Assembly (NCBI RefSeq): GCF_000427965.1
Contig: NZ_ATZA01000002.1
Span: 124,001 to 188,000 of the forward strand
Source of the DNA: Olivibacter sitiensis DSM 17696
GTDB taxonomy: Bacteria > Bacteroidota > Bacteroidia > Sphingobacteriales > Sphingobacteriaceae
Reading direction: 5' to 3'
DNA length: 64,000 bases
This document shows, piece after piece, positions 1 to 64,000 of this stretch; within the stretch, counting starts at the first letter, position 1; every line of letters begins with the position of its first letter. Position numbers and translations under genes: made by a program. The notes beneath the pieces are model-generated. The model searched no databases and was not told the DNA's origin. It saw nothing but the letters and a program-made list of their open reading frames with translations.

Positions 1-782
1 AAGATAACCTTGCTTATTATAAGGTACACGGCAATGGCGAATTGACCATTGAGATGCACCCAAAAATACGCTCGGCAGAAGCATGCTACCTATCCAGTAG
101 CCGCGCAGTAGCACTGGCAAAAAAACACAACACGCGGTTGCACATTCTCCATATCAGCACGGCCAGAGAGATAGATTTGTTCAACAATGAAATCCCGCTT
201 GCGCAAAAACGTATTACTGCCGAAGCCTGCACGCACCACCTATGGTTCACCGATAAGGACTATACCACCAAGGGAAATTTCATCAAGTGGAATCCAGCAG
301 TAAAGACAGAAATAGACCGGGCAGCGATTAGACAGGCCGTAATAGGTGGGTACATTGATGTGATCGCTACAGATCATGCTCCGCATACTTTTGGTGAAAA
401 ATCGCAGCCTTATGCACTTGCACCCTCGGGAGGTCCTTTGGTGCAGCATACCCTTATGGCTTTGTTAGACCTAGTTCATCAAGGTGTATTCACTTTGCAG
501 CAGATCGTAGAAAAAACCGCACACAATCCAGCAATCTGTTTTCAGATAGCCAATCGTGGATTCATTCGCGAAGGTTATGCCGCAGATTTGGTATTGGTAG
601 ATCTCGATCGGCCTTACCTGGTGAGCAAGGAAAACATTTTGTCAAAATGCGGATGGTCTCCTTTTCAAGGCCATACGTTTCGCTCGAGTATTGCGCATAC
701 TATCGTATCTGGCAATTTGATATATTCTAATGGCCATTTTCAAAATGACCAGCCAGGAAAAAGGCTTTTGTTCAATCGTTGA
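1..782 (+). CDS. pyrC: Dihydroorotase, 3' part (5' end outside window)
   Basis: This amidohydrolase-superfamily enzyme cyclises N-carbamoyl-aspartate to dihydroorotate in pyrimidine synthesis, in the cytoplasm. The reading frame is open from base 3 and continues upstream of the window, so only about the last 260 codons are present. Visible class I dihydroorotase motifs are a LHILHIST segment near base 140, the metal-site ATDHAPH segment near base 365, the PSGGPLVQH loop after it, and the C-terminal ADLVLVDLD strand typical of the composite beta-domain. No frameshift is seen. The downstream lipoprotein gene follows after about 137 bp and probably has its own promoter. The family is confident; the exact type (active PyrC versus an inactive PyrC-like paralogue) rests on the retained DHAPH motif. 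Confidence 0.9.
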   Translation, partial: DNLAYYKVHGNGELTIEMHPKIRSAEACYLSSSRAVALAKKHNTRLHILHISTAREIDLFNNEIPLAQKRITAEACTHHLWFTDKDYTTKGNFIKWNPAVKTEIDRAAIRQAVIGGYIDVIATDHAPHTFGEKSQPYALAPSGGPLVQHTLMALLDLVHQGVFTLQQIVEKTAHNPAICFQIANRGFIREGYAADLVLVDLDRPYLVSKENILSKCGWSPFQGHTFRSSIAHTIVSGNLIYSNGHFQNDQPGKRLLFNR

Positions 783-876
783 TGTTTCTCCTTTGGAGAG
801 CGCATCGATGTCTTAAGAAACTTTGTCGTTTTTTGGTGCATTTATTGCTCATTGCAAGATATCCATTATATAAGAC

Positions 877-905
877 TTTGGCACTTGTAGTAGAAAATAT
901 ATTTA
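877..905 (+). promoter_or_regulatory. Candidate promoter of the M14 peptidase gene
   Basis: TTTG at 877-880 is followed 17 bp later by TATATTTA at 898-905, one base from the Bacteroidota -7 consensus TAnnTTTG. The spacer is shorter than the usual 19-21 bp. It would start transcription shortly before the ATG at 920, which supports that start over any upstream one. Confidence 0.3.
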
Positions 906-919
906 CACGCAAAAACACC

Positions 920-2407
920 ATGAAAACCGCATATTTTTTTGTCATATCGATGATCATCGCTCTTACCTCATGCATGGAAAATCACGGCCAAAGTCATTTT
1001 AAGGACAACTATTTACCGGATACTAATATGTTTCAAAAAGCGTTCGCCCAGTATCGCGAGGGCACACTTACGCACAGGCGGATAAAACACATTGACATAG
1101 AACCGCTGATTTCAAAAAGAAATAGCAACTTATTTGTCACGGAAAAACTTGGTGAATCGGTAGAAAAAAGGGCTATTTATCAATTAAAATATGGGCAAGG
1201 AGAACAAAAGGTGCTCCTTTGGTCGCAAATGCACGGCAATGAGAGCACGGCAACTATGGCGCTATTCGATCTATTCAATTTCTTGGAAGGGAAAAATGAT
1301 GGATTCGATGACGTAAGAAATTTAATTAGCAAAAGCACCACCTTATATTTCATCCCCATGGTCAATCCAGATGGGGCCGAACGATTTATACGTAGAAATG
1401 CCTTGGACATTGACCTAAATCGTGACTTTCGGGAGCACGTCAGTCCAGAATCCAGCCTGTTGCGCGCTGCGGCCGAACGTATTAAGCCCGACTACGGCTT
1501 CAACTTACACGACCAGCAGATATACTACAACGTGCCGAGAACAGGAACTCCGGCAACAATTTCTTTATTGGCACCGGCCTACAACTATGAACGGGATATC
1601 AATGATACCCGTGGCAGAGCCATACAACTCATCGTGGGCATAAACAAACTATTGCAAAACTATATACCAAACGGCGTGGCCAAATATAGCGATGCGCACG
1701 AACCGAGAGGCTTTGGGGACAATGTACAAAAACTTGGAGCAAGTACCATATTGATAGAGTCTGGTGGCTACAAAAACGACCCAGAAAAGCAATATATCCG
1801 TAAACTCAACTTCTTCATTATTCTGAACGCACTCATAGAGATATCCAAGAACTCTTATGAACAATACGATAAGGATGAGTATGAAATGATACCCGAGAAC
1901 GCAACGAAGTTATGCGATCTTCTTATCAAAAACATCGAGCATTCTGTAAACGAATACGACTACAAGGTGGATCTAGCCATTAAGCGCGATGAGATCAATG
2001 CTCCTGACGGCAGCTATTTCATAAGAGGCCGTATAGATGATGTAGGCGATCTGAAAGACAGTTATGGCTATGAAGAGCTTGACGCCGAAGGCTTGCAGTT
2101 TATGAGTGGAAAAGTCTATGAAAAGACATTTGGAAGTGCGGCTGCTATTACAAAAACAGTGGCCTATGATCTGATGAAACAAGGATACTATGCCGTGCGA
2201 GTAAGCAATGCATCTACTTATGCCCCCAGCAAACTTCCCATAGTCATCTTATATAAAGGCACCATTGGAGGCAACAATCCGACACTGGGTAGCGAGGCAT
2301 CCTTTTTCCTAGCAAAGAATGGGGAAGCCAAGTACGCCATTATTAACGGCTATCTGATTGACCTGGAAAATGCGCTCTCAGACAATTATATGAACGCCAT
2401 AAGATAG
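920..2407 (+). CDS. M14-family zinc carboxypeptidase, predicted lipoprotein
   Basis: Predicted secreted metallocarboxypeptidase of 495 residues. The ATG at 920 opens a lipoprotein signal peptide (MKTAYFFVISMIIALTSC) with a lipobox ending in Cys; the frame stays open further upstream, but that extension is not signal-like. M14 zinc ligands are visible as H105 and E108 in MHGNES and H197 in NLHDQQ, the substrate-binding RNALDIDLNRD segment lies between them, and a candidate catalytic Glu280 sits in ILIESGG. The C-terminal 150 or so residues look like a beta-rich accessory region. As a lipoprotein it would need LspA, also encoded here, and act in the periplasm or at the outer membrane on peptides. 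Specificity cannot be read. It ends in a strong bidirectional hairpin shared with the convergent cold-shock gene. Confidence 0.85.
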   Translation: MKTAYFFVISMIIALTSCMENHGQSHFKDNYLPDTNMFQKAFAQYREGTLTHRRIKHIDIEPLISKRNSNLFVTEKLGESVEKRAIYQLKYGQGEQKVLLWSQMHGNESTATMALFDLFNFLEGKNDGFDDVRNLISKSTTLYFIPMVNPDGAERFIRRNALDIDLNRDFREHVSPESSLLRAAAERIKPDYGFNLHDQQIYYNVPRTGTPATISLLAPAYNYERDINDTRGRAIQLIVGINKLLQNYIPNGVAKYSDAHEPRGFGDNVQKLGASTILIESGGYKNDPEKQYIRKLNFFIILNALIEISKNSYEQYDKDEYEMIPENATKLCDLLIKNIEHSVNEYDYKVDLAIKRDEINAPDGSYFIRGRIDDVGDLKDSYGYEELDAEGLQFMSGKVYEKTFGSAAAITKTVAYDLMKQGYYAVRVSNASTYAPSKLPIVILYKGTIGGNNPTLGSEASFFLAKNGEAKYAIINGYLIDLENALSDNYMNAIR

Positions 2408-2436
2408 ACAGTGGCGAAAAAATTTTCGCCACTGTC
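2407..2436. terminator. Bidirectional hairpin terminator between M14 peptidase and cold-shock gene
   Basis: The first ten bases GACAGTGGCG and the last ten CGCCACTGTC are perfect complements, and an AAAA/TTTT extension makes a 12-14 bp stem. A and T tracts in the stem serve both convergent genes. It starts at the last base of the peptidase stop codon. Confidence 0.85.
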
Positions 2437-2449
2437 TCTAAGCTTATTT

Positions 2450-2647
2450 TTATACTCTTTTCACCTTTATCGCTTGCGGACCTTTTTTGCCTTGTCCTAC
2501 TTCATAGCTTACGGTATCATGTTCAGCTATACCATCGACGCCACCATCTACATCTTTAAAATGTACGAAAATATCGGTGCCATCTTCCTGAATAATGAAT
2601 CCAAATCCTTTTTGTGCATTGAACCATTTTACTTTTCCAGTTTTCAT
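2450..2647 (-). CDS. Cold-shock domain protein, CspA family
   Basis: A 65-residue single cold-shock domain protein, a nucleic-acid chaperone that melts RNA secondary structure. RNP1 (KGFGFI) and RNP2 (DIFVHF) are both intact, and the N-terminus MKTGKVKWFNAQKG is canonical. The length is typical of single-domain CSPs. It is transcribed alone on the minus strand, convergent with the M14 peptidase, and has about 330 bp of upstream non-coding DNA before the peroxiredoxin terminator. That is room for a long structured 5' leader of the kind found on cold-shock mRNAs, though I did not identify a specific leader motif. Confidence 0.95.
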   Translation of the reverse strand: MKTGKVKWFNAQKGFGFIIQEDGTDIFVHFKDVDGGVDGIAEHDTVSYEVGQGKKGPQAIKVKRV

Positions 2648-2975
2648 TGTGTAAGTTGTATTATTATTGTTTGTAAAAGAACGAAAAGAGAAAATAATTT
2701 ATCTAATCGCTTGAATTATACTAGCTATACCCCTTACAAGAGGCCGTTTAATTCAGAATTCAACTGAATTTTCGTTCGCTTTTTTCAGGAAACAAAAACA
2801 GGGAATGCATACCTTGAACTGAATCCATTAAACTATTTCAAAGATATCAATTAATTATACATATCAAATAAATGGCACAAAAAAACAAACGTTAAAACGC
2901 CAAAATAGCGGACAGGCTAACAACAAACAATTAACATCAGATAACACCCAATACCGCTGCGCATTTTACCATCTT
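2648..2975 (-). other. Non-coding region upstream of the cold-shock gene
   Basis: About 330 bp, AT-rich, between the cold-shock start codon and the peroxiredoxin terminator. I see no open frame with coding character, no RNA gene and no exact TAnnTTTG element on the minus strand. It presumably holds the cold-shock promoter and 5' leader. Confidence 0.4.
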
Positions 2976-3019
2976 AAAAAAAAGCCTGAAATCTCGTTTC
3001 TCAAGCGAAGATTTCAGGC
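2976..3019 (-). terminator. Rho-independent terminator of the peroxiredoxin gene
   Basis: GCCTGAAATCT (2984-2994) pairs perfectly with AGATTTCAGGC (3009-3019). On the minus strand the 11-bp stem is followed by eight U. Confidence 0.9.
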
Positions 3020-3048
3020 AGCCATTCGTTTAAAATACCACTAGCTTT

Positions 3049-3684
3049 TTACAAATTAGGCTGTGGCGTTGTACGCAAGTATGGTTTTATGACCTTATGT
3101 CCCTTAGGAAATTTAGCAGGTATTTCCTCATCTTTTACCGCGGGTGTGATAATCACATCCTCACCTTCCACCCAATTGGCTGGTGTCGCCACAGAATAGT
3201 TGGCAGTAAGTTGCAACGAATCAATCACACGCAAAATCTCTTGAAAGTTTCTTCCTGTAGACGCCGGATACGTCAAGGTCAATTTCACTTTCTTATCAGG
3301 CCCGATGATAAATACCGAGCGTACGGTGGCCGTTGCCGAAGCATTCGGATGAATCATACCATATGCTTCAGATACCTTACGGTCTTCATCGGCAATAATA
3401 GGAAAGTTAACTTCCACATTTTGGGTTTCATTAATATCATTAACCCAACCGAGGTGGTCTTCTAGCTTATCCACACTCAAGGCCAGCACCTTCACCCCTC
3501 TTTTATCAAATTCACTTTTCAGAGAAGCGGTTTTGCCCAACTCTGTTGTGCATACAGGTGTATAATCCGAAGGATGGGAAAATAATAAAGCCCAGTTATC
3601 TCCAATATAATCATAAAAATCAATCTCACCAATTGTGGTCTTCGCCTTGAAATCTGGGGCGGTATCTCCTAATTGCAAACTCAT
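3049..3684 (-). CDS. Peroxiredoxin, Prx6 (1-Cys) type
   Basis: A 211-residue thiol peroxidase that reduces hydrogen peroxide and alkyl hydroperoxides in the cytoplasm. The peroxidatic Cys lies in SDYTPVCTTELG, with the supporting Thr upstream in the same motif. The long C-terminal extension (EGEDVIITPAV to FPKGHKVIKPYLRTT) is characteristic of the Prx6/AhpC-TSA 1-Cys group rather than short AhpC. The frame is open 34 codons further upstream, but the family N-terminus is MSLQLGDTAPDF, so I start at 3684; AAAGAT precedes that ATG. The gene is monocistronic between its own terminator and the divergent DUF3050 gene. Confidence 0.93.
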   Translation of the reverse strand: MSLQLGDTAPDFKAKTTIGEIDFYDYIGDNWALLFSHPSDYTPVCTTELGKTASLKSEFDKRGVKVLALSVDKLEDHLGWVNDINETQNVEVNFPIIADEDRKVSEAYGMIHPNASATATVRSVFIIGPDKKVKLTLTYPASTGRNFQEILRVIDSLQLTANYSVATPANWVEGEDVIITPAVKDEEIPAKFPKGHKVIKPYLRTTPQPNL

Positions 3685-3836
3685 ATCTTTTTGTTTTGTT
3701 AAACACCAAACTATAATACCTACCAAATTAATAGACTTTTGTTTTAAAATCCAAGTACAAATTATCATTTTTAACAAAACTTCCATTTTTAGACACGGAC
3801 ATTACAATATATCACAAAACAACCAATTGCTATACT

Positions 3837-3844
3837 TATTTTTG
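3837..3844 (+). promoter_or_regulatory. -7 element of the DUF3050 gene
   Basis: TATTTTTG matches TAnnTTTG exactly and lies 31 bp before the ATG. No good TTTG is seen 19-21 bp upstream, so only half of the promoter is supported. Confidence 0.35.
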
Positions 3845-3875
3845 GCAGCACTAAAACGAAACTGAAACACTTTTT

Positions 3876-4679
3876 ATGGAAAACAAGCTAGCGCAGTTAA
3901 AAAGAGACATTGAACCTTTCAGGAAGCAAATAGTAGATCATCCCCTATACGCCTCGATCATGTCCATCGACGATTTGAATACATTCATGGAGTACCATGT
4001 TTTTGCAGTTTGGGATTTCATGTCCTTGTTGAAAGCATTGCAAAATGCCCTTACTTGCACCACCGTACCCTGGTTTCCTGTAGGGGATCCCGAAACGAGG
4101 TATCTCATCAACGAAATTGTCACCGGCGAAGAATCCGACTTGGACCAGCATGGCAGGAGAAAAAGCCATTACGAACTTTACTTGGAAGCCATGGAACAAA
4201 GTGGTTCTAACACCAGTTCCATGTTATTGCTGGAGCAGCAATTACGTGCAGGGCATACGCTAGACGATAGCGCAAAAACAGCCCAAATCCCTATCGAAGC
4301 AGCTGATTTTATTCGACAAACATTTGACATCATTCATTCCGGGAAAGCGCATGTTCAAGCAGCAGTATTTACATTCGGCAGAGAAGACCTCATTCCAGAC
4401 ATGTTCATCAACATCGTGAGAGATATAAATAAATCACTATCTAACAGCATCTCCATTTATAAATACTATTTGGAAAGACATATTGAGGTAGATGGTGATC
4501 ACCACAGCCACCTAGCCTTGCAGATGACGGCCAAGCTATGTGGGAATGATGAAGAGAAATGGCAACAGGCAACCGATGGGGTCATTAAAGCACTGCAGGC
4601 GCGCATTCGTCTTTGGGATGGGGCCTTGGAGGTTCTCAAACATAAAGAAAAATCCTTCATGCACACCACTATGCAATAA
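3876..4679 (+). CDS. DUF3050 family protein (haem-oxygenase-like helical fold)
   Basis: A 267-residue cytoplasmic, mostly helical protein that I recognise as DUF3050. Features include the N-terminal YHVFAVWDFMSLLKALQ helix, the CTTVPWFP segment, and conserved acidic/His positions (EIVTGEESD, HYELYLEAM, DGDHHSHLA). The helical pattern with scattered His and Glu resembles haem-oxygenase-like diiron enzymes such as TenA/CADD relatives, but that is family-level inference and no substrate can be named. It is divergent from the peroxiredoxin gene with 191 bp between the start codons. No hairpin terminator is visible downstream. Confidence 0.85.
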   Translation: MENKLAQLKRDIEPFRKQIVDHPLYASIMSIDDLNTFMEYHVFAVWDFMSLLKALQNALTCTTVPWFPVGDPETRYLINEIVTGEESDLDQHGRRKSHYELYLEAMEQSGSNTSSMLLLEQQLRAGHTLDDSAKTAQIPIEAADFIRQTFDIIHSGKAHVQAAVFTFGREDLIPDMFINIVRDINKSLSNSISIYKYYLERHIEVDGDHHSHLALQMTAKLCGNDEEKWQQATDGVIKALQARIRLWDGALEVLKHKEKSFMHTTMQ

Positions 4680-4877
4680 TTAAAAAATTGATTTACAACA
4701 AATAACAAAAGAAACACCGGCAATCACAAAGGCCATACGGAAAATCCCAAATATTAAATTTTGACGAAAGATATCCGTTTTTTACCTTTTTTTTCTATCT
4801 TCAACACCGAAATAATCTAAACTATCAGATGGTTCAATGAATTTTAATAAATCTTGTAGCGTTTAGATTGGATTACT

Positions 4878-4920
4878 TGCCGCCTAAAGGCAGGGAAACC
4901 TTTAAGGGTTTAATGCCCCT
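4878..4920 (+). other. Two adjacent hairpins in the leader of the DUF6695-like gene
   Basis: TGCC (4878-4881) pairs with GGCA (4889-4892). The next hairpin pairs AGGG (4892-4895) with CCCT (4917-4920) and, nested inside, AAACC (4896-4900) with GGTTT (4907-4911). The pair ends 17 nt before the ATG at 4938, close enough to affect translation. I cannot match it to a named riboswitch. Confidence 0.3.
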
Positions 4921-4937
4921 AACATGTGAGAATATCT

Positions 4938-6017
4938 ATGTTAAGAAAAGTTGACGATTACCAAGATTTAGCCATTGTGATTGCATGGCCAGACCAAACA
5001 GCTTTCGGAGACGAGCGTTGGATGTCGATGTTAAAAAAAATTGGAATTGTAAAAAACCTCAATTTTCGAGTTGGGCACGCCGCCATCGTACTGGTACACC
5101 GTTCTAGTGGCAAGTTGGCCTATTATGACTTTGGCAGGTACATCACCCCTCGTGGCTACGGGCGTGCACGCTCACACACTACAGACCCACGCCTCACGTT
5201 GTCTATGTCTGCAGAGATCGATTCCCGGGGCAAGATCATAAATCTAGAAAGCATAATAGCCGAGATTGAACGTATAGAACATGCCACGCATGGCACAGGC
5301 AGGATATTTTTTTCGGTAGCCACAGGCTTGTCTTATACGGCTGCCAACAAATATGCGGAAAAAGTGATGGAAGTGGGTCCCATAAAATACGGCGCGTTTG
5401 CACGGGCCAACAATAGCTGCTCAAGGTTTGTAGCGCAGATACTTTTGGCAGGCTACACGCCAAAGCATCCTGCAAAGAAGCATGTCTTTATACCCGAATG
5501 CCTGAAACCAAGCCCCATGAGCAACGTGGTAAATTGCGTGCCAGACAGAATTGTCTATTGCTACCACAAAGGCGTGCTGGAGCAAAAGAAGATGAACAGG
5601 TTTCAATCATTCTATTTTCAACTACGGCTCTTGGGGCATAACCTTTTTTCCAAAAAAGCAGCCTTGCTCCCCAGCGACCAGCTGGCCCCGGGCTTGGTAG
5701 ATGAACCTGAAAGACCTGTCGATTTGCCTCCTCATACCCAATGGTTAGGCGGCGTAAATGAGGGTGCATGGTTTTCACTATCTATCGTCTCAAAAAGCGA
5801 AAATTTCTACTCGGTCACTCGTTACGACAGCAAAGGGGAAATGGTCTATCAAGCAACCTGTGTGACAGAACGGGAAATAGATATGTGCAGACCTTTCTAT
5901 TTCACCTATGATTGCGGCTACGATGCCCATCGCATTTTACAGGAAGATGAAATCATTCTGCTACGCACTACGGAAAGCGCCGAGCTGATGGTCAGTGATA
6001 TGAACGACGTTTCTTAA
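4938..6017 (+). CDS. DUF6695-like protein, possible permuted papain-like fold
   Basis: A 359-residue protein that I believe belongs to the Bacteroidota family DUF6695, from memory only. The N-terminal half has FRVGHAAIVLV with His47, an aspartate-rich strand (LAYYDFGRYI), and then NNSCSRFVAQ with Cys161. A His before a Cys in this order resembles circularly permuted NlpC/P60 or YiiX-like amidase/protease folds. The C-terminal half (from about 230) has no recognisable motif. No signal peptide is seen. A GTG four codons upstream (4926) is an alternative start; the ATG is preferred. The stop is 12 bp from the convergent MBL gene with no terminator between. The catalytic proposal is inference. 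Confidence 0.7.
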   Translation: MLRKVDDYQDLAIVIAWPDQTAFGDERWMSMLKKIGIVKNLNFRVGHAAIVLVHRSSGKLAYYDFGRYITPRGYGRARSHTTDPRLTLSMSAEIDSRGKIINLESIIAEIERIEHATHGTGRIFFSVATGLSYTAANKYAEKVMEVGPIKYGAFARANNSCSRFVAQILLAGYTPKHPAKKHVFIPECLKPSPMSNVVNCVPDRIVYCYHKGVLEQKKMNRFQSFYFQLRLLGHNLFSKKAALLPSDQLAPGLVDEPERPVDLPPHTQWLGGVNEGAWFSLSIVSKSENFYSVTRYDSKGEMVYQATCVTEREIDMCRPFYFTYDCGYDAHRILQEDEIILLRTTESAELMVSDMNDVS

Positions 6018-6029
6018 TTAATGCCCAGA

Positions 6030-6791
6030 TTAGAGCTCCAACTCCAACCTGTCATAAGCCAAGTGAATATTGGACGGCAATTCCATGGAAACGTCGATAT
6101 ATTTGCCCATCCTATGCCCAATATGAGTTAGATAAGTTTGCTCAGCTCCGATTTCCTTTGCAAAAGCAATAGCTTCCGAGAGTGTAAAATGAGATATATG
6201 TGGTTCCCGCTGCAACGCATTGACGACAAGTATCTTTGAGCCTTTTATAAGTTTTCGTGATGCTTCCGACACGGTTTTAACATCGGTGAGATAGGTGAAG
6301 TCCCCTATCCGGTATCCTTTGATGGGCAATTTGTAATGCATAACATCTATGGGCTGAATGCAAACATCGCCAATCGAGAAAGGCAATTGTTCTACCAAAT
6401 GCATCTCAACTTGTGGCACACCCGGATACCTCTCTGCCGAGAAGATATAGTAAAACTCACGCTTTAGCGCCTCTTGCACAAGCTCATCAGCATAAATATC
6501 CACGGCTTTCCCTTGCCTATAATTGAACGCGCGGATGTCGTCCAACCCAGCGATATGGTCCTTGTGCATATGCGTGAACAAAACCGCATCTAATCGCTTG
6601 ACGTTTTCTCGAAGCATCTGATAACGAAAATCGGGCCCTGTATCTATTACAATTTGCTTGTCTTTCACCTCGATAAAGACGGAGGATCGAAGACGCTTAT
6701 CCCGGGGATCGGTAGATTGACATACAGGGCAATCACATGCAATCATGGGCACACCTTGTGAGGTTCCAGTTCCAAGAAATGTGACTTTCAA
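6030..6791 (-). CDS. MBL-fold metallo-hydrolase (PhnP-like)
   Basis: A 253-residue metallo-beta-lactamase-fold hydrolase. The N-terminus FLGTGTSQGVP and the two Cys of CDCPVCQS are typical of the PhnP/lipoate-biosynthesis LipB-neighbour type MBL group, and the metal motif is THMHKDH (HxHxDH). Further ligands are visible as H of DVMHYKLP, D of LTDVKT and the C-terminal H of LTHIGH. Family members act as phosphodiesterases, including on cyclic phosphoribosyl substrates; the physiological substrate here is unknown. Its ATG overlaps the stop of the upstream 90-residue gene (6788-6791), so the two are translationally coupled. Confidence 0.9.
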   Translation of the reverse strand: MKVTFLGTGTSQGVPMIACDCPVCQSTDPRDKRLRSSVFIEVKDKQIVIDTGPDFRYQMLRENVKRLDAVLFTHMHKDHIAGLDDIRAFNYRQGKAVDIYADELVQEALKREFYYIFSAERYPGVPQVEMHLVEQLPFSIGDVCIQPIDVMHYKLPIKGYRIGDFTYLTDVKTVSEASRKLIKGSKILVVNALQREPHISHFTLSEAIAFAKEIGAEQTYLTHIGHRMGKYIDVSMELPSNIHLAYDRLELEL

Positions 6792-7060
6792 AGCGTTAAT
6801 TTTGTTTGTTTGATAGAATAAAGTAATTGCTTTTGCTTATCGTCCAGCAGAGACTGATCAATTTCCATTCCATTGATCAGATTGACCAGCGAATTAATTT
6901 TCACTTCCATGTTAGAGAATTTATTGACCACTACCACCTTACTATGCTGTATCACGCAAGAACCAGTACGAAAGTTCCCTTTCTCATACCTAACTTTAAA
7001 TCCCAAAGACAAAAGCAGCCTTTCCAGTTTATCCAAAGAAGTTTGCGTAAATGGCAACAC
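6788..7060 (-). CDS. Small conserved hypothetical protein
   Basis: A 90-residue protein I do not recognise by name. It is hydrophilic, mixed alpha/beta, with a Lys-rich stretch (FKVRYEKGNFRTGSCVIQHSKVVVVNKF) and no signal peptide or membrane segment. The first possible start is GTG at 7060 (a TTG follows directly), with no clear ribosome site. It shares a 4-bp ATGA overlap with the MBL hydrolase, implying an operon and possibly a related task. The coding reading is supported by the overlap and by the fully open frame; function is not inferred. Confidence 0.75.
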   Translation of the reverse strand: MLPFTQTSLDKLERLLLSLGFKVRYEKGNFRTGSCVIQHSKVVVVNKFSNMEVKINSLVNLINGMEIDQSLLDDKQKQLLYSIKQTKLTL

Positions 7061-7145
7061 GTTGTTATAGAAATTGATCGTTAAAATTAAACATTATCCG
7101 CATGGTATTCAAGAGGTAGCCTACATTAAATTCTATCTCCCTATC

Positions 7146-7601
7146 TTAGGTACCCAGTTGCATCAATAGTTCACTAAATGCCCGCTTATCGGTATCGAAG
7201 GTAAGCACTTTGTCGTCTAACAGGTGTATGGGCATCCAACGAAAAGCCTGTAGCACCTCTCCTTCTCCATCAAAGTCAAAAGCTTTTTCCTTGAACGAAA
7301 CGTGAAATGGACCAGGATAGTCTACCAGGTAATAAACAGATAGGATCTGGCTATCATTAAAGTATGATCGTTCAAAAAAATCCGTCGTATAGATATGTCT
7401 CAGTACATTCACTGCAACTCCGCACTCTTCCAAGTACTCCCTTTTAAGACCATCAATCAGCCCCTCTCCATATTCCAGCCCCCCACCGGGAAACTTGGTA
7501 AAGCGCATGCCATATTCCTGTTCGTCACTCAAGAGCACTTCGTCCTTGTCATTCAGCAAGATACCGTATACACGTACGTTAAAAGGATAGAGACTTTGCA
7601 T
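7146..7601 (-). CDS. NUDIX hydrolase
   Basis: A 151-residue pyrophosphohydrolase. The Nudix box runs from about residue 40 to 62 (GGLEYGEGLIDGLKREYLEE plus CG) and matches GX5EX7REUXEEXGU with all catalytic Glu present. The segment before it (MRFTKFPGGGLEYGE) is typical of the MutT/NUDIX group acting on nucleoside diphosphate derivatives; the exact substrate cannot be assigned. The frame is open ten codons further upstream, but a consensus -7 element at 7606-7613 lies inside that extension, so I place the start at ATG 7601. It is divergent from uvrD with 72 bp between start codons. Confidence 0.9.
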   Translation of the reverse strand: MQSLYPFNVRVYGILLNDKDEVLLSDEQEYGMRFTKFPGGGLEYGEGLIDGLKREYLEECGVAVNVLRHIYTTDFFERSYFNDSQILSVYYLVDYPGPFHVSFKEKAFDFDGEGEVLQAFRWMPIHLLDDKVLTFDTDKRAFSELLMQLGT

Positions 7602-7605
7602 AAAG

Positions 7606-7613
7606 CAAATGTA
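7606..7613 (-). promoter_or_regulatory. -7 element of the NUDIX gene, predicting a leaderless mRNA
   Basis: TACATTTG on the minus strand matches TAnnTTTG exactly and ends four bases before the ATG. Transcription would begin at or next to the start codon. Confidence 0.4.
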
Positions 7614-7673
7614 AAAACAAATTATATTCAAATGAAAACGCTATCTTTACATCTCTAAAAAAACGAGGAAGCA

Positions 7674-9953
7674 TTGGATTATTTACAAGGATTAAACCCT
7701 TCCCAAAGGGCGGCTGTAGAACAAACCGAAGGACCCGTAATGATAGTGGCAGGTGCAGGATCGGGCAAAACGAGGGTCATCACCTATCGGGTAGCGCACT
7801 TAATCAGAAACGGTGTAGACCCTTTCAATATCTTGGTATTGACTTTCACCAACAAGGCGGCGAAGGAAATGCGCGAGCGGATAATGCAGGTAGTGGGAAA
7901 TGAAGCCAAGAATATTTGGATGGGCACCTTCCACTCCGTATTTGCAAAAATACTTAGAGTGGAAGCGCATCATATTGGATATCCTAATAATTTCACGATA
8001 TACGACACCGACGATAGCAAAAGCCTCATCAGGGCCATTCTGAAAGAAATGCAACTAGATGATAAGCTATATAATGCCAATTTCGTCTATGGTCGTATTT
8101 CAGCGGCGAAAAACAACCTGATCTCGGCTGCCGAATACGCCAAAAATGCCCAAATACAAGCGGAAGATCAATCGGGCGGTCGCTCTCAACTTGGACAGAT
8201 TTACCTGACCTATACCCAGCGGTGTTATAAGGCGGGGGCAATGGATTTTGATGACCTGCTGTTCAAGACCAATGTGCTCATCAAGGATCATCCAGAAGTA
8301 CTATACAAATACCAAAGCAAGTTCAAATACCTTATGGTGGACGAGTATCAAGACACCAACTTTTCGCAGTACCTTATTGTGAAAAAGCTCGCTGCCATGA
8401 ACGAAAACATTTGTGTAGTGGGTGATGATGCGCAGAGTATTTATGCTTTCAGAGGAGCGAACATCCAAAACATACTGAATTTCGAACGCGATTACCCCGA
8501 TCTGCACGTGTTCAAATTGGAACAGAACTATCGATCTACGCAAAATATTGTCAACGCAGCAAATAGCATTATCTCGAACAACACGAATCAGCTCAAGAAA
8601 AACGTATTTTCTGAAAATGAAGAGGGCGACAAGATAAAGGTAGTTCGTGCTTTCAGTGACAATGAAGAAGGAAAAATGGTAGCGGAGGCCATTCTTCAGG
8701 ATAAATCGTTGCAAAACCTGCACTTCAAGGATTTCGCCATTTTATATCGTACCAACGCCCAGTCTAGGGCCATGGAAGAATCCCTACGCAAGTTGAACAT
8801 CCCTTACAAGATATACGGAGGCACTTCCTTCTATCAAAGAAAAGAGATAAAAGACCTGATAGCCTATTTTAGGCTCACGCTCAACCCCAATGATGAGGAG
8901 GCACTCAAAAGGGTTATCAACTACCCTAGAAGAGGCATTGGCGACACCTCGGTTGAGCGTATATTCATAGCTGCGGACCAACATCAAAAAACGTTGTGGG
9001 AAATAGTATCCAATCCGCAACAATTTCTTGACGGTCGCACCGCGGCGGCGGTATATCCTTTTGGATCCATGATACAGAGCTTTCAAGTGCTGGAAAAAAA
9101 ACACAAAGCCTATGATGTGGCGCTCCATATCGCACAGCACTCTGGCCTATTGAAAGACTTATACGAAGACAAATCCGTAGAAGGACTGAACAGATACGAA
9201 AACATCCAAGAATTGCTGAACGGAATCAAGGAATTTAGCGAGCGGGAGGATATCGAAGAACACGGCTTGAATGTATTCATGCAAGATGTTGCCTTGCTCA
9301 CCAATGACGATAACGACAAAAATCCCAATGCCGATACCGTATCGCTCATGACCATTCACTCTTCAAAGGGACTTGAATTCCCGCAGGTTTTCATCGTGGG
9401 CCTAGAGGAAAACCTTTTCCCTTCACAGCTTTCCCTCAACTCGCGCAGCGATCTCGAAGAAGAACGGAGGCTGTTCTATGTAGCGATCACGAGAGCAGAA
9501 AAAAAGCTTACACTTTCATATGCGACATCCCGTTATCGTTGGGGAACACTCAACAATTGTGAACCAAGTCGTTTCATAGATGAGCTCGATCCACGATACC
9601 TTCATTTGGAATATAGCTTCAACCAAGCAAAGCCCAGCACTGGCGGTGGCTTTGATGACGAACGCATAGGCTGGGGGCAATCTTCAAAAGATGTATTTTC
9701 TAAGCCAAAGCCCAAAATCATGCCCAAGACGACATCTATCTTGCCCAAGGCGCACACCCCTACTGCCGGCTTTAGCCCTTCGGACACCAGTGGCCTACAG
9801 GTAGGCATGGAAGTAGAACATGAACGATTCGGATTTGGCAAGGTTATCAACCTAGAAGGCAACAAGCCAGACATAAAGGCAACTATTTTCTTCAAAGAAT
9901 TAGGACAGAAGCAATTGTTGCTTAAATTTGCAAAATTAAGGATTATCAATTAA
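7674..9953 (+). CDS. UvrD/PcrA-type superfamily I DNA helicase
   Basis: A 759-residue 3'-5' ATP-dependent helicase for excision and mismatch repair and removal of blocked complexes. Motif I is AGAGSGKT (26-33), motif II VDEYQDT (222-228), motif III GDDAQSIYAFRGA, motif IV LEQNYRSTQNI, motif V LMTIHSSKGLEFPQVF and motif VI FYVAITRAEKKL. The C-terminal 60 residues (VGMEVEHERFGFGKVINLEG) form the Tudor-like PcrA/UvrD tail that contacts RNA polymerase. The start codon is TTG at 7674 with GAGGA just upstream; no ATG in frame precedes motif I. UvrD and PcrA cannot be separated by eye. The next gene begins 55 bp later. Confidence 0.95.
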   Translation: MDYLQGLNPSQRAAVEQTEGPVMIVAGAGSGKTRVITYRVAHLIRNGVDPFNILVLTFTNKAAKEMRERIMQVVGNEAKNIWMGTFHSVFAKILRVEAHHIGYPNNFTIYDTDDSKSLIRAILKEMQLDDKLYNANFVYGRISAAKNNLISAAEYAKNAQIQAEDQSGGRSQLGQIYLTYTQRCYKAGAMDFDDLLFKTNVLIKDHPEVLYKYQSKFKYLMVDEYQDTNFSQYLIVKKLAAMNENICVVGDDAQSIYAFRGANIQNILNFERDYPDLHVFKLEQNYRSTQNIVNAANSIISNNTNQLKKNVFSENEEGDKIKVVRAFSDNEEGKMVAEAILQDKSLQNLHFKDFAILYRTNAQSRAMEESLRKLNIPYKIYGGTSFYQRKEIKDLIAYFRLTLNPNDEEALKRVINYPRRGIGDTSVERIFIAADQHQKTLWEIVSNPQQFLDGRTAAAVYPFGSMIQSFQVLEKKHKAYDVALHIAQHSGLLKDLYEDKSVEGLNRYENIQELLNGIKEFSEREDIEEHGLNVFMQDVALLTNDDNDKNPNADTVSLMTIHSSKGLEFPQVFIVGLEENLFPSQLSLNSRSDLEEERRLFYVAITRAEKKLTLSYATSRYRWGTLNNCEPSRFIDELDPRYLHLEYSFNQAKPSTGGGFDDERIGWGQSSKDVFSKPKPKIMPKTTSILPKAHTPTAGFSPSDTSGLQVGMEVEHERFGFGKVINLEGNKPDIKATIFFKELGQKQLLLKFAKLRIIN

Positions 9954-10008
9954 ACGCGGTTGATTGTTTGCATTAGCTGACAACACAACCCACAACGGAG
10001 AACAAAAA

Positions 10009-10677
10009 ATGAATTTCGATTATAATAGTACCAGAGAAAAACTGATATTGGCAGAGTACGGACGCAATGTTCAAAACATGGTGGACTATATCTGTACTTT
10101 ACCCACTAAGGAAGAGCGAAACAAACATGCTCAAGTGGTGATAGATTTGATGGGTTTTTTAAACCCACATCTACGCGATGTCTCTGATTTCAAGCACAAG
10201 CTTTGGGATCATTTACACATCATATCCGATTTCAAAATTGACGTAGATTCACCCTATCCAAAACCGAGCCCCGGCGCCATCCATGCCAAGCCAGAGCGGT
10301 TAGAATATCCTCAGCACCGCATCAAGTACAAGCATTACGGTCATGTGGTGGAGATGATGATCGAGAAGGCGAAGAAAATGCAGGATCCAGAGCGGAAGCA
10401 GCATATGGCGCAGTCACTGGCCAATTTCATGAAAATGGCCTACATGACTTGGAACAAAGATACGGTTGCTGATGAGCATATCCTGGAAGACCTCAAGGAA
10501 ATATCCAACAGCGAGCTCGCACTTTCTGAAGATGTTTCGTTAACAAAGGTGGAGTTCAAGACGCCGCCTCCTGGCAACCGTACCAAAGTAGCCAACAATC
10601 AGAACAACCAAAACGGCAAAAAGAGAAACCAAGGCAACAACAATAACAAAAAGCGCCAAATGGGAAAACGCCATTAA
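10009..10677 (+). CDS. DUF4290 family protein
   Basis: A 222-residue Bacteroidota-restricted protein that I recognise as DUF4290. The N-terminal helical domain carries YNSTREKLILAEYGRNVQNM and PTKEERNKHAQVVIDLMGF. The tail from about residue 185 is low-complexity and rich in Asn, Gln, Lys and Arg (NNQNNQNGKKRNQGNNNNKK), which suggests nucleic-acid contact, although no domain proves it. ATG 10009 has GGAG at a suitable distance; a possible start 15 codons upstream lacks this. It lies between uvrD and murA, and a hairpin follows it. Function is unknown. Confidence 0.88.
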   Translation: MNFDYNSTREKLILAEYGRNVQNMVDYICTLPTKEERNKHAQVVIDLMGFLNPHLRDVSDFKHKLWDHLHIISDFKIDVDSPYPKPSPGAIHAKPERLEYPQHRIKYKHYGHVVEMMIEKAKKMQDPERKQHMAQSLANFMKMAYMTWNKDTVADEHILEDLKEISNSELALSEDVSLTKVEFKTPPPGNRTKVANNQNNQNGKKRNQGNNNNKKRQMGKRH

Positions 10678-10711
10678 ACACTCGTTAACCAAGTATTATT
10701 ATTAAAGAGAG

Positions 10712-10757
10712 CCGGCTCATTATCGCTCAACGCAACGGATAAAGAGCCGGTCTTATT
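10712..10757 (+). terminator. Hairpin terminator or attenuator between DUF4290 gene and murA
   Basis: CCGGCTC (10712-10718) pairs with GAGCCGG (10744-10750) across a 25-nt loop, extended by a G-U pair, and TCTTATTTTTT follows. It ends just 10 bp before the murA ATG, so it may attenuate murA or limit read-through into it. Confidence 0.55.
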
Positions 10758-10767
10758 TTTTAGCATC

Positions 10768-12093
10768 ATGAACGCATTTGAAATTGTAGGGGGAAAAGCA
10801 TTAAAAGGGGAAATTATCCCACAGGGCGCAAAAAACGAAGCCTTGCAGATACTATCTGCGGTATTGCTTACGCCCGAAAAAATGACCATCAGCAACATAC
10901 CGGATATTAAAGACGTCAACAAATTGATCGAGTTGCTAGCTGCATTGGGCGTGAAAGTAGATCGCATAAACGAAGACACGTATACTTTCGAAGCAGACAA
11001 TATCGATATAAACTATTTCCAGTCACCGGAGTTCAAAACCAAAGGCGGCGGATTACGAGGCTCCATTATGATTGTAGGTCCTCTGTTGGCTCGCTTCGGC
11101 AAGGCAGCGATCCCCAAACCAGGTGGCGACAAAATTGGTCGAAGACGACTGGACACCCATTTTTTGGGATTTGAGAAACTAGGAGCCAAGTTTAACTACG
11201 ATCCTGACAACCATTTTTTCAATATAGATGCTACCAACCTGAAGGGCACCTACATCCTGATGGATGAGGCTTCGGTGACCGGTACAGCCAATATCGTGAT
11301 GGCCGCTGTGCTGGCAAAAGGAAAAACAACCATATACAATGCGGCTTGCGAGCCTTATCTGCAACAATTATGTAAGATGCTCAACCGCATGGGAGCCAAG
11401 ATAAGCGGCATAGGTTCTAACCTACTTACCATTGAAGGTGTAGATTACCTCAGCGGTACCGAACATCGCATGCTGCCTGATATGATAGAAATCGGGTCAT
11501 TTATCGGGCTAGCAGCAATGACGGGATCTGAGATCACAATTAAGGATGTCCATTTTGACGAATTGGGTATTATACCTACGGTATTTCAACGCTTAGGGAT
11601 AAAGCTGGAACGTCGGGGTGACGATATTTATATTCCTGCACAGGCACACTATGAAATAGACACCTTCATAGACGGCTCCATACTCACAATAAGTGACGCG
11701 CCCTGGCCAGGGTTTACACCAGATCTGCTCAGTATCGTGCTTGTAGTAGCCACGCAAGCCAAGGGCAATGTACTAATCCATCAGAAAATGTTTGAAAGTA
11801 GACTTTTCTTCGTCGATAAACTGATCGATATGGGAGCGCAAATCATACTATGTGACCCTCACAGGGCGACCGTCATTGGCCTCGACAAGGCCTTCAAACT
11901 AAAAGGCATAGAAATGACTTCTCCAGACATTCGCGCAGGGGTTTCGCTATTAATAGCAGCCTTGTCTGCCTCGGGCAAATCTACAATATACAATATAGAA
12001 CAGATTGAAAGAGGCTACCAAAACATAGACAAGAGATTAATTGCATTGGGCGCTGATATAAAGAAAATCGATAGAGCACCTCTTTCACACTAA
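10768..12093 (+). CDS. murA: UDP-N-acetylglucosamine 1-carboxyvinyltransferase with Asp in place of catalytic Cys
   Basis: A 441-residue EPSP-synthase-fold enzyme that transfers enolpyruvate from PEP to UDP-GlcNAc, the first committed step of peptidoglycan synthesis. The N-terminal KNEALQILSA segment and the GLRGSIMIVGPLLARFG segment are typical. The active-site loop reads PKPGGDKIGRRRLDTH, so residue 121 is Asp where E. coli has Cys115. Natural Asp variants of MurA are active but are not alkylated by fosfomycin, so intrinsic insensitivity is predicted. The rest of the protein is full length. The ATG follows a hairpin by 10 bp. The other wall-synthesis genes here are in the dcw cluster, some 27 kb away. 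Confidence 0.96.
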   Translation: MNAFEIVGGKALKGEIIPQGAKNEALQILSAVLLTPEKMTISNIPDIKDVNKLIELLAALGVKVDRINEDTYTFEADNIDINYFQSPEFKTKGGGLRGSIMIVGPLLARFGKAAIPKPGGDKIGRRRLDTHFLGFEKLGAKFNYDPDNHFFNIDATNLKGTYILMDEASVTGTANIVMAAVLAKGKTTIYNAACEPYLQQLCKMLNRMGAKISGIGSNLLTIEGVDYLSGTEHRMLPDMIEIGSFIGLAAMTGSEITIKDVHFDELGIIPTVFQRLGIKLERRGDDIYIPAQAHYEIDTFIDGSILTISDAPWPGFTPDLLSIVLVVATQAKGNVLIHQKMFESRLFFVDKLIDMGAQIILCDPHRATVIGLDKAFKLKGIEMTSPDIRAGVSLLIAALSASGKSTIYNIEQIERGYQNIDKRLIALGADIKKIDRAPLSH

Positions 12094-12203
12094 ACATAAT
12101 GTTGAATAATATTGTTAGTTAACAAATAAAGCTAAAGGCAAAACATTACATCACATTAATTTTCTTTTGCTTTAGTTAAATATTAACAAAAAATTGTTCA
12201 AAG

Positions 12204-12824
12204 ATGAAAAAGAAATTATTAGCGGTTGGCATCAGTGCTCTTTTACTTGCCTCTTGTGCAGGCAATCCGGAAGGTAAACGATCGGATAGCAGCGAAGCAA
12301 CCGAAGTAGCTACCACGGAAGGAAAATCCGAATTGGCGGTAGACACTGCAGCATCAGAAGTTAGATGGGAGGGTACCAAAGTAACTGGTAGCCATCACGG
12401 TACAGTAAAAATCAAATCCGGCAATTTATATTTTGAGGATAGCACCTTAGTAGGTGGAAATTTTGTGCTCGACTTAAATACGATCGCAAACACGGATTTG
12501 GACGGCGAGTCCAAACAGAAGCTGGAAGGGCACCTAAAAAGTGAAGACTTCTTTGACGTGGCAAAGTTTCCCGAAGCCACTTTCGAGATTAGCAAAGTAA
12601 GTAAAGAAGGGTCTACACTAAAAATCTCAGGAAATCTAACTATAAGAGGAGTTAGCAAGAATATCACCATAGATGCAGAGCAGATTGCGTCAACAGGTGA
12701 ACATTTCGAGGCTACCACAGATTTCAATATTGTGCGTGGGGACTGGGGCGTAAATTATGAAGGGAAGCAAGACGACCTGATCAGCAAAGAGATTAACTTT
12801 AAGATAAAAATCATTGCTCATTAA
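12204..12824 (+). CDS. YceI family lipoprotein
   Basis: A 206-residue predicted lipoprotein with signal MKKKLLAVGISALLLASC (lipobox LLAS-C) and a Ser/Glu/Thr-rich linker to about residue 45. The YceI beta-barrel (lipocalin-like) domain follows: SEVRWEGTKVTGSHHGTVKI, GNFVLDLNTI, LKSEDFFDVAKFPEATFEI, GNLTIRGVSKNITI. The family binds polyisoprenoids or amphiphiles in the periplasm; the ligand here is not known. It is a single gene with a strong terminator shared with the convergent beta-synthase. Confidence 0.93.
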   Translation: MKKKLLAVGISALLLASCAGNPEGKRSDSSEATEVATTEGKSELAVDTAASEVRWEGTKVTGSHHGTVKIKSGNLYFEDSTLVGGNFVLDLNTIANTDLDGESKQKLEGHLKSEDFFDVAKFPEATFEISKVSKEGSTLKISGNLTIRGVSKNITIDAEQIASTGEHFEATTDFNIVRGDWGVNYEGKQDDLISKEINFKIKIIAH

Positions 12825-12830
12825 TCTATC

Positions 12831-12868
12831 AAACAAAAGGCTTGGGAGTTTTCTCAAGCCTTTTGTTT
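12831..12868. terminator. Bidirectional terminator between YceI and cystathionine beta-synthase genes
   Basis: AAACAAAAGGCTTG pairs with CAAGCCTTTTGTTT (14-bp perfect stem, loop about 10 nt). A and T runs on both flanks suit both convergent genes. Confidence 0.9.
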
Positions 12869-12895
12869 GATATTACATACCCGTACGCACCTAAC

Positions 12896-14260
12896 TTATT
12901 TGGAAGATATCGCATCAATGATATCATATTGCGTGATAATGGCAATCTTTCCGTCGCTATCTTCCACCAGTACCGCACTATTCGTCTTATTAATTAAAGA
13001 AGATATACGATCGATACTGGCATTGGCATCTACAAAAGGAAAAGAACTGGTCGCAATCCGACCAATACTATCAGACTTTACAGAAGGATTTTCCAGCAAC
13101 GCATTAAGGATATCTCCTTCTGTCACCTTGCCAACCACCATTCCCTTTTGGGTTACTGGAAGCTGTGAGATATTGAGTGTCTTCATGATGTTAAATACCT
13201 CCAGCACGGTCTTCTCTTCATCTACCATGACCGTTTCCTGAGCACCCCTCTTAGCCAAAATTGTACTTGCGGTCAATTTCTCGTCCTTCAGGAAGCCGCG
13301 TTCTCTCAACCAATCCTCATTGAACATCTTGCCTACATATCTCGAACCGTGATCATGGAATATGACAACAACCACATCGTCTTTCTTAAGGCGATCTTTC
13401 AATTGATGGAGGCCGGCAATAACGGCACCCGCAGAGTTTCCAACGAAAATCCCATCTTGCAGGGCTATCTCCCTAGTCATAAGTGCAGCATCTTTATCTG
13501 TCACTTTCTCGAAATAATCAATGACATCAAAATCGACGTTCTTGGGCAAGAAATCCTCCCCTATCCCTTCGGTGATATAGGGATAGATCTCCTCCTTGTC
13601 AAACTCTCCCGTTTCCTTATATTTTTTAAACACAGAGCCATAGGTATCTATACCCCACACCTTGATATTAGGGTTTTTCTCCTTGAGAAACTTACCCGTA
13701 CCAGATATAGTGCCCCCTGTGCCAACCCCGACAACCAAATGGGTGATCTTTCCTTCGGTCTGTTCCCAAATCTCGGGGCCAGTTTGTTCATAATGCGCTT
13801 GGCTATTGGACAAATTATCGTATTGATTGGGTTTCCACGCATTCCGTGTTTCTTTTTCCAATCTGCTACTTACTGAATAATAAGATCTAGGATCCTCTGG
13901 ATCCACATTTGTGGGACATACAACAACTTCTGCCCCAAAAGCCCGTAGCGCATCAATTTTTTCTTTTGATTGCTTGTCTGTAGTAGCAAAAACACATTTA
14001 TACCCTTTGATCACTGCCGCGATGGCCAATCCCATTCCCGTGTTGCCCGACGTACCTTCGACAATCGTCCCACCCGGTTTCAGAAGACCTGCCTTCTCCG
14101 CATCCTCAATCATTTTGACAGCCATTCTATCCTTAATTGAATTCCCCGGATTGGTTGTTTCAATTTTTGCTAGGACAGTCGCAGGTATGTCACTTACGAT
14201 CTTGTTGAGCTTGACCAAAGGGGTATTCCCTATCGTTTCAAGTATATTGTTGTACCACAT
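12896..14260 (-). CDS. Cystathionine beta-synthase-type PLP enzyme with tandem CBS domains
   Basis: A 454-residue fold-type II PLP enzyme of sulfur amino-acid metabolism. The PLP lysine is K43 in NPGNSIKDRM, the substrate loop is EGTSGNTGMG, and the phosphate-binding loop is GVGTGGTISGTG. The C-terminal 120 residues contain two CBS motifs (QLPVTQKGMVVGKVTEGDIL and SAVLVEDSDGKIAIITQYDI), giving the eukaryote-like cystathionine beta-synthase layout. It may make cystathionine from serine and homocysteine, or act as cysteine synthase; the sequence alone does not decide. ATG 14260 is preferred over a TTG three codons upstream. A minus-strand TACTTTTG (14267-14274) lies 6 bp before the ATG. Confidence 0.92.
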   Translation of the reverse strand: MWYNNILETIGNTPLVKLNKIVSDIPATVLAKIETTNPGNSIKDRMAVKMIEDAEKAGLLKPGGTIVEGTSGNTGMGLAIAAVIKGYKCVFATTDKQSKEKIDALRAFGAEVVVCPTNVDPEDPRSYYSVSSRLEKETRNAWKPNQYDNLSNSQAHYEQTGPEIWEQTEGKITHLVVGVGTGGTISGTGKFLKEKNPNIKVWGIDTYGSVFKKYKETGEFDKEEIYPYITEGIGEDFLPKNVDFDVIDYFEKVTDKDAALMTREIALQDGIFVGNSAGAVIAGLHQLKDRLKKDDVVVVIFHDHGSRYVGKMFNEDWLRERGFLKDEKLTASTILAKRGAQETVMVDEEKTVLEVFNIMKTLNISQLPVTQKGMVVGKVTEGDILNALLENPSVKSDSIGRIATSSFPFVDANASIDRISSLINKTNSAVLVEDSDGKIAIITQYDIIDAISSK

Positions 14261-14266
14261 ATGTAC

Positions 14267-14274
14267 CAAAAGTA
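14267..14274 (-). promoter_or_regulatory. Possible -7 element of the cystathionine beta-synthase gene
   Basis: TACTTTTG on the minus strand matches TAnnTTTG and ends 6 bp before the ATG, again implying a very short leader. No matching -33 TTTG was found. Confidence 0.3.
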
Positions 14275-14330
14275 AAAATTAAAACTGGAAAAGACATAAG
14301 CTTTCTACCTTCTACTTCACGACGGTTCAA

Positions 14331-15152
14331 TCAAAACTTCAAATGTTTGACGGTCAAACCATTGTTAATAAGTTGTTTTAAACTCTCAATACCTACTTTC
14401 AAATGGCTTTCGACATAGTTGGCCGTTACGGAAGAATCGCTTTCCGCTGTTTTCACGCCCTCTGGAATCATCGGTTGATCGGATATCAACAGAAGTGCCC
14501 CCGTAGGAATCTTATTGGCAAAGCCTACACTGAATATGGTGGCCGTTTCCATATCTACCGCCATTGCCCTGATATCTTTCAAGTATTTCTTAAACTCCCT
14601 ATCATGCTCCCAGACCCTTCTGTTGGTGGTATAGACGGTACCCGTCCAGTAATCTAGACCATGGTCCCTGATAGTAGTGGATGTAGCCTTTTGCAAAGCA
14701 AATGCAGGCAGCGCAGGTACCTCTTGTGGAAAATAATCATTGGAAGTACCTTCACCCCTTATAGCAGCGATTGGCAACATAAGATCGCCAATGTTGTTTT
14801 TCTTTTTCAGACCTCCGGCCTTACCTAGAAAAAGTACCGCCTTGGGATGGATAGCAGAAAGCAAATCCATGATGGTTGCGGCCACTGGACTCCCCATGCC
14901 AAAGTTAATGATGGTAATGCCGCCTGCCGTTACACTTTGCATAGGCTTGTCCAGACCATATATTGGCGCATTGTCATGCCACTCCGAAAAAAGCCTTATA
15001 TAGTTGGAGAAATTGGTCAGCAGGATATATTCACCAAATTCCTCAAGTGGCCTTCCTGTATATCGAGGCAACCAGTTGTGCACAATATCTTCTTTGTTTT
15101 TAAGCCCGGATTTAATCGGGCTTTCTACTTCTTTTTTTACGATTTTTGGCAT
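14331..15152 (-). CDS. amn: AMP nucleosidase, short Bacteroidota form
   Basis: A 273-residue member of the PNP/UDP phosphorylase family that splits AMP into adenine and ribose 5-phosphate. The segments HNWLPRYTG, ILLTNFSNYI, IINFGMGSPVAATIMDLLS and VDMETATIFSVG (the family signature with the base-contacting Glu) are visible, plus LISDQPMIPEGVK. It is much shorter than enterobacterial Amn (about 484 residues) because it lacks the N-terminal regulatory domain, which is normal for this phylum. AAAGGAGT precedes the ATG well. It lies downstream of clpP-clpX but after a terminator, so it is probably expressed separately or by read-through. Confidence 0.88.
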   Translation of the reverse strand: MPKIVKKEVESPIKSGLKNKEDIVHNWLPRYTGRPLEEFGEYILLTNFSNYIRLFSEWHDNAPIYGLDKPMQSVTAGGITIINFGMGSPVAATIMDLLSAIHPKAVLFLGKAGGLKKKNNIGDLMLPIAAIRGEGTSNDYFPQEVPALPAFALQKATSTTIRDHGLDYWTGTVYTTNRRVWEHDREFKKYLKDIRAMAVDMETATIFSVGFANKIPTGALLLISDQPMIPEGVKTAESDSSVTANYVESHLKVGIESLKQLINNGLTVKHLKF

Positions 15153-15181
15153 TTAATACTCCTTTCCTAATTTAATTATAC

Positions 15182-15209
15182 AAAAAACCCCCGCATTGGC
15201 GAGGGCTTT
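15182..15209 (-). terminator. Rho-independent terminator of clpX
   Basis: On the minus strand GCCCTCGC pairs with GCGGGGGT (one U-G and one G-U pair, loop CAAT), followed by six U. It is 19 bp past the clpX stop. Confidence 0.8.
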
Positions 15210-15227
15210 CAGTTTGTATTATTTGTT

Positions 15228-16475
15228 TCACGCTACCTGAAGCTTCTTCAAATCCGAATGCTGGAATTTATCCTTGGCATAATCCAACGAAATATATAGT
15301 TCCTTCTTCTCTCCCGCTTGATGGGAAGAAGGCATGTCAAACATGGCATCTAACATAATGGCTTCGCAAATTGCGCGCAGCCCTCTTGCTCCAAGTTTGA
15401 ACTCATTCGCCTTGTCCACTATAAAATCGTACACTTCCGGATCGAATTGTAAATCCACATGCTCATAATCAAACAGCTTTTTATACTGCTTTATGAGTGC
15501 GTTTCTTGGCACTGTCAAAATGCTAAGCAAGGTTTCCCTATCCAATGGATTAAGATAAGTAACCACTGGCAAACGCCCTATCAACTCAGGAATTAGCCCA
15601 AAAGCTTTCAAGTCTTGAGGAGTGATGTATTTATAGAGGTTATCCATATCTACATCCACCGTTTCCTTGTTCATCTTGTAGCCTACCGTGCTGGTACGCA
15701 TGCGGTTTGCTATTTTCTTTTGTATGCCGTCAAAAGCCCCACCGCAGATAAACAGAATATTGTTGGTATTGACCGCTATCATTTTCTGATCGGGGTGTTT
15801 TCTACCACCTTGAGGTGGAACATTGACAATGGTACCCTCCAATATCTTTAACAAGGCCTGTTGCACACCCTCTCCAGAAACATCCCTGGTAATAGATGGG
15901 TTATCGCTCTTGCGCGCAATCTTGTCGATTTCGTCGATATAAACTATTCCGCGCTCGGCAGATGCCACATCGTAGTCGGCAGCTTGCAGCAAACGTGTCA
16001 AGATACTTTCTACATCTTCGCCCACGTAACCAGCTTCTGTGAGTACTGTGGCGTCGCATATGCAAAATGGCACATTAAGCACCTTTGCAATGGTCTTGGC
16101 CAACAATGTCTTTCCTGTCCCCGTTTCACCTACCAGGATGATATTCGATTTCTCTATCTCAACCTCGTCCTTGTCTATCTTTTGGTTCAACCTTTTATAG
16201 TGGTTGTAGACGGCCACGGACAATACCTTTTTGGCATCATCTTGCCCTATGACATACTGGTCGAGATGGTTCTTGATCTCCGTCGGTTTCAATAGCTTCA
16301 GGGCTGCCTGAACACTCTTGTTTTTCCGTAATGCCAATTCTTCGGCCAAAATCTCGTTTGCCTGAGCCACGCAACGGTCGCAAATATGCGCTTCGTTCCC
16401 TGCGATCAGCATCAAGGTTTCCGATTTTCGCAGACCGCAAAATGAACAGGTCACCTCTTTAGAACTTTTTGCCAT
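15228..16475 (-). CDS. clpX: ATP-dependent Clp protease ATP-binding subunit ClpX
   Basis: A 415-residue AAA+ unfoldase that feeds substrates to ClpP. The N-terminal zinc-binding domain has Cys10, Cys13, Cys32 and Cys35 (CSFC ... CDRC). Walker A is GETGTGKT, pore loop 1 is GYVGEDVE, Walker B is [10 protein letters not shown], and the sensor/arginine-finger segment [15 protein letters not shown] is intact. The ClpP-docking IGF-type loop is expected in the [12 protein letters not shown] region but not clear by eye. It is 2 bp downstream of clpP (16478), so the two form an operon. Confidence 0.98.
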
Positions 16476-16477
16476 TT

Positions 16478-17170
16478 TTAATCCTTTTTACCTATTAATA
16501 CTTCATCAACCATGCCCATCTCCTTGGCCTCTTCGGCGGTCATCCAATAGTCACGATCTGAAGCTTTTTCTACCCATTCGTAGCTTTGGCCCGAATGCGC
16601 AGATATAATGTCATACAACTCTTTCTTCAATTTCAACATTTCTCTCAGGTTGATTTCCATATCCGAAGCTACTCCTTGAGCACCGCCAGAAGGTTGGTGA
16701 ATCATGACCCTAGAGTGCTTTAGTGCGGCTCTCTTTCCTTTCGCGCCTGCCACCAAAAGCACTGCTCCCATAGAAGCTGCCATACCTGTATTGATGGTAG
16801 CCACATCTGGACTTATGTATTGCATGGTATCGTATATACCCAATCCAGCGTATACACTACCTCCTGGAGAATTGATATAAATCTGGATATCTCTTTTTGC
16901 ATCGACAGATTGTAAGAACAACAACTGAGCCTGTATAATGTTGGCTACTTGATCTCCAATTGCATCTCCCAAGAAAATAATCCTATCCATCATTAACCTG
17001 GAAAAGACATCCATTTGGGCTACGTTAAGTTGACGTTCTTCGATAATATATGGAGTCAGCCCTGTAGGAAAGTTGCGTTGAACTCCCCCAATGAAACGAT
17101 CTACATGTTGACTTCCTATGCGGTGGTGTTTGATTGCGTATTTTCTGAATTCGTTCTTATCGATGTTCAT
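16478..17170 (-). CDS. clpP: ATP-dependent Clp protease proteolytic subunit ClpP
   Basis: A 230-residue serine peptidase that forms the tetradecameric Clp chamber. The catalytic triad is visible: Ser133 in [11 protein letters not shown], His158 in MIHQPSGG and Asp207 in SDRDYWM. The N-terminal 40 residues before TPYIIEER are longer than in E. coli and may include a propeptide or axial-loop extension. It is first in the clpP-clpX operon and downstream of trigger factor, from which it is separated by a terminator and about 170 bp that should contain its own promoter. Confidence 0.98.
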
Positions 17171-17343
17171 AACAGTTGACTTTAAGCTATTAAATTATTT
17201 AGCTAATATAGAATATTATTATTTAAACTAGACAACAGACCTATTTATTGCCTGCATTTACTGTTCAAATAGCACGCCATTTCGATTTTCTGAAAAATAG
17301 CTGACAATTTGTCCTATCAAGGATGGCACGAAAGAAAAATAAA

Positions 17344-17377
17344 TAAAAAAAGCTGTGCTTTAATAAAAAGCACAGCT
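17344..17377 (-). terminator. Rho-independent terminator of trigger factor gene
   Basis: AGCTGTGCTTT (17351-17361) pairs with AAAGCACAGCT (ending 17376) with a loop of only a few bases. On the minus strand a run of seven U follows. Confidence 0.9.
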
Positions 17378-17400
17378 AAAGCATTCTTGAGGAAATTTGC

Positions 17401-18744
17401 CTATTTCAAATCCAAAAATTTGTTGTGCTCTATTTCCTTCTTAGAAATCTTCACTACGCCTTTAAGGAAATCAAACACTTTCAATGCTTTTACCTCCTCA
17501 AACAGGCGATTAGCCTGCTCCTTATCTTGAAGAAACTGAACCGTATATTGTGCTAATTGCTCTTCGCTGATGGCTTCGGGGCTGTACATTCTAAATTGAG
17601 CCGCTATGCGTTCCTTTGCAAGGTTGAACACATCTTCATATTTGATTTCAATTCCGTTGGCGGTAACAATCTTGTTTTCGATCAAAGTCCACTTCAGGTT
17701 TTTGGCAAAATCGGCATAGCCTTCGTCAAGTTCTTCCTGAGTAAGCTTCTCGTTAGTCGCTTTCAACCAACGTTTCAAAAACTCGTCGGGAAATTCGATT
17801 TTAACCTTTTCCATACCCAACGTGTACAAATCATTTTGCAATTTTTGCTCGGCATCTCTCACAAACATGCTCTCCACCTCTTCCTTTACCTTTGCTCTAA
17901 ACTCATCTTCGTTCTTCACCACGTCTTTTCCGAACACCTTATCATAAAACTCTTGATTAAGGTCTGCCTCTTCCAAGCGGTTTATACGGATCACCTTCAA
18001 CTCAAATACATGCTCAATACCGGCAACTTGCTCGTCGCCAATATTTAAAATGCGAGCCAGGTCCTCTACACTATAGGCTTTCTTCAAATCGACCACTTTC
18101 TCATCGTCTGCTTTAAGGCCTATAAAAGATTTGAGCACTCTTTTGTCGTTGATAATATCTGTGCGCAAGGAAGCCTTCAAACTGATACCACCTTCTAGCG
18201 GAGTTTTCTTGTCCTCGCCCAACTCCGCTACCTCTGCATAGATCACGTCGCCTTCTTCCGATACTTCCGGGTTGGTACGCTTTCCATAAGATTTGCGAAG
18301 ATTGGATACTCGGGAATTCAGGGTATCTTCATCCGCCTTGATCACATATTCAGTTACTTTATCTTTAGCGGTATAGGGTATCTCAAATTCCGGAGCCAAA
18401 CCTATCTCATACTGGAACTTGAAATTATCATTAAAGTCCCAATTATAGGCGTCAGCATCTTCTTCTACAGGGAGAGGTTGCCCTAACACTTCCAGTTTGT
18501 TCTCCGAAATATAGTTATTTAGGCTATCGCTTACCAAACGGTTTACCTCGTCGAAAAGAATAGCCTTTCCGTACATCTTTTTTATGTGTGAGGTAGGCAC
18601 CATCCCTGGGCGAAATCCGGGAAGCTTGGCTTTTTTTGCTTGATCCTTAATAGCCTTGTTTGCTGCATCTGTATAATCTGCAGGTTCAATATTGACGGTC
18701 AATACCGCATTCAGGTCATTTACTTTCTCCTGTGAAATATTCAT
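17401..18744 (-). CDS. tig: Trigger factor
   Basis: A 447-residue ribosome-associated chaperone that meets nascent chains at the tunnel exit. The N-terminal ribosome-binding domain has the signature loop KLPGFRPGMVP near residue 40. A middle FKBP-like PPIase region follows (about 150-245), with the usual catalytic residues hard to identify, as in other Bacteroidota. The long helical C-terminal arms fill the rest. Only 22 bp separate the ATG from the terminator of the upstream tRNA-Leu gene, and I see no promoter in that gap. Expression therefore probably depends on read-through from the tRNA promoter or on a promoter inside the tRNA region. Confidence 0.96.
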   Translation of the reverse strand: MNISQEKVNDLNAVLTVNIEPADYTDAANKAIKDQAKKAKLPGFRPGMVPTSHIKKMYGKAILFDEVNRLVSDSLNNYISENKLEVLGQPLPVEEDADAYNWDFNDNFKFQYEIGLAPEFEIPYTAKDKVTEYVIKADEDTLNSRVSNLRKSYGKRTNPEVSEEGDVIYAEVAELGEDKKTPLEGGISLKASLRTDIINDKRVLKSFIGLKADDEKVVDLKKAYSVEDLARILNIGDEQVAGIEHVFELKVIRINRLEEADLNQEFYDKVFGKDVVKNEDEFRAKVKEEVESMFVRDAEQKLQNDLYTLGMEKVKIEFPDEFLKRWLKATNEKLTQEELDEGYADFAKNLKWTLIENKIVTANGIEIKYEDVFNLAKERIAAQFRMYSPEAISEEQLAQYTVQFLQDKEQANRLFEEVKALKVFDFLKGVVKISKKEIEHNKFLDLK

Positions 18745-18766
18745 TTTTACTCTTTAATTTCCCTAT

Positions 18767-18799
18767 AAAAAAATTCCCCCCGATATTGTCGGGAGGAAT
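18767..18799 (-). terminator. Terminator between tRNA-Leu and trigger factor, possible attenuator
   Basis: ATTCCTCCCGA pairs with TCGGGGGGAAT on the minus strand (11 bp with one U-G, loop about 5 nt), followed by a run of U. It lies just after the tRNA 3' end and 22 bp before the tig start codon. Confidence 0.85.
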
Positions 18800-18803
18800 C
18801 AAG

Positions 18804-18885
18804 TGCGGAAGAAGGGACTCGAACCCCCACGCCTCTCGGCGCCAGATCCTAAGTCTGGTGCGGCTACCAATTACGCCACTTCCGC
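18804..18885 (-). tRNA. tRNA-Leu (anticodon UAG)
   Basis: The 82-nt gene folds fully. The acceptor is GCGGAAG with CTTCCGC and discriminator A; the anticodon stem is CCAGA with TCTGG, with loop CTTAGGA giving anticodon UAG, which reads CUA-type Leu codons. The long variable arm (CGCCGAGAGGCG) is the class II arm of tRNA-Leu, and GGGTTCGAGTCCC is the T arm. The 3' CCA is not encoded. A full promoter lies 26 bp upstream and a strong terminator directly downstream, ahead of tig. Confidence 0.96.
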
Positions 18886-18910
18886 AGTACTTAGTTGTTA
18901 ATTTGGACTG

Positions 18911-18942
18911 CAAAGGTAAGCAGCTTTCACCTAGCTTCCAAA
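18911..18942 (-). promoter_or_regulatory. Promoter of tRNA-Leu
   Basis: On the minus strand TTTG (18942-18939) is followed by exactly 20 bp and then TACCTTTG (18918-18911). Both boxes match the Bacteroidota consensus, and the start site would fall about 20 bp before the mature tRNA. Confidence 0.65.
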
Positions 18943-19048
18943 TATTTTTATCGTTTTCTCGGCTTTAATATCGCAACAAATTGTATGCTAAAACATTACA
19001 AAAAAAACACTTATTCTGACCAACTACCTAGTTTCCTGTGCTATGCTA

Positions 19049-20362
19049 TTACTGCCGCTTTAAGAAAAAGCTGTTGGGAAGTCTTAACAGCAAAATCAGA
19101 CCTATCACAAAAAAAGCTCCCAGACATAGGGCAGAATATCGAATGTTATCAGTTATTGTCTCAACAAATCCAAAGGTGAAAAGGCCCACGACGATAGCAA
19201 ATTTCTCCGTCACGTCGTAAAACGAAAAGAAGGAGGTATTGTCTACACTATCTGAAGGCAATAGCTTTGAGTAAGTAGAACGGGATAGTGATTGCACGCC
19301 TCCCATGACCAGCCCGACTAGGCTTGCCAATAAATAAAACTGCCATTCAAAGCGGAGAAAATAGGCAGATAAGGCCACTATCACCCAACATATCAATATT
19401 AATACTAAGACCCGAACATTGCCCAAGCGCCTTGCCAGGTACGACATTAGGTAGGCTCCCAAAATTGCCACAATCTGTATAAGGAGAATAGTGATTATAA
19501 GCTTCGATGCGCCCAAATGCAGCACTTTCTCTCCAAATGCTGCTGCCACTAACATAATGGTTTGTACGCCCATGGCATAAAAGAAATAGGAAGCCAAGAA
19601 ACGCTTCAGCAAAGTCAGCTCCTTTATGCGGAGCCACACTTTTCTCAGTTCGGAAAAACCGCTCGCCCAGACGTTGCTTTTCCCATTTGCGCTGCTAGGC
19701 TTGTTATTTTGCAATTTGTTGAACGGTATTTGGGAGAAACCAAGCCACCATAGGCCCACTAGAAAGAAGCTTATACGCACTGGCAAAGTATCGTCAACAA
19801 TGCCGAACCACTCTTTTTTAAAAATAAGGATGAAACAAACTATCTGCAAGAGGACGCTCCCCACATAGCCATAGGCAAAGCCTTGGGCACTCACGCGGTC
19901 CTGCTCATCCGTAGAAGCGATTTCGGGCAGGTAACTATTATTGAACATCACCCCGCCTACATAGCCCATAGCGGCAATAGCTGAAAGGATGACACCCCAC
20001 TCTAAGTTCCCCAGATCGAAGAAGAACAAGCCCATACATGCGGCAGCACCCATATAGGTAAAAAATTGCATGTACTGCTTCCTCTTTCCATAACGATCGG
20101 CCATAGCTGATGCGATAGGTAAAGTCAGGGCCATGAGAAGATAAGCTGCAGCCATGGCATAATTCTCTAGCGCCGTATTGACAAACTCAACACCAAAGAA
20201 ACGAACCTTATCACCATGCTCTTCCGTAGTTGTGATAGCCGTATAGTAGGCAGGAAATATGGTAGAAGTAATAACTAGGTTATAGGCAGAATTAGCCCAA
20301 TCAAACATTGCCCAAGCACGTATGGTAGATTTGTTGTCTTTGGGTACGGGCACTTTATTCAT
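19049..20362 (-). CDS. MFS transporter, Atg22/UMF1 family
   Basis: A 437-residue polytopic inner-membrane protein with about 11-12 hydrophobic segments. The N-terminal IRAWAMFDWANSAYNLVITS signature and the MADRYGKRKQYM loop identify the UMF1/Atg22-like branch of the major facilitator superfamily. Related proteins export amino acids from fungal vacuoles; the bacterial substrate is not known. I start at ATG 20362 because AGGAAG precedes it and because the promoter -7 box at 20384-20391 overlaps the longer alternative start at 20386. It is monocistronic on the minus strand. Confidence 0.9.
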   Translation of the reverse strand: MNKVPVPKDNKSTIRAWAMFDWANSAYNLVITSTIFPAYYTAITTTEEHGDKVRFFGVEFVNTALENYAMAAAYLLMALTLPIASAMADRYGKRKQYMQFFTYMGAAACMGLFFFDLGNLEWGVILSAIAAMGYVGGVMFNNSYLPEIASTDEQDRVSAQGFAYGYVGSVLLQIVCFILIFKKEWFGIVDDTLPVRISFFLVGLWWLGFSQIPFNKLQNNKPSSANGKSNVWASGFSELRKVWLRIKELTLLKRFLASYFFYAMGVQTIMLVAAAFGEKVLHLGASKLIITILLIQIVAILGAYLMSYLARRLGNVRVLVLILICWVIVALSAYFLRFEWQFYLLASLVGLVMGGVQSLSRSTYSKLLPSDSVDNTSFFSFYDVTEKFAIVVGLFTFGFVETITDNIRYSALCLGAFFVIGLILLLRLPNSFFLKRQ

Positions 20363-20383
20363 AATTTCTTCCTGCTTGCACTG

Positions 20384-20414
20384 CAAACCTAAGTGTTATG
20401 CACTATATAGGCAA
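20384..20414 (-). promoter_or_regulatory. Promoter of the UMF1-type transporter gene
   Basis: TAGGTTTG (20391-20384, minus strand) matches TAnnTTTG exactly, and a TTG (20414-20412) lies 20 bp upstream. The predicted leader is about 16 nt and includes AGGAAG. Confidence 0.5.
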
Positions 20415-20590
20415 CACTATTTGAAAATTAAGAATGACAGCTACAAACAACCTATTTAAAAATAATAGGGTCACTTGGCTTAGGCCGAAATTCACGGCCT
20501 TTAATTCCTCCTTTGGCACAATAAATCACAAAAAAAGCAGTTTTTTTAAGTAGCTAATGATATATTTACACCGAAAAAAATTAATAGTCT

Positions 20591-21220
20591 ATGCAATTAA
20601 CCAAACTATTTCCGTTGGCAGTAGCTTGCCTCATATCCTTATCTACTTTAGCCCAAGAAAATACAAGCTCCCCCGCTCAACGTAACACTGCACCCGCCGC
20701 GGCACAGGGCTCTCTGAACAGCGGTACTATCAGCAGCCAGTTCGACTATATTTTCAATTCGTCCAACAACTATCAAGAATATAAAGTCGTAAAAAGAAGC
20801 TCGCTTGAAAAATTAAAGACAAATGTTGCCGATAGCATTAAGACGCTTCAGCAGAAGCTAGCAGAAACGAACAACGCGTTGGGTTCACATAACGAGAATT
20901 TAAACGCACTACAAGACAGCTTATCTACAGCCAAAAGTGAACTGGAGAGAGCCAAGGCAGAAAAGGAAAGCTTCTCATTCTTTGGCGTTCAAATGGAAAA
21001 AACCAGCTATAACGGCATGGTATGGGGACTTATCGCTCTATTTTTCATCGTTTTTCTGGTATTCTTCTTTCAGTTCAAAAAGAGTAATGCCATTACGGTG
21101 GAAACCAAGAAGTCATACTCCGAACTTCAGGAAGAATTTGAGAAACACCGCAAGCGCGCTATGGAACGCGAACAAAAGCTGAACAGGCAGCTCCAGGACG
21201 AACTGAACAAAAGGCTGTGA
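20591..21220 (+). CDS. Secreted or membrane-anchored coiled-coil protein of unknown function
   Basis: A 209-residue protein with an N-terminal signal peptide ending in LSTLAQ, then a Ser/Ala/Pro-rich linker. A short conserved-looking block (SQFDYIFNSSNNYQEYKVVKRSSLEKL) follows, then a coiled coil of about 60 residues (SIKTLQQKLAETNNALGSHN onward), a single transmembrane helix (about 140-158, WGLIALFFIVFLVFFFQF), and a charged cytoplasmic tail that is again coiled-coil-like. The layout suggests a bridge from periplasm to cytoplasm. Homologues in this phylum are sometimes labelled tRNA (guanine-N1)-methyltransferase, a label with no support in this sequence. The stop is 4 bp from the convergent DUF72 stop. 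Confidence 0.75.
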   Translation: MQLTKLFPLAVACLISLSTLAQENTSSPAQRNTAPAAAQGSLNSGTISSQFDYIFNSSNNYQEYKVVKRSSLEKLKTNVADSIKTLQQKLAETNNALGSHNENLNALQDSLSTAKSELERAKAEKESFSFFGVQMEKTSYNGMVWGLIALFFIVFLVFFFQFKKSNAITVETKKSYSELQEEFEKHRKRAMEREQKLNRQLQDELNKRL

Positions 21221-21224
21221 ATTG

Positions 21225-22121
21225 CTACAGCCCTAGTTTTCCTTGCTCGCCATTTGCTCTACTATTCGGCACCTCCAAATGTAGATCAAAAAGCGCGTTC
21301 AGCTTTCCTATAAAATAGGCAGCCAACAAAGGTGATTCGAGTTCCACATTTTGATGGATGAAAAAATACAGAGACTGCAGGCCTTCCTTTCTCCATTCGG
21401 CTATGCGTTGCAACCAGTCATCCAATCGTTGGTAATCGGTAGGATGATTGGCTCCCACGTAGCGCACAAAAGCCGAGGCTGTAGTAAGCCGCATGTGTAG
21501 CATGTCTCTTCTGCCTGCCGTATCTACTATGATGTTGGCCACTTGATTGTTTTCCAGAAGCATGGTATAGCGCTCAAATACGCCCTTGTCGGAAAACCAT
21601 TCCTCATTGCGCACTTCTACGGCCAAAGGGATGCCCTTTGGGAATTCCTCCACGAATGCCTGCACCCTATCAAAATCCTTTGGCTTATAATTGTCTATCA
21701 ACTGCAGGAAGCTAGGCCCTAGTTTTTCACCGAACAAGGCCACCGCATCCGTAAATTCCAAGGTTTTTTCCTTAACATTTTTTAGTCGCCCATAGTGGCT
21801 GATGGTCTGCGGTATCTTGGGGAAGAACTTGAAACCATCGGGGGTCTTGGCTTCCCAAGTTTCTACCTGTTGCTTGCTGGGCGAATTATAAAAGGTACCG
21901 TTCAGCTCAATACTGTTGAACTGCGTAGCATAATACACCAGCTCGTCCTTGGTACCACGGGGATAGAACCCCTTCAAATCTTGCTTGTTCCACTTGGCAC
22001 AGCCTACATATACCTCAAAGGGCCGCTGCTCAGCGTCATGCAATACCTCATAGGTGGCGGGATGCGTCTTTGGCAAACTGAAATCAATTTTTTCTGGATC
22101 GTCTACTTTTCCGAATTTCAT
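21225..22121 (-). CDS. DUF72 (YecE-like) protein
   Basis: A 298-residue TIM-barrel-like protein of the DUF72/YecE family. Visible family motifs include YVGCAKWNKQDLKGFYPRGT, FNSIELNGTFYNSPSKQQVE, DGFKFFPKIPQTISH, PLAVEVRNEEWF and DMLHMRLTTASAFVRYVGAN. A role in nucleic-acid or phosphate-ester chemistry has been suggested for the fold, but no reaction is established, and I infer none. The start ATG is at 22121. It is convergent with the coiled-coil gene and sits downstream of recO on the same strand, 130 bp away, with a hairpin repeat in the gap. Confidence 0.9.
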   Translation of the reverse strand: MKFGKVDDPEKIDFSLPKTHPATYEVLHDAEQRPFEVYVGCAKWNKQDLKGFYPRGTKDELVYYATQFNSIELNGTFYNSPSKQQVETWEAKTPDGFKFFPKIPQTISHYGRLKNVKEKTLEFTDAVALFGEKLGPSFLQLIDNYKPKDFDRVQAFVEEFPKGIPLAVEVRNEEWFSDKGVFERYTMLLENNQVANIIVDTAGRRDMLHMRLTTASAFVRYVGANHPTDYQRLDDWLQRIAEWRKEGLQSLYFFIHQNVELESPLLAAYFIGKLNALFDLHLEVPNSRANGEQGKLGL

Positions 22122-22160
22122 TTATATCCGTTTAAAAAATAAGTATCAAGACATAAGACG

Positions 22161-22179
22161 CCTGCCTGCGGTAGGCAGG
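22161..22179. repeat. REP-like hairpin with flanking short repeats
   Basis: CCTGCCT pairs with AGGCAGG around a GCGGT loop. The hairpin is flanked by two near-copies of AAGTATCAAAACAT-type sequence (22141-22152 and 22181-22192), and a TCTCATATCTC-rich stretch follows to 22240. This resembles small dispersed intergenic repeats found in Bacteroidota, but only one copy is visible here. Confidence 0.5.
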
Positions 22180-22251
22180 TAAGTATCAAAACATCCAAAC
22201 CATACATTTGTGTTCTCATATCTCGCGTCTCATATCTCATGTCTTCTTCAT

Positions 22252-22974
22252 CTACCTTAAAATTTCCTCCAATACGCGATGAGAGTTAATCTCTCCCAAA
22301 TTTTCGATATGCAACCTATAATATTCTACTATTTTATTCAGCAAAATTCGTCTATCCGTATTACTAACGGACACTGCCTGCAATTGTTCCAATGGGCAGT
22401 TCAACAATGTTGCCCATTGCGTTGTATGGGGTTCATGTAACACATGGATATGCCCAGGATCAAAAGAAACGAAACCGCCCTCCTTCAAGTCAAAATAATG
22501 TTCATTGCCTTTCTTGGATGAAGGATGGAATCCCAAATGTTTTGTAAGACGTAGTAAAAAATAAAGGTGAAAATTGACGGGGAGTTCTTCCGAAGCATCC
22601 AACCAACTGATAGCATGATAAACGAAGCCGAAAAGCAATTCATCTGCCTGTTGAAAACGAACAGATTTGTACAAAAGTTCATTGATAAACATGCCCATAG
22701 AGCGTCGTTCCATTTCGTAATGCACCCGTTGCAACATGGGAGAAAGTCTTGCTTCGGCCATCTTCTGCAGACTGGCGTTCTGCTTGTGATAAACCACCAG
22801 ATCCAAAAGACTCAGCGGCTGCAACACATTGATACGGATCCTTGCTTTTGGCTTCTTTACACCTTGAACCAGATAGGACTGCATACCGAACTTTTCCGTC
22901 AATACTTGTACAACCACACTGCTTTCGCTATAGTCCGTCACCCGAAGTACGATTCCCCTTGTATGATGCAGCAT
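22252..22974 (-). CDS. recO: DNA repair protein RecO
   Basis: A 240-residue recombination mediator that works with RecF and RecR to load RecA onto SSB-coated DNA. The N-terminal OB-fold starts with the typical HHTRGIVLRVTDYSESSVVVQVLTE pattern, here split as TRGIVLRVTDY and SSVVVQVLTE. The SYLVQGVKKPKARIR segment and the helical C-terminal domain (MGMFINELLYKSVR) are also typical. The zinc-finger cysteines found in some RecO proteins are absent. No linked rec genes are present in this window. The upstream 120 bp hold no evident promoter. Confidence 0.92.
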   Translation of the reverse strand: MLHHTRGIVLRVTDYSESSVVVQVLTEKFGMQSYLVQGVKKPKARIRINVLQPLSLLDLVVYHKQNASLQKMAEARLSPMLQRVHYEMERRSMGMFINELLYKSVRFQQADELLFGFVYHAISWLDASEELPVNFHLYFLLRLTKHLGFHPSSKKGNEHYFDLKEGGFVSFDPGHIHVLHEPHTTQWATLLNCPLEQLQAVSVSNTDRRILLNKIVEYYRLHIENLGEINSHRVLEEILR

Positions 22975-23097
22975 GCTTCTTAAACCTCTTTTCTCAATCC
23001 TGTCTATAAACCAAAAAACGGAATAAAGATACTGAAAAAGAACTAAAGAAACGAGCTTACTTTATTCGATGGTGCCTGAGAAATAAGTTGAAATGCA

Positions 23098-23454
23098 CTA
23101 AGCCAATCGTTCTAGCGCAGTAGCAGTTGAGTCGACAAAATTGATTTGCCCTGCCTTATTGCTTTCGAGCATGAAATCGCGTATGCTTTTGCCCTGGTAA
23201 GCGTCAAAGTTGCCCACTATGGCCAAACGCACGCGATAATTAGAGAATTTTTGCAATATTTCTCCCGCAATCCCTGTTTTGAGGTCGAAGAACTCAGGTA
23301 TTATATTTCTTTCATGAACGATGATCCTGTCAAATTCCTGATAGTATAAATCCCCCAACAAGTCCAAGCCATCCCCGGCATCGGCGATTACTATATCGTC
23401 CGAAAGGATTTCAGCTATGCGCTCTCCATTCACCTTATGTGCTCTAATCTCCAT
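23098..23454 (-). CDS. DUF4180 family protein
   Basis: A 118-residue soluble protein that I recognise as DUF4180. The patterns ILSDDIVIADAGDGLDLLGD, FDRIIVHERNIIPEFFDLKT, GEILQKFSNYRVRLAIVGNF and SIRDFMLESNKAGQ are characteristic. The conserved pattern resembles STAS/anti-sigma-antagonist-like or small alpha/beta folds, but no activity is known. It stands alone between recO and the pentapeptide protein with about 100 bp on each side and shows no obvious operon partner. Confidence 0.88.
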   Translation of the reverse strand: MEIRAHKVNGERIAEILSDDIVIADAGDGLDLLGDLYYQEFDRIIVHERNIIPEFFDLKTGIAGEILQKFSNYRVRLAIVGNFDAYQGKSIRDFMLESNKAGQINFVDSTATALERLA

Positions 23455-23554
23455 TTACATTCTTCTTGATTTATGCTAACGAAGCAGGACCTATTTGTGC
23501 GACAGATTTTTCTTTCAGTTCCATTGAGGTATACTTTCTGTTCTCCACCTTCCT

Positions 23555-24136
23555 TCACAGGTTATTTTCAATGTGGATACCGTATTTTACCAAGAGTCCC
23601 GAGATATTGGAAAGAGAAAACTTGGCCTTTTTGATCCGGTTTATTTCTGGATCGATCACAAAGTTGTAGGACGTTCGAAAGTCAGCTTTCTCCAGATTGG
23701 AACGGTCAAATAGCGCCCTTGTCAAATCGCAGCCGTCAAACACCGAACCAGAGAGGTCACTGGTCGCAAAATCCGTTTCGTGCAACACACATTTCTTGAA
23801 TATGGTCTTCCTGATTTTGGTTCCGTAGAACGAGGCATGATGAAGCTGGCAGTTCTCAAAGGCAAATGACAGGCCGAATGCCTCACAGGTATCAAAACGA
23901 AGCCCCAGCATCTTGCAGCCCCTGAAGGTTACGTTTTGCCACACGGTCCTGTTCAGCTGGGCCAGACTCAGGTCGCAATCGTTAAATACGCAGTCTATAA
24001 ATTTATAGCCACCCAATTGCCCGTGGGCAAACTGGCCATTGTTGAAAACACAGTTTTCATATTCGCCTTTGACCAATGGATTTTGTTCCAAATCGGCTTT
24101 GCTAAAGGTCTTATCCAATAAAACTAATTCCGGCAT
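23555..24136 (-). CDS. Pentapeptide-repeat protein
   Basis: A 193-residue protein built of A(D/N)LXX-type pentapeptide repeats, seen in runs such as YENCVFNNGQF, KFIDCVFNDCDLSLAQL, VTFRGCKMLGLRFDTC, TIFKKCVLHETDFATSDLSG and SVFDGCDLTRALFDRSNLEK. A short helical/capping C-terminus follows (INRIKKAKFSLSNISGLLVKYGI). The predicted fold is a right-handed quadrilateral beta-helix. Qnr and MfpA proteins with this fold mimic DNA and protect gyrase; this one has the same size range, but I see no Qnr-specific loop, so that function is only a possibility. No signal peptide is present. Confidence 0.88.
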   Translation of the reverse strand: MPELVLLDKTFSKADLEQNPLVKGEYENCVFNNGQFAHGQLGGYKFIDCVFNDCDLSLAQLNRTVWQNVTFRGCKMLGLRFDTCEAFGLSFAFENCQLHHASFYGTKIRKTIFKKCVLHETDFATSDLSGSVFDGCDLTRALFDRSNLEKADFRTSYNFVIDPEINRIKKAKFSLSNISGLLVKYGIHIENNL

Positions 24137-24188
24137 GATCTATTTACTATCGACGGTGGTTGGGATTGCATCAATATTGTCGCAATAC

Positions 24189-24548
24189 TTATACTAACAA
24201 AGACAACAGCTTGGGGAGCAGGATTACCGCTGCCACAGCAATGGCAAAGGCGGCAATCACCAATACCGCGGCAGCAGCCGTATCCTTGGCTCTCTTGGCC
24301 AACGGATGAATATTCGGAGAAGCTAAATCCGTGAGGCTCTCAATAGCCGTATTGAGCAGCTCGGCAGCTAGCACCATGGCAATTGCCAATGCCAACCACA
24401 GCCACTCAAAGGCAGATATTTTCAGGAATACTCCCAATATCACGACCAATAATGTCGCTACGCAATGAAATCGAAAATTAGGTTGGGTTTTGAAAGCCGA
24501 AATGATCCCATCCAAAGCAAAGCCAAAAGAACGTAGAAATTTATGCAT
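24189..24548 (-). CDS. dgkA: Diacylglycerol/undecaprenol kinase family protein
   Basis: A 119-residue inner-membrane kinase with three predicted transmembrane helices. The family signature AAELLNTAIESLTDLA lies near residue 62, and the FALDGIISAFKTQPNFRFH amphipathic N-terminus and HPLAKRAKDTAAAAVL segment match. In Gram-positive relatives this enzyme phosphorylates undecaprenol and feeds the lipid carrier used by MraY; in proteobacteria it uses diacylglycerol. Which applies here cannot be decided. It overlaps the upstream small membrane protein gene by 8 bp, so the two are coupled. Confidence 0.9.
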   Translation of the reverse strand: MHKFLRSFGFALDGIISAFKTQPNFRFHCVATLLVVILGVFLKISAFEWLWLALAIAMVLAAELLNTAIESLTDLASPNIHPLAKRAKDTAAAAVLVIAAFAIAVAAVILLPKLLSLLV

Positions 24549-24810
24549 CTATACGTTTGTTTGAATCGTCCTCTTTTTTGTTGTCATCATTCTCGTGGCT
24601 TTCGGAGCGAGCCTCCAGGATGCTTTGCCTATCTATCCTACGCATCAAGGCATAAATGATTGTGCAAAAACCTATACCGAACAATATGACGCTCAAAATC
24701 AACAGCCATTCATATATGCCTAGTTCCAATTCCTTAAAGTACATCCCCAAAGCACCAAGTCCTATCCCGGCCAAAGTTAGTATTAATCCTCTTTTTAAAT
24801 ATTTATTCAT
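24541..24810 (-). CDS. Small two-helix membrane protein
   Basis: An 89-residue protein with two transmembrane helices (about 9-25, LILTLAGIGLGALGMYF, and 34-55, EWLLILSVILFGIGFCTIIYA) and a highly charged C-terminal tail rich in Asp, Glu, Asn and Lys. I do not recognise a named family. Its 3' end overlaps dgkA by 8 bp on the same strand, suggesting joint translation and perhaps a role at the same membrane site. No catalytic motif is visible. Confidence 0.75.
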   Translation of the reverse strand: MNKYLKRGLILTLAGIGLGALGMYFKELELGIYEWLLILSVILFGIGFCTIIYALMRRIDRQSILEARSESHENDDNKKEDDSNKRIDA

Positions 24811-24997
24811 CCTCCAGCCGTTAATTTATAAAAATAAAGTCTAAGATAGGGTTTAAAGAAAAAACATTGAAATATATCGTAGTAATAGCATTGTCAAAAT
24901 AAACCTAACAAACATTTATAAAGCATTCCATGGATGGAAAAGAAACATTAAGCCTCATTTGTTTGCTGTTGCTATTTTCTTTATGATACGAATAAAG

Positions 24998-25005
24998 TAA
25001 ATTTG
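24998..25005 (+). promoter_or_regulatory. -7 element of ileS
   Basis: TAAATTTG matches TAnnTTTG exactly. The start would be near 25011, giving a leader of about 24 nt before ATG 25035. The -33 region is only T-rich. Confidence 0.4.
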
Positions 25006-25034
25006 CAACCTTAATTTTGGATTACAACATACTG

Positions 25035-28000
25035 ATGTACAAAGAATATAAGCAACTCAATCTATCGGAAATAGGCAAGCAGGTACTGAATAGCTGGAAA
25101 AACAACCATATTTTCGAGAAAAGTGTACTCAATAGGCCCTCATCAAACCCTTATACATTTTACGAAGGGCCCCCATCGGCCAATGGTATGCCTGGCATTC
25201 ACCATGTGATGGCCCGTAGCATCAAAGATATCTTTTGTCGCTACAAGACGCTTAAGGGGTACCAAGTAAAACGTAAAGGCGGCTGGGATACGCACGGATT
25301 GCCTATTGAGCTTGCTGTAGAAAAAACATTGGGAATCACCAAAGAAGATATTGGCAAGACCATATCGGTAGAGGAATACAACGCTGCTTGCCGCAAGGAA
25401 GTGATGCGCTATACAGATGTATGGAATGACCTCACCGAGAAAATGGGCTATTGGGTAGATTTGGAGCATCCTTATATCACCTATGACACCAAGTACATGG
25501 AAACCCTCTGGTGGATACTGAAAGAGCTCCACAAAAAGGATTTGCTGTACAAGGGCTATACCATACAGCCTTATTCACCTGCTGCGGGGACGGGATTGAG
25601 CTCGCACGAGTTGAACCAACCAGGCACTTACAAGCCACTTAAAGACACCACGATTGTTGCCGAATTCAGGATCAAGAAAGATCAGGTACATCCCCTTATG
25701 CCCGTTCTCTTCAACCAAGATTCGGAAGATACGGTATTCATCGCCTGGACCACTACTCCATGGACCTTGCCGTCCAATTGTGCTTTGGTCATAGGCAAGC
25801 AAATCACTTATGCCAAGGTGAGTACTTTCAATCAGTACACCCACTTACCTGTTAGTGTCATATTGGCAAAGGACCTCATCCCGAAATATTTCAAGGCAGA
25901 GGCCAAGGACCTTCCTTTCCAAGACTACCAAGCGGGAGACAAGCTTATCCCTTGGCAACTGGCAGCTGAGTTCAAGGGAGAAGAACTCATCAACCTACGC
26001 TACGAACAGCTTATGCCCTATGTGAACAGTCCAGAGCTGGAAGAAAAGGCTTTCAGGGTAATTCCTGGTGATTTCGTCACTACCGAAGACGGTACCGGCA
26101 TCGTACATGCAGCAGCAACCTTTGGGGCGGACGACTTTCGGGTATGCCGTGAAAATGGCGTCCCCGGCATCTTGGTAAAGGATGAAAATGGCAAGGACGT
26201 CCCTCTAGTAGACAAGAAAGGACGCTTTGTTGCCGAAGTGTCGGATTTTGCCGGACGCTATGTCAAGGAAGAATACTATAGTGACGAAGAACGAAACGCA
26301 CCGGATTTTCGCCCCACGGATGTGCTGATTGCCATTATGCTCAAAGAGCAGAATAAGGCCTTCGACGTAAAGAAATACGAACACAGCTATCCACATTGTT
26401 GGCGTACTGACAAACCCATTCTGTACTACCCGCTAGACAGCTGGTTTATCCGCACCACGGCCTTGCGCGAGCGGATGGTAGAACTCAACAAAACCATAAA
26501 CTGGAAACCCGAAGCTACCGGCACGGGCCGCTTTGGCAACTGGTTAGAGAATTTGGTGGATTGGAATTTATCGCGCTCCAGGTTTTGGGGCACCCCCCTA
26601 CCTATCTGGCGGAGTGAAGACGAATCGGAAGAAATATGTGTCGGCTCATTGCCCGAGCTGCGCCAATGGATGGAAAAAAGCCTTTTGTCTGCCCAGTTGA
26701 CGGATGATGAACGTAGCAAGCTGAAAGCTTACCTGGACAAGCTCGATACGGGCACGCTGGATCTACACCGCCCCTATGTGGATGATATTGTCTTGATTTC
26801 CGACAGCGGCAAGAAACTATACCGCGAGCCAGACCTCATAGATGTTTGGTTCGATTCCGGTGCAATGCCTTACGCACAATGGGGATTGGATTACGACAAA
26901 TTGGAAAAAGGCGATGCGCGCCCTTTTCAGGCTGGCTTTGATGGCGCCTATCCGGCAGACTTCATTGCCGAAGGGGTAGACCAAACACGCGGATGGTTTT
27001 TTACCCTGCATGCCATTTCTGTCATGCTTTGCGATTCCATAGCCTATAGAAACGTAGTATCGAATGGCTTGGTGCTCGACAAAAACGGCAATAAAATGTC
27101 CAAAAGGCTTGGCAATGCCGTCGATCCTTTCAAGACCATAGAACAATATGGAGCAGATGCCACTCGCTGGTACATGATCAGCAATGCATCTCCTTGGGAC
27201 AACCTTAAATTTAACGAAGAAGGCCTGGATGAAGTGAGAAGAAAATTCTTTGGGACACTTTACAACACCTATGCCTTCTTTGCCCTCTATGCGAACATAG
27301 ACAAATTTAGTTACAGCGAAGAGGAAATCGCCATCGGGGAACGCCCAGAAATAGACCGTTGGGTTATATCACTACTCAACAGCTTGACCAAGCAGGTTGA
27401 CGAGTATTATGCCGACTTCGAGCCTACAAAAGCTGCGAGGGCAATACAAAACTTCGTAGACGAGCACCTAAGCAATTGGTATGTACGGCTTTCGCGCCGT
27501 CGCTTTTGGAAAGGAGAGTATTCTCAAGACAAGGTTTCCGCCTATCAAACATTATATACTTGTTTAAATACCATAGCCAAGCTGATGTCTCCCATATCGC
27601 CATTCTTTAGCGACAGGTTGTTTTTGGACCTCAATGAGGCAACCAAAAAAGAAGCGGTAGAATCAGTGCACCTTGCGGACTTCCCCGTTTACGATGCGGC
27701 GTTGGTAGATCCCGAACTGGAAGAACGTATGGGATTAGCGCAAGATATTTCTTCTCTCACTCTGGGACTTAGGAAAAAAGTGGGAATTAATGTACGACAG
27801 CCGCTAAACAAAATCCTGCTCCCCGTGTTAGATGAAGCATTCAGTGCAAAGGTGGCTAAAGTGAAGGATTTGATTTTAAGTGAAACCAACATCAAACAGC
27901 TTGAATTCATCAAAGACGCTTCGGGCATCATCAAGAAAAAAATAAAACCCAATTTTAAGGTATTGGGACCGAAAGTGGGGAAAGACATGAAAACAGTGGC

Positions 28001-28451
28001 TGCTGAGATTACCGCTTTTGCCCCAAATCAGATAGCTGAATTGGAGAATAACGGCAGCATTCAGCTTAAGCAAAGCCCATATACCGTTAGCCAAGATGAT
28101 GTGGAGATCATCGCGGAAGATGTGGAAGGATGGCAAGTGAGCAGTTTAGGCAGGCTTACTGTAGCCTTAGACGTTCACCTGAGCCCCGAGCTTAAATCGG
28201 AAGGCATAGCCCGCGAACTGGTAAACAGATTGCAAAATCTGCGAAAAGAAATAGGCTTGGAGGTAACGGATAGGATTACCGTAACCCTGGGAGAAACAAA
28301 CGCTGAAATCAGTGAGGCAATTGAAAATAATAAATCGTATATTAGTGACGAAATTTTGGCCGATAGCTTGACTTATGGAAAATCCTTGGCTTCGGGTGAA
28401 TCCGTTGAGATAGACGGCAATGAATTGAATGTATTATTGACAAAAGTTTAA
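25035..28451 (+). CDS. ileS: Isoleucyl-tRNA synthetase, type 2-like, with GIHH signature
   Basis: A 1138-residue class I synthetase that charges tRNA-Ile and edits Val. The N-terminus MYKEYKQLNLSEI is the family start; an upstream TTG six codons earlier is rejected. The signature motif reads PGIHH (G54-I55-H56-H57) where HxGH is normal, so first and third residues are exchanged. KMSKR is at 687-691, and the CP1 editing domain has TTPWTLPSNCAL. The long C-terminal region after the anticodon-binding domain ends without the Cys4 zinc finger of type 1 enzymes, consistent with type 2 (eukaryote-like) IleRS. Type 2 enzymes resist mupirocin, and the GxHH form is reported to raise resistance further. 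A DksA-like gene follows 51 bp downstream. Confidence 0.96.
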   Translation: MYKEYKQLNLSEIGKQVLNSWKNNHIFEKSVLNRPSSNPYTFYEGPPSANGMPGIHHVMARSIKDIFCRYKTLKGYQVKRKGGWDTHGLPIELAVEKTLGITKEDIGKTISVEEYNAACRKEVMRYTDVWNDLTEKMGYWVDLEHPYITYDTKYMETLWWILKELHKKDLLYKGYTIQPYSPAAGTGLSSHELNQPGTYKPLKDTTIVAEFRIKKDQVHPLMPVLFNQDSEDTVFIAWTTTPWTLPSNCALVIGKQITYAKVSTFNQYTHLPVSVILAKDLIPKYFKAEAKDLPFQDYQAGDKLIPWQLAAEFKGEELINLRYEQLMPYVNSPELEEKAFRVIPGDFVTTEDGTGIVHAAATFGADDFRVCRENGVPGILVKDENGKDVPLVDKKGRFVAEVSDFAGRYVKEEYYSDEERNAPDFRPTDVLIAIMLKEQNKAFDVKKYEHSYPHCWRTDKPILYYPLDSWFIRTTALRERMVELNKTINWKPEATGTGRFGNWLENLVDWNLSRSRFWGTPLPIWRSEDESEEICVGSLPELRQWMEKSLLSAQLTDDERSKLKAYLDKLDTGTLDLHRPYVDDIVLISDSGKKLYREPDLIDVWFDSGAMPYAQWGLDYDKLEKGDARPFQAGFDGAYPADFIAEGVDQTRGWFFTLHAISVMLCDSIAYRNVVSNGLVLDKNGNKMSKRLGNAVDPFKTIEQYGADATRWYMISNASPWDNLKFNEEGLDEVRRKFFGTLYNTYAFFALYANIDKFSYSEEEIAIGERPEIDRWVISLLNSLTKQVDEYYADFEPTKAARAIQNFVDEHLSNWYVRLSRRRFWKGEYSQDKVSAYQTLYTCLNTIAKLMSPISPFFSDRLFLDLNEATKKEAVESVHLADFPVYDAALVDPELEERMGLAQDISSLTLGLRKKVGINVRQPLNKILLPVLDEAFSAKVAKVKDLILSETNIKQLEFIKDASGIIKKKIKPNFKVLGPKVGKDMKTVAAEITAFAPNQIAELENNGSIQLKQSPYTVSQDDVEIIAEDVEGWQVSSLGRLTVALDVHLSPELKSEGIARELVNRLQNLRKEIGLEVTDRITVTLGETNAEISEAIENNKSYISDEILADSLTYGKSLASGESVEIDGNELNVLLTKV

Positions 28452-28502
28452 TACTTATTGGAGCAGCAATAAGAGTAATGGACTGACTAAGAAAGAGAAA
28501 AC

Positions 28503-28889
28503 ATGGAAAATAACTCAGAAAAAACACGTTATAGCGATGCTGAATTGCAAGAGTTCAAGGACATCATCCTGGAAAAATTGCGTGTAGCCAAAGAAGAACT
28601 TGGTTTGCTTGCCCAATCCCTGAGCAGTCCAAACAGCAATGGTACGGACGATACGGCCGGAACGTTCAAGACACTGGAAGATGGTTCTGCAACTATGGAG
28701 AAAGAACAAATCAATCAGTTGGCCGCCCGCCAAAAGAAATTCATTGACAATTTGGAAGCAGCACTGGTAAGAATTGAAAACAAAACTTACGGCATATGCC
28801 GCGAAACAGGCAAATTGATCCAAAAAGAACGCCTCAGAGCGGTACCTCATACAACACTTAGCATGGAAGCTAAGATGAAACAATATTAA
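28503..28889 (+). CDS. TraR/DksA-family protein lacking the zinc-finger cysteines
   Basis: A 128-residue DksA-like protein. The helical N-terminal part (YSDAELQEFKDIILEKLRVA) should form the coiled coil that enters the RNA polymerase secondary channel in true DksA. The C-terminal globular region YGICRETGKLIQKERLRAVP matches the family, but only one of the four zinc Cys remains (C99); the others are Thr, His-adjacent or Ser positions, so zinc binding is unlikely. Such Cys-poor forms are seen in this phylum. It may be co-transcribed with ileS and lspA. A stringent-response role is a guess. Confidence 0.85.
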   Translation: MENNSEKTRYSDAELQEFKDIILEKLRVAKEELGLLAQSLSSPNSNGTDDTAGTFKTLEDGSATMEKEQINQLAARQKKFIDNLEAALVRIENKTYGICRETGKLIQKERLRAVPHTTLSMEAKMKQY

Positions 28890-28910
28890 AAGAATAGAAC
28901 AAATGCAAAT

Positions 28911-28953
28911 GAATGCAAGCATCTGAAAATATGCTTTCAGATGCTTAGCATTC
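28911..28953 (+). terminator. Intercistronic hairpin between the DksA-like gene and lspA
   Basis: GCATCTGAAA (28919-28928) pairs with TTTCAGATGC (28935-28944), and GAATGC (28911-28916) pairs with GCATTC outside it. No U run follows, so it may be a weak terminator or a processing/stability element before lspA. Confidence 0.45.
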
Positions 28954-28966
28954 TTGTGTAAGATAC

Positions 28967-29617
28967 ATGAAAGCATATACCAAACCTATCGGCCTTATTT
29001 TGGCAGTACTGATTGTTGACCAAGCCATAAAATTTTGGGTAAAGCTCAATATGACCCTCGGTCAAGAATACCACCTCATCAAGGATAGGGCAATCATACA
29101 TTTTACAGAAAACAATGGCATGGCTTTCGGCATGGAACTTGGAGGCGACATCGGAAAATTAGCACTATCTATTTTCCGCATTCTGGCAATCCTAGGGATA
29201 GGATATGGTCTTCACTACATGATTCAAAGAAAATATAACAGGAGCCTCATACTCTGCGTGGCGCTGATCTTTGCCGGTGCCATGGGCAATATCATTGACT
29301 CCACTTTCTACGGCGTGATATTTAGCGAAAGCACTTGGTATCAAAAGGCCGTGCTTTTCCCTGCCGCAGGAGGCTACAGCAGTTTGCTCCACGGCAAAGT
29401 AGTAGATATGTTCTACTTCCCAATTATTCAAGGGCATTTCCCTCAATGGTTTCCGTTTTGGGGAGGAGAAGATTTTGTCTTTTTCCGGCCCGTATTTAAT
29501 TTTGCCGACTCTGCCATCTCCGTAGGAGTGGCCCTTATACTTATTTTCCAAAAGAAGTACTTCAAAGAAGATGTCAAAGAGCCGGTTTCGTATAATAGCG
29601 AAATCGTAGAGGAGTAA
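28967..29617 (+). CDS. lspA: Lipoprotein signal peptidase II
   Basis: A 216-residue inner-membrane aspartyl protease that cleaves prolipoprotein signal peptides after lipid attachment. Core motifs are ENNGMAFG, GNIID with D111, HGKVVDMFYFP, and FNFADSAIS with D181; the two Asp are the expected catalytic pair. It is about 50 residues longer than E. coli LspA. The extra sequence lies between the catalytic Asp (FSESTWYQKAVLFPAAGGYS, and IQGHFPQWFPFWGGEDF) and would face the periplasm. Several probable substrates are encoded in this window (M14 peptidase, YceI and thioredoxin-like lipoproteins). Confidence 0.95.
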   Translation: MKAYTKPIGLILAVLIVDQAIKFWVKLNMTLGQEYHLIKDRAIIHFTENNGMAFGMELGGDIGKLALSIFRILAILGIGYGLHYMIQRKYNRSLILCVALIFAGAMGNIIDSTFYGVIFSESTWYQKAVLFPAAGGYSSLLHGKVVDMFYFPIIQGHFPQWFPFWGGEDFVFFRPVFNFADSAISVGVALILIFQKKYFKEDVKEPVSYNSEIVEE

Positions 29618-29828
29618 TCCTTTATTGCCCAAGATATACGAAAAACTTTTAGTCTTGCCCTCATACGAGCAACGGCTATAATGCAAGGCGTCATGTACAT
29701 CATTCACTAGCAAAAATAAATCCCCTCCTTTTTACCCTCCATTAGTAGCGGTTAAACGTTTTGTTCCGTTTTTCGTTTAACTATTAGAAAGCGCCAATAT
29801 ATACGCTATCATTAAACGAATAAATAAA

Positions 29829-30536
29829 ATGAAAAAAATCATCATGAGTATTTGTTTCGCCATCCTGGCGTCACTACCTGTTTTAGCACAGAACGCTGCC
29901 CCTATCCAAAATAAAATAGAAGTCTATGGTTATGCCGAAGAAGAGATAACCCCGGACATTATCTATATCAATATCTCCTTAAAAGAGTATTTTGCAGACA
30001 ACAACAATAAAAACCGAGTCGGTATAGACCAATTGGAAAAACAGCTAATAGATGCCGTCAAGAAAGCTGGTTTAAAAGAAGAGGATTTGACCATTAACAA
30101 TGTTTCGAGCTACACCATATATGACAAAAAGAAAAAAGATCCCGGTTTTTTAGCCAGTAAGCAATACCTATTGAAGGTTAGCAATTTGAACACACTCAAC
30201 AACCTATTTGGGTCTTTGGATGAGCGAGGCATTCAATCTACCAGCATATCCAGGTACGATTATTCCAAAATGACTGAAATAAAGAACCAACTTAGAATCA
30301 AAGCCGTCCAAAACGCTAAACAAAAAGCTACGGTACTGGCAGAAGCCTTGGATCAAAAGATTGGAAAGGCCATAGAAGTCAACGACAATAATACGGATGC
30401 TGGCGATATACAGCCACAAGCCAGGATGTACATGATGAAAGCAACGGCAGACAGTATGGAAAGTGCTTCACAGGACATCGACTTCAAGACCACCAAAATA
30501 GGCTACCAACTTCGAATTGTCTTTGAGTTGTTTTGA
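29829..30536 (+). CDS. SIMPL-domain (DUF541) secreted protein
   Basis: A 235-residue protein with a cleavable signal peptide (MKKIIMSICFAILASLPVLAQ). The mature part is a SIMPL/DUF541 domain: IEVYGYAEEEITPDIIYINISL, LIDAVKKAGLKEEDLTINNVSSY, and LRIKAVQNAKQKATVLAEALDQKIGKAIEV, ending in a strand YQLRIVFELF. Family members are periplasmic or outer-membrane-associated and have been linked to oxidative-stress response and cell adhesion; no enzymatic site is known. It is a single gene with about 210 bp upstream and a strong terminator downstream. Confidence 0.9.
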   Translation: MKKIIMSICFAILASLPVLAQNAAPIQNKIEVYGYAEEEITPDIIYINISLKEYFADNNNKNRVGIDQLEKQLIDAVKKAGLKEEDLTINNVSSYTIYDKKKKDPGFLASKQYLLKVSNLNTLNNLFGSLDERGIQSTSISRYDYSKMTEIKNQLRIKAVQNAKQKATVLAEALDQKIGKAIEVNDNNTDAGDIQPQARMYMMKATADSMESASQDIDFKTTKIGYQLRIVFELF

Positions 30537-30561
30537 TAAAGTCATCTAGTTTTCAAAATCC

Positions 30562-30606
30562 ACAAAAGAGGGTTGTCCATAATGGATAATCCTCTTTTGT
30601 TTTTGC
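30562..30606 (+). terminator. Rho-independent terminator of the SIMPL gene
   Basis: A 17-bp stem (30562-30578 with 30584-30600, two G-U pairs) with loop ATAAT, followed by TTTTTG. It is 26 bp after the stop codon. Confidence 0.9.
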
Positions 30607-30679
30607 TTATTTTTTCGTTAATTGCCTATCAAAATAAGACCAAAAAGGAAAGAAAACAATAGCCTATCGTTTTTGTTTT

Positions 30680-33448
30680 ATGGTTGACTTCTCGAAAAAT
30701 AAACTAAACAAAAAAAACATGGATAAACAAATAGCTTCACTGAGAAAATTGAAGGACGAGGGCAAGGATATCGAAAGACTCCCCTTTTCCATACGTATCC
30801 TTCTAGAAAATGCCCTCCGCAACTATGATGGCTTTGCCATTACGGGTGAGCACTTGGACACACTTACAAATTGGAAGGCGGAAGGAACGGATAAAGAAAT
30901 CCCCTATAAACCCGCCCGTGTGCTAATGCAAGACTTTACCGGTGTTCCAGGTGTTGTGGATATGGCCTCCATAAGAGCGGAAGTCGTCAGAAAGGGCAAG
31001 GATGGCGCCAAGATCAACCCTGCAATTCCAGTAGATCTGGTGATCGACCATTCGGTACAGGTAGACTTCTTTGGCACTGACTACGCTTATGAAAGGAACG
31101 TGGAAAAGGAGTATGAGCGAAATTCCGAACGCTATGAGCTTCTAAAGTGGGGACAAAAGGAATTAGACAATTTTACCGTGGTGCCCCCAGGTATGGGTAT
31201 ATGTCACCAGGTAAACCTCGAGTATCTGGCTAAGGGGGTTATTGAACGCGATGGCTGGGCATTCCCAGACACCTTGGTAGGAACGGACTCCCATACGCCC
31301 ATGGTAAATGGAATAGGCGTACTGGGCTGGGGTGTGGGCGGCATAGAAGCGGAAGCAGCGATGTTAGGACAGCCCATATACTTTACTTGTCCGCAAGTAG
31401 TGGGACTTAAGCTCCACGGACAGATACCCGAAGGATGTACAGCCACCGATATGGTACTGGCAATCACCAAATTGCTTCGCGACTATGGAGTGGTAGGCAA
31501 ATTTGTGGAGGTTTTTGGCGATGGGCTAGACAAGCTCACGGTTACAGACCGGGCAACCATATCCAATATGTCTCCTGAATTTGGCTGTACCGTAACCTAT
31601 TTCCCTATAGACCATCGGACATTGGAGTACATGCGACAAACCAATCGCTCCGAACAGCAAATAAAGCTTGTAGAAGACTACTGCAAGGAAAATCTCCTAT
31701 GGCGCACCGGCAAAGAAAACATCAGCTATACCGACATATTGGAGCTCGATCTGGGCACATTGGAGCCAACGGTGTCTGGCCCCAAGAGGCCGCAAGACAA
31801 AATATTCGTCAAGGAACTGCACAACAAATTTGAATCGCTATTGCAGGGCGATTATAATCGTAAATATGTGAAGTACGACAGAAGGCAGGAGCATGCCTGG
31901 CTTACTGAAGGTGGCTCTGGTACCCAGTTTACGTTGAAAAACACGAAAAGCAACTCGGACATCGAAGTATTGGAAACGGATGACCTCCGCTCCGTACGCA
32001 TCATAAATAAAAACCAAGAGTATGTCCTGAGTGATGGAAGCATTGTTATTGCCGCCATTACCAGCTGTACCAATACGTCAAACCCCACTGTGATGGTCGG
32101 TGCAGGGCTGGTAGCCAGAAAAGCCATTGAGCGGGGTCTACGTACCAAATCATGGGTAAAAACGAGTTTGGCACCCGGTTCTCAAGTAGTAACCAAATAT
32201 TTGCAAAGAAGCGGTCTTTTGGAAGATCTAGAGGCTCTGCGCTTTCACCTCGTAGGCTATGGATGTACCTCGTGCATAGGCAATAGCGGTCCTCTTCCCA
32301 CCCATATTGCCGAAGCGGTAGACAAAGCTGATCTTGTAGTAGCGTCCGTCCTGAGTGGCAACCGTAACTTTGAAGCTCGCGTACACCCTCAGGTGAAGAT
32401 GAACTTTCTGGCTTCACCCATGCTGGTAGTGGCCTATGCCCTTGTAGGGAGGGTAGACATCGACTTGCTAAACGAACCACTGGGCGAAGACCCCAATGGA
32501 GAGCCCGTTTATTTGAAAGACATCTGGCCTAGCCAAGAAGAAATAAACGAAACAATAAAAAAATGCCTGAAACAGGAAGATTTTGAGCAGATATACAGTG
32601 TTATCTTTGATGGCGACACTAAATGGCAGGCATTGGAAGCACCTACTGGCCAAGACTACAAATGGTCCAAAAACTCCACTTATATCGAAGAAGCACCTTT
32701 CTTCAAGGATATAAGTGCCGAAGCTGCCAAAACCGAAGATATCAAGGGTGCAAGAGTATTACTGTACTTGGGCGATTCTGTCACCACTGACCACATCTCC
32801 CCTGCTGGCTCTTTTAAATCCGACACGGCCGCCGGACAATACCTAAAGAGCAAGGGGGTAGAGGTGAAAGATTTCAACTCCTATGGCTCACGAAGAGGCA
32901 ATCACGAGGTAATGATGCGCGGCACCTTTGCCAACGTACGTATCAAAAACAAGATTACCGATAAGGAAGGGGGCTTTTCCACCTATTTCCCTACAGGGGA
33001 AACGCTTACTGTGTTTGATACGGCCATGAAGTACGCTCAGGATAAAACACCTTTGGTTGTGCTGGCTGGCAAGGAGTATGGTAGTGGGTCTTCACGCGAT
33101 TGGGCAGCAAAAGGCACCAACCTTTTGGGCATCAAAGCGGTCATCGCAGAAAGTTTTGAACGCATACACAGAAGCAATCTTGTGGGAATGGGCATTGCTC
33201 CAATAGAGTTTCCCAAGGGAGAAAATGCTGCGTCCTTAGGGTTGGATGGTACTGAAACGTTCACCATCCTAGGCTTGGCCGATGATTTAAAACCGCACAA
33301 AAAACTCCACATCATAGCCGAAAAAGAAGACGGCAACAAGATCGAGTTCGATGCGGAAGTAAGATTCGATTCTGCCATAGAAGTAGAATACTATAGAAAT
33401 GGCGGGATATTACAATATGTTCTTAGAAGCTTTCTTAAAGAAGATTAG
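30680..33448 (+). CDS. acnA: Aconitate hydratase, AcnA/IRP1 type
   Basis: A 922-residue [4Fe-4S] enzyme that interconverts citrate and isocitrate in the TCA cycle. Cluster ligands are Cys463 in SCTNTSNPTVM and Cys529 and Cys532 in GCTSCIGNSGP. The domain order (1-2-3, linker, 4) is that of AcnA/IRP1, with domain 4 starting near ARVLLYLGDSVTTDHISPAG and the substrate-binding YGSGSSRDWAAKG loop present. Some AcnA proteins bind mRNA when the cluster is lost; this cannot be judged here. The start at 30680 is the first ATG of the frame; M14 (30719) is an alternative. A terminator follows the gene. Confidence 0.96.
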   Translation: MVDFSKNKLNKKNMDKQIASLRKLKDEGKDIERLPFSIRILLENALRNYDGFAITGEHLDTLTNWKAEGTDKEIPYKPARVLMQDFTGVPGVVDMASIRAEVVRKGKDGAKINPAIPVDLVIDHSVQVDFFGTDYAYERNVEKEYERNSERYELLKWGQKELDNFTVVPPGMGICHQVNLEYLAKGVIERDGWAFPDTLVGTDSHTPMVNGIGVLGWGVGGIEAEAAMLGQPIYFTCPQVVGLKLHGQIPEGCTATDMVLAITKLLRDYGVVGKFVEVFGDGLDKLTVTDRATISNMSPEFGCTVTYFPIDHRTLEYMRQTNRSEQQIKLVEDYCKENLLWRTGKENISYTDILELDLGTLEPTVSGPKRPQDKIFVKELHNKFESLLQGDYNRKYVKYDRRQEHAWLTEGGSGTQFTLKNTKSNSDIEVLETDDLRSVRIINKNQEYVLSDGSIVIAAITSCTNTSNPTVMVGAGLVARKAIERGLRTKSWVKTSLAPGSQVVTKYLQRSGLLEDLEALRFHLVGYGCTSCIGNSGPLPTHIAEAVDKADLVVASVLSGNRNFEARVHPQVKMNFLASPMLVVAYALVGRVDIDLLNEPLGEDPNGEPVYLKDIWPSQEEINETIKKCLKQEDFEQIYSVIFDGDTKWQALEAPTGQDYKWSKNSTYIEEAPFFKDISAEAAKTEDIKGARVLLYLGDSVTTDHISPAGSFKSDTAAGQYLKSKGVEVKDFNSYGSRRGNHEVMMRGTFANVRIKNKITDKEGGFSTYFPTGETLTVFDTAMKYAQDKTPLVVLAGKEYGSGSSRDWAAKGTNLLGIKAVIAESFERIHRSNLVGMGIAPIEFPKGENAASLGLDGTETFTILGLADDLKPHKKLHIIAEKEDGNKIEFDAEVRFDSAIEVEYYRNGGILQYVLRSFLKED

Positions 33449-33470
33449 GAAATATCCATAGCAATAAGCA

Positions 33471-33498
33471 AAAAGGCCTCAGCAACGAGGCCTTTTTT
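33471..33498 (+). terminator. Rho-independent terminator of acnA
   Basis: AAAAGGCCTC (33471-33480) pairs with GAGGCCTTTT (33487-33496) around AGCAAC and is followed by further T. Confidence 0.9.
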
Positions 33499-33630
33499 GT
33501 TTATTCGGGCACTTGATACTGTTCAAAACAAAACTTACCTTTATATGAACATTCCATTATTGCTTGGCAATATTATTGTCTATACCTTAAATGGCAATGC
33601 CGAGTAAACCAAATAATAACTTTATGCATT

Positions 33631-33840
33631 ATGTATCCATATAAATTCTATATACGCCTACTTTTTATCGCCAATCTATTTGCATATTCACATCTCTTTG
33701 CCCAGAACAAAGAGCATGTGCCTAGGCACGAAAGCGTAAGTGGCTTTCAAATAGCCTTGTTTGTCCTTATCACATGTGTAATATTGGCACTCATTTATTA
33801 TGTCCTCAATAAAAGACAAAAGCGCAAATTCAACGAATGA
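33631..33840 (+). CDS. Small predicted membrane protein, unknown function
   Basis: A 69-residue frame with a signal-peptide-like N-terminus (FYIRLLFIANLFAYSHLFAQ, the AQ being a common Bacteroidota cleavage site), a short polar segment, one transmembrane helix (FQIALFVLITCVILALIYYV) and a basic tail (NKRQKRKFNE). The positive-inside charge pattern gives a periplasmic loop and a cytoplasmic tail if the signal is cleaved. No family is recognised. It sits between the acnA terminator and ligA with no overlapping gene. Coding status is supported by this ordered topology rather than by homology. Confidence 0.5.
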   Translation: MYPYKFYIRLLFIANLFAYSHLFAQNKEHVPRHESVSGFQIALFVLITCVILALIYYVLNKRQKRKFNE

Positions 33841-33962
33841 GCAACCAGAGAAATAAATTATTGTGCAATACCTAATTTTATAAAAGACAAAGGCTTTTCA
33901 ATCGCTTATCGTTCAAATCCCCGTTGAGTTGGACAAAAGGTGTCATTTGAATAACTCCGTGA

Positions 33963-36023
<2,061 letters not shown>

Positions 36024-36032
36024 TTTTTAAGC

Positions 36033-36064
36033 TTTGTATATCTAGTCAAATTTGGCTATGTTTG
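36033..36064 (+). promoter_or_regulatory. Promoter of dapA
   Basis: TTTG (36033-36036), a 20-bp spacer, then TATGTTTG (36057-36064): a full match to the Bacteroidota promoter. The expected start near 36070 gives a leader of about 50 nt. Confidence 0.65.
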
Positions 36065-36118
36065 ATGCCATTTAAAATAAATTACAGGGCAAACAGCAAC
36101 AAATTAATTTCTTAATAG

Positions 36119-37009
36119 ATGAATACATTTCATGGTGCAGGTGTTGCACTGGTAACGCCTTTCAAGGTGGATGGAAGCATTGACTATGAAGGCTTATCCA
36201 ATCTAATAGAGTACCAAATAGCAGGAGGCATGGACTATTTGGTGAGCATGGGTACCACTGGAGAGGTCGCCACGCTTTCAAAAAAAGAAAAACTGGACGT
36301 ATTGGACTTTACCGCAAAACAGGTAGCTGGGAGAGTGCCTTTGGTGGCTGGTTTTGGGGGCAACAATACCGCAGAATTAGTGGAACAATTAAAGGAATTT
36401 AAAAATCCTTCCTATTCTGCCATCTTATCCGTGAGCCCTTACTACAATAAGCCTACACAAGAGGGAATATACCAACACTATAAAGCCCTGGCGCTAGCAA
36501 CAAACCTACCCATTATCTTATACAATGTACCTGGACGCACAGGGAGTATGGTATCGGTAGATACGATTATTCGCCTTGCCAAAGAATTCAGCAACATTAT
36601 CGGAGTAAAGGAAGCTTCTGCCAATTTTGAGCATTTTACCCGCATCATGGAGCAAAAGCCGGCAGACTTTATGCTCATCTCTGGCGATGATGCTTTAACG
36701 CTGCCTATGATGTCCCTCGGTGCGGTGGGAGTTATCACCGTAGTTGGCAATGCCTTTCCTAGAGAAACCCAACAATTGGTAAAATATTGCAACGAGTGGA
36801 AATTTGAGGAGGCCAACCGCATTCATTATAAACTGCTGCGTATCGATGAGCTTTGCTTTATAGAAGGCAATCCCGCGGGTGTGAAAGAGATGCTCCAGGT
36901 CATGGGGATTTGTAACCGTACATTAAGACTTCCTCTCACAGAGGTAAGTCAAGTTACCAAAGACAGGATTGCACTGGCCGTTAAAGAAATGGCTTCCATA
37001 CAAGCATAA
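36119..37009 (+). CDS. dapA: 4-hydroxy-tetrahydrodipicolinate synthase
   Basis: A 296-residue TIM-barrel aldolase that condenses pyruvate with aspartate semialdehyde, the first step toward meso-diaminopimelate and lysine. The Schiff-base Lys is K164 in IIGVKEAS, the catalytic Tyr is Y135 in YNVPGRTG, and the GTTGEVATLS loop holds the catalytic Thr pair. The length is standard. The product feeds MurE, whose motif in this window predicts meso-DAP use. It is a single gene with its own promoter and terminator. Confidence 0.97.
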   Translation: MNTFHGAGVALVTPFKVDGSIDYEGLSNLIEYQIAGGMDYLVSMGTTGEVATLSKKEKLDVLDFTAKQVAGRVPLVAGFGGNNTAELVEQLKEFKNPSYSAILSVSPYYNKPTQEGIYQHYKALALATNLPIILYNVPGRTGSMVSVDTIIRLAKEFSNIIGVKEASANFEHFTRIMEQKPADFMLISGDDALTLPMMSLGAVGVITVVGNAFPRETQQLVKYCNEWKFEEANRIHYKLLRIDELCFIEGNPAGVKEMLQVMGICNRTLRLPLTEVSQVTKDRIALAVKEMASIQA

Positions 37010-37028
37010 AACCGAATCTTACATAAAT

Positions 37029-37070
37029 AAAAATGTCATCTATCTCATATGGTAGATGACATTTTTATTT
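37029..37070 (+). terminator. Rho-independent terminator of dapA
   Basis: AAAAATGTCATCTA pairs with TAGATGACATTTTT (14 bp, 10-nt loop), followed by ATTTTTC. It begins 19 bp after the stop. Confidence 0.9.
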
Positions 37071-37161
37071 TTCTTTCAATTTATTTTGTAGCCAATAGAA
37101 ATGCAATTGGCAGAAAAAAAATTTAAAGACTATATCAAGGCCTGAATCTTACAAAACAGGC

Positions 37162-37353
37162 TTATTTACTAGTTTCATTTTTAGCTGCTTGAATTTCCAA
37201 GCGAATGTCCTGGGCTAAATTTTTTGCGTCCTGCAACCCTTTTCTAACACGTGTTCCAGCTGCACTGTTACCTTTGTTAAAAAACTTGTCAGCATCAGCT
37301 TCCAAACCTTCAATTAAACTTTTAAGTTGGTTAAATTTTTCAATACTTGCCAT
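37162..37353 (-). CDS. Histone H1-like small protein (Hc1-like)
   Basis: A 63-residue protein of the small histone H1-like family common in Bacteroidota. The core EKFNQLKSLIEGLEADADKF and KGNSAAGTRVRKGLQDAKNL resemble one helical repeat of these proteins. By count it has eight Lys and three Arg against nine acidic residues, so it is only weakly basic. I start at ATG 37353 because AAGGAG lies just upstream; the frame extends 31 codons further but that part is AT-tract sequence. A nucleoid or nucleic-acid role follows from the family name only. An extreme T8-A10-T5 tract lies about 70 bp upstream. Confidence 0.8.
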   Translation of the reverse strand: MASIEKFNQLKSLIEGLEADADKFFNKGNSAAGTRVRKGLQDAKNLAQDIRLEIQAAKNETSK

Positions 37354-37585
37354 AATCAAATACTCCTTTTTGTTTTGTAATAAGTTAATAATCTTTGTTG
37401 TGAGGCTAAAGTATAACCTTTTTTTTAAAAAAAAAATTTTTGGCAATTAATTTCCACCTAATGCTAAGCCAATTTCATAAAATTAAACACATTCCTACTA
37501 AATATGGACAAAAACGCCCTCTATAAGCTTTATTCGCAATAAACGAATGCCAACAACACGTGAGTGTAAACAGCAAAAGCTCGAA

Positions 37586-38806
37586 TTAATTATAGCATTT
37601 GCTATTGAGCTTTTTTGAAACAACCGAAAAGGCTTCCAGGGTACGATTGACATCCTCGACACTATGAAGTGCAGTAGGAATAAGCCGCAGTATTATGAGC
37701 CCCTTTGGTATAACGGGATAGACAACAATAGAGCAAAATATGCCGTAATTTTCCCTGAGATCCCTTGTCAGAGCCGTCGCCTCATTTAAGCTCCCCTTAA
37801 GAAAAACGGGCGTCACTACAGTACTTGTCTCACCGATATCAAAGCCCCGTGCTTTTAAGCCTTGTTGCAAAGTCTCTGCGATATGCCATAGCCTTTCCCG
37901 ATAGACGTGATGTTTCTTTAATAATTCCAACCGTGTTTGCAAGCCTAAAACCATCGGCATAGGGAGTGCCTTGGCGAAGGTTTGCGACCTCATATTATAT
38001 CTTAAATACGTGACGATATCGCTCCTGGAAGCTACAAAAGCTCCAATTCCAGCCATGGCCTTGGCAAAAGTAGCAAAATAGAGATCTACCCCTTCTATGC
38101 ATCCTTGCGCTTCATGGGTCCCTGCCCCATTTCTACCCATAGTGCCAAAGCCATGCGCATCATCAACGAGCAGGCGAAAGCCGTATTTTGACTTTAGCTC
38201 AGTAATTTGCTTCAGTCTGCCTTGCGCGCCAGACATCCCAAACACGCCCTCTGTAATTAACAAAATACTTCCACCGGTCTGCTCAATTACCCTTTGTGCA
38301 TGAATCAGTTGTTTCTCACAGCTGCAGATATCGTTGTGTTTATACACAAATCGCCTCCCCACGTGCAGACGCACACCATCTATAATACAGGCATGTGATT
38401 CAGCATCATAAACTATCACATCTTTTCTGTCTACCAAAGCTTCTATCAAAGAAACCATTCCCTGGTAGCCATAGTTCAGCAAAAACGCGTCCTCTTTTCC
38501 AACAAACGATGCCAGCTCCTTTTCCAGTTTCTCATGTTCGCCCGTCTGCCCCGACATCATTCTAGCCCCCATAGGATAGGCCAAGCCATACTTGGCAGTA
38601 GCGTCGGCATCAGCCCTCATTACGTCGGGATGATTAGCCAGCCCCAAATAATTGTTCAAACTCCAAACGATATGTTCTTTTCCATTGAACCGCATATGCG
38701 CTCCAATGCTCCCCTCGAGCTTTGGAAAAGAGAAGTAGCCATGAGCCCAACTATGATGCTGGCCTATAGGCCCCATGCTCGCAACAACTTTATCAAATAA
38801 ATCCAA
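37586..38806 (-). CDS. Alpha-oxoamine synthase family PLP enzyme (serine palmitoyltransferase / KAPA synthase-like)
   Basis: A 406-residue fold-type I PLP enzyme of the family that decarboxylatively joins an amino acid to an acyl-CoA. Key residues are His138 (SHACIIDG), the VDDAHGFGTMG motif (214-224) and the PLP Lys249 in TFAKAMAGIG. The NNYLGLANHP and SGQTGEHEKLE segments are also typical. Serine palmitoyltransferase (sphingolipids) and 8-amino-7-oxononanoate synthase (biotin) both fit; the lack of linked bio genes and the Bacteroidota context favour a lipid role, but this is inference. It is downstream of ftsZ on the same strand, after the ftsZ terminator. Confidence 0.88.
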   Translation of the reverse strand: MDLFDKVVASMGPIGQHHSWAHGYFSFPKLEGSIGAHMRFNGKEHIVWSLNNYLGLANHPDVMRADADATAKYGLAYPMGARMMSGQTGEHEKLEKELASFVGKEDAFLLNYGYQGMVSLIEALVDRKDVIVYDAESHACIIDGVRLHVGRRFVYKHNDICSCEKQLIHAQRVIEQTGGSILLITEGVFGMSGAQGRLKQITELKSKYGFRLLVDDAHGFGTMGRNGAGTHEAQGCIEGVDLYFATFAKAMAGIGAFVASRSDIVTYLRYNMRSQTFAKALPMPMVLGLQTRLELLKKHHVYRERLWHIAETLQQGLKARGFDIGETSTVVTPVFLKGSLNEATALTRDLRENYGIFCSIVVYPVIPKGLIILRLIPTALHSVEDVNRTLEAFSVVSKKLNSKCYN

Positions 38807-38920
38807 AATAAACTTGTTTTAAATCCAAAATAAAAATATAGAAACTTAGTTGACCGATTTTTTTTTCAAAGATCATTGTAATTAACGAAGAAAAAACAGC
38901 ATTGTTTCCATTATTCCCTA

Positions 38921-38969
38921 AATAAACAAAGGCCATGCCCCCCTTTCGGTTTGCACAGCCTTTGTTATT
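38921..38969 (-). terminator. Terminator of ftsZ / end of the dcw cluster
   Basis: AATAACAAAGGC and GCCTTTGTTTATT form a long stem on the minus strand (one bulge), with a loop of about 24 nt that can pair further. It lies 16 bp after the ftsZ stop. Confidence 0.7.
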
Positions 38970-38985
38970 TCGGGATACACAAGCA

Positions 38986-40674
38986 TCAATCTACATTGTC
39001 GTGCAAATAGGAATTATTTGGTCTTATCTCCGTATTTCCGTCCTCATTGGACAAGGTGAACCTAGAAACCTGCGATTCCGAAGAGTGCGGCACTTGGTTC
39101 AAAGCCATTTGCTTGCGTTTATATGCAGGCTCATTTTCAATCTCTTGCAAACCGTTTGTAGACCTCAGCTTCATACTTAAGTCTTTCAATCTCAGAATCC
39201 GTTCTTTGGTTTTCCTCAATTGGTCTTCAATTGAATCATCTACAGATTGCTTGGCGTCTGTAGCATATACTGGTTTCTGAACGGGAATTTCCTTGCGTTC
39301 ATTGGCGGCAGTTGGCATTACCTGCGACTTATTGGAATTTTCTTCCTGATTGGTATGAAACGGAAAAGGCGTTTCAGCCACTCTCACCTGAAAATCGTCC
39401 GCCATATTGGACTCGCCCTTCAAAGTCACTTCGTCCTCTGGATCCAGCGTATGGCGAATGATATGGTCTTCCTTTTTTGCAGGAGCAATTTCTTGCCCCC
39501 TGTTTTGTTGCCTACCAAACCCGCTAAAGAGGTCTGACGGGATGTTGATAGGGCTGACTACGGCAGCTTGCACCTCTTCAACCTCTTGTTTTTTTATTAC
39601 TGGAGCTTCCTCAATCTCTTTTTCGATGATCTGATTTACAGGTCGCACCAAAGGACTAGATTCAGATGTTAAGGGGATAGAAACCTTACGTTTTGCAGCC
39701 TCGCTGGCGCGCTCTTCTGTTGTTTGGAAACCTGTAGCAATGATGGTTACCGAAAGTTCGTCTTCCAATTTCTCGTCCAAACAGTTACCCCATATGATTT
39801 CTGCAGTAAAGCCTGCACGTTCTTGGATATAATCGGTAATGACAGAGATCTCATCCATGGTCACCTCCGTCTTCCCCGATGATATATTCAGCAAGATATA
39901 TCGCGCACCTTCAATTTCACTATCCTTCAGCAAAGGTGAGGCTAATGCACCCTCAACCGCTTTGGAGGCTCTATCATCACCGCTCGCAAGTGCGTTGCCC
40001 ATAATGGCCACTCCACTATCGTTCATCACAGTGCGAACGTCCTTGAAATCCACATTTATATAGCCAGGTATTGTAATAATTTCCGCAATACCCTTTGCCG
40101 CAGTAGTCAATATATCGTCTGCTTTTGCAAAGGCAGAAGTAATAGTAAGGTTACCAAAAATCTCCCTCAGTCTGTCGTTTGAGATAACTAAATAGGAATC
40201 GACATATTTCTTCAGCTCATCCAGTCCCTCGTCGGCTTGCGTTCTCCTACGTTTTCCTTCAAATGCAAAGGGCGTAGTAACGATCGCCACAGTAAGGATA
40301 TCCATTTCTTTGGCAGCTTTGGCCAAGACAGGGCTCGCACCGGTACCCGTACCGCCTCCCATTCCTGCCGTGATAAATAGCATCTTGGTATTGGTGCCTA
40401 GCATCCGCTTGATATCTTCGATACTCTCAATAGCCGAATTTTCTCCCACAGATGGATCAGCACCAGCCCCCATACCTTCGGTAAGGCTGGCGCCTAATTG
40501 AACCTTGTTAGGGATAGGACTTAGTTCCAAGGCTTGTGCATCCGTATTACAGATAATAAAATCCACACCACTTATCCCTTGCCTGTACATGTGATTCACA
40601 GCATTGCCGCCTCCACCGCCAACACCTATTACCTTGATGATGGACGACTGTTCTTTTAGCATTTCAAACTTCAT
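38986..40674 (-). CDS. ftsZ: Cell division GTPase FtsZ with long C-terminal linker
   Basis: A 562-residue tubulin-like GTPase that forms the Z ring. The GTP-binding signature GGGTGTG is at 106-112, the N-terminal VIGVGGGGGNAVNHM loop is intact, and the T7 synergy loop is NVDFKDVRTVMNDSG. The folded core ends near residue 325. About 220 residues of charged, low-complexity linker follow, ending in RPNNSYLHDNVD rather than the usual FtsA/ZipA-binding peptide. E. coli FtsZ has only 383 residues, so the linker is unusually long. It is the last gene of the dcw cluster, 140 bp after ftsA, with a palindrome in that gap. Confidence 0.97.
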   Translation of the reverse strand: MKFEMLKEQSSIIKVIGVGGGGGNAVNHMYRQGISGVDFIICNTDAQALELSPIPNKVQLGASLTEGMGAGADPSVGENSAIESIEDIKRMLGTNTKMLFITAGMGGGTGTGASPVLAKAAKEMDILTVAIVTTPFAFEGKRRRTQADEGLDELKKYVDSYLVISNDRLREIFGNLTITSAFAKADDILTTAAKGIAEIITIPGYINVDFKDVRTVMNDSGVAIMGNALASGDDRASKAVEGALASPLLKDSEIEGARYILLNISSGKTEVTMDEISVITDYIQERAGFTAEIIWGNCLDEKLEDELSVTIIATGFQTTEERASEAAKRKVSIPLTSESSPLVRPVNQIIEKEIEEAPVIKKQEVEEVQAAVVSPINIPSDLFSGFGRQQNRGQEIAPAKKEDHIIRHTLDPEDEVTLKGESNMADDFQVRVAETPFPFHTNQEENSNKSQVMPTAANERKEIPVQKPVYATDAKQSVDDSIEDQLRKTKERILRLKDLSMKLRSTNGLQEIENEPAYKRKQMALNQVPHSSESQVSRFTLSNEDGNTEIRPNNSYLHDNVD

Positions 40675-40754
40675 ATCAATATCCTATTTTACTCGTTATC
40701 AGAGCGCTTAAACTTTTTCAATTACCTATACAAACCCATTGTAATATTAGCACT

Positions 40755-40814
40755 TTTTCAACAATAGTTTTCCACAAATGTGTATTATGTGGAAAATTTG
40801 CGCATTGTTGAAAA
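40755..40814. promoter_or_regulatory. Nested palindrome with two DnaA-box-like sequences between ftsA and ftsZ
   Basis: Outer arms TTTTCAACAAT (40755-40765) and ATTGTTGAAAA (40804-40814) enclose inner arms TTTTCCACA (40768-40776) and TGTGGAAAA (40788-40796). Both inner arms fit the DnaA box TTWTNCACA, in opposite orientation. It abuts the ftsA stop codon. No U tract follows, so a simple terminator is unlikely. DnaA binding is inference. Confidence 0.5.
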
Positions 40815-42149
40815 CTATTTAACATAGTCTGTATCTTCTATCTTATTATCATCCGCAATATATTTGATAATGGTATCCAAAAAACCGAACTTCTTCTTAG
40901 TTTTCTCTGCCATTTTCTTTACTACTTTCTCTTGCGGCTGGGCATCTGCCTCGTCATATTCGATAGACTCTATCCCTTTAATTAGCAAACCTATCCCTGT
41001 TGCATATAACGGGCTTTTGAGCTCGTCATAAACACTTTTTTGCAATACTTCATTCTTGGCCAGATGCTCATTGGGCATACCAATACGACAATCCAATCCA
41101 GTCACGTATTCTACTAATTGCAACAAGTGCTTCAATTGCGCCCCACCTCCAGTGACTACGATACCACCTATCAATTTTTTCTCATAGCCAGAAGATTTGA
41201 TTTCATAATAAACATGCTCAATGATTTCCTCCATTCTAGCCTGAATGATGTAAGCTAGGTTTTTCACGCTGATCTCTTTGGCTTCCCTGCCTCTCAATCC
41301 CGGCACGCTAATAATCTCATTTTCCTTATTCTCATCAGCTAGGGCGGATCCGAAGCGGACCTTCAACAGCTCTGCCTGGTTGCGCAATACCGAACAGCCC
41401 ACCTTAATATCTTCAGTAACGATATTGCCACCCAAAGGAATCACCGCCGTATGTCGAATAATGCCCTCATGGAAAATGGCAACATCGGTAGTACCTCCTC
41501 CTATATCGACAAGCACCACACCAGCATCTTTTTCTTCCTCACTCAGTACTGCTTCCGAAGATGCCAAAGGCTCTAAGACAAGCTCCGAGGCTTCCAGCTC
41601 CGCATACTCCACACAACGCTTGATATTGCGTACGGCAGACACATGTCCAGAAATGATATGGAAGTTGGCTTCCATACGCCTGCCAGCCATTCCAATAGGA
41701 TCTTTTATGCCCGGCTCGTTGTCTACGGTAAACTCCTGCGGCAACACGTGAATGATTTCCTCCCCAGGAGGCAGTACTAACTTGTACATGTCTTCGATCA
41801 AACGTTCGATATCTTTCCGTTCTATCTCATTATCGTCCTTTCTAGTAAGAATACCTCGATGTTGTAAGCTTTTGATATGTTGCCCAGCAATACCCACGTT
41901 CACCACCTTGATATCTACATTGGATTGAGCAGAAGCTTCTTCCACAGCTTTTATAATGCTGGCTACAGTCTTCTGAATATTGGCTACCACTCCCCTGCTC
42001 ACTCCTAAGGATTCGGCCTTGCCAATACCCAAAATTTCAATCTTGTTGTAATCACTCCGCCGTCCGACAGTGACACAGATTTTTGTTGTACCGATATCAA
42101 GCCCGACAACTATGGGGTTTTCCTTTGGGTTAGTAATTCGCTTTTCCAT
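40815..42149 (-). CDS. ftsA: Cell division protein FtsA
   Basis: A 444-residue actin-like ATPase that tethers FtsZ to the membrane and recruits the divisome. Actin-fold motifs are VVGLDIGTTKICVTVG (phosphate 1), VVLVDIGGGTTDVAIF (phosphate 2) and GGIVVTGGGAQLKHL (adenosine). The SHS2 insertion in domain 1C is present around 85-160. The C-terminus (KKKFGFLDTIIKYI) is an amphipathic helix likely to act as the membrane-targeting sequence. It follows ftsQ after 1 bp and precedes ftsZ by 140 bp. Confidence 0.97.
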   Translation of the reverse strand: MEKRITNPKENPIVVGLDIGTTKICVTVGRRSDYNKIEILGIGKAESLGVSRGVVANIQKTVASIIKAVEEASAQSNVDIKVVNVGIAGQHIKSLQHRGILTRKDDNEIERKDIERLIEDMYKLVLPPGEEIIHVLPQEFTVDNEPGIKDPIGMAGRRMEANFHIISGHVSAVRNIKRCVEYAELEASELVLEPLASSEAVLSEEEKDAGVVLVDIGGGTTDVAIFHEGIIRHTAVIPLGGNIVTEDIKVGCSVLRNQAELLKVRFGSALADENKENEIISVPGLRGREAKEISVKNLAYIIQARMEEIIEHVYYEIKSSGYEKKLIGGIVVTGGGAQLKHLLQLVEYVTGLDCRIGMPNEHLAKNEVLQKSVYDELKSPLYATGIGLLIKGIESIEYDEADAQPQEKVVKKMAEKTKKKFGFLDTIIKYIADDNKIEDTDYVK

Positions 42150-42150
42150 G

Positions 42151-42990
42151 TTAGTGCGTATTTATACTGTTCGTATTTATTTTCTTAATTTCCTCCTGTA
42201 TAATATCGTCGTTCCTTTCGCAGACGATTTGATTGGCATATTTCAAATTCACGGTTTTATAATATTGCCATCCCGCCTGTCTGACTATGCGGTCGTAAAA
42301 CAACTTCAACTTCGTAAACTTTATTTCCAACGAGTCCGCATTCCCAAGTACGATACGTTGATTGCCAATTCTGGGGACCAACTCAATGTCCTGTTCGTTA
42401 TTAACGTACAATTGCTCAATCTGAGCCTCCCACAGGCTATCCCTATTGATAAAATCTGCCGTTTTGTACAGGTCCCTTATCAATGTTGTCTGCATTGTAT
42501 CCAGTTTATCATTGTAGCGTTCAGCTATGTAGCCACTTGCCACAATGATATGTGGTGCGTAATTGAAGGAAATCGGCATTTTGAAACCTTTTCTATCAAT
42601 ATAGAAATCACTTCCCATGCCGTTGATCACTCGCAACACAGCCTCTCTAGGGTGAATCTTTACCCGCACCTTGCCATCCATGTCGCAAAACACTTTCACT
42701 TCTTCCACAAAGGGTATTTGTCGGATATCATGCTCAATACGGTGAATTTCTATGCTTTGAAGCGTACGTCCTATTATATCTCCTTCCAGCTCTTTTACTA
42801 GCGCCTTCACGTCCTCATTGGACACAAAAGCCTGTGTCCCTGGAATGATAATTTCCAAATCGTTACATGCTTGCTCGCTACTTTTTACTGAAATAAAACT
42901 CATAAGCACAAACAGTCCAGACAGACTTATCAACCAGACAAATAGAATGCCTACATGGTTCCAATTGATATTTTTCAACCGCTTAAGCAT
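42151..42990 (-). CDS. ftsQ: Cell division protein FtsQ
   Basis: A 279-residue bitopic divisome protein with a short cytoplasmic N-terminus, one transmembrane helix (about 13-33, VGILFVWLISLSGLFVLMSF) and a periplasmic POTRA-like and FtsQ domain (SIEIHRIEHDIRQIPFVEEV, VKIHPREAVLRVIN, FYIDRKGFKMP). Sequence conservation is low, as usual for FtsQ; position between murC and ftsA makes the call secure. It overlaps murC by 8 bp and ends 1 bp before the ftsA start, so all three are translationally linked. In the division pathway it connects FtsA/FtsK with FtsL and FtsB. Confidence 0.92.
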   Translation of the reverse strand: MLKRLKNINWNHVGILFVWLISLSGLFVLMSFISVKSSEQACNDLEIIIPGTQAFVSNEDVKALVKELEGDIIGRTLQSIEIHRIEHDIRQIPFVEEVKVFCDMDGKVRVKIHPREAVLRVINGMGSDFYIDRKGFKMPISFNYAPHIIVASGYIAERYNDKLDTMQTTLIRDLYKTADFINRDSLWEAQIEQLYVNNEQDIELVPRIGNQRIVLGNADSLEIKFTKLKLFYDRIVRQAGWQYYKTVNLKYANQIVCERNDDIIQEEIKKINTNSINTH

Positions 42991-44338
42991 TCAGAGCCTC
43001 CTTTATGGGTTCTACCAACAAATCTATATCCCCTGCACCGGCAGTCACCACCAGTGATGGCCTATGCCTTGCGACATATTCAACCGCTTGTTCAGGTGAA
43101 ACCAAATACTTCTCAGCACATTGTACCTTGTTCAAAAGAACGACACTACTAACCCCCCTTATGGGCAGCTCTCTAGCAGGATAGATATCCATCAACAGCA
43201 GCACATCTACCTGCGACAGCACTTTGGCAAAATCATCCAAGAAATCCCTTGTCCGCGAGTATAGATGAGGCTGGAACACAAAAACCAAGCGTTCATTTGG
43301 ATACAAGCTCTTTACCGCAGCAAGACAAGCCTTTAACTCCTCAGGGTGATGCGCATAGTCATCAATATAAACGTGACTTTCACTCTTTACTATATATTCG
43401 AACCTGCGTTTCACACCCCGGAAGCTGGTTAATGCGGCCTTCAGCAGTCCCACATCTTCCACTAAATGCTTCACAGCAGTAATAGCAGCCACGGCATTTT
43501 CTACGTTATGAATGCCTGGTACCCCCAATTGGATTCTCTCTATTTTCTCGGTATTTCCTATATAGTCAAAGTAATAATCGCCATTTTCTATGCAGATATT
43601 ACTCGCGTAGGCATCTGCCTGCTCACTAGCCGAATAATGAATATCGGCAGGCAAATCAAGTCCCTTTTTAATGATGCGGAGCCCATTAGAGGCGACTTGT
43701 TTTATAAACAAGCGAAAGGACTCTTTAACATGGCTTGCATCTCCATAGATATCCAAGTGATCGGCATCGGTCGACGTCACTATTGCGATATCTGGGTGCA
43801 AGGTCAAGAAAGATCGATCGAACTCATCGGCTTCTACGACCACCAGATCGTTATCGGAAAACAAAACATTGGTACCATAGTTGGCCGTTATACCGCCCAA
43901 AAAGGCCGAACATCCCACTCCGCTATACGTCAGTATATGGGCAATCATGCTGGAAGTAGTTGTTTTCCCATGTGTACCTGCCACCGCTATGGTATAACGA
44001 TGAGCACTGATGATTCCCAATACTTCAGATCGCTTGTGCAAGACGTAGCCCACTCCCTTTAGGCATGCTATCAAATTCAGGTCCTTCGGAACAGCTGGCG
44101 TATAGACAACAAGATGCTGTTCGCTATATAGCTGAAAGGGCGCAGGAATACGTTCAATATCATCTTGATAGAACACCGAAATTCCTTCCTTTTCCAGCTG
44201 GCTGGTCAAAGTCGTTTTTGTTTTATCGTAGCCATAGACGCCACAACCAAGATGTTGAAAATAACGAGCAAGGGCACTCATGCCTATGCCTCCTATCCCA
44301 ATCAAAAACACCTCTTTTATGTCGTCCAGTCTGAGCAT
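42983..44338 (-). CDS. murC: UDP-N-acetylmuramate-L-alanine ligase
   Basis: A 451-residue cytoplasmic Mur ligase that adds L-Ala to UDP-MurNAc. The Rossmann-like N-terminal domain starts FLIGIGGIGMSALARYF, the ATP site is AGTHGKTTTSSMIAHI, and the central motif NVENAVAAITAV and the ligase C-terminal segment YIDDYAHHPEELKACL are intact. The length is standard. In the dcw order it follows murG with 10 bp between and overlaps ftsQ by 8 bp. No fusion to Ddl, seen in some phyla, is present. Confidence 0.97.
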   Translation of the reverse strand: MLRLDDIKEVFLIGIGGIGMSALARYFQHLGCGVYGYDKTKTTLTSQLEKEGISVFYQDDIERIPAPFQLYSEQHLVVYTPAVPKDLNLIACLKGVGYVLHKRSEVLGIISAHRYTIAVAGTHGKTTTSSMIAHILTYSGVGCSAFLGGITANYGTNVLFSDNDLVVVEADEFDRSFLTLHPDIAIVTSTDADHLDIYGDASHVKESFRLFIKQVASNGLRIIKKGLDLPADIHYSASEQADAYASNICIENGDYYFDYIGNTEKIERIQLGVPGIHNVENAVAAITAVKHLVEDVGLLKAALTSFRGVKRRFEYIVKSESHVYIDDYAHHPEELKACLAAVKSLYPNERLVFVFQPHLYSRTRDFLDDFAKVLSQVDVLLLMDIYPARELPIRGVSSVVLLNKVQCAEKYLVSPEQAVEYVARHRPSLVVTAGAGDIDLLVEPIKEALNA

Positions 44339-44348
44339 ATTTCCAAAA

Positions 44349-45452
44349 CTATCTTGCCAACTTCAATACTTCCTGAGCAATGAGCTCATCGGCATCTTCT
44401 TTGGCCATCTTCTTTATATTTTCACTTAACTTCTTTTGCAGTACCTTATCAGACAATAAAGCGATGGCCTCATCTACCAGTTTTTCGGAGGCCTCAGTGT
44501 CCTTCACCAATTTGGCGGCACCCCGCTCCACCAAGGCCATTGCGTTCTTTGTCTGATGATCCTCGGCCACATTGGGCGAAGGAACCAGAATACACGGCTT
44601 GCCAACGATGCTGAGCTCGGCAATGGTACCCGCTCCCGCCCGCGCTATAATTAAATCAGCGCTGGCATAGGCCAAATCCATCCTATTTAGGAATGGCCGC
44701 AACTGCACACTATCGTCCAATTGGCCTTTCAATTCGTTTTTTAATACCTCGTAGTAATAGGTCCCACATTGCCATATAACTTGTATATCGTGGGCCTTCA
44801 ACTTCGCCAAGCCTTCCAACAAGCAATTATTCAACGTTCGGGCACCTAGGCTTCCACCTGTTACCAAAAGGGTCCGCTTCTCATGATCAAAGCCAAAAAG
44901 TTCATCCGCTTCAAATTTCTTCCCCACAATGTCTACTACATCCTTTCGCACAGGATTGCCACTTATTACGATTTTCCCTTTCGGGAAAAACCTATCCATC
45001 CCCTCAAAGGCTACGCATATCTTGCTCGCTTTGGCTGCAAGTCGTTTATTGGTTATACCAGCATAGGAGTTTTGCTCTTGTATTAGATAGGGGACCTTCA
45101 ACTGTCCTGCCGCCATAAGCAAAGGACCGGAAGCATAGCCTCCTACACCTACTACCACATCTGGATTAAAGTCCTTAATGATGCGCTTCGCCATTCGTAT
45201 ACTCTTCAACAGCTTAAACGGGAGCAACAGGTTTTTCAACAGGGATTGCCTATTAATGCCTTGAATATCCAAGCCTATAATCTTATATCCCGCCGCTGGC
45301 ACTTTCTCCATTTCCATCCTGCCTTTTGCCCCGACAAAGAGCAGCTCGCTGTCAGGCAGAAGGCGCTTAATGGCATTGGCAATGGACACGGCCGGAAATA
45401 TATGCCCCCCTGTACCACCTCCGCTGATAATGACTTTTAGTTTCTTTGTCAT
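44349..45452 (-). CDS. murG: UDP-GlcNAc:undecaprenyl-PP-MurNAc-pentapeptide GlcNAc transferase
   Basis: A 367-residue GT28 glycosyltransferase at the inner face of the cytoplasmic membrane that converts lipid I to lipid II. G-loop 1 is SGGGTGGHIFPA, G-loop 2 is GVGGYASGPLLMAA, and the C-terminal donor site has TGGSLGARTLNN and RAGAGTIAELSIVGKPCILVPSP (GxGTxxE and Q/N ribose contacts). The product is the substrate flipped and polymerised by FtsW/FtsI encoded in the same cluster. Spacing is 10 bp to murC and 17 bp from ftsW. Confidence 0.97.
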   Translation of the reverse strand: MTKKLKVIISGGGTGGHIFPAVSIANAIKRLLPDSELLFVGAKGRMEMEKVPAAGYKIIGLDIQGINRQSLLKNLLLPFKLLKSIRMAKRIIKDFNPDVVVGVGGYASGPLLMAAGQLKVPYLIQEQNSYAGITNKRLAAKASKICVAFEGMDRFFPKGKIVISGNPVRKDVVDIVGKKFEADELFGFDHEKRTLLVTGGSLGARTLNNCLLEGLAKLKAHDIQVIWQCGTYYYEVLKNELKGQLDDSVQLRPFLNRMDLAYASADLIIARAGAGTIAELSIVGKPCILVPSPNVAEDHQTKNAMALVERGAAKLVKDTEASEKLVDEAIALLSDKVLQKKLSENIKKMAKEDADELIAQEVLKLAR

Positions 45453-45469
45453 ATGATCTATTATATACC

Positions 45470-46678
45470 TTAGGCAACGGCAGGAATTTCACCTATTACA
45501 ACCTTATCTTTTCTGCCCTTACTGTTTGCTTTTCCTCCTTTTTCATTTTCGCCGTCACCCTGCTCTTTCAACTCATCAATATTACGACTTACGCTCAAAA
45601 TTATGCCGAAAGCAATGCTTGTGAATAAGATGGAGGTTCCCCCCATACTTACCAATGGCAACGGCACACCTGTCACTGGTCCTAGCCCTACTGCGACCGC
45701 CATGTTTGCAAAGGCTTGGATGGTAAGACTAAAACCCAAACCGGCAGCCAGCAAAGTGCCAAATGCCTTTGGGCTTTGAGTCACGATACGGATACACCTA
45801 TACATGAACACCAGATAAAGCACCACGATGACCGCTCCGCCCAAGGCACCATATTCTTCAATAATGATCGCGAAAATAAAGTCTGAATATGGATGCGGTA
45901 GCACATTCCTCTGCGTACTATTGCCCGGCCCTTTACCAAAAAAACCTCCTGAGGCAATTGCTATCTTCGCATGATTTCCCTGGAAAGACTTGTCCGGATC
46001 TGGCTCGCCATATCCCATAAAGGTCTGTACACGCGATATGTAAGTTTGCCTTCTTGGTCCTATAAGCACCACCAGGGTAAGTAAGAATGCCCCTGCAAAA
46101 GTAACATAGGTAATCTGCTTGATACTGATGCGGCCGATGATGAGCAACAAGATACTGACGGCGAACAACATTAATGCCGTCGACATATTTGCAATAGCGA
46201 TGAGTATAATCACCACACACACCGAGCCCATGATGGGGATGAAAGCCTTTTTCACGTCCTTTATACTCTCCTGCTTGCGCGTCAGCATTCTTGCCAAGAA
46301 GGTAATCAAGGCCAGCTTGGCCAAATCGGAAGTCTGAAAAGTCTGGTTGATGATAGGAATGGTAACCCACCTATTGGCATCATTCACAGAATTTGTAAAA
46401 ATAAGTGTATAAAGCAGCAAAGGGATGGTTATGATCATCAACACTTTGGAAATGCCTGCATAATAGCGGTAGTCCAATTTATGCGAATAATACATCAGTA
46501 TCAGCCCCGCAAAAATGAGGGTCATATGCTTCAACAAATAGGTTTCCGTACCCTTTCCGTCTTTATAGGCAAGAGTACCGATTGAGCTATATACGGCCAG
46601 TAACGAAAACATGGACAATAGAATCACTATGATCCATATCCATTTATCTCCTTTTAGTACCTTAAATATTTTTTCCAT
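45470..46678 (-). CDS. ftsW: Septal peptidoglycan glycosyltransferase FtsW
   Basis: A 402-residue SEDS-family polytopic membrane protein, about 10 transmembrane segments. The catalytic region KLALITFLARM follows the extracellular loop, and the family signature lies around FGKGPGNSTQRNVLPHPYSDFIFAIIIEEYG, here seen as NVLPHPYSDFIFA and IIIEEYGALGG. It polymerises lipid II with its partner FtsI. The C-terminus after the last helix is a charged 45-residue tail (DELKEQGDGENEKGGKANSK), longer than in E. coli. FtsW rather than RodA is chosen because of its place between murD and murG. Confidence 0.95.
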   Translation of the reverse strand: MEKIFKVLKGDKWIWIIVILLSMFSLLAVYSSIGTLAYKDGKGTETYLLKHMTLIFAGLILMYYSHKLDYRYYAGISKVLMIITIPLLLYTLIFTNSVNDANRWVTIPIINQTFQTSDLAKLALITFLARMLTRKQESIKDVKKAFIPIMGSVCVVIILIAIANMSTALMLFAVSILLLIIGRISIKQITYVTFAGAFLLTLVVLIGPRRQTYISRVQTFMGYGEPDPDKSFQGNHAKIAIASGGFFGKGPGNSTQRNVLPHPYSDFIFAIIIEEYGALGGAVIVVLYLVFMYRCIRIVTQSPKAFGTLLAAGLGFSLTIQAFANMAVAVGLGPVTGVPLPLVSMGGTSILFTSIAFGIILSVSRNIDELKEQGDGENEKGGKANSKGRKDKVVIGEIPAVA

Positions 46679-46745
46679 ATTCTAAAGTGTTATTAATTGC
46701 CAGCCGTCTAGTTACCCAGGCTCCATTGCCCTAGCTTTGTTTATC

Positions 46746-48101
46746 TTACAGTTCCTTCACCGCTGCTTTAAATTGATCACCCCTATCTTCGTAATTCTTA
46801 AAAAGATCAAAACTTGCACAGGCGGGAGACAACAGCACCGTATCCCCTTTTTGTGCCAAATGATAAGAAACCTCTACAGCCTCATTCATATTTTGCGTAT
46901 TAACGATCACGTCCACCTCATCCTCAAAGGCATCATGTATTCTAACATTATCTTTGCCCAAACAAACAATGGCCCTCACCTTATCGTGCATCAGTTCCTG
47001 CAACATGGCATAATCATTCCCTTTGTCTACTCCCCCCATAATCAACACGATTTTCTCGGGCAAACTCTCCAAGGCATACCATACCGAATTGACATTGGTA
47101 GCCTTAGAATCGTTAATGAAGTTAATCCCCGAAATACAAGAAACAAACTCCAGGCGGTGCGGAATATTCACAAACTCGCCCATACTCTCCCTAATGGATT
47201 CATTGCGGAGTTCCCATACTTTGGAAACTATGCCTGAAGCCATATTATTATACACATTATGCATCCCCTGTAGCGCTAAGTCCTTGATTGCCATTTTAAA
47301 CTGTTCTTGTTTTGGTATATTAATTACTATTTCTCTTTCTTGATTTAAATAGGCTCCCTCTTTTATCTCTATCTTTTGTGAGAAAGGGTAGACCTTTGCA
47401 TCGGTATGATGGCGCAGCAGCCCACCAAGCGTCTCCGGATCGTCTGCACAGTAGACAAATACATCATTGGACGTTTGATTTTGCAGAATGCGAAACTTGG
47501 AATCCACATAGTTTTCCATCTTATGATCATACCTATCCAGATGGTCTGGAGTAATATTGAGCAACACCGCTATATCTGCCTTAAAGGCGTACATATCATC
47601 CAGCATGAAACTACTGATTTCCAACACATACACGCCAAATTGCTCTCTTGCCACCTGAAGTGCAAAGCTCTTGCCTATATTTCCCGCCAAGCCCACATTT
47701 ACACCTGCATTTTTGAGAATGCTATAGGTAAGCAAAGTCGTGGTGGTCTTACCGTTGGAACCTGTAATGGCTATCAACTTGGCATCCGTATAACGTGAAG
47801 CAAATTCTATTTCGCCGATAATTTCCTTGCCCATTTCCCTCAGCATCACGATAAGTGGAGCTGTTTCCGGAATTCCAGGACTTTTCACAATGACATCCGC
47901 CAGCACTATTTTCTCCTCGCTATGCTTCAGCTCCTCATAGGCTATCTGCTCATCCTCTAGCTGTTTCTTATATTTTTCCGATATCGGTCCTTTGTCGGAA
48001 ACAAAGACATCATAACCCTTATCGCGTGCCAAAATGGCTGCGCCCACCCCGCTTTCACCGGCGCCCAACACACACAATTTCCTAGTTAATGATGTTTCCA
48101 T
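46746..48101 (-). CDS. murD: UDP-N-acetylmuramoyl-L-alanine-D-glutamate ligase
   Basis: A 451-residue Mur ligase that adds D-Glu. Domain 1 starts LCVLGAGESGVGAAILARDKG, the P-loop is ITGSNGKTTTTLLTY, the Mg/carbamate region includes HMPHR-type histidines seen in the VNIPHRLEFV segment, and the conserved NDSKATNVNSVWYALE motif is intact. The C-terminal domain has LIMGGVDKGNDY and LLSPACASFDLFKNYEDRG, both diagnostic of MurD. It is 7 bp after mraY and 67 bp before ftsW. Confidence 0.97.
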   Translation of the reverse strand: METSLTRKLCVLGAGESGVGAAILARDKGYDVFVSDKGPISEKYKKQLEDEQIAYEELKHSEEKIVLADVIVKSPGIPETAPLIVMLREMGKEIIGEIEFASRYTDAKLIAITGSNGKTTTTLLTYSILKNAGVNVGLAGNIGKSFALQVAREQFGVYVLEISSFMLDDMYAFKADIAVLLNITPDHLDRYDHKMENYVDSKFRILQNQTSNDVFVYCADDPETLGGLLRHHTDAKVYPFSQKIEIKEGAYLNQEREIVINIPKQEQFKMAIKDLALQGMHNVYNNMASGIVSKVWELRNESIRESMGEFVNIPHRLEFVSCISGINFINDSKATNVNSVWYALESLPEKIVLIMGGVDKGNDYAMLQELMHDKVRAIVCLGKDNVRIHDAFEDEVDVIVNTQNMNEAVEVSYHLAQKGDTVLLSPACASFDLFKNYEDRGDQFKAAVKEL

Positions 48102-48108
48102 TTTACTC

Positions 48109-49353
48109 TTATCTCACCTTTAAGGTCACGATCGTGACAACTGCCAGAATAATCCCGACTATCCAAAACCGTGTCACGATCTTCGATTCGTGATAGCCTT
48201 TTTTCTGATAATGATGATGAAGGGGAGCCATCCGAAAAATCCTCCGCCCCTCACCATATTTCTTTTTGGTATATTTGAAATAGCTCACCTGCATAATCAC
48301 AGAAAGGTTTTCTACCAAGAATATACCGCAAAGCACCGGAATAAGCAATTCCTTGCGTATCATGATGGCAAATGCCGCTATTATCCCTCCAATAGCCAAG
48401 CTACCGGTATCTCCCATGAACACCTGAGCTGGATAGGCGTTATACCAAAGGAAACCTATACAGGCCCCCACAAACGCACCCATAAAGACCACCAGTTCAC
48501 CCGAATTGGGTATATACATGATATTGAGGTAGTCGGCAAAAACCGAATTGCCCGAAACGTAAGCCAGTAGCGCTAAGGTAACGCCAATGATGGCAGACGT
48601 ACCTGTTGCCAGCCCATCTATGCCATCCGTAATATTAGCACCGTTAGATACGGCGGTGATAATGATGATGACAAAAAACAAGAATACCCAAAAGGCATAT
48701 TTGCCATCCTTTAAACCAAACACGGTAAGTACCTTGCCATAATCAAATTCGTTGTTCTTGTAGAATGGAATATTTGTTTTGGTAGATTTGACCTGCACGT
48801 TGTAATAGTTCTTGCTACCGTCAAAGTTCTGCTGAATCTCTACGTGTTCACCGGCCTTCGGTCCACTTACCTTTTGCCTTGTCACGATGGATGGATGATA
48901 ATACATGGTACAGCCAATAATAATGGCCAAACCCACCTGACCTACCACCTTAAACTTGCCACTAAGCCCCTCTTTATTCTTCCGAAACACCTTGATATAA
49001 TCATCGAGAAAGCCTACCGCGCCCATCCATACCGTAGCAATAATCATCAGCTGCACATAGATATTCGATAGATTGGCAAACAACAAGGTAGGAATCAATA
49101 TTCCGCCCAAGATAATGAGTCCGCCCATGGTGGGTGTCCCTCTTTTCTGCGCTTCTCCTTCCAATCCCAAATCGCGAATCGTCTCTCCTACCTGCTTTTT
49201 GTGCAGCAGATTAATGAGATGCTTGCCAAAGATGGTAGTAATGACCAGGGAAAGGATCACCGCCATTGCAAAACGAAAGGATATATACTGGAAAAGCCCA
49301 GCTCCCGTGAGGTTCCAATGTTTATCTAAATATGTAAATAAATAATACAGCAT
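48109..49353 (-). CDS. mraY: Phospho-N-acetylmuramoyl-pentapeptide transferase
   Basis: A 414-residue integral membrane enzyme that makes lipid I from UDP-MurNAc-pentapeptide and undecaprenyl phosphate. Catalytic motifs are the aspartates of [29 protein letters not shown], and [11 protein letters not shown], with the HHHYQKKG loop near the end. It carries an extra periplasmic-side insertion of about 60 residues ([20 protein letters not shown] to KVLTVFGL) that is normal in this phylum. It is the target class of nucleoside antibiotics such as tunicamycin analogues. It lies 17 bp after murE. Confidence 0.97.
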
Positions 49354-49370
49354 CCGTTCGTTATTTCTTA

Positions 49371-50828
49371 TTATTGGTTAAACAGCCCTTTCAATATTTC
49401 CTTATCATCAAAAGGATGTTTCACCCCCTTTATTTCCTGGTATTTCTCATGACCTTTACCTGCCACTAAAATAATATCACCGCGTTGGGCAAGATGAAAT
49501 GCCGCCTTGATGGCATCATTCCTGTCAGCAATGGAAAACACATTCCTCTTCTTATCTGCTGGGATACCCTCTTCCATATCTCGTATGATCTGATGTGGGT
49601 CTTCGCTACGCGGGTTGTCAGATGTGATAATTACCTTATCGCTCAGCTGTGCGGCCACTTCTGCCATCTCAGGTCGTTTACTCTTGTCTCTATCGCCACC
49701 ACAACCCAATACGGTTATCAGATGCTCGCCTATACCCTTCCGCAGGGTATTGATGGTTTCCAACACGTTCTTAACAGCATCGGGAGTATGCGCATAATCT
49801 ACTACGGCATAAACACCCTCGGGCGAAACAAGCACATCGAATCGGCCTTCTGCTCCGCTCAGCTTGCTCAGTGCGGTCAGTACCTTGAAGCTATCCTGTT
49901 CCAATAATATGGCTACACCATATACGGCAAGTATATTGTAAGCATTGAAGAGACCTGTAAGTTTCACCCAAACCTCTTTTCCATCTATCTGTAAAAGCAT
50001 TCCATCAAAATGGCTCTCCACAATCTTGCCTTTAAAATCAGCTATATTCTTCAACGCATAGGTTTTTCTGTGCGCCTTGGTGTTTTGCAACATGACCATT
50101 CCATTGCGATCATCTACATTGGTCAAGGCAAATGCCGAAGATGGCAAAGAATCAAAGAATGCCTTCTTTGCCTTAATATAAGCATCAAACGTCTTATGGA
50201 AATCCAGGTGGTCATGCGTTAAATTCGTGAAAGCACCGCCTACAAAATTGAGACCCGCTGTGCGGTTCTGGACTATGGCGTGTGAGCTAACCTCCATGAA
50301 ACAAAAATCACAACCTTTCTCTACCATCTCCTTTAACAAGCCGTTCAGCTCAATGGGATCTGGTGTCGTATGGGTAGCCGCAACAACCTCATCGTCTATC
50401 TGGTTTTGAACAGTGGACAGCAACCCTACTCGATACCCTAAAGCTCGAAACAATTTAAATAGCAACGTAGCCACGGTTGTCTTCCCGTTTGTACCTGTTA
50501 TGCCTACCAATTTGAGCTTGCTCGATGGAAAGTCAAAAAAACGACTGGCCAACAGCCCCAGAGTGTAGCTTGCGTCGTCCACTACAATATATGTCACCCC
50601 CTTTTTTCTGTTGGCGGGTAACTGCTCGCAGACGATGGCCGTAGCCCCTGAAGCTATAGCTTTATCTATATAGTCGTGACCATCTACCATTGTACCTCGT
50701 ACCGCCACGAACAGATCTTCCTCCCCTACCTTACGGGAGTCAAAACACAACGCATGGATGGACCTATCGGACATGCCGATAATATCCTTCACGTGAATGT
50801 TTTTCAAAAGTTCTTTCAATCTGTTCAT
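49371..50828 (-). CDS. murE: UDP-MurNAc-tripeptide synthetase, meso-DAP type
   Basis: A 485-residue Mur ligase that adds the third residue of the stem peptide. The ATP motif is [13 protein letters not shown] (112-124), the carbamylated-Lys region lies near [13 protein letters not shown], and the amino-acid recognition motif DNPRSEDP is at 404-411. DNPR is the signature for meso-diaminopimelate rather than L-Lys, consistent with the nearby dapA gene and a Gram-negative wall. The stop and start relation to ftsI is a 4-bp overlap (50825-50828). No murF gene follows, unlike in E. coli. Confidence 0.97.
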
Positions 50829-52897
50829 TTCAGTTCTATGTCAATAGATGCTCCTTTTTGCACTACAGTACCAGCTACAAGTGATTGCTTCACTACTTTT
50901 CCATAACCCACAACCCTAGGTTTCAGCCCCGCATTACCAAGTAGATACAGGGCATCTTTCAAGCCCATTCCTTCCACTTTTGGCACCCTGTTCTCCTTGA
51001 AAGGTAAATCTTCCTCGTTCTCCGCCTTTTGAGGCGCTTTAGCTTTCAAGCCCATGCTTTTGGCTGCAGTAACTGTCTTGGAGGCACTGCCTGTCTTCAC
51101 TTCTGGATTTTCTCCCACCCTAGCCATATGCGTAGTATATGGCGACTGGTGAATATGAAAGTCATTTGCATAGACTCTTTCTGCAACTTGCTTAAAAACT
51201 GGAAGAGCCACCGTTGCGGCATAATACCCTCCACGTCTCGGATTCTGTATTACCACAATCATGGAATATTTCGGGTTATCCGCAGGGAAATACCCCGCAA
51301 ATGACCCTTGGTAAGCCCGCTTCACTTTGTACCCCTCCGCGCCCTGCGCCATCTGTGCCGTTCCTGTTTTCCCAGCAATCTTGAAAGGTGCAGATTTCAG
51401 TTCCTTACCTGTCCCTTCCTCTATCACTGCTTCGAGCATGGCCCGTGCCTTACCCAAGGTCCTATCAGACACAATCTTCTCATTTATAACACGAGCCTGA
51501 AAGGATTCAATAGTATTGTCCAATCGCCTGATTTCCTTAACAAACAAGGGAGCTACCATTTTTCCGTTGTTGGCGACTGCATTATACAAGGTCAGCATCT
51601 GCAACGGGGTCAACTTCAGCTCATACCCCCAACTCATCTGAGTAAGCGTAAGGCCGCTCCAACTCTTGCTGCTGGGTGACTTTACCAGTGGACTTCCTTC
51701 GCCTGGGATCTGAAGGCCTAACTTGTCATTCAGGTGCATGGCATACAGCTTCTTGGTAAAGGCTTCAGGGGATTCCTTATAATGCTGATTGATCAGTTTC
51801 GTAATGGCCGTATTGGATGAATGTGCAAAAGCTTGTTTGACGGTGATTTTCCCGTATCCCCCATGATGCGAATCCCGAATGGTATGCCTATATACCCTAA
51901 ACGTGCCATCTCCCGTATCCACGATATCACTGGTGTCGATCTTTCCATCTTCCAGTGCTACCATATAGGAAGCCAACTTGAATGTAGACCCCGGTTCTGC
52001 ACTTTGGGCAATAGCATAGTTGAATTTCTCTCTATAAACACCTTCGGATATCCTTGTGTAGTTGGCCACAGCCCTAATCTCACCCGTCTTCACCTCCATC
52101 AGAATGACGGTACCATTATCGGCATCGCTTTTCAACAACTGGTCTCTCAGTGCCTTTTGTGCCACATCCTGCATGTTTATATCAATTGTAGAGATGATAT
52201 CCGCCCCATCGGTAGGCGCTATTTCTGCGTCCTCGTTTATAGGCATCCACGCCCCGCCAGCAATACGTTGCACCACCCTGCTTCCACTAGCACCATCAAT
52301 ATACTCAGCGTAAGCACCTTCCAGACCCACTGGCTGTACCGTAGCTTTTTTGTAGCCAATGGTGCGCTCTGCCAAGTCCTTAAAAGGTAATATGCGCTTA
52401 TTCTTTTGATCGGCTATCAGCCCTCCCTTGTATTTGCCCAGGTTAAAAATCGGAAATTCGCGAACGGATTTCATTTCCTGAAAAGACACATTCCTTTTTA
52501 CTAGGTAATAACGGTTCTTATCATTTCTTGCCTGCCTCAACAATCGCTTATATTGATCGGCCGATTTATCTCCAAAAAAATTCGACAACGCATTGGCCAA
52601 TGAATCTATTTTGGCATAGAACACGTCGTTTTCCTGAATTCCTGGTGCAAGCATATCCATGCGGATGTCGTATTCAGGAACTGAGGTGGCCAACAAGCTG
52701 CCATCGTTGGAATAAATATTCCCTCTTACAGCTTCAATCGTCTGCTTTCTCGTAGAGAGACTATCGGCCATAGCTCGCCATTCTGCCCCTTGAACCGTTT
52801 GTACATAAATTAATTTATACATCACGGCAAAGGCAATGAGAACTATCAGCCCAAAGGACAGATAAACACGCAACAATATGTCGGTTCTGATATTCAT
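50825..52897 (-). CDS. ftsI: Septal transpeptidase FtsI (PBP3-like) with PASTA domain
   Basis: A 690-residue class B penicillin-binding protein that cross-links septal peptidoglycan with FtsW. One transmembrane helix near the N-terminus (about 10-30) is followed by the pedestal domain. The transpeptidase motifs are STFK with Ser304, SSN at 360-362 and KTGTA at 510-514. A single C-terminal PASTA domain (about 635-690, EGMGLKDALYLLGNAGLKPR) ends the protein, as in Gram-positive PBP2x but common in Bacteroidota. A basic linker separates the two. It overlaps murE by 4 bp and lies 21 bp after ftsL. Confidence 0.96.
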   Translation of the reverse strand: MNIRTDILLRVYLSFGLIVLIAFAVMYKLIYVQTVQGAEWRAMADSLSTRKQTIEAVRGNIYSNDGSLLATSVPEYDIRMDMLAPGIQENDVFYAKIDSLANALSNFFGDKSADQYKRLLRQARNDKNRYYLVKRNVSFQEMKSVREFPIFNLGKYKGGLIADQKNKRILPFKDLAERTIGYKKATVQPVGLEGAYAEYIDGASGSRVVQRIAGGAWMPINEDAEIAPTDGADIISTIDINMQDVAQKALRDQLLKSDADNGTVILMEVKTGEIRAVANYTRISEGVYREKFNYAIAQSAEPGSTFKLASYMVALEDGKIDTSDIVDTGDGTFRVYRHTIRDSHHGGYGKITVKQAFAHSSNTAITKLINQHYKESPEAFTKKLYAMHLNDKLGLQIPGEGSPLVKSPSSKSWSGLTLTQMSWGYELKLTPLQMLTLYNAVANNGKMVAPLFVKEIRRLDNTIESFQARVINEKIVSDRTLGKARAMLEAVIEEGTGKELKSAPFKIAGKTGTAQMAQGAEGYKVKRAYQGSFAGYFPADNPKYSMIVVIQNPRRGGYYAATVALPVFKQVAERVYANDFHIHQSPYTTHMARVGENPEVKTGSASKTVTAAKSMGLKAKAPQKAENEEDLPFKENRVPKVEGMGLKDALYLLGNAGLKPRVVGYGKVVKQSLVAGTVVQKGASIDIELK

Positions 52898-52918
52898 ATT
52901 TCGCTTGCTCGCTTTTCC

Positions 52919-53323
52919 CTATTTCTTTTTTTGTTTGGGTATCACTATTTTTTGGGGTGGCTGCACCAGCTCTTTTAGCCCCAAAGTGTCCACCTTCTTT
53001 AGCACTTCGCTTTGTGTACTCTTGAGCATCAGCTCAGCACTTAACGATTTGTACTCCCAACTCAACGTCTTCACCTCTCTGCTTAACCTATCTATTTCAC
53101 GCACCGTATTTTCCGCATAGTGCCTATTTCCTATATACAAAATGCCCAAAAAAGCCATAAAGCCAATGAAGGGCACAGCAGATACGGCTGTAGAGGAAGA
53201 AAGGATTTTTCCGGAAAACAAGGTTTTCAGGAAATGCTGGGAGGCATTTGCCTTCTCTTCCACAGCCATTTCCATCTCCTCTTGCTGCTCTTCGCTTAGC
53301 CCTTTTCTAAAATTATTGCTCAT
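52919..53323 (-). CDS. ftsL: FtsL-like division protein
   Basis: A 134-residue bitopic protein with a charged cytoplasmic N-terminus (GLSEEQQEEMEMAVEEKANA), one transmembrane helix (about 47-66, AVSAVPFIGFMAFLGILYIG) and a periplasmic coiled coil (NTVREIDRLSREVKTLSWEY onward). Sequence identity to classical FtsL is not visible, but topology and position between rsmH and ftsI are those of FtsL, which with FtsB and FtsQ activates FtsWI. Its start overlaps the end of rsmH by 11 bp. Confidence 0.85.
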   Translation of the reverse strand: MSNNFRKGLSEEQQEEMEMAVEEKANASQHFLKTLFSGKILSSSTAVSAVPFIGFMAFLGILYIGNRHYAENTVREIDRLSREVKTLSWEYKSLSAELMLKSTQSEVLKKVDTLGLKELVQPPQKIVIPKQKKK

Positions 53324-54233
53324 CCTCTTCCCTTTTTGCCGCCACTCTCAACTTAGCGCTTCTAGCACGACTATTTCTAGTTATTTCTTCCTCGCTAGCT
53401 ACGATGGCCTTCTTGGAAATCAGCTCAAAGGGCTTCATTTGATTGCCATAGAAGTCTTTCTCCACATCTCCCTTGAACTTACCTTTGGCTAAAAAATTCT
53501 TCACCAACCTATCTTCCAGCGAATGGTAGGACATCACGACCAATCGCCCCCCAGGCTTCAGCACCTCCTTGGCCTGCAAGAGCATTTCCTGCAGGCTATC
53601 TAGTTCTTTATTTACTTCTATGCGCAAGGCCTGAAAGAGCTGTGCGTAATACTTATTCTCCTTTCCCCTAGGTACCAAATTGGCCACGGCCTCCTTTAAA
53701 TCGGCCACCGTATTGATTGGCTTTGTCAAGCGTTTTGTCACAATAGTCTTTGCCAAACTCCTTGCATTATGGACCTCGCCATACATGCCAAATATGCGGT
53801 GCAGGGCTTCTTCGCTATAAGAATTGAGCACATAGGCCGCGTCCAAATCACCCGATTGATCCATGCGCATATCCAAACTGGCATCAAAACGAATGGAAAA
53901 ACCCCTATCAGCCTCATCGAACTGATGAGAAGAAACTCCCAAATCGGCCAAAATACCGTCCACCTGCCTCACTCCATACAGCCGAAGGCTGTTTTTCAAG
54001 AACCTAAAATTCTGATGTATGAGTTGGAAACGCTCGTCACCAATGGCATTTCCTAATGCATCCGGATCTTGGTCAAAGGCATACAACCGACCATCTTCGC
54101 CCAAATGTTTAATAATTTCCCTGGAATGCCCGCCACCACCGAACGTTACGTCCACATAGACTCCATTTGGCTTAATAGCCAAGGCTTCTATGCATTCCTG
54201 CAACATCACCGGTACATGGTAGACCTTTTCCAT
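53313..54233 (-). CDS. rsmH: 16S rRNA (cytosine1402-N4)-methyltransferase
   Basis: A 306-residue SAM-dependent methyltransferase (MraW) that modifies C1402 of 16S rRNA. It begins YHVPVMLQECIEAL, with the SAM-binding loop YVDVTFGGGGHSREII, GILADLGVSSHQFDEADRGF and the catalytic/insert region typical of RsmH (ERLVKNF-type helix SLEDRLVKNF). The C-terminus NSRARSAKLRVA is the family tail. The frame extends ten codons upstream to 54263, but ATG 54233 matches the family N-terminus and avoids a 17-bp overlap with mraZ. It is co-transcribed with mraZ, 13 bp away. Confidence 0.96.
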   Translation of the reverse strand: MEKVYHVPVMLQECIEALAIKPNGVYVDVTFGGGGHSREIIKHLGEDGRLYAFDQDPDALGNAIGDERFQLIHQNFRFLKNSLRLYGVRQVDGILADLGVSSHQFDEADRGFSIRFDASLDMRMDQSGDLDAAYVLNSYSEEALHRIFGMYGEVHNARSLAKTIVTKRLTKPINTVADLKEAVANLVPRGKENKYYAQLFQALRIEVNKELDSLQEMLLQAKEVLKPGGRLVVMSYHSLEDRLVKNFLAKGKFKGDVEKDFYGNQMKPFELISKKAIVASEEEITRNSRARSAKLRVAAKREEDEQ

Positions 54234-54246
54234 ATTACATACTATA

Positions 54247-54702
54247 CTATATATCCTTGCCACCCATCACTTCTGCAGCCAAGGAAGAGAAATTCTCACT
54301 GGAATCGTTCTCCCACTGCGCTTCGTATTCTTCCTTAGACCATATTTCTATGGTATTAAACTGACAGGCCAACACAACATCCGTCTGTATACCTGCATAA
54401 GCCATCAAGGCCTTCGGCAACAGCACCCTATTGGCCGAATCCAAGCTCAACACGGTAGCCCCTCTGGTAAACTTCCGAATGAACTCCCTTACTTTTGGAT
54501 CATAGGTATTTAACTTGCTCAACTCTTCTTGCTTCTTGGCCCATTCCGCCATTGTATAAATTACCAGATGCTTCTCAAACCCTCGGTTCACAACAAGCCC
54601 ATCCCTTTCAACCTCAGGCATTTGCTTCTTGAGGCCGGCGGGCAATACCATTCTTGCTTTGGTATCTAGCTTACATTCAAATTCACCGATAAAATGAGTC
54701 AT
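54247..54702 (-). CDS. mraZ: Transcriptional regulator MraZ
   Basis: A 151-residue protein with two SpoVT/AbrB-like half-domains, the first at MTHFIGEFECKLDTKARMVLPAGL and the second around FIRKFTRGATVLSLDSANRVLLP (seen as LDSANRVLLPKAL). MraZ forms ring-shaped oligomers that bind direct TGGGN repeats in its own promoter and repress or tune the dcw operon. Such repeats are visible 45 bp upstream here, so autoregulation is predicted. It is the first gene of the 13-gene minus-strand cluster. Confidence 0.97.
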   Translation of the reverse strand: MTHFIGEFECKLDTKARMVLPAGLKKQMPEVERDGLVVNRGFEKHLVIYTMAEWAKKQEELSKLNTYDPKVREFIRKFTRGATVLSLDSANRVLLPKALMAYAGIQTDVVLACQFNTIEIWSKEEYEAQWENDSSENFSSLAAEVMGGKDI

Positions 54703-54725
54703 GCTACTTTATAGAGTTAGCTAAT

Positions 54726-54733
54726 CAAATGTA
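54726..54733 (-). promoter_or_regulatory. -7 element of the mraZ/dcw promoter
   Basis: TACATTTG (minus strand) matches TAnnTTTG exactly and lies 23 bp before the mraZ ATG. The first MraZ repeat begins 14 bp further upstream and covers the expected -33 region. Confidence 0.5.
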
Positions 54734-54747
54734 AAAGTAGAAAAAAC

Positions 54748-54772
54748 TTCCACTTTCTCCCACAATTACCCA
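54748..54772 (-). promoter_or_regulatory. MraZ repeat box
   Basis: On the minus strand TGGGT (54772-54768), TGGGA (54762-54758) and TGGAA (54752-54748) recur at exact 10-bp intervals, i.e. TGGGN with 5-nt spacers, the known MraZ operator form; the third copy has one mismatch. Additional TGGGN copies at 54798-54806 are out of phase. It overlaps the -33 region of the predicted promoter. Confidence 0.7.
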
Positions 54773-54928
54773 CAAAAAAAGTTTTCCACACCTTTTTTCC
54801 CACCCAACAGTATTTTCTATCTGTTGTTTCCCAGATGTCCAAAAAAATTTAAGTAAAACAAACTTGTTCAAAAGACAATTTTCGTATTCAAAACAAATTG
54901 ATAATCAAACAAAAAGCACTTAAAACAA

Positions 54929-54955
54929 AAAAAGTGGGAGATTGTCCCACTTTTT
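54929..54955 (-). terminator. Rho-independent terminator of the M28 peptidase gene
   Basis: AAAAAGTGGGA (54929-54939) pairs with TCCCACTTTTT (54945-54955), loop GATTG. The stem is followed by U on the minus strand and works in both directions, insulating the dcw promoter. Confidence 0.9.
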
Positions 54956-54983
54956 CATTCATATCACAAAAACGATCTATCAG

Positions 54984-56603
54984 CTAGTCGACACCCCCCT
55001 TACGGGTTGGTGAGCGTTGCTCTGGCCAAGCCATCGGTTCGCCCGTCCTTGGGTTAATCGGTAATTTGATCCTTTCAGTAGAAGTCTTTTCGGGATCTTC
55101 GCTAGCATAATAGGCCAGGATAGCAGTAAGGATGGCATTATTGCGCACATCATCAAACACGATCTTATCATACGTATCCCTATTGGTGTGCCAGGTATAG
55201 GTGCCGTATGACCAGTTGAGCGAACTCAAAGAGAAAGCGGGTGCTCCTGCGGCCACAAATGAAGCATAGTCGGAACCTCCCCCGCCTGGTGCTCCGGGAA
55301 AGCTGGTTTCTATGTGCTGGCGTATGTTGCGTGGCACCTTGGAAAGCCAACGGCCCAAGTAATCATAAGCATGCAAGAACCCTTGTCCACTGATATTCAC
55401 TACTCTTCCTGTTCCATTGTCTTGATTGAACAGCGCCTGCAAGTTCTTGACGACCTCCGGATGGTCTTCCACAAAGGCGCGAGAACCATTCAGTCCTTGC
55501 TCTTCACTTCCCCAATGGCCCACGATGATCGTCCGCTTAGGGTTTGGATATAATTTCTTGAGTATCCGCATAGCTTCCATCATAACCAACGTGCCCGTAC
55601 CGTTGTCGGTAGCACCAGTCCCCCCATCCCATGAATCAAAATGCGCGGACAGGAATACATATTCATTCGGCTTTTCAGTACCCCTAATTTCAGCAATAGT
55701 ATTAAAAGTGGGCACCATTCCATTCTCCTTTGAGTCTGCTTTAAGGCTGATAGTGGGGGCATTGCCAGACTCGGCCAGGCGATAAAGCAAACCATAGTCT
55801 TCCAGCGCCACGTCTACAGTAGGCACTTTCAACGTGTTGGCCCCAAAAATTTTGTCCACTCCAAAACCATTGGACCAGTTGGAGCTAATAATACCCAATG
55901 CGCCTGCATTTTCCAGCGCCCTGTGTAGGTCCTTCGTGCTATATCCAGTTTTACTCAGGCGTTCTGCCCAGGCACGCTGCTGAGCAGCTCTCGAATCTTT
56001 CATTTTTTCGAACGATTCCTTTGTCGCAAACTCTTCCCAATTGTAGTCGGGCCTACCCGTTGGCTGCGAGAAAGAGACCAATACAAATTTCCCCTTCACC
56101 GATGGCAGCCATTTCTGAAAAGCGATGGAGTCGGCAACATCGGCCAATATTATCACTTCTCCTGTTACTGTCTTGCCTTTCGTGCTAGGGCTCCAGGCCA
56201 ACTGCATACCTTCCAATGACTTTACTCGTGGGCTTAATAAGTCGATATGGGTTATCCCTCTCTCCCATCCGCGCCATTCGCCCCACTTCTCATTCTTGGC
56301 ATCTATGCCCCAAGTAGCGTATTTGGACACAGCCCAGTCGTGCGCTTTTTGCATCTGCGGACTACCTACCAGACGAGGCCCTATTCCATCCATTAATTCA
56401 CGTCCCAATAGCTCTAGTTGTGAGTTCTCAGTTCCTTCTTTCACTATCGACTCAACAATAGGATCCAATTTCTCGGGCATATCGCCCATCATGCCACGTC
56501 TCTGGGCATAGCTATTTCCGCCAAGCAAGATGACCGAAAACAGCATGCTACAGGTTGCCTTCTTCCAAAAAGAAGAACTAATTCTAGTAGATAAAGTATT
56601 CAT
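54984..56603 (-). CDS. M28-family zinc metallopeptidase, secreted
   Basis: A 539-residue aminopeptidase-like enzyme with a signal peptide (WKKATCSMLFSVILLGGNSY followed by AQ). A PA-like insert (GEVIILADVADSIAFQKW to GIISSNW) precedes the catalytic domain. Zinc ligands are seen as His and Asp of SAHFDSWDGGTGATDNGTG, the Glu pair of GSEEQGLNGSRAF, Asp of GGGGSDYASF region and His of YTWHTNRDTYDKI. Expected location is periplasm or outside. Peptide nutrition or protein turnover is likely; specificity is not visible. It is divergent from the arginine deiminase gene, with the 11-bp repeat array lying in the shared upstream region. Confidence 0.9.
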   Translation of the reverse strand: MNTLSTRISSSFWKKATCSMLFSVILLGGNSYAQRRGMMGDMPEKLDPIVESIVKEGTENSQLELLGRELMDGIGPRLVGSPQMQKAHDWAVSKYATWGIDAKNEKWGEWRGWERGITHIDLLSPRVKSLEGMQLAWSPSTKGKTVTGEVIILADVADSIAFQKWLPSVKGKFVLVSFSQPTGRPDYNWEEFATKESFEKMKDSRAAQQRAWAERLSKTGYSTKDLHRALENAGALGIISSNWSNGFGVDKIFGANTLKVPTVDVALEDYGLLYRLAESGNAPTISLKADSKENGMVPTFNTIAEIRGTEKPNEYVFLSAHFDSWDGGTGATDNGTGTLVMMEAMRILKKLYPNPKRTIIVGHWGSEEQGLNGSRAFVEDHPEVVKNLQALFNQDNGTGRVVNISGQGFLHAYDYLGRWLSKVPRNIRQHIETSFPGAPGGGGSDYASFVAAGAPAFSLSSLNWSYGTYTWHTNRDTYDKIVFDDVRNNAILTAILAYYASEDPEKTSTERIKLPINPRTGEPMAWPEQRSPTRKGGVD

Positions 56604-56754
56604 GTTTGTATTGATTTGTTTTTTGACGACACTAAGATAAAGATTACAACGACACCAAAGGGCTTTTTATAGCTTTTTGTTACATTAGACAACCCACTTT
56701 TTTTTTTCATCTGTCCTTCCGCTTTAATAGGTACCAACTTAATACCATGTATTC

Positions 56755-56871
56755 AGTTAACTGAGAGTATACAGAGTATTTATATAGTTTTGACAGAGGG
56801 TTAACATAGATTATACCTATGTTAACCCTCTGTTAACCCACTGTTAATACTTTGTTTAAGCTCTGTTAATA
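56755..56871. repeat. Dyad array of ten 11-bp units around a 7-bp centre
   Basis: Right half, direct units: CTATGTTAACC, CTCTGTTAACC, CACTGTTAATA, CTTTGTTTAAG, CTCTGTTAATA (56817-56871). Left half, the same unit inverted, in order outward: GGTTAACATAG, TTTTGACAGAG, TATTTATATAG, AGTATACAGAG, AGTTAACTGAG (56809 back to 56755). All are exactly 11 bp apart. The centre is ATTATAC (56810-56816). The 17 bp on either side of the centre are perfect inverted repeats (56793-56809 and 56817-56833). Consensus CTCTGTTAAYA. The left units 2-4 match less well (8-9 of 11). The period is close to one helical turn, so all units could face one protein surface. Function unknown. Confidence 0.75.
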
Positions 56872-57062
56872 GCTAATTTGATATAACTTAGGTATCTGTT
56901 TGTCCAAGAGATGGCTCGAGCTATTAGAAGACCTACCTTCCATAGTCCAATTACCCTGTAACCCGACATCCATCTATCCTGACATCCACTCGTTTTTTAC
57001 CAAATGCTATTCCATATGAATCCGACCGACAACACAAGACTATAATTCAGCGTAATTTTCCC

Positions 57063-57070
57063 TAAGTTTG
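57063..57070 (+). promoter_or_regulatory. -7 element of the arginine deiminase operon
   Basis: TAAGTTTG matches TAnnTTTG exactly, 62 bp before the ATG and about 190 bp downstream of the repeat array. No -33 TTTG was found at the normal distance. Confidence 0.4.
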
Positions 57071-57132
57071 CAAGGCATGCACGACAAGAAGAGCATTTGC
57101 AGTAAGGTAATAAACATGTAGTTTTATTTTTT

Positions 57133-58554
57133 ATGATTCAGGTAAGTTCGGAAATAGGCACGCTCAAAAAAATCATCGTACATAGCCCAGACAGTGGCCT
57201 AGGCAAAGTCGTACCTTCCAAGGCCCAGGATTGGTTATTTGAAGATATCGTACACCTTAAGACCGTAAGAATGGAGTACGACTATTACCTCAAGCTCTTA
57301 CTCTATTTTCTAGACCCTACCGTCATCAAGGGAAAGCTGGGTACCCTAGAAGATACGACACATGGACGAGCCTTTTTCAAGCCAGACAGTGCAGGTTTCT
57401 ACCGTTCCGATAAAGTCATCGAGGTGCAACGCCTGCTGGCCGATATATTGGAAAACGAAAGTATCCGCAAAAAATTGGTGGCTTCGGTCTGTGCTATCGA
57501 AGGCTGCACCTACCAACTGCAGTTGGCATTGATAGACACTGCACCCAAGAAGTTGGCCAAGATCATCCTATCGGGAGCATTGGACGATGAACACATGATC
57601 TTTGCTCCCATACCCAACCTCATCTTCACGAGGGACCTGGCCGTAGTAATAAACGACCATATTTTGCTAAACAAGCCAGCCAAGAAGGCGCGCAGCCGAG
57701 AGAACCTCATCATGCGGTACGTGCTGTTCAACCATCCTTTCTTTGCAAGCTATGCGGGAAAAATACTGGAAATACCCGATTCCGTGCAGTATTTCCTGCG
57801 CCCCGAGGAAGACTACGACAACAGGGCCACACTGGAAGGGGGCGACGTGATGACCATCAGTCCCAGTCATGTGCTGATAGGTTGCAGCGAGCGTACGTCG
57901 GCCCAGGGCGCCAATGAGGCCATCAAGCTGCTCTTCCAACATGGAGTAGTAGAAAAGGTCACGCTGGTGAAAATACCCAATAAACGGGATTTCATGCACA
58001 TAGATACCCTCTTCACCCAAGTTAAGAAAAACGTATGGGCATTACTGGCCTCCGTTTCCAAAAAGGCCGAGCCGAACGGGAAGGAGCCTATCCATCATTT
58101 CCATTTCATGGAGAAGACCGAGCCCGACACGGCCATCATCCAGTTTCGCCGTGACGCCGTGGAAAACCCAAGGACCTATGATTGCCTAGAAGACCTGTTG
58201 GACGAGATAAGCCAGCAAGAACTGCAAAGCAAGGAGCCTACCAAATTCATTTACAGTGGCAACAACATATTTCCCTATGATGCCCGTGAACAATGGACGG
58301 ACAGCTGCAACCTACTTGCTCTCAAGGAGGGTGTGGTACTGGGATATGACCGCAACGATAAGACCGTAAGCGCTTTCAAGCAGGCTGGATTTGACGTTAT
58401 CGGCGTGAAAGAACTCATCACTCAACTTGAAAACGGACAGAGAACGGCCCAAGATATAGAAAACACCCTCATCTTGATGCCCTCGGCCGAGCTTTCGCGT
58501 GCCCGCGGTGGTTTCCACTGCATGAGCCTGCCCATATTACGTGAACACCTATAA
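57133..58554 (+). CDS. Arginine deiminase family protein
   Basis: A 473-residue guanidino-group-modifying enzyme expected to hydrolyse arginine to citrulline and ammonia. Visible active-site motifs are IFTRDLAVVI, LEGGDVM, GCSERTSAQGANEA, the His of FMHIDTLFT and the nucleophile Cys463 in RGGFHCMS. It is longer than typical bacterial ArcA (about 410) because of extra segments around KKAEPNGKEPIHHFHFM. Citrulline would be passed to the product of the next gene, 12 bp downstream. An agmatine-deiminase activity is unlikely because the motif set is ArcA-like, but substrate should be treated as unproven. Confidence 0.85.
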   Translation: MIQVSSEIGTLKKIIVHSPDSGLGKVVPSKAQDWLFEDIVHLKTVRMEYDYYLKLLLYFLDPTVIKGKLGTLEDTTHGRAFFKPDSAGFYRSDKVIEVQRLLADILENESIRKKLVASVCAIEGCTYQLQLALIDTAPKKLAKIILSGALDDEHMIFAPIPNLIFTRDLAVVINDHILLNKPAKKARSRENLIMRYVLFNHPFFASYAGKILEIPDSVQYFLRPEEDYDNRATLEGGDVMTISPSHVLIGCSERTSAQGANEAIKLLFQHGVVEKVTLVKIPNKRDFMHIDTLFTQVKKNVWALLASVSKKAEPNGKEPIHHFHFMEKTEPDTAIIQFRRDAVENPRTYDCLEDLLDEISQQELQSKEPTKFIYSGNNIFPYDAREQWTDSCNLLALKEGVVLGYDRNDKTVSAFKQAGFDVIGVKELITQLENGQRTAQDIENTLILMPSAELSRARGGFHCMSLPILREHL

Positions 58555-58566
58555 GCAAATCTATCC

Positions 58567-59481
58567 ATGCAAACGACCAACACGATACTGATGATAAGGC
58601 CAAAGGCTTTTAGGTACAATGAAGAAACGGCGGGCGACAACGCCTTTCAGCAATATAGCGATGAGCAAAACATACAGGACAAGGCCTTGGAAGAGTTTGA
58701 CAACTTGGTGGCACTGTTGAAGGAAGAAGGTGTAGAAGTACTCATCTTCGAAGACACACTGGATGAAGATACGCCGGATTCGCTCTTCCCGAACAATTGG
58801 CTGTCCTTTCACGAGGGGGGCGTAGCCGCACTATATCCCATGTACGCCCCCAACCGCAGGTTGGAAAGGAGAACGGATATCCTGGGCACGCTGCGTCATG
58901 ATTTCCAGCTGGAACAGGTATTCGATCTCAGCTACCTCGAAAGGGACGATATATTTCTGGAAGGCACGGGAAGCATGGTGCTGGACAGGGAAAACAAAAT
59001 AGCCTATGCCTGCCTCTCGGAACGCACCAACGAAGAGGCACTGAAACTGTTCTGCCAGCAGTTTGGCTACACGCCCATTACTTTTCATGCCTTTGACCGA
59101 GCTGGCAAGCCCATATACCACACCAATGTGATGATGAGCGTAGGTGAAGACCTTGCCTTCATTTGCATAGAGAGCATCACCGATGAGGAAGAGGAAGAAA
59201 GGGTGGTAGTATCGCTGCAAAAGACAGGAAAGAAAATCATTGCGCTCAGCTTTGAGCAGGTAAACCAATTTGCCGGTAATATGCTCAACGTGCACGACAA
59301 GAACGGCGAACAGCTGCTCGTCATGTCCGAGCAGGCTTACCTATCGCTCAACGACGGGCAGCTGCGCGCCATTAAGGGATTGGTCCATATCGTACAATCG
59401 CCTTTGTACACCATTGAAAAACATGGCGGAGGCAGCGCTCGATGTATGATGGCGGAGGTATTTCTGGATAAAAAGGCTTAA
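58567..59481 (+). CDS. ctlX: CtlX-like citrulline hydrolase (amidinotransferase fold)
   Basis: A 304-residue pentein-fold protein. Motifs LFPNNWLSFHEGG, LEGTGSMVLDR, YHTNVMMSVGED and the C-terminal GGSARCMMAEVF with the nucleophile Cys293 match the CtlX family (citrulline utilisation hydrolase, also annotated as amidinotransferase). Characterised relatives split citrulline to ornithine, CO2 and ammonia. It follows the arginine deiminase by 12 bp, so the pair could convert arginine to ornithine without carbamoyl phosphate. An inverted repeat TTAAGGCG/CGCCTTAA (59478-59485, 59502-59509) spans its stop. Confidence 0.85.
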   Translation: MQTTNTILMIRPKAFRYNEETAGDNAFQQYSDEQNIQDKALEEFDNLVALLKEEGVEVLIFEDTLDEDTPDSLFPNNWLSFHEGGVAALYPMYAPNRRLERRTDILGTLRHDFQLEQVFDLSYLERDDIFLEGTGSMVLDRENKIAYACLSERTNEEALKLFCQQFGYTPITFHAFDRAGKPIYHTNVMMSVGEDLAFICIESITDEEEEERVVVSLQKTGKKIIALSFEQVNQFAGNMLNVHDKNGEQLLVMSEQAYLSLNDGQLRAIKGLVHIVQSPLYTIEKHGGGSARCMMAEVFLDKKA

Positions 59482-59571
59482 GGCGAGAAGGTAGAAGGCT
59501 ACGCCTTAAAAGCTTATTGCTTATCATTAAATAAAATCACATTTTTGCACAAATTTTGTTATATATAGAAC

Positions 59572-60963
59572 ATGCAGAGCTACCAGGAATTTCTTGACCT
59601 CAGTGTAGGCTTCCCTCAGGACGGATTTGAAATCATTGACGATGAGCTATATTTCCACGACCTCAATCTAATGGAAATGATAGAGACGTATGGCACGCCC
59701 TTGCGTTTCACCTATTTGCCCCTTGTGAGCAAAAAGATACAGCAGGCAAAAATCCTTTTTCAAACGGCCATCCTGAAGAACAACTATCGGGGCACCTATA
59801 AGTATTGCTATTGTACCAAGAGCTCGCATTTTAAGCACATCGTAGAAGAGGCACTTAAAAACGACATTCACCTGGAAACTTCATCTGCCTTTGACATGCC
59901 CATGATCGACGCCCTGGAGAAAAAGGGTACCATCCGTAAGGACATCACGGTAATATGCAACGGTTTCAAGACCTTTCAGTACAAGCAGTACATCATAGAT
60001 ATGCTGCACGACGGCTTTCAAAATATCATACCCGTACTGGATAATAAGGAAGAGTTCAACCTATACGACGACGAGGTGGAACTGGATACGCCCTGCAATC
60101 TCGGCATACGCATAGCGGCAGAGGAACAGCCCGACTCGCAGTTCTATACTTCCAGGCTGGGCGTGCGCATGGAGGACATCATTGATTTTTACAACAACAA
60201 GATCGTTCCAAACCCCAATTTTAGGGTAAAATTATTGCACTTTTTCATCAATTCGGGCATATCGGATACGCCTTATTACTGGAACGAGCTGGAAAAGTAC
60301 GTGACGCTCTACTGCAAGTTCAAAAAGATAAACCCCGATCTGGACACCTTGGATATCGGTGGCGGTATGCCTTTCAAAGATTCCCTGGTACACGACTTCG
60401 ACTATGAGTACATGGTCAATGAGATCGTCAACCGCATTAAGCAGATCTGTGCCCAACACGATGTGATGGAACCCGATATCATCACCGAATTTGGCAAATA
60501 CACCGTAGCGGAAGCTTCTGGGATACTGTACAAGGTACTGGGCCGCAAGCAGCAGAACGATCGGGAGAAATGGCTCATGCTGGACGGTTCTTTTATTACC
60601 AATCTGCCCGATGTATGGGCGCTAAACCAAAAGTACATCCTGCTTCCCATCAACAACTGGGATTCGGAGTACGAACGCGTGAACCTTGGCGGCATCACCT
60701 GCGACGGACAGGACTATTACAACCAAGAGGCCCATATGAACAACGTGTTCATGCCCAAAACGCGAAAAGTACAGTACCTAGGATTTTTCCACACGGGAGC
60801 CTACCAAGAAGTGCTGAGCGGCTACGGCGGCATACACCACTGCCTGCTCCCCTCTCCCAAGCATGTCATCATCAGGAGAAATCGCGACGAGACATTCAAC
60901 TTCGAAGTGTTTGGCGAAGAGCAGAACAGCAAGCAGGTGCTGAAAATACTGGGTTATATCTAG
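59572..60963 (+). CDS. SpeA-like PLP decarboxylase, short form; substrate uncertain
   Basis: A 463-residue fold-type III PLP enzyme (alanine-racemase fold) usually labelled arginine decarboxylase. The PLP lysine is likely K83 in YCYCTKSSH, the phosphate loop is DIGGGMPF (from 261), and the SpeA-type segment FHTGAYQEVLSGYGG is conserved. It is much shorter than E. coli SpeA (658 residues). Since the two genes upstream would produce citrulline and ornithine, the substrate could be arginine, ornithine, citrulline or carboxyspermidine-like amino acids; the sequence does not settle it. The 90-bp gap before the ATG contains TTTTTG and TATATATAG but no exact promoter. It ends 15 bp from the convergent M61 gene. 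Confidence 0.8.
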   Translation: MQSYQEFLDLSVGFPQDGFEIIDDELYFHDLNLMEMIETYGTPLRFTYLPLVSKKIQQAKILFQTAILKNNYRGTYKYCYCTKSSHFKHIVEEALKNDIHLETSSAFDMPMIDALEKKGTIRKDITVICNGFKTFQYKQYIIDMLHDGFQNIIPVLDNKEEFNLYDDEVELDTPCNLGIRIAAEEQPDSQFYTSRLGVRMEDIIDFYNNKIVPNPNFRVKLLHFFINSGISDTPYYWNELEKYVTLYCKFKKINPDLDTLDIGGGMPFKDSLVHDFDYEYMVNEIVNRIKQICAQHDVMEPDIITEFGKYTVAEASGILYKVLGRKQQNDREKWLMLDGSFITNLPDVWALNQKYILLPINNWDSEYERVNLGGITCDGQDYYNQEAHMNNVFMPKTRKVQYLGFFHTGAYQEVLSGYGGIHHCLLPSPKHVIIRRNRDETFNFEVFGEEQNSKQVLKILGYI

Positions 60964-60978
60964 GGGAATACTATATCC

Positions 60979-62526
60979 CTATTTACACTCGGTCCCAAGC
61001 CAAGCTTGTTGGATTTTCAAGGCCTTTGCACTGGCAGTATCGTCAAAATGCAGCGATCTATCTGTATCTTGGTACTTCACCCCTGCCAAACCGAAGAAAT
61101 AGTCATAGGGAATAGGCGCGGTGCCATCTACATACTTCAACAAAAATTCCTTGATTTCAGGATAGCTCAGCTTTTCGATTTCATCGAACAGCTCGTCGTC
61201 GTTGAAATAGCGTTCCTTGCCAAAACGGATACCCAGATCGTGCGTCAAATTTTTGAAGCCATAGCCACCATCAGATAAATGCAGTAAATAGATATCCAAA
61301 CAGGCCGCTATCAAAGCGCCTTTTTGGTACACATTTCCATATTGCTCGGCATAAGTGGAGGCAGCATATTTGCTAAGCTGCGTAAAGGATAGCGTATCGT
61401 TGTAGCTTGCTTTGGAATCGGCAATTTTTTGGGATAGCTTGGCCAAAAATTCCTCTTTGGTATTGATACCGCTCTTTACCTGTACATGATGTGCGGTATA
61501 TTCCGTAGACCCTTCGTATAGCCAGAGATGCTTGGATAGCACGGGCTCATTATAGTTAAACTCCTTCACCTCCTTGGACGCAATGGTCAGTGGGGTGATG
61601 ATATGGAAAAACTCGTGGGAGGCAACATCCACGACAAATGGCTTTAGCTGTTGAGCTGGTAGTTCGGGCAGGTAGTAGAAGGAAGAAGTAGTGTGCTCCA
61701 ATGCACCCGCCATGCCGGGCTGAAACGACTGCTTCACCTTGGGATCGTTGAAATAATAAAGAAATGCATACCGATCTGCCGGCAGTTTCCCTCCTAAATA
61801 GCTCCTGGCTCCCTGCAACAGATCGGTCAACCATCCGACAATTTCCTTGGCGTTGATCAGTTGATTGGGTGAATAGACCGATACCAGTACGTCGCAATTC
61901 CCTACCTTCACGGAGGCCGTATCGGCTATGCCGTACATAATGGGCGTATCGTACAGATCATCCAGATTGTCCATCTCAAAGACATCTTGGCTTGCCGTAC
62001 TGGAAACGGGCAAACGGCTCGATGAAGCATAGAAATTGGATGGCTTATCAAAAGTGATCTCGAAGGGTACTTGGCTCAAATGGTCCAAGTATCCAAAAAT
62101 GCCCGGTGAGTGGATGACAATATTGTTCTTCTCGATATTGGTAGCCGCCATCGGGTATATTTCATGCTCCTTCTCGGTATCGAAGATATCCTCCACCTGA
62201 TAGACAATCTTATGCAATTTCTTGGCTTTGGATATTTCCCACTGATTCACGTTGAGTTGGTTCACTGGCAGTTGCTTACCTTTTTTGTCATAGGCTGTCA
62301 CATCGCTGATAAAAGCCCCGTAGTCACTTATGGCGTAAGTACCCGGAATAATCTTGGGCAGGGAAAACACGACGTTTTTGTTTTCCTGTTCCGGCGTAAT
62401 CAGGGTAACCGATAGCTGGTCGTTTTGGATATCGTTGAGGTTGACGGAATAGCTGTACCCCTGTGCTAGCAGGGCACTGAAACTACCGATAGATAAAATG
62501 AAAAATAATACTATGTTCTTATTCAT
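60979..62526 (-). CDS. M61-family (glycyl aminopeptidase-like) metallopeptidase, secreted
   Basis: A 515-residue protein with a signal peptide (NKNIVLFFILSIGSFSALLAQ). The zinc motif is SHEFFH, followed by the third-ligand Glu in YEGSTEY about 30 residues later, typical of M61 gluzincins. An N-terminal beta domain (YSYSVNLNDIQNDQLSVTL, FSLPKIIPGTYAISDYGAF) matches family members, which release N-terminal Gly or Ala. The usual C-terminal PDZ domain is not visible, so this is a short form. ATG 62526 is chosen because it starts the signal peptide; the frame extends upstream without signal character. Confidence 0.88.
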   Translation of the reverse strand: MNKNIVLFFILSIGSFSALLAQGYSYSVNLNDIQNDQLSVTLITPEQENKNVVFSLPKIIPGTYAISDYGAFISDVTAYDKKGKQLPVNQLNVNQWEISKAKKLHKIVYQVEDIFDTEKEHEIYPMAATNIEKNNIVIHSPGIFGYLDHLSQVPFEITFDKPSNFYASSSRLPVSSTASQDVFEMDNLDDLYDTPIMYGIADTASVKVGNCDVLVSVYSPNQLINAKEIVGWLTDLLQGARSYLGGKLPADRYAFLYYFNDPKVKQSFQPGMAGALEHTTSSFYYLPELPAQQLKPFVVDVASHEFFHIITPLTIASKEVKEFNYNEPVLSKHLWLYEGSTEYTAHHVQVKSGINTKEEFLAKLSQKIADSKASYNDTLSFTQLSKYAASTYAEQYGNVYQKGALIAACLDIYLLHLSDGGYGFKNLTHDLGIRFGKERYFNDDELFDEIEKLSYPEIKEFLLKYVDGTAPIPYDYFFGLAGVKYQDTDRSLHFDDTASAKALKIQQAWLGTECK

Positions 62527-62743
62527 GCGTAAAATATTGCTTAATAAAATAAATGGGCCGTTCCACCTACAGTTAGACCGAAGAGCTGGCGTAATGTTAC
62601 AAAAAACAACTATTATCAAGGAATATTTCAAAAGTCGACAAGCTCTTCCGCAATCATCCCGGTTTTTTTTAGGCGTAGCAATTCTGATAAGGAGTCCGTG
62701 GGCCGTGTGTTCTTAAATATACGCTATTGAGGCATATTATACA

Positions 62744-63319
62744 CTACTGTATCTTCTTCAATATGGTTTCAATGACACGTGGAAAGTGTTGGTGTTCCAG
62801 CTGCTGTCCCTTAAACTTGATGGTTTCCAACGTATCTGTCGGTTCTATCTTGAACTTGGCCTGGTAGATATGTTCGCCCTCGTCAAAACGCTCGTTGACA
62901 AAGTGGATAGTGATACCCGATTCCTCCTCCTTATTGTCCAAGATGGCCTGGTGAACACGATCGCCATACATGCCCTTGCCACCATAGGCTGGCAGCAGAG
63001 CGGGGTGAATATTGATGATTTGATTAGGATATGCCTGCAGCAGGTATTCAGGTACCAACCAAAGGAAGCCGGCCAACACAAGTAGGTCAACTTCCAGCTT
63101 TTTCAGCAATTGCAACACACTATCGCTCTTGTAAAACTCCTTCTTATCAAACACATGGGTAGGTATCTCAAAATTGTCCGCACGTTGTAGCACATAGGCA
63201 TCTGGGTTATTGGTCAGTACCAACACCACCTCTGCCAGATCACTCCGTTTGAAATGCTCCATGATTTTCTGTGCGTTTGATCCAGACCCCGACGCAAAAA
63301 TGGCTATCCTCTTTTTCAT
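62744..63319 (-). CDS. purN: Phosphoribosylglycinamide formyltransferase (PurN)
   Basis: A 191-residue folate-dependent enzyme that formylates GAR in purine synthesis. The N-terminal FASGSGSNAQKIMEHF binds the phosphate of GAR, the catalytic Asn-His pair is in NIHPALLPAYGGKGMYG, and the Asp lies near RFDEGEHIYQ. The start is taken as ATG 63319, six bases after GAG; neighbouring ATGs at 63322 and 63340 are alternatives. The frame is open further upstream. A TAAGTTTG element lies 56 bp upstream on the same strand. Together with the partial dihydroorotase it represents nucleotide synthesis. Confidence 0.93.
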   Translation of the reverse strand: MKKRIAIFASGSGSNAQKIMEHFKRSDLAEVVLVLTNNPDAYVLQRADNFEIPTHVFDKKEFYKSDSVLQLLKKLEVDLLVLAGFLWLVPEYLLQAYPNQIINIHPALLPAYGGKGMYGDRVHQAILDNKEEESGITIHFVNERFDEGEHIYQAKFKIEPTDTLETIKFKGQQLEHQHFPRVIETILKKIQ

Positions 63320-63374
63320 CATATTCTCGTGTTGTTCCATGGCGACGGCAATATCTTGCATTGCAATGGCAGCC

Positions 63375-63382
63375 CAAACTTA
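63375..63382 (-). promoter_or_regulatory. -7 element of purN
   Basis: TAAGTTTG on the minus strand matches TAnnTTTG exactly. The predicted leader would be about 50 nt. Confidence 0.35.
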
Positions 63383-63468
63383 GGTAAATTTCCTCTATAA
63401 AAAAAAGTTCCCACTGGCAGAGAATTTCATCTATTTTGATTTTAAATACAATGATATGGCACTATCAG

Positions 63469-63500
63469 GTTGCATATATAGCCTAGTTTATCTAAGTTTG
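63469..63500 (+). promoter_or_regulatory. Promoter of the thioredoxin-like lipoprotein gene
   Basis: GTTG (63469-63472), a 20-bp spacer and TAAGTTTG (63493-63500). It fits the same rule as the tRNA-Leu and dapA promoters and predicts a leader of about 45 nt. Confidence 0.5.
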
Positions 63501-63551
63501 ATCCGTCAACGGAACTAAAGGGACAATATTTTTTAATACAGCAAAAAACGA

Positions 63552-64000
63552 ATGAAAAGATATATGTTATTGTTCAACTTAATAGGACTCGCCTTCGCTA
63601 TAGCCTCTTGTGCTGGCAACGGGCAAACCAACGACAGTACCACATCAGATAGTGCACAGCAGGAAACGAACACCGGCTCAGCCCCTTCCGTCTCCATCTC
63701 CGATGTACCCGAGGTAATTCCCGCCTTCACGTTTTTCAAAGCCAATAGCGGTATCAAGTTCACGCAAGATGACCTGGCCAAAAAAGGCAATATCGTGTTG
63801 ATTTTCTTTGACCCTGGCTGTAGCCATTGCCAAGATGAAACGCGCGATATAGGCAAGAACTATCAAAAAGTGAAGACGGCCAATTTCTATTTCATTGCCA
63901 TGCAAGATCCAAGCCTGATGGAAGGTTTTATAAACACCTATGGCGGCGAACTGAAAGGAAAGGACAATGTGACCCTGCTTTATGACAGGAACATGGAATT
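63552..64000 (+). CDS. Thioredoxin-fold lipoprotein, 5' part (runs off window)
   Basis: The first 149 codons of an open frame that continues beyond the window. The protein opens with a lipoprotein signal MKRYMLLFNLIGLAFAIASC (lipobox AIAS-C) and a Ser/Thr-rich linker. The thioredoxin-like domain has VLIFFDPGCSHCQDET, where CSHC is a CxxC redox pair. The pattern is that of TlpA/ResA or DUF5106-like periplasmic thiol reductases. It would be lipid-anchored in the envelope, reducing disulfides in cytochrome or outer-membrane proteins; the partner is unknown. The ATG lies 52 bp after a consensus promoter. Confidence 0.85.
   Translation, partial: MKRYMLLFNLIGLAFAIASCAGNGQTNDSTTSDSAQQETNTGSAPSVSISDVPEVIPAFTFFKANSGIKFTQDDLAKKGNIVLIFFDPGCSHCQDETRDIGKNYQKVKTANFYFIAMQDPSLMEGFINTYGGELKGKDNVTLLYDRNME

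Follow-up and report, generated by a model that had tools for sequence, protein, structure and literature searches.

In the window, by which I mean the whole 64,000-nucleotide stretch of DNA analysed here, an M28 peptidase gene (PF04389; positions 54984 to 56603, minus strand) and a gene for an arginine deiminase-like protein (ADI; PF02274; 57133 to 58554, plus strand) flank a divergent intergenic region that holds a large repeat array. The ADI gene is the first of a three-gene run of arginine enzymes from 57133 to 60963, which encodes arginine deiminase-like, DDAH-like, and Orn/Arg decarboxylase-like proteins (PF02274, PF19420, and PF02784). The contig of 228 kb also carries mraZ and, judged by eye, other chromosomal cell-wall genes. 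As the original prediction had it, five direct and five inverted units of 11 bp are arranged around a centre of 7 bp. A perfect inverted repeat is formed by the innermost 17 bp of the two arms. The dyad centre (ATTATAC, 56810 to 56816) has no strand. The right arm (56817 to 56871, plus strand) is composed of the units CTATGTTAACC, CTCTGTTAACC, CACTGTTAATA, CTTTGTTTAAG, and CTCTGTTAATA, and the left arm (56755 to 56809, minus strand) reads outward as CTATGTTAACC, CTCTGTCAAAA, CTATATAAATA, CTCTGTATACT, and CTCAGTTAACT. It had been pointed out that some left units match the consensus CTCTGTTAAYA at just 8 or 9 of 11 positions. These counts hold (9, 9, 8, 8, and 9 outward from 56809), but the worst unit is a right one, at 56850, whose 7 matches fall below every left unit; the other right units have 9 (56817), 10 (56828), 10 (56839), and 11 matches (56861).

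The extent first given to the array, 56755 to 56871, was too short, since outer modules reach about 56727 on the left and about 56899 on the right. The left outer module (56727 to 56751, minus strand) consists of TTGGTATTAA-type units in the same 11-bp register as the arms and has 17 of 25 matches to a module consensus learned from 115 arms; its null P lies between 0.008 (for 16 matches) and 0.0004 (for 18 matches). The right outer module ATTTGATATAACTTAGGTA (56875 to 56899, plus strand) has 15 of 25 matches and is weak when taken alone (null P 0.037). A leader resembling it follows the array before the DUF6266 genes of relatives, which are described below.

Could such an array arise by chance? 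The identity at period 11 is 0.70 in the right arm and 0.64 in the left arm, while the next best of the periods from 7 to 16 gives 0.40 and 0.46, so that the exact 11-bp period is the sole clear one in both arms, as had been proposed. A model-free score, which combines dyad symmetry over 55 bp with the 11-bp period and in whose making the window array took no part, is 100 for the window, in contrast to a maximum of 66 in 200 Markov-shuffled windows and of 70 in 50 AT-rich intergenic-like sequences of 64 kb. The array profile, which was built with the window array among its sequences, gives 100.7 bits in the window, whereas its maximum over 12.8 Mb of control sequence is 8.8 bits. The two checks suggested with the original prediction both came out in its favour: no comparable arrays arise in shuffled AT-rich DNA, and the 11-bp period is kept in relatives.

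The window array belongs to a family of dyad arrays that occur dispersed in genomes, and the view that it is an operator private to the M28 peptidase and arginine deiminase genes is not supported. With a sequence-only model (R1) at E 0.01, three arrays and no more were found in the own genome, namely the window array (95 bits) and the copies on contigs C14 (98 bits) and C78 (91 bits). BLAST alignments with the window copy show 87% identity over 119 bp for C14 and 80% identity over 137 bp for C78. The same model at E 0.01 matches 138 of 399 genomes of the family, in 10 of 25 genera, although the weaker of these matches are unreliable; BLAST at E 0.01 matches 25 of 301 family genomes, several of them through short chance matches. 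The exact core pattern was found at five loci in GTDB contigs, all of them from Sphingobacterium. A class-wide sample of 395 genomes yielded matches at E 1e-4 in 6 of them. Two of the six belong to the same family, and the other four matches are weaker (E 4e-8 to 4e-5); among those four, the 11-bp period is clear in L320 and not in L318, L319, or L321. L320, from another family, and L317, from the same family, have dyads with a clear 11-bp period and different units, and the dyads of L318 and L321 are made of CTCTGTG and CTATGTG units that are spaced more loosely. Going by their sequences, the weaker dyads of L320, L317, L318, and L321 possibly represent a wider class.

For a census, 83 arrays of 13 genomes were collected, these being the stronger ones; the 211 two-strand matches in ten complete genomes correspond to about 105 arrays, and the census contains 74 of these. 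All 83 share the same dyad and 11-bp register, partly by construction because they were found with a profile. With the outer units included, an array is about 170 to 190 bp in length. The arm profile proceeds in steps of 11 bp from inner CCCCTGTTAAC-type units to weaker TTGGTATTAAC-type units in the same register. The information is highest near the centre and falls to background about 95 bp from it, and the outward fall is still gradual, with no sharp end, after 115 of 165 arms were re-anchored on the outer module.

Where do the arrays lie? Thirteen of the 83 are directly upstream of an ORF for a DUF6266 protein, with the gene reading away from the array. According to a simple ORF caller, the 70 arrays that are not beside DUF6266 lie between codirectional (30), divergent (17), or convergent genes (15) or are unassigned (8), and 4 of the 83 overlap a called ORF. 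Sixteen other arrays each lie 662 to 1092 bp upstream of a 16S gene identified with Rfam (4 in G223, 3 in G247, 5 in G202, and 4 in G265). These sixteen loci had been selected for flanks that either recurred within the genome or lacked ORFs, the Rfam test covered them and the three loci of the own genome, and the copies upstream of rRNA operons within one genome are not independent. In seven of the sixteen, the first TAnnTTTGC box was measured at 224 to 690 bp beyond the array. At the three array loci of the own genome, no rRNA was found with Rfam. By eye, glyA and the genes for threonyl- and lysyl-tRNA synthetases are also among the neighbours, as is a gene for a ribosomal L25-like protein together with ribose-phosphate pyrophosphokinase. 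The window's genus includes G002, where tRNA-Ile and tRNA-Ala genes occur at the same locus (L311) as an array, a hint of another rRNA operon.

The array sites themselves are conserved among species. In six divergent pairs, the identity of the array is 0.61 to 0.76, while that of the right flank is 0.22 to 0.46 and that of the left flank is 0.25 to 0.33 (gaps counted as mismatches). In the three close species G223, G247, and G328, the fractions of loci not linked to rRNA operons that have an array-bearing counterpart are 10/12, 9/12, 10/10, 8/10, 9/9, and 8/9. In particular, all fetched loci of this kind in G247 (10/10) and G328 (9/9) have a counterpart with an array in G223, and the same is true (8/8 and 7/7) when the cluster holding DUF6266, which may match through the gene itself, is set aside. 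Non-orthologous copies in these species are as similar across genomes as within genomes (90.8 bits in both cases; n 287 and 145), in contrast to 192 bits for orthologous copies (n 31), and thus there is no sign of recent spread. Judging from these comparisons, the array sites in this group are old and stable and are lost now and then.

A convergent locus with mce-like and TolB-like genes (named by eye) was followed further; 93 genomes matched it and 30 of the loci were read. The array lies between two terminator-like hairpins in 13 of the 30, a decayed piece remains in L192, and the array is absent in 16. It is absent between alignable flanks in L193 and together with half of a terminator-like hairpin in L203 and L204, and these three states read as deletions. 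In the 13 other array-free loci, the gaps are just 39 to 120 bp and too short to judge. No clean insertion was seen at this locus, the one locus read for empty sites and target-site duplications, with the same 13 gaps too short to judge; an insertion could still have been the origin of the array there. Since the array is missing at 16 of the 30 loci and decayed at one, single copies are dispensable. The alignment of L205 and L206 has a gap of 11 columns, that is, of one unit. A tandem run of GGTAT that varies in length between species adjoins the array in the intergenic region of L201.

How close is the link to DUF6266? Three array-linked proteins were compared with PF19781, and two scored above the cut-off and one below. 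Sixteen of 63 distinct DUF6266 ORFs have an array 41 to 78 bp upstream and 47 do not, a count that is biased because most of the 16 entered through arrays. By eye, the 16 form one subfamily with the common motif G[AP][FV]Q[LM][AV]Q; L150, a further member of that subfamily, has just a weak array match. In an unbiased Pfam search of six genomes, whose listing lacks the array-linked genes G000 C78 and G001 C10, a comparison of coordinates showed that four of 28 DUF6266 matches adjoin an array and one adjoins a weak array. No DUF6266 neighbour was found at the three G259 arrays read or at the four census arrays of G157, and one is present at L106, a G157 array outside the census. At the genome level, strong arrays (E 1e-4) and DUF6266 occur together in 69 of 301 genomes (taken as part of the 399), strong arrays alone in none, DUF6266 alone in 65, and neither in 167 (Fisher 1e-30). 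Within genus g16, with arrays at E 1e-6, the corresponding numbers are 35, 0, 11, and 22 (p 5e-10); the statistics of both tables ignore shared ancestry. Matches weaker than E 1e-4 were counted as chance and dropped from the main table; with them included, the numbers become 80, 15, 54, and 152, the 15 being genomes with an array only. DUF6266 genes often form tandem pairs of diverged copies (L073, L074, L086, L135, L146, L148, L155, and L160).

The AlphaFold model of the C78 DUF6266 protein has a pLDDT of 94 (86 for the N-terminal part alone). Residues 114 to 211 form a fibronectin-type-III-like C-terminal domain (3r8q: Z 10.1, rmsd 2.3, 87 aligned), and on this ground the idea that DUF6266 is a transposase was dropped. 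Foldseek gave no match with E < 1 in PDB for the N-terminal part and none below 0.001 in PDB or BFVD for the whole model, results that leave room for distant relatives, and a profile search of PDB sequences returned nothing significant. Going by the model, DUF6266 is no evident DNA binder.

Since the family consists of short dyads dispersed between genes in many copies, about 190 bp each, it was considered whether the arrays are REP- or MITE-like mobile repeats, that is, selfish palindromic DNA spread from the DUF6266-linked copies or by a transposase, with the window copy an inert insertion. The 70 of 83 copies that are not beside DUF6266 and the 87% and 80% identity of the own-genome copies to the window copy would fit such a history. 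So would a result from genus g16: copies in the same genome, their flanks not being homologous, resemble each other more closely than copies from different genomes do (86.7 versus 63.8 bits; n 185 and 1383, p 2e-28), in a test from which rRNA-operon duplicates were excluded. However, the arrays have neither a sharp terminus nor a conserved terminal repeat and are best conserved near the centre, their loci are common to several species, the three close species show no sign of recent spread, and the three informative array-free states at the mce-like locus read as deletions. A plasmid or phage origin was rejected: the array has no DNA match in plasmids or phages, the array-linked DUF6266 protein has no relative in viral contigs, plasmids, or phages, and two array-linked DUF6266 proteins have no PHROG; the first two of these results also speak against a mobile repeat, as does the lack of hairpin covariation between the arms. 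I regard a mobile repeat as unlikely. A transcribed RNA hairpin or a DNA cruciform, acting as a terminator, attenuator, or processing signal, is very improbable. The window array does fold strongly (-54.4 kcal/mol, z -8.6), but such folding follows from the dyad, and a hairpin does not need a direct period of 11 bp. No Rfam family reaches the gathering score from 56500 to 57200, and no T-run terminator was found from 56500 to 57250. Moreover, the shift-optimised identity of the two arms is 0.654 within the same array and 0.674 between different arrays of the same genome (n 67 and 396, copies at rRNA operons left out). Because arms resemble each other no more within an array than between arrays, with no covariation within an array, the hairpin is not what is kept; the arms follow a shared unit consensus and not each other, as protein sites do. 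The unit consensus varies by genome, for example CCCCTGTTAACCCCCTG in G223 and CTATGTTAACCCTCTG in G000, as would be the case for sites that follow a trans-acting protein common to them; gene conversion could also be its source, given the greater likeness of same-genome copies across genus g16.

The original prediction offered an operator controlling the M28 peptidase and arginine deiminase genes as one example of a role. The position of the window array in a divergent intergenic region suits this role, and the DUF6266 genes of relatives, which begin 41 to 78 bp from arrays, indicate that an array can be a promoter-proximal element. In addition, an orthologue of the decarboxylase gene (by eye) in G316 has another array about 175 bp from its 3' end (L253). 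However, the array was found in none of 18 full-length ADI orthologue loci of relatives, and for this reason an operator of the ADI operon was set aside. Altogether 20 ADI loci were read, including a profile scan (the own locus, the 18, two of which have less than 1500 bp of upstream sequence, and one short partial match), and only the own locus was positive. Between the array edges and the two genes there are 151 and 258 bp. A pattern scan found a promoter-like box, TAAGTTTG (57063 to 57070, plus strand), outside the array and before the arginine deiminase operon, and a second box at 56785 on the plus strand inside the left arm; both follow the pattern TAnnTTTG, the Bacteroidota-type promoter consensus. 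The former, the nearest box before the ADI gene, lies about 190 bp past the array. Two sigma-70-like matches also occur inside the window array, a number equal to that in shuffles. These promoter-like matches lend the operator some weight and leave some room for a promoter inside the array. Most sister arrays are not placed as promoters, and they occupy convergent and codirectional gaps as well. Thus, an operator of the flanking genes is quite improbable. Is the window array then the decaying remnant of the array of a deleted DUF6266 gene, with no role here? At 56911 to 56961 on the plus strand, 36 bp from the array edge, there is a possible relic of a DUF6266 start, ATG GCT CGA GCT (MARA), which runs for 16 codons to a stop. 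The DUF6266 protein of C78 starts with MARAKNG, 43 bp from its array, and the chance of a MARA start in 2 x 80 bp is 7e-5. In L102 and L124, which are alike and perhaps from one genome, an array with the DUF6266 leader and ribosome-binding site is followed by unrelated DNA from about the start codon on. The start codons at the expected distance and the two loci lacking DUF6266 from that point favour a remnant, and the window array may be the surviving part of an array-DUF6266 unit, which is suggestive only. In contrast, the putative relic matches a DUF6266 start in four codons only, and the window copy still scores between the other two own-genome copies. A functionless, decaying remnant is therefore somewhat unlikely.

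The original prediction also suggested a multimeric DNA-binding protein that follows the helix, and this still appears to be the best reading. In my judgement it is quite probable that a protein reads the 11-bp units, and I lean towards the fuller explanation that the element is a site-specific platform for a putative DNA-binding protein that assembles into a multimer. The analysis shows the sequence architecture of the arrays, their dispersal and positional conservation, the absence of covariation between arms, and the link to DUF6266; the protein and its stoichiometry I infer as follows. Each unit would be read by one protomer or dimer, and with one subunit per 11-bp unit, neighbouring subunits would occupy almost the same side of the helix. 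From the dyad centre, two rows of about eight units each would run outward with opposite polarity and declining binding strength. A chromosome would hold several such platforms. In most genomes read, one or two of them would lie 41 to 78 bp upstream of a DUF6266 gene of the one subfamily and probably control it; promoter control fits the DUF6266-linked arrays. The others, upstream of rRNA operons and between convergent genes, would probably be architectural, as an anchor, insulator, or boundary, and probably not operators of the adjoining genes. An insulator or anchor fits the sites between terminator-like hairpins and those upstream of rRNA operons at varying distance, and I hold the architectural role as a tentative possibility. 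The window copy would be a solitary platform, possibly left after the loss of a DUF6266 gene. In seven complete genomes, the fetched arrays show no bias towards ori or ter (Rayleigh p 0.15 to 0.94), which counts against the platform, as a segregation site might show one. The dispensability of single copies at the mce-like locus, the TAnnTTTG box inside the window array, and a DUF6266 protein that is no evident DNA binder also count against it.

A bolder reading, which I put forward as speculative, joins the arrays and the array-linked DUF6266 protein into a single chromosomal system that is undescribed. In it, a protein would nucleate at the dyad and self-assemble one 11-bp step at a time, each chromosome having between one and about 18 fixed sites, several of them upstream of rRNA operons; the nucleoid would be organised or insulated, and DUF6266 would be the binder, a partner, or a feedback-controlled effector. 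If this is true, L320 and perhaps L318 and L321, related dyads from another family that are built of other units, would point to a wider class. Chromosome-organising sites are little known in Bacteroidota, and a large, regular, and positionally conserved non-coding element would be a concrete handle on chromosome organisation in this phylum. The strict co-occurrence with arrays would likewise be the first genomic clue to DUF6266. In the open-licence PMC literature (subscription journals being outside the scope), no paper was recognisable as describing the array element and none names DUF6266; the element is apparently undescribed.

How does the array compare with known systems? REP/BIME elements are dispersed intergenic palindromes with proposed roles in supercoiling and transcription (excerpts of PMC3733652). 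REPs are 20 to 40 bp in length and tagged with GTAG or CGTC, and the GTAG ones are linked to RAYT transposases. The arrays are likewise dispersed, palindromic, and located between genes, but they are about 190 bp in length and made of tandem 11-bp units, and GTAG does not occur in the window array. One known MITE has a length of about 190 bp (excerpt of PMC10969869). Like MITEs, the arrays are short, inverted, and multicopy. Unlike MITEs, they lack sharp terminal inverted repeats, their information fades outward from the centre, and their positions are common to several species. PhoB/OmpR-type boxes are 11-bp direct repeats with CTGT, arranged head to tail in two to a few units at the promoters of one regulon. 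The arrays share the 11-bp spacing and the head-to-tail CTGT-containing repeats; in contrast, they are mirror images, 15 of 83 lie between convergent genes, and 13 lie just before genes of a single family. In form, parC of plasmid R1, a type II partition centromere bound by ParR, comes closest to the arrays. It is this form that the centromere-like anchor of the original prediction would recall, but no partition gene adjoins the window array and the arrays are spread round the chromosome. The R1 parC repeats form two groups of five, and Dam and Gerdes reportedly described in 1994 ten direct repeats flanking a promoter. In R1 parC, the groups are direct with the par promoter between them, whereas the groups of the window array are inverted around 7 bp. 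R1 parC is plasmid-borne and lies beside parM and parR, whereas the arrays are many and dispersed on chromosomes and the neighbours of the window array are the M28 peptidase and ADI genes; no ParM or ParR was named among the Pfam-scanned neighbours of arrays, the other neighbours being read by eye. Nevertheless, the window array resembles R1 parC in that both consist of two groups of tandem units, each unit being about 11 bp in length. According to excerpts of PMC5016525 and PMC9426499, R1 ParR needs at least two 11-bp repeats, and in the ParR protein helix one repeat is bound per dimer.
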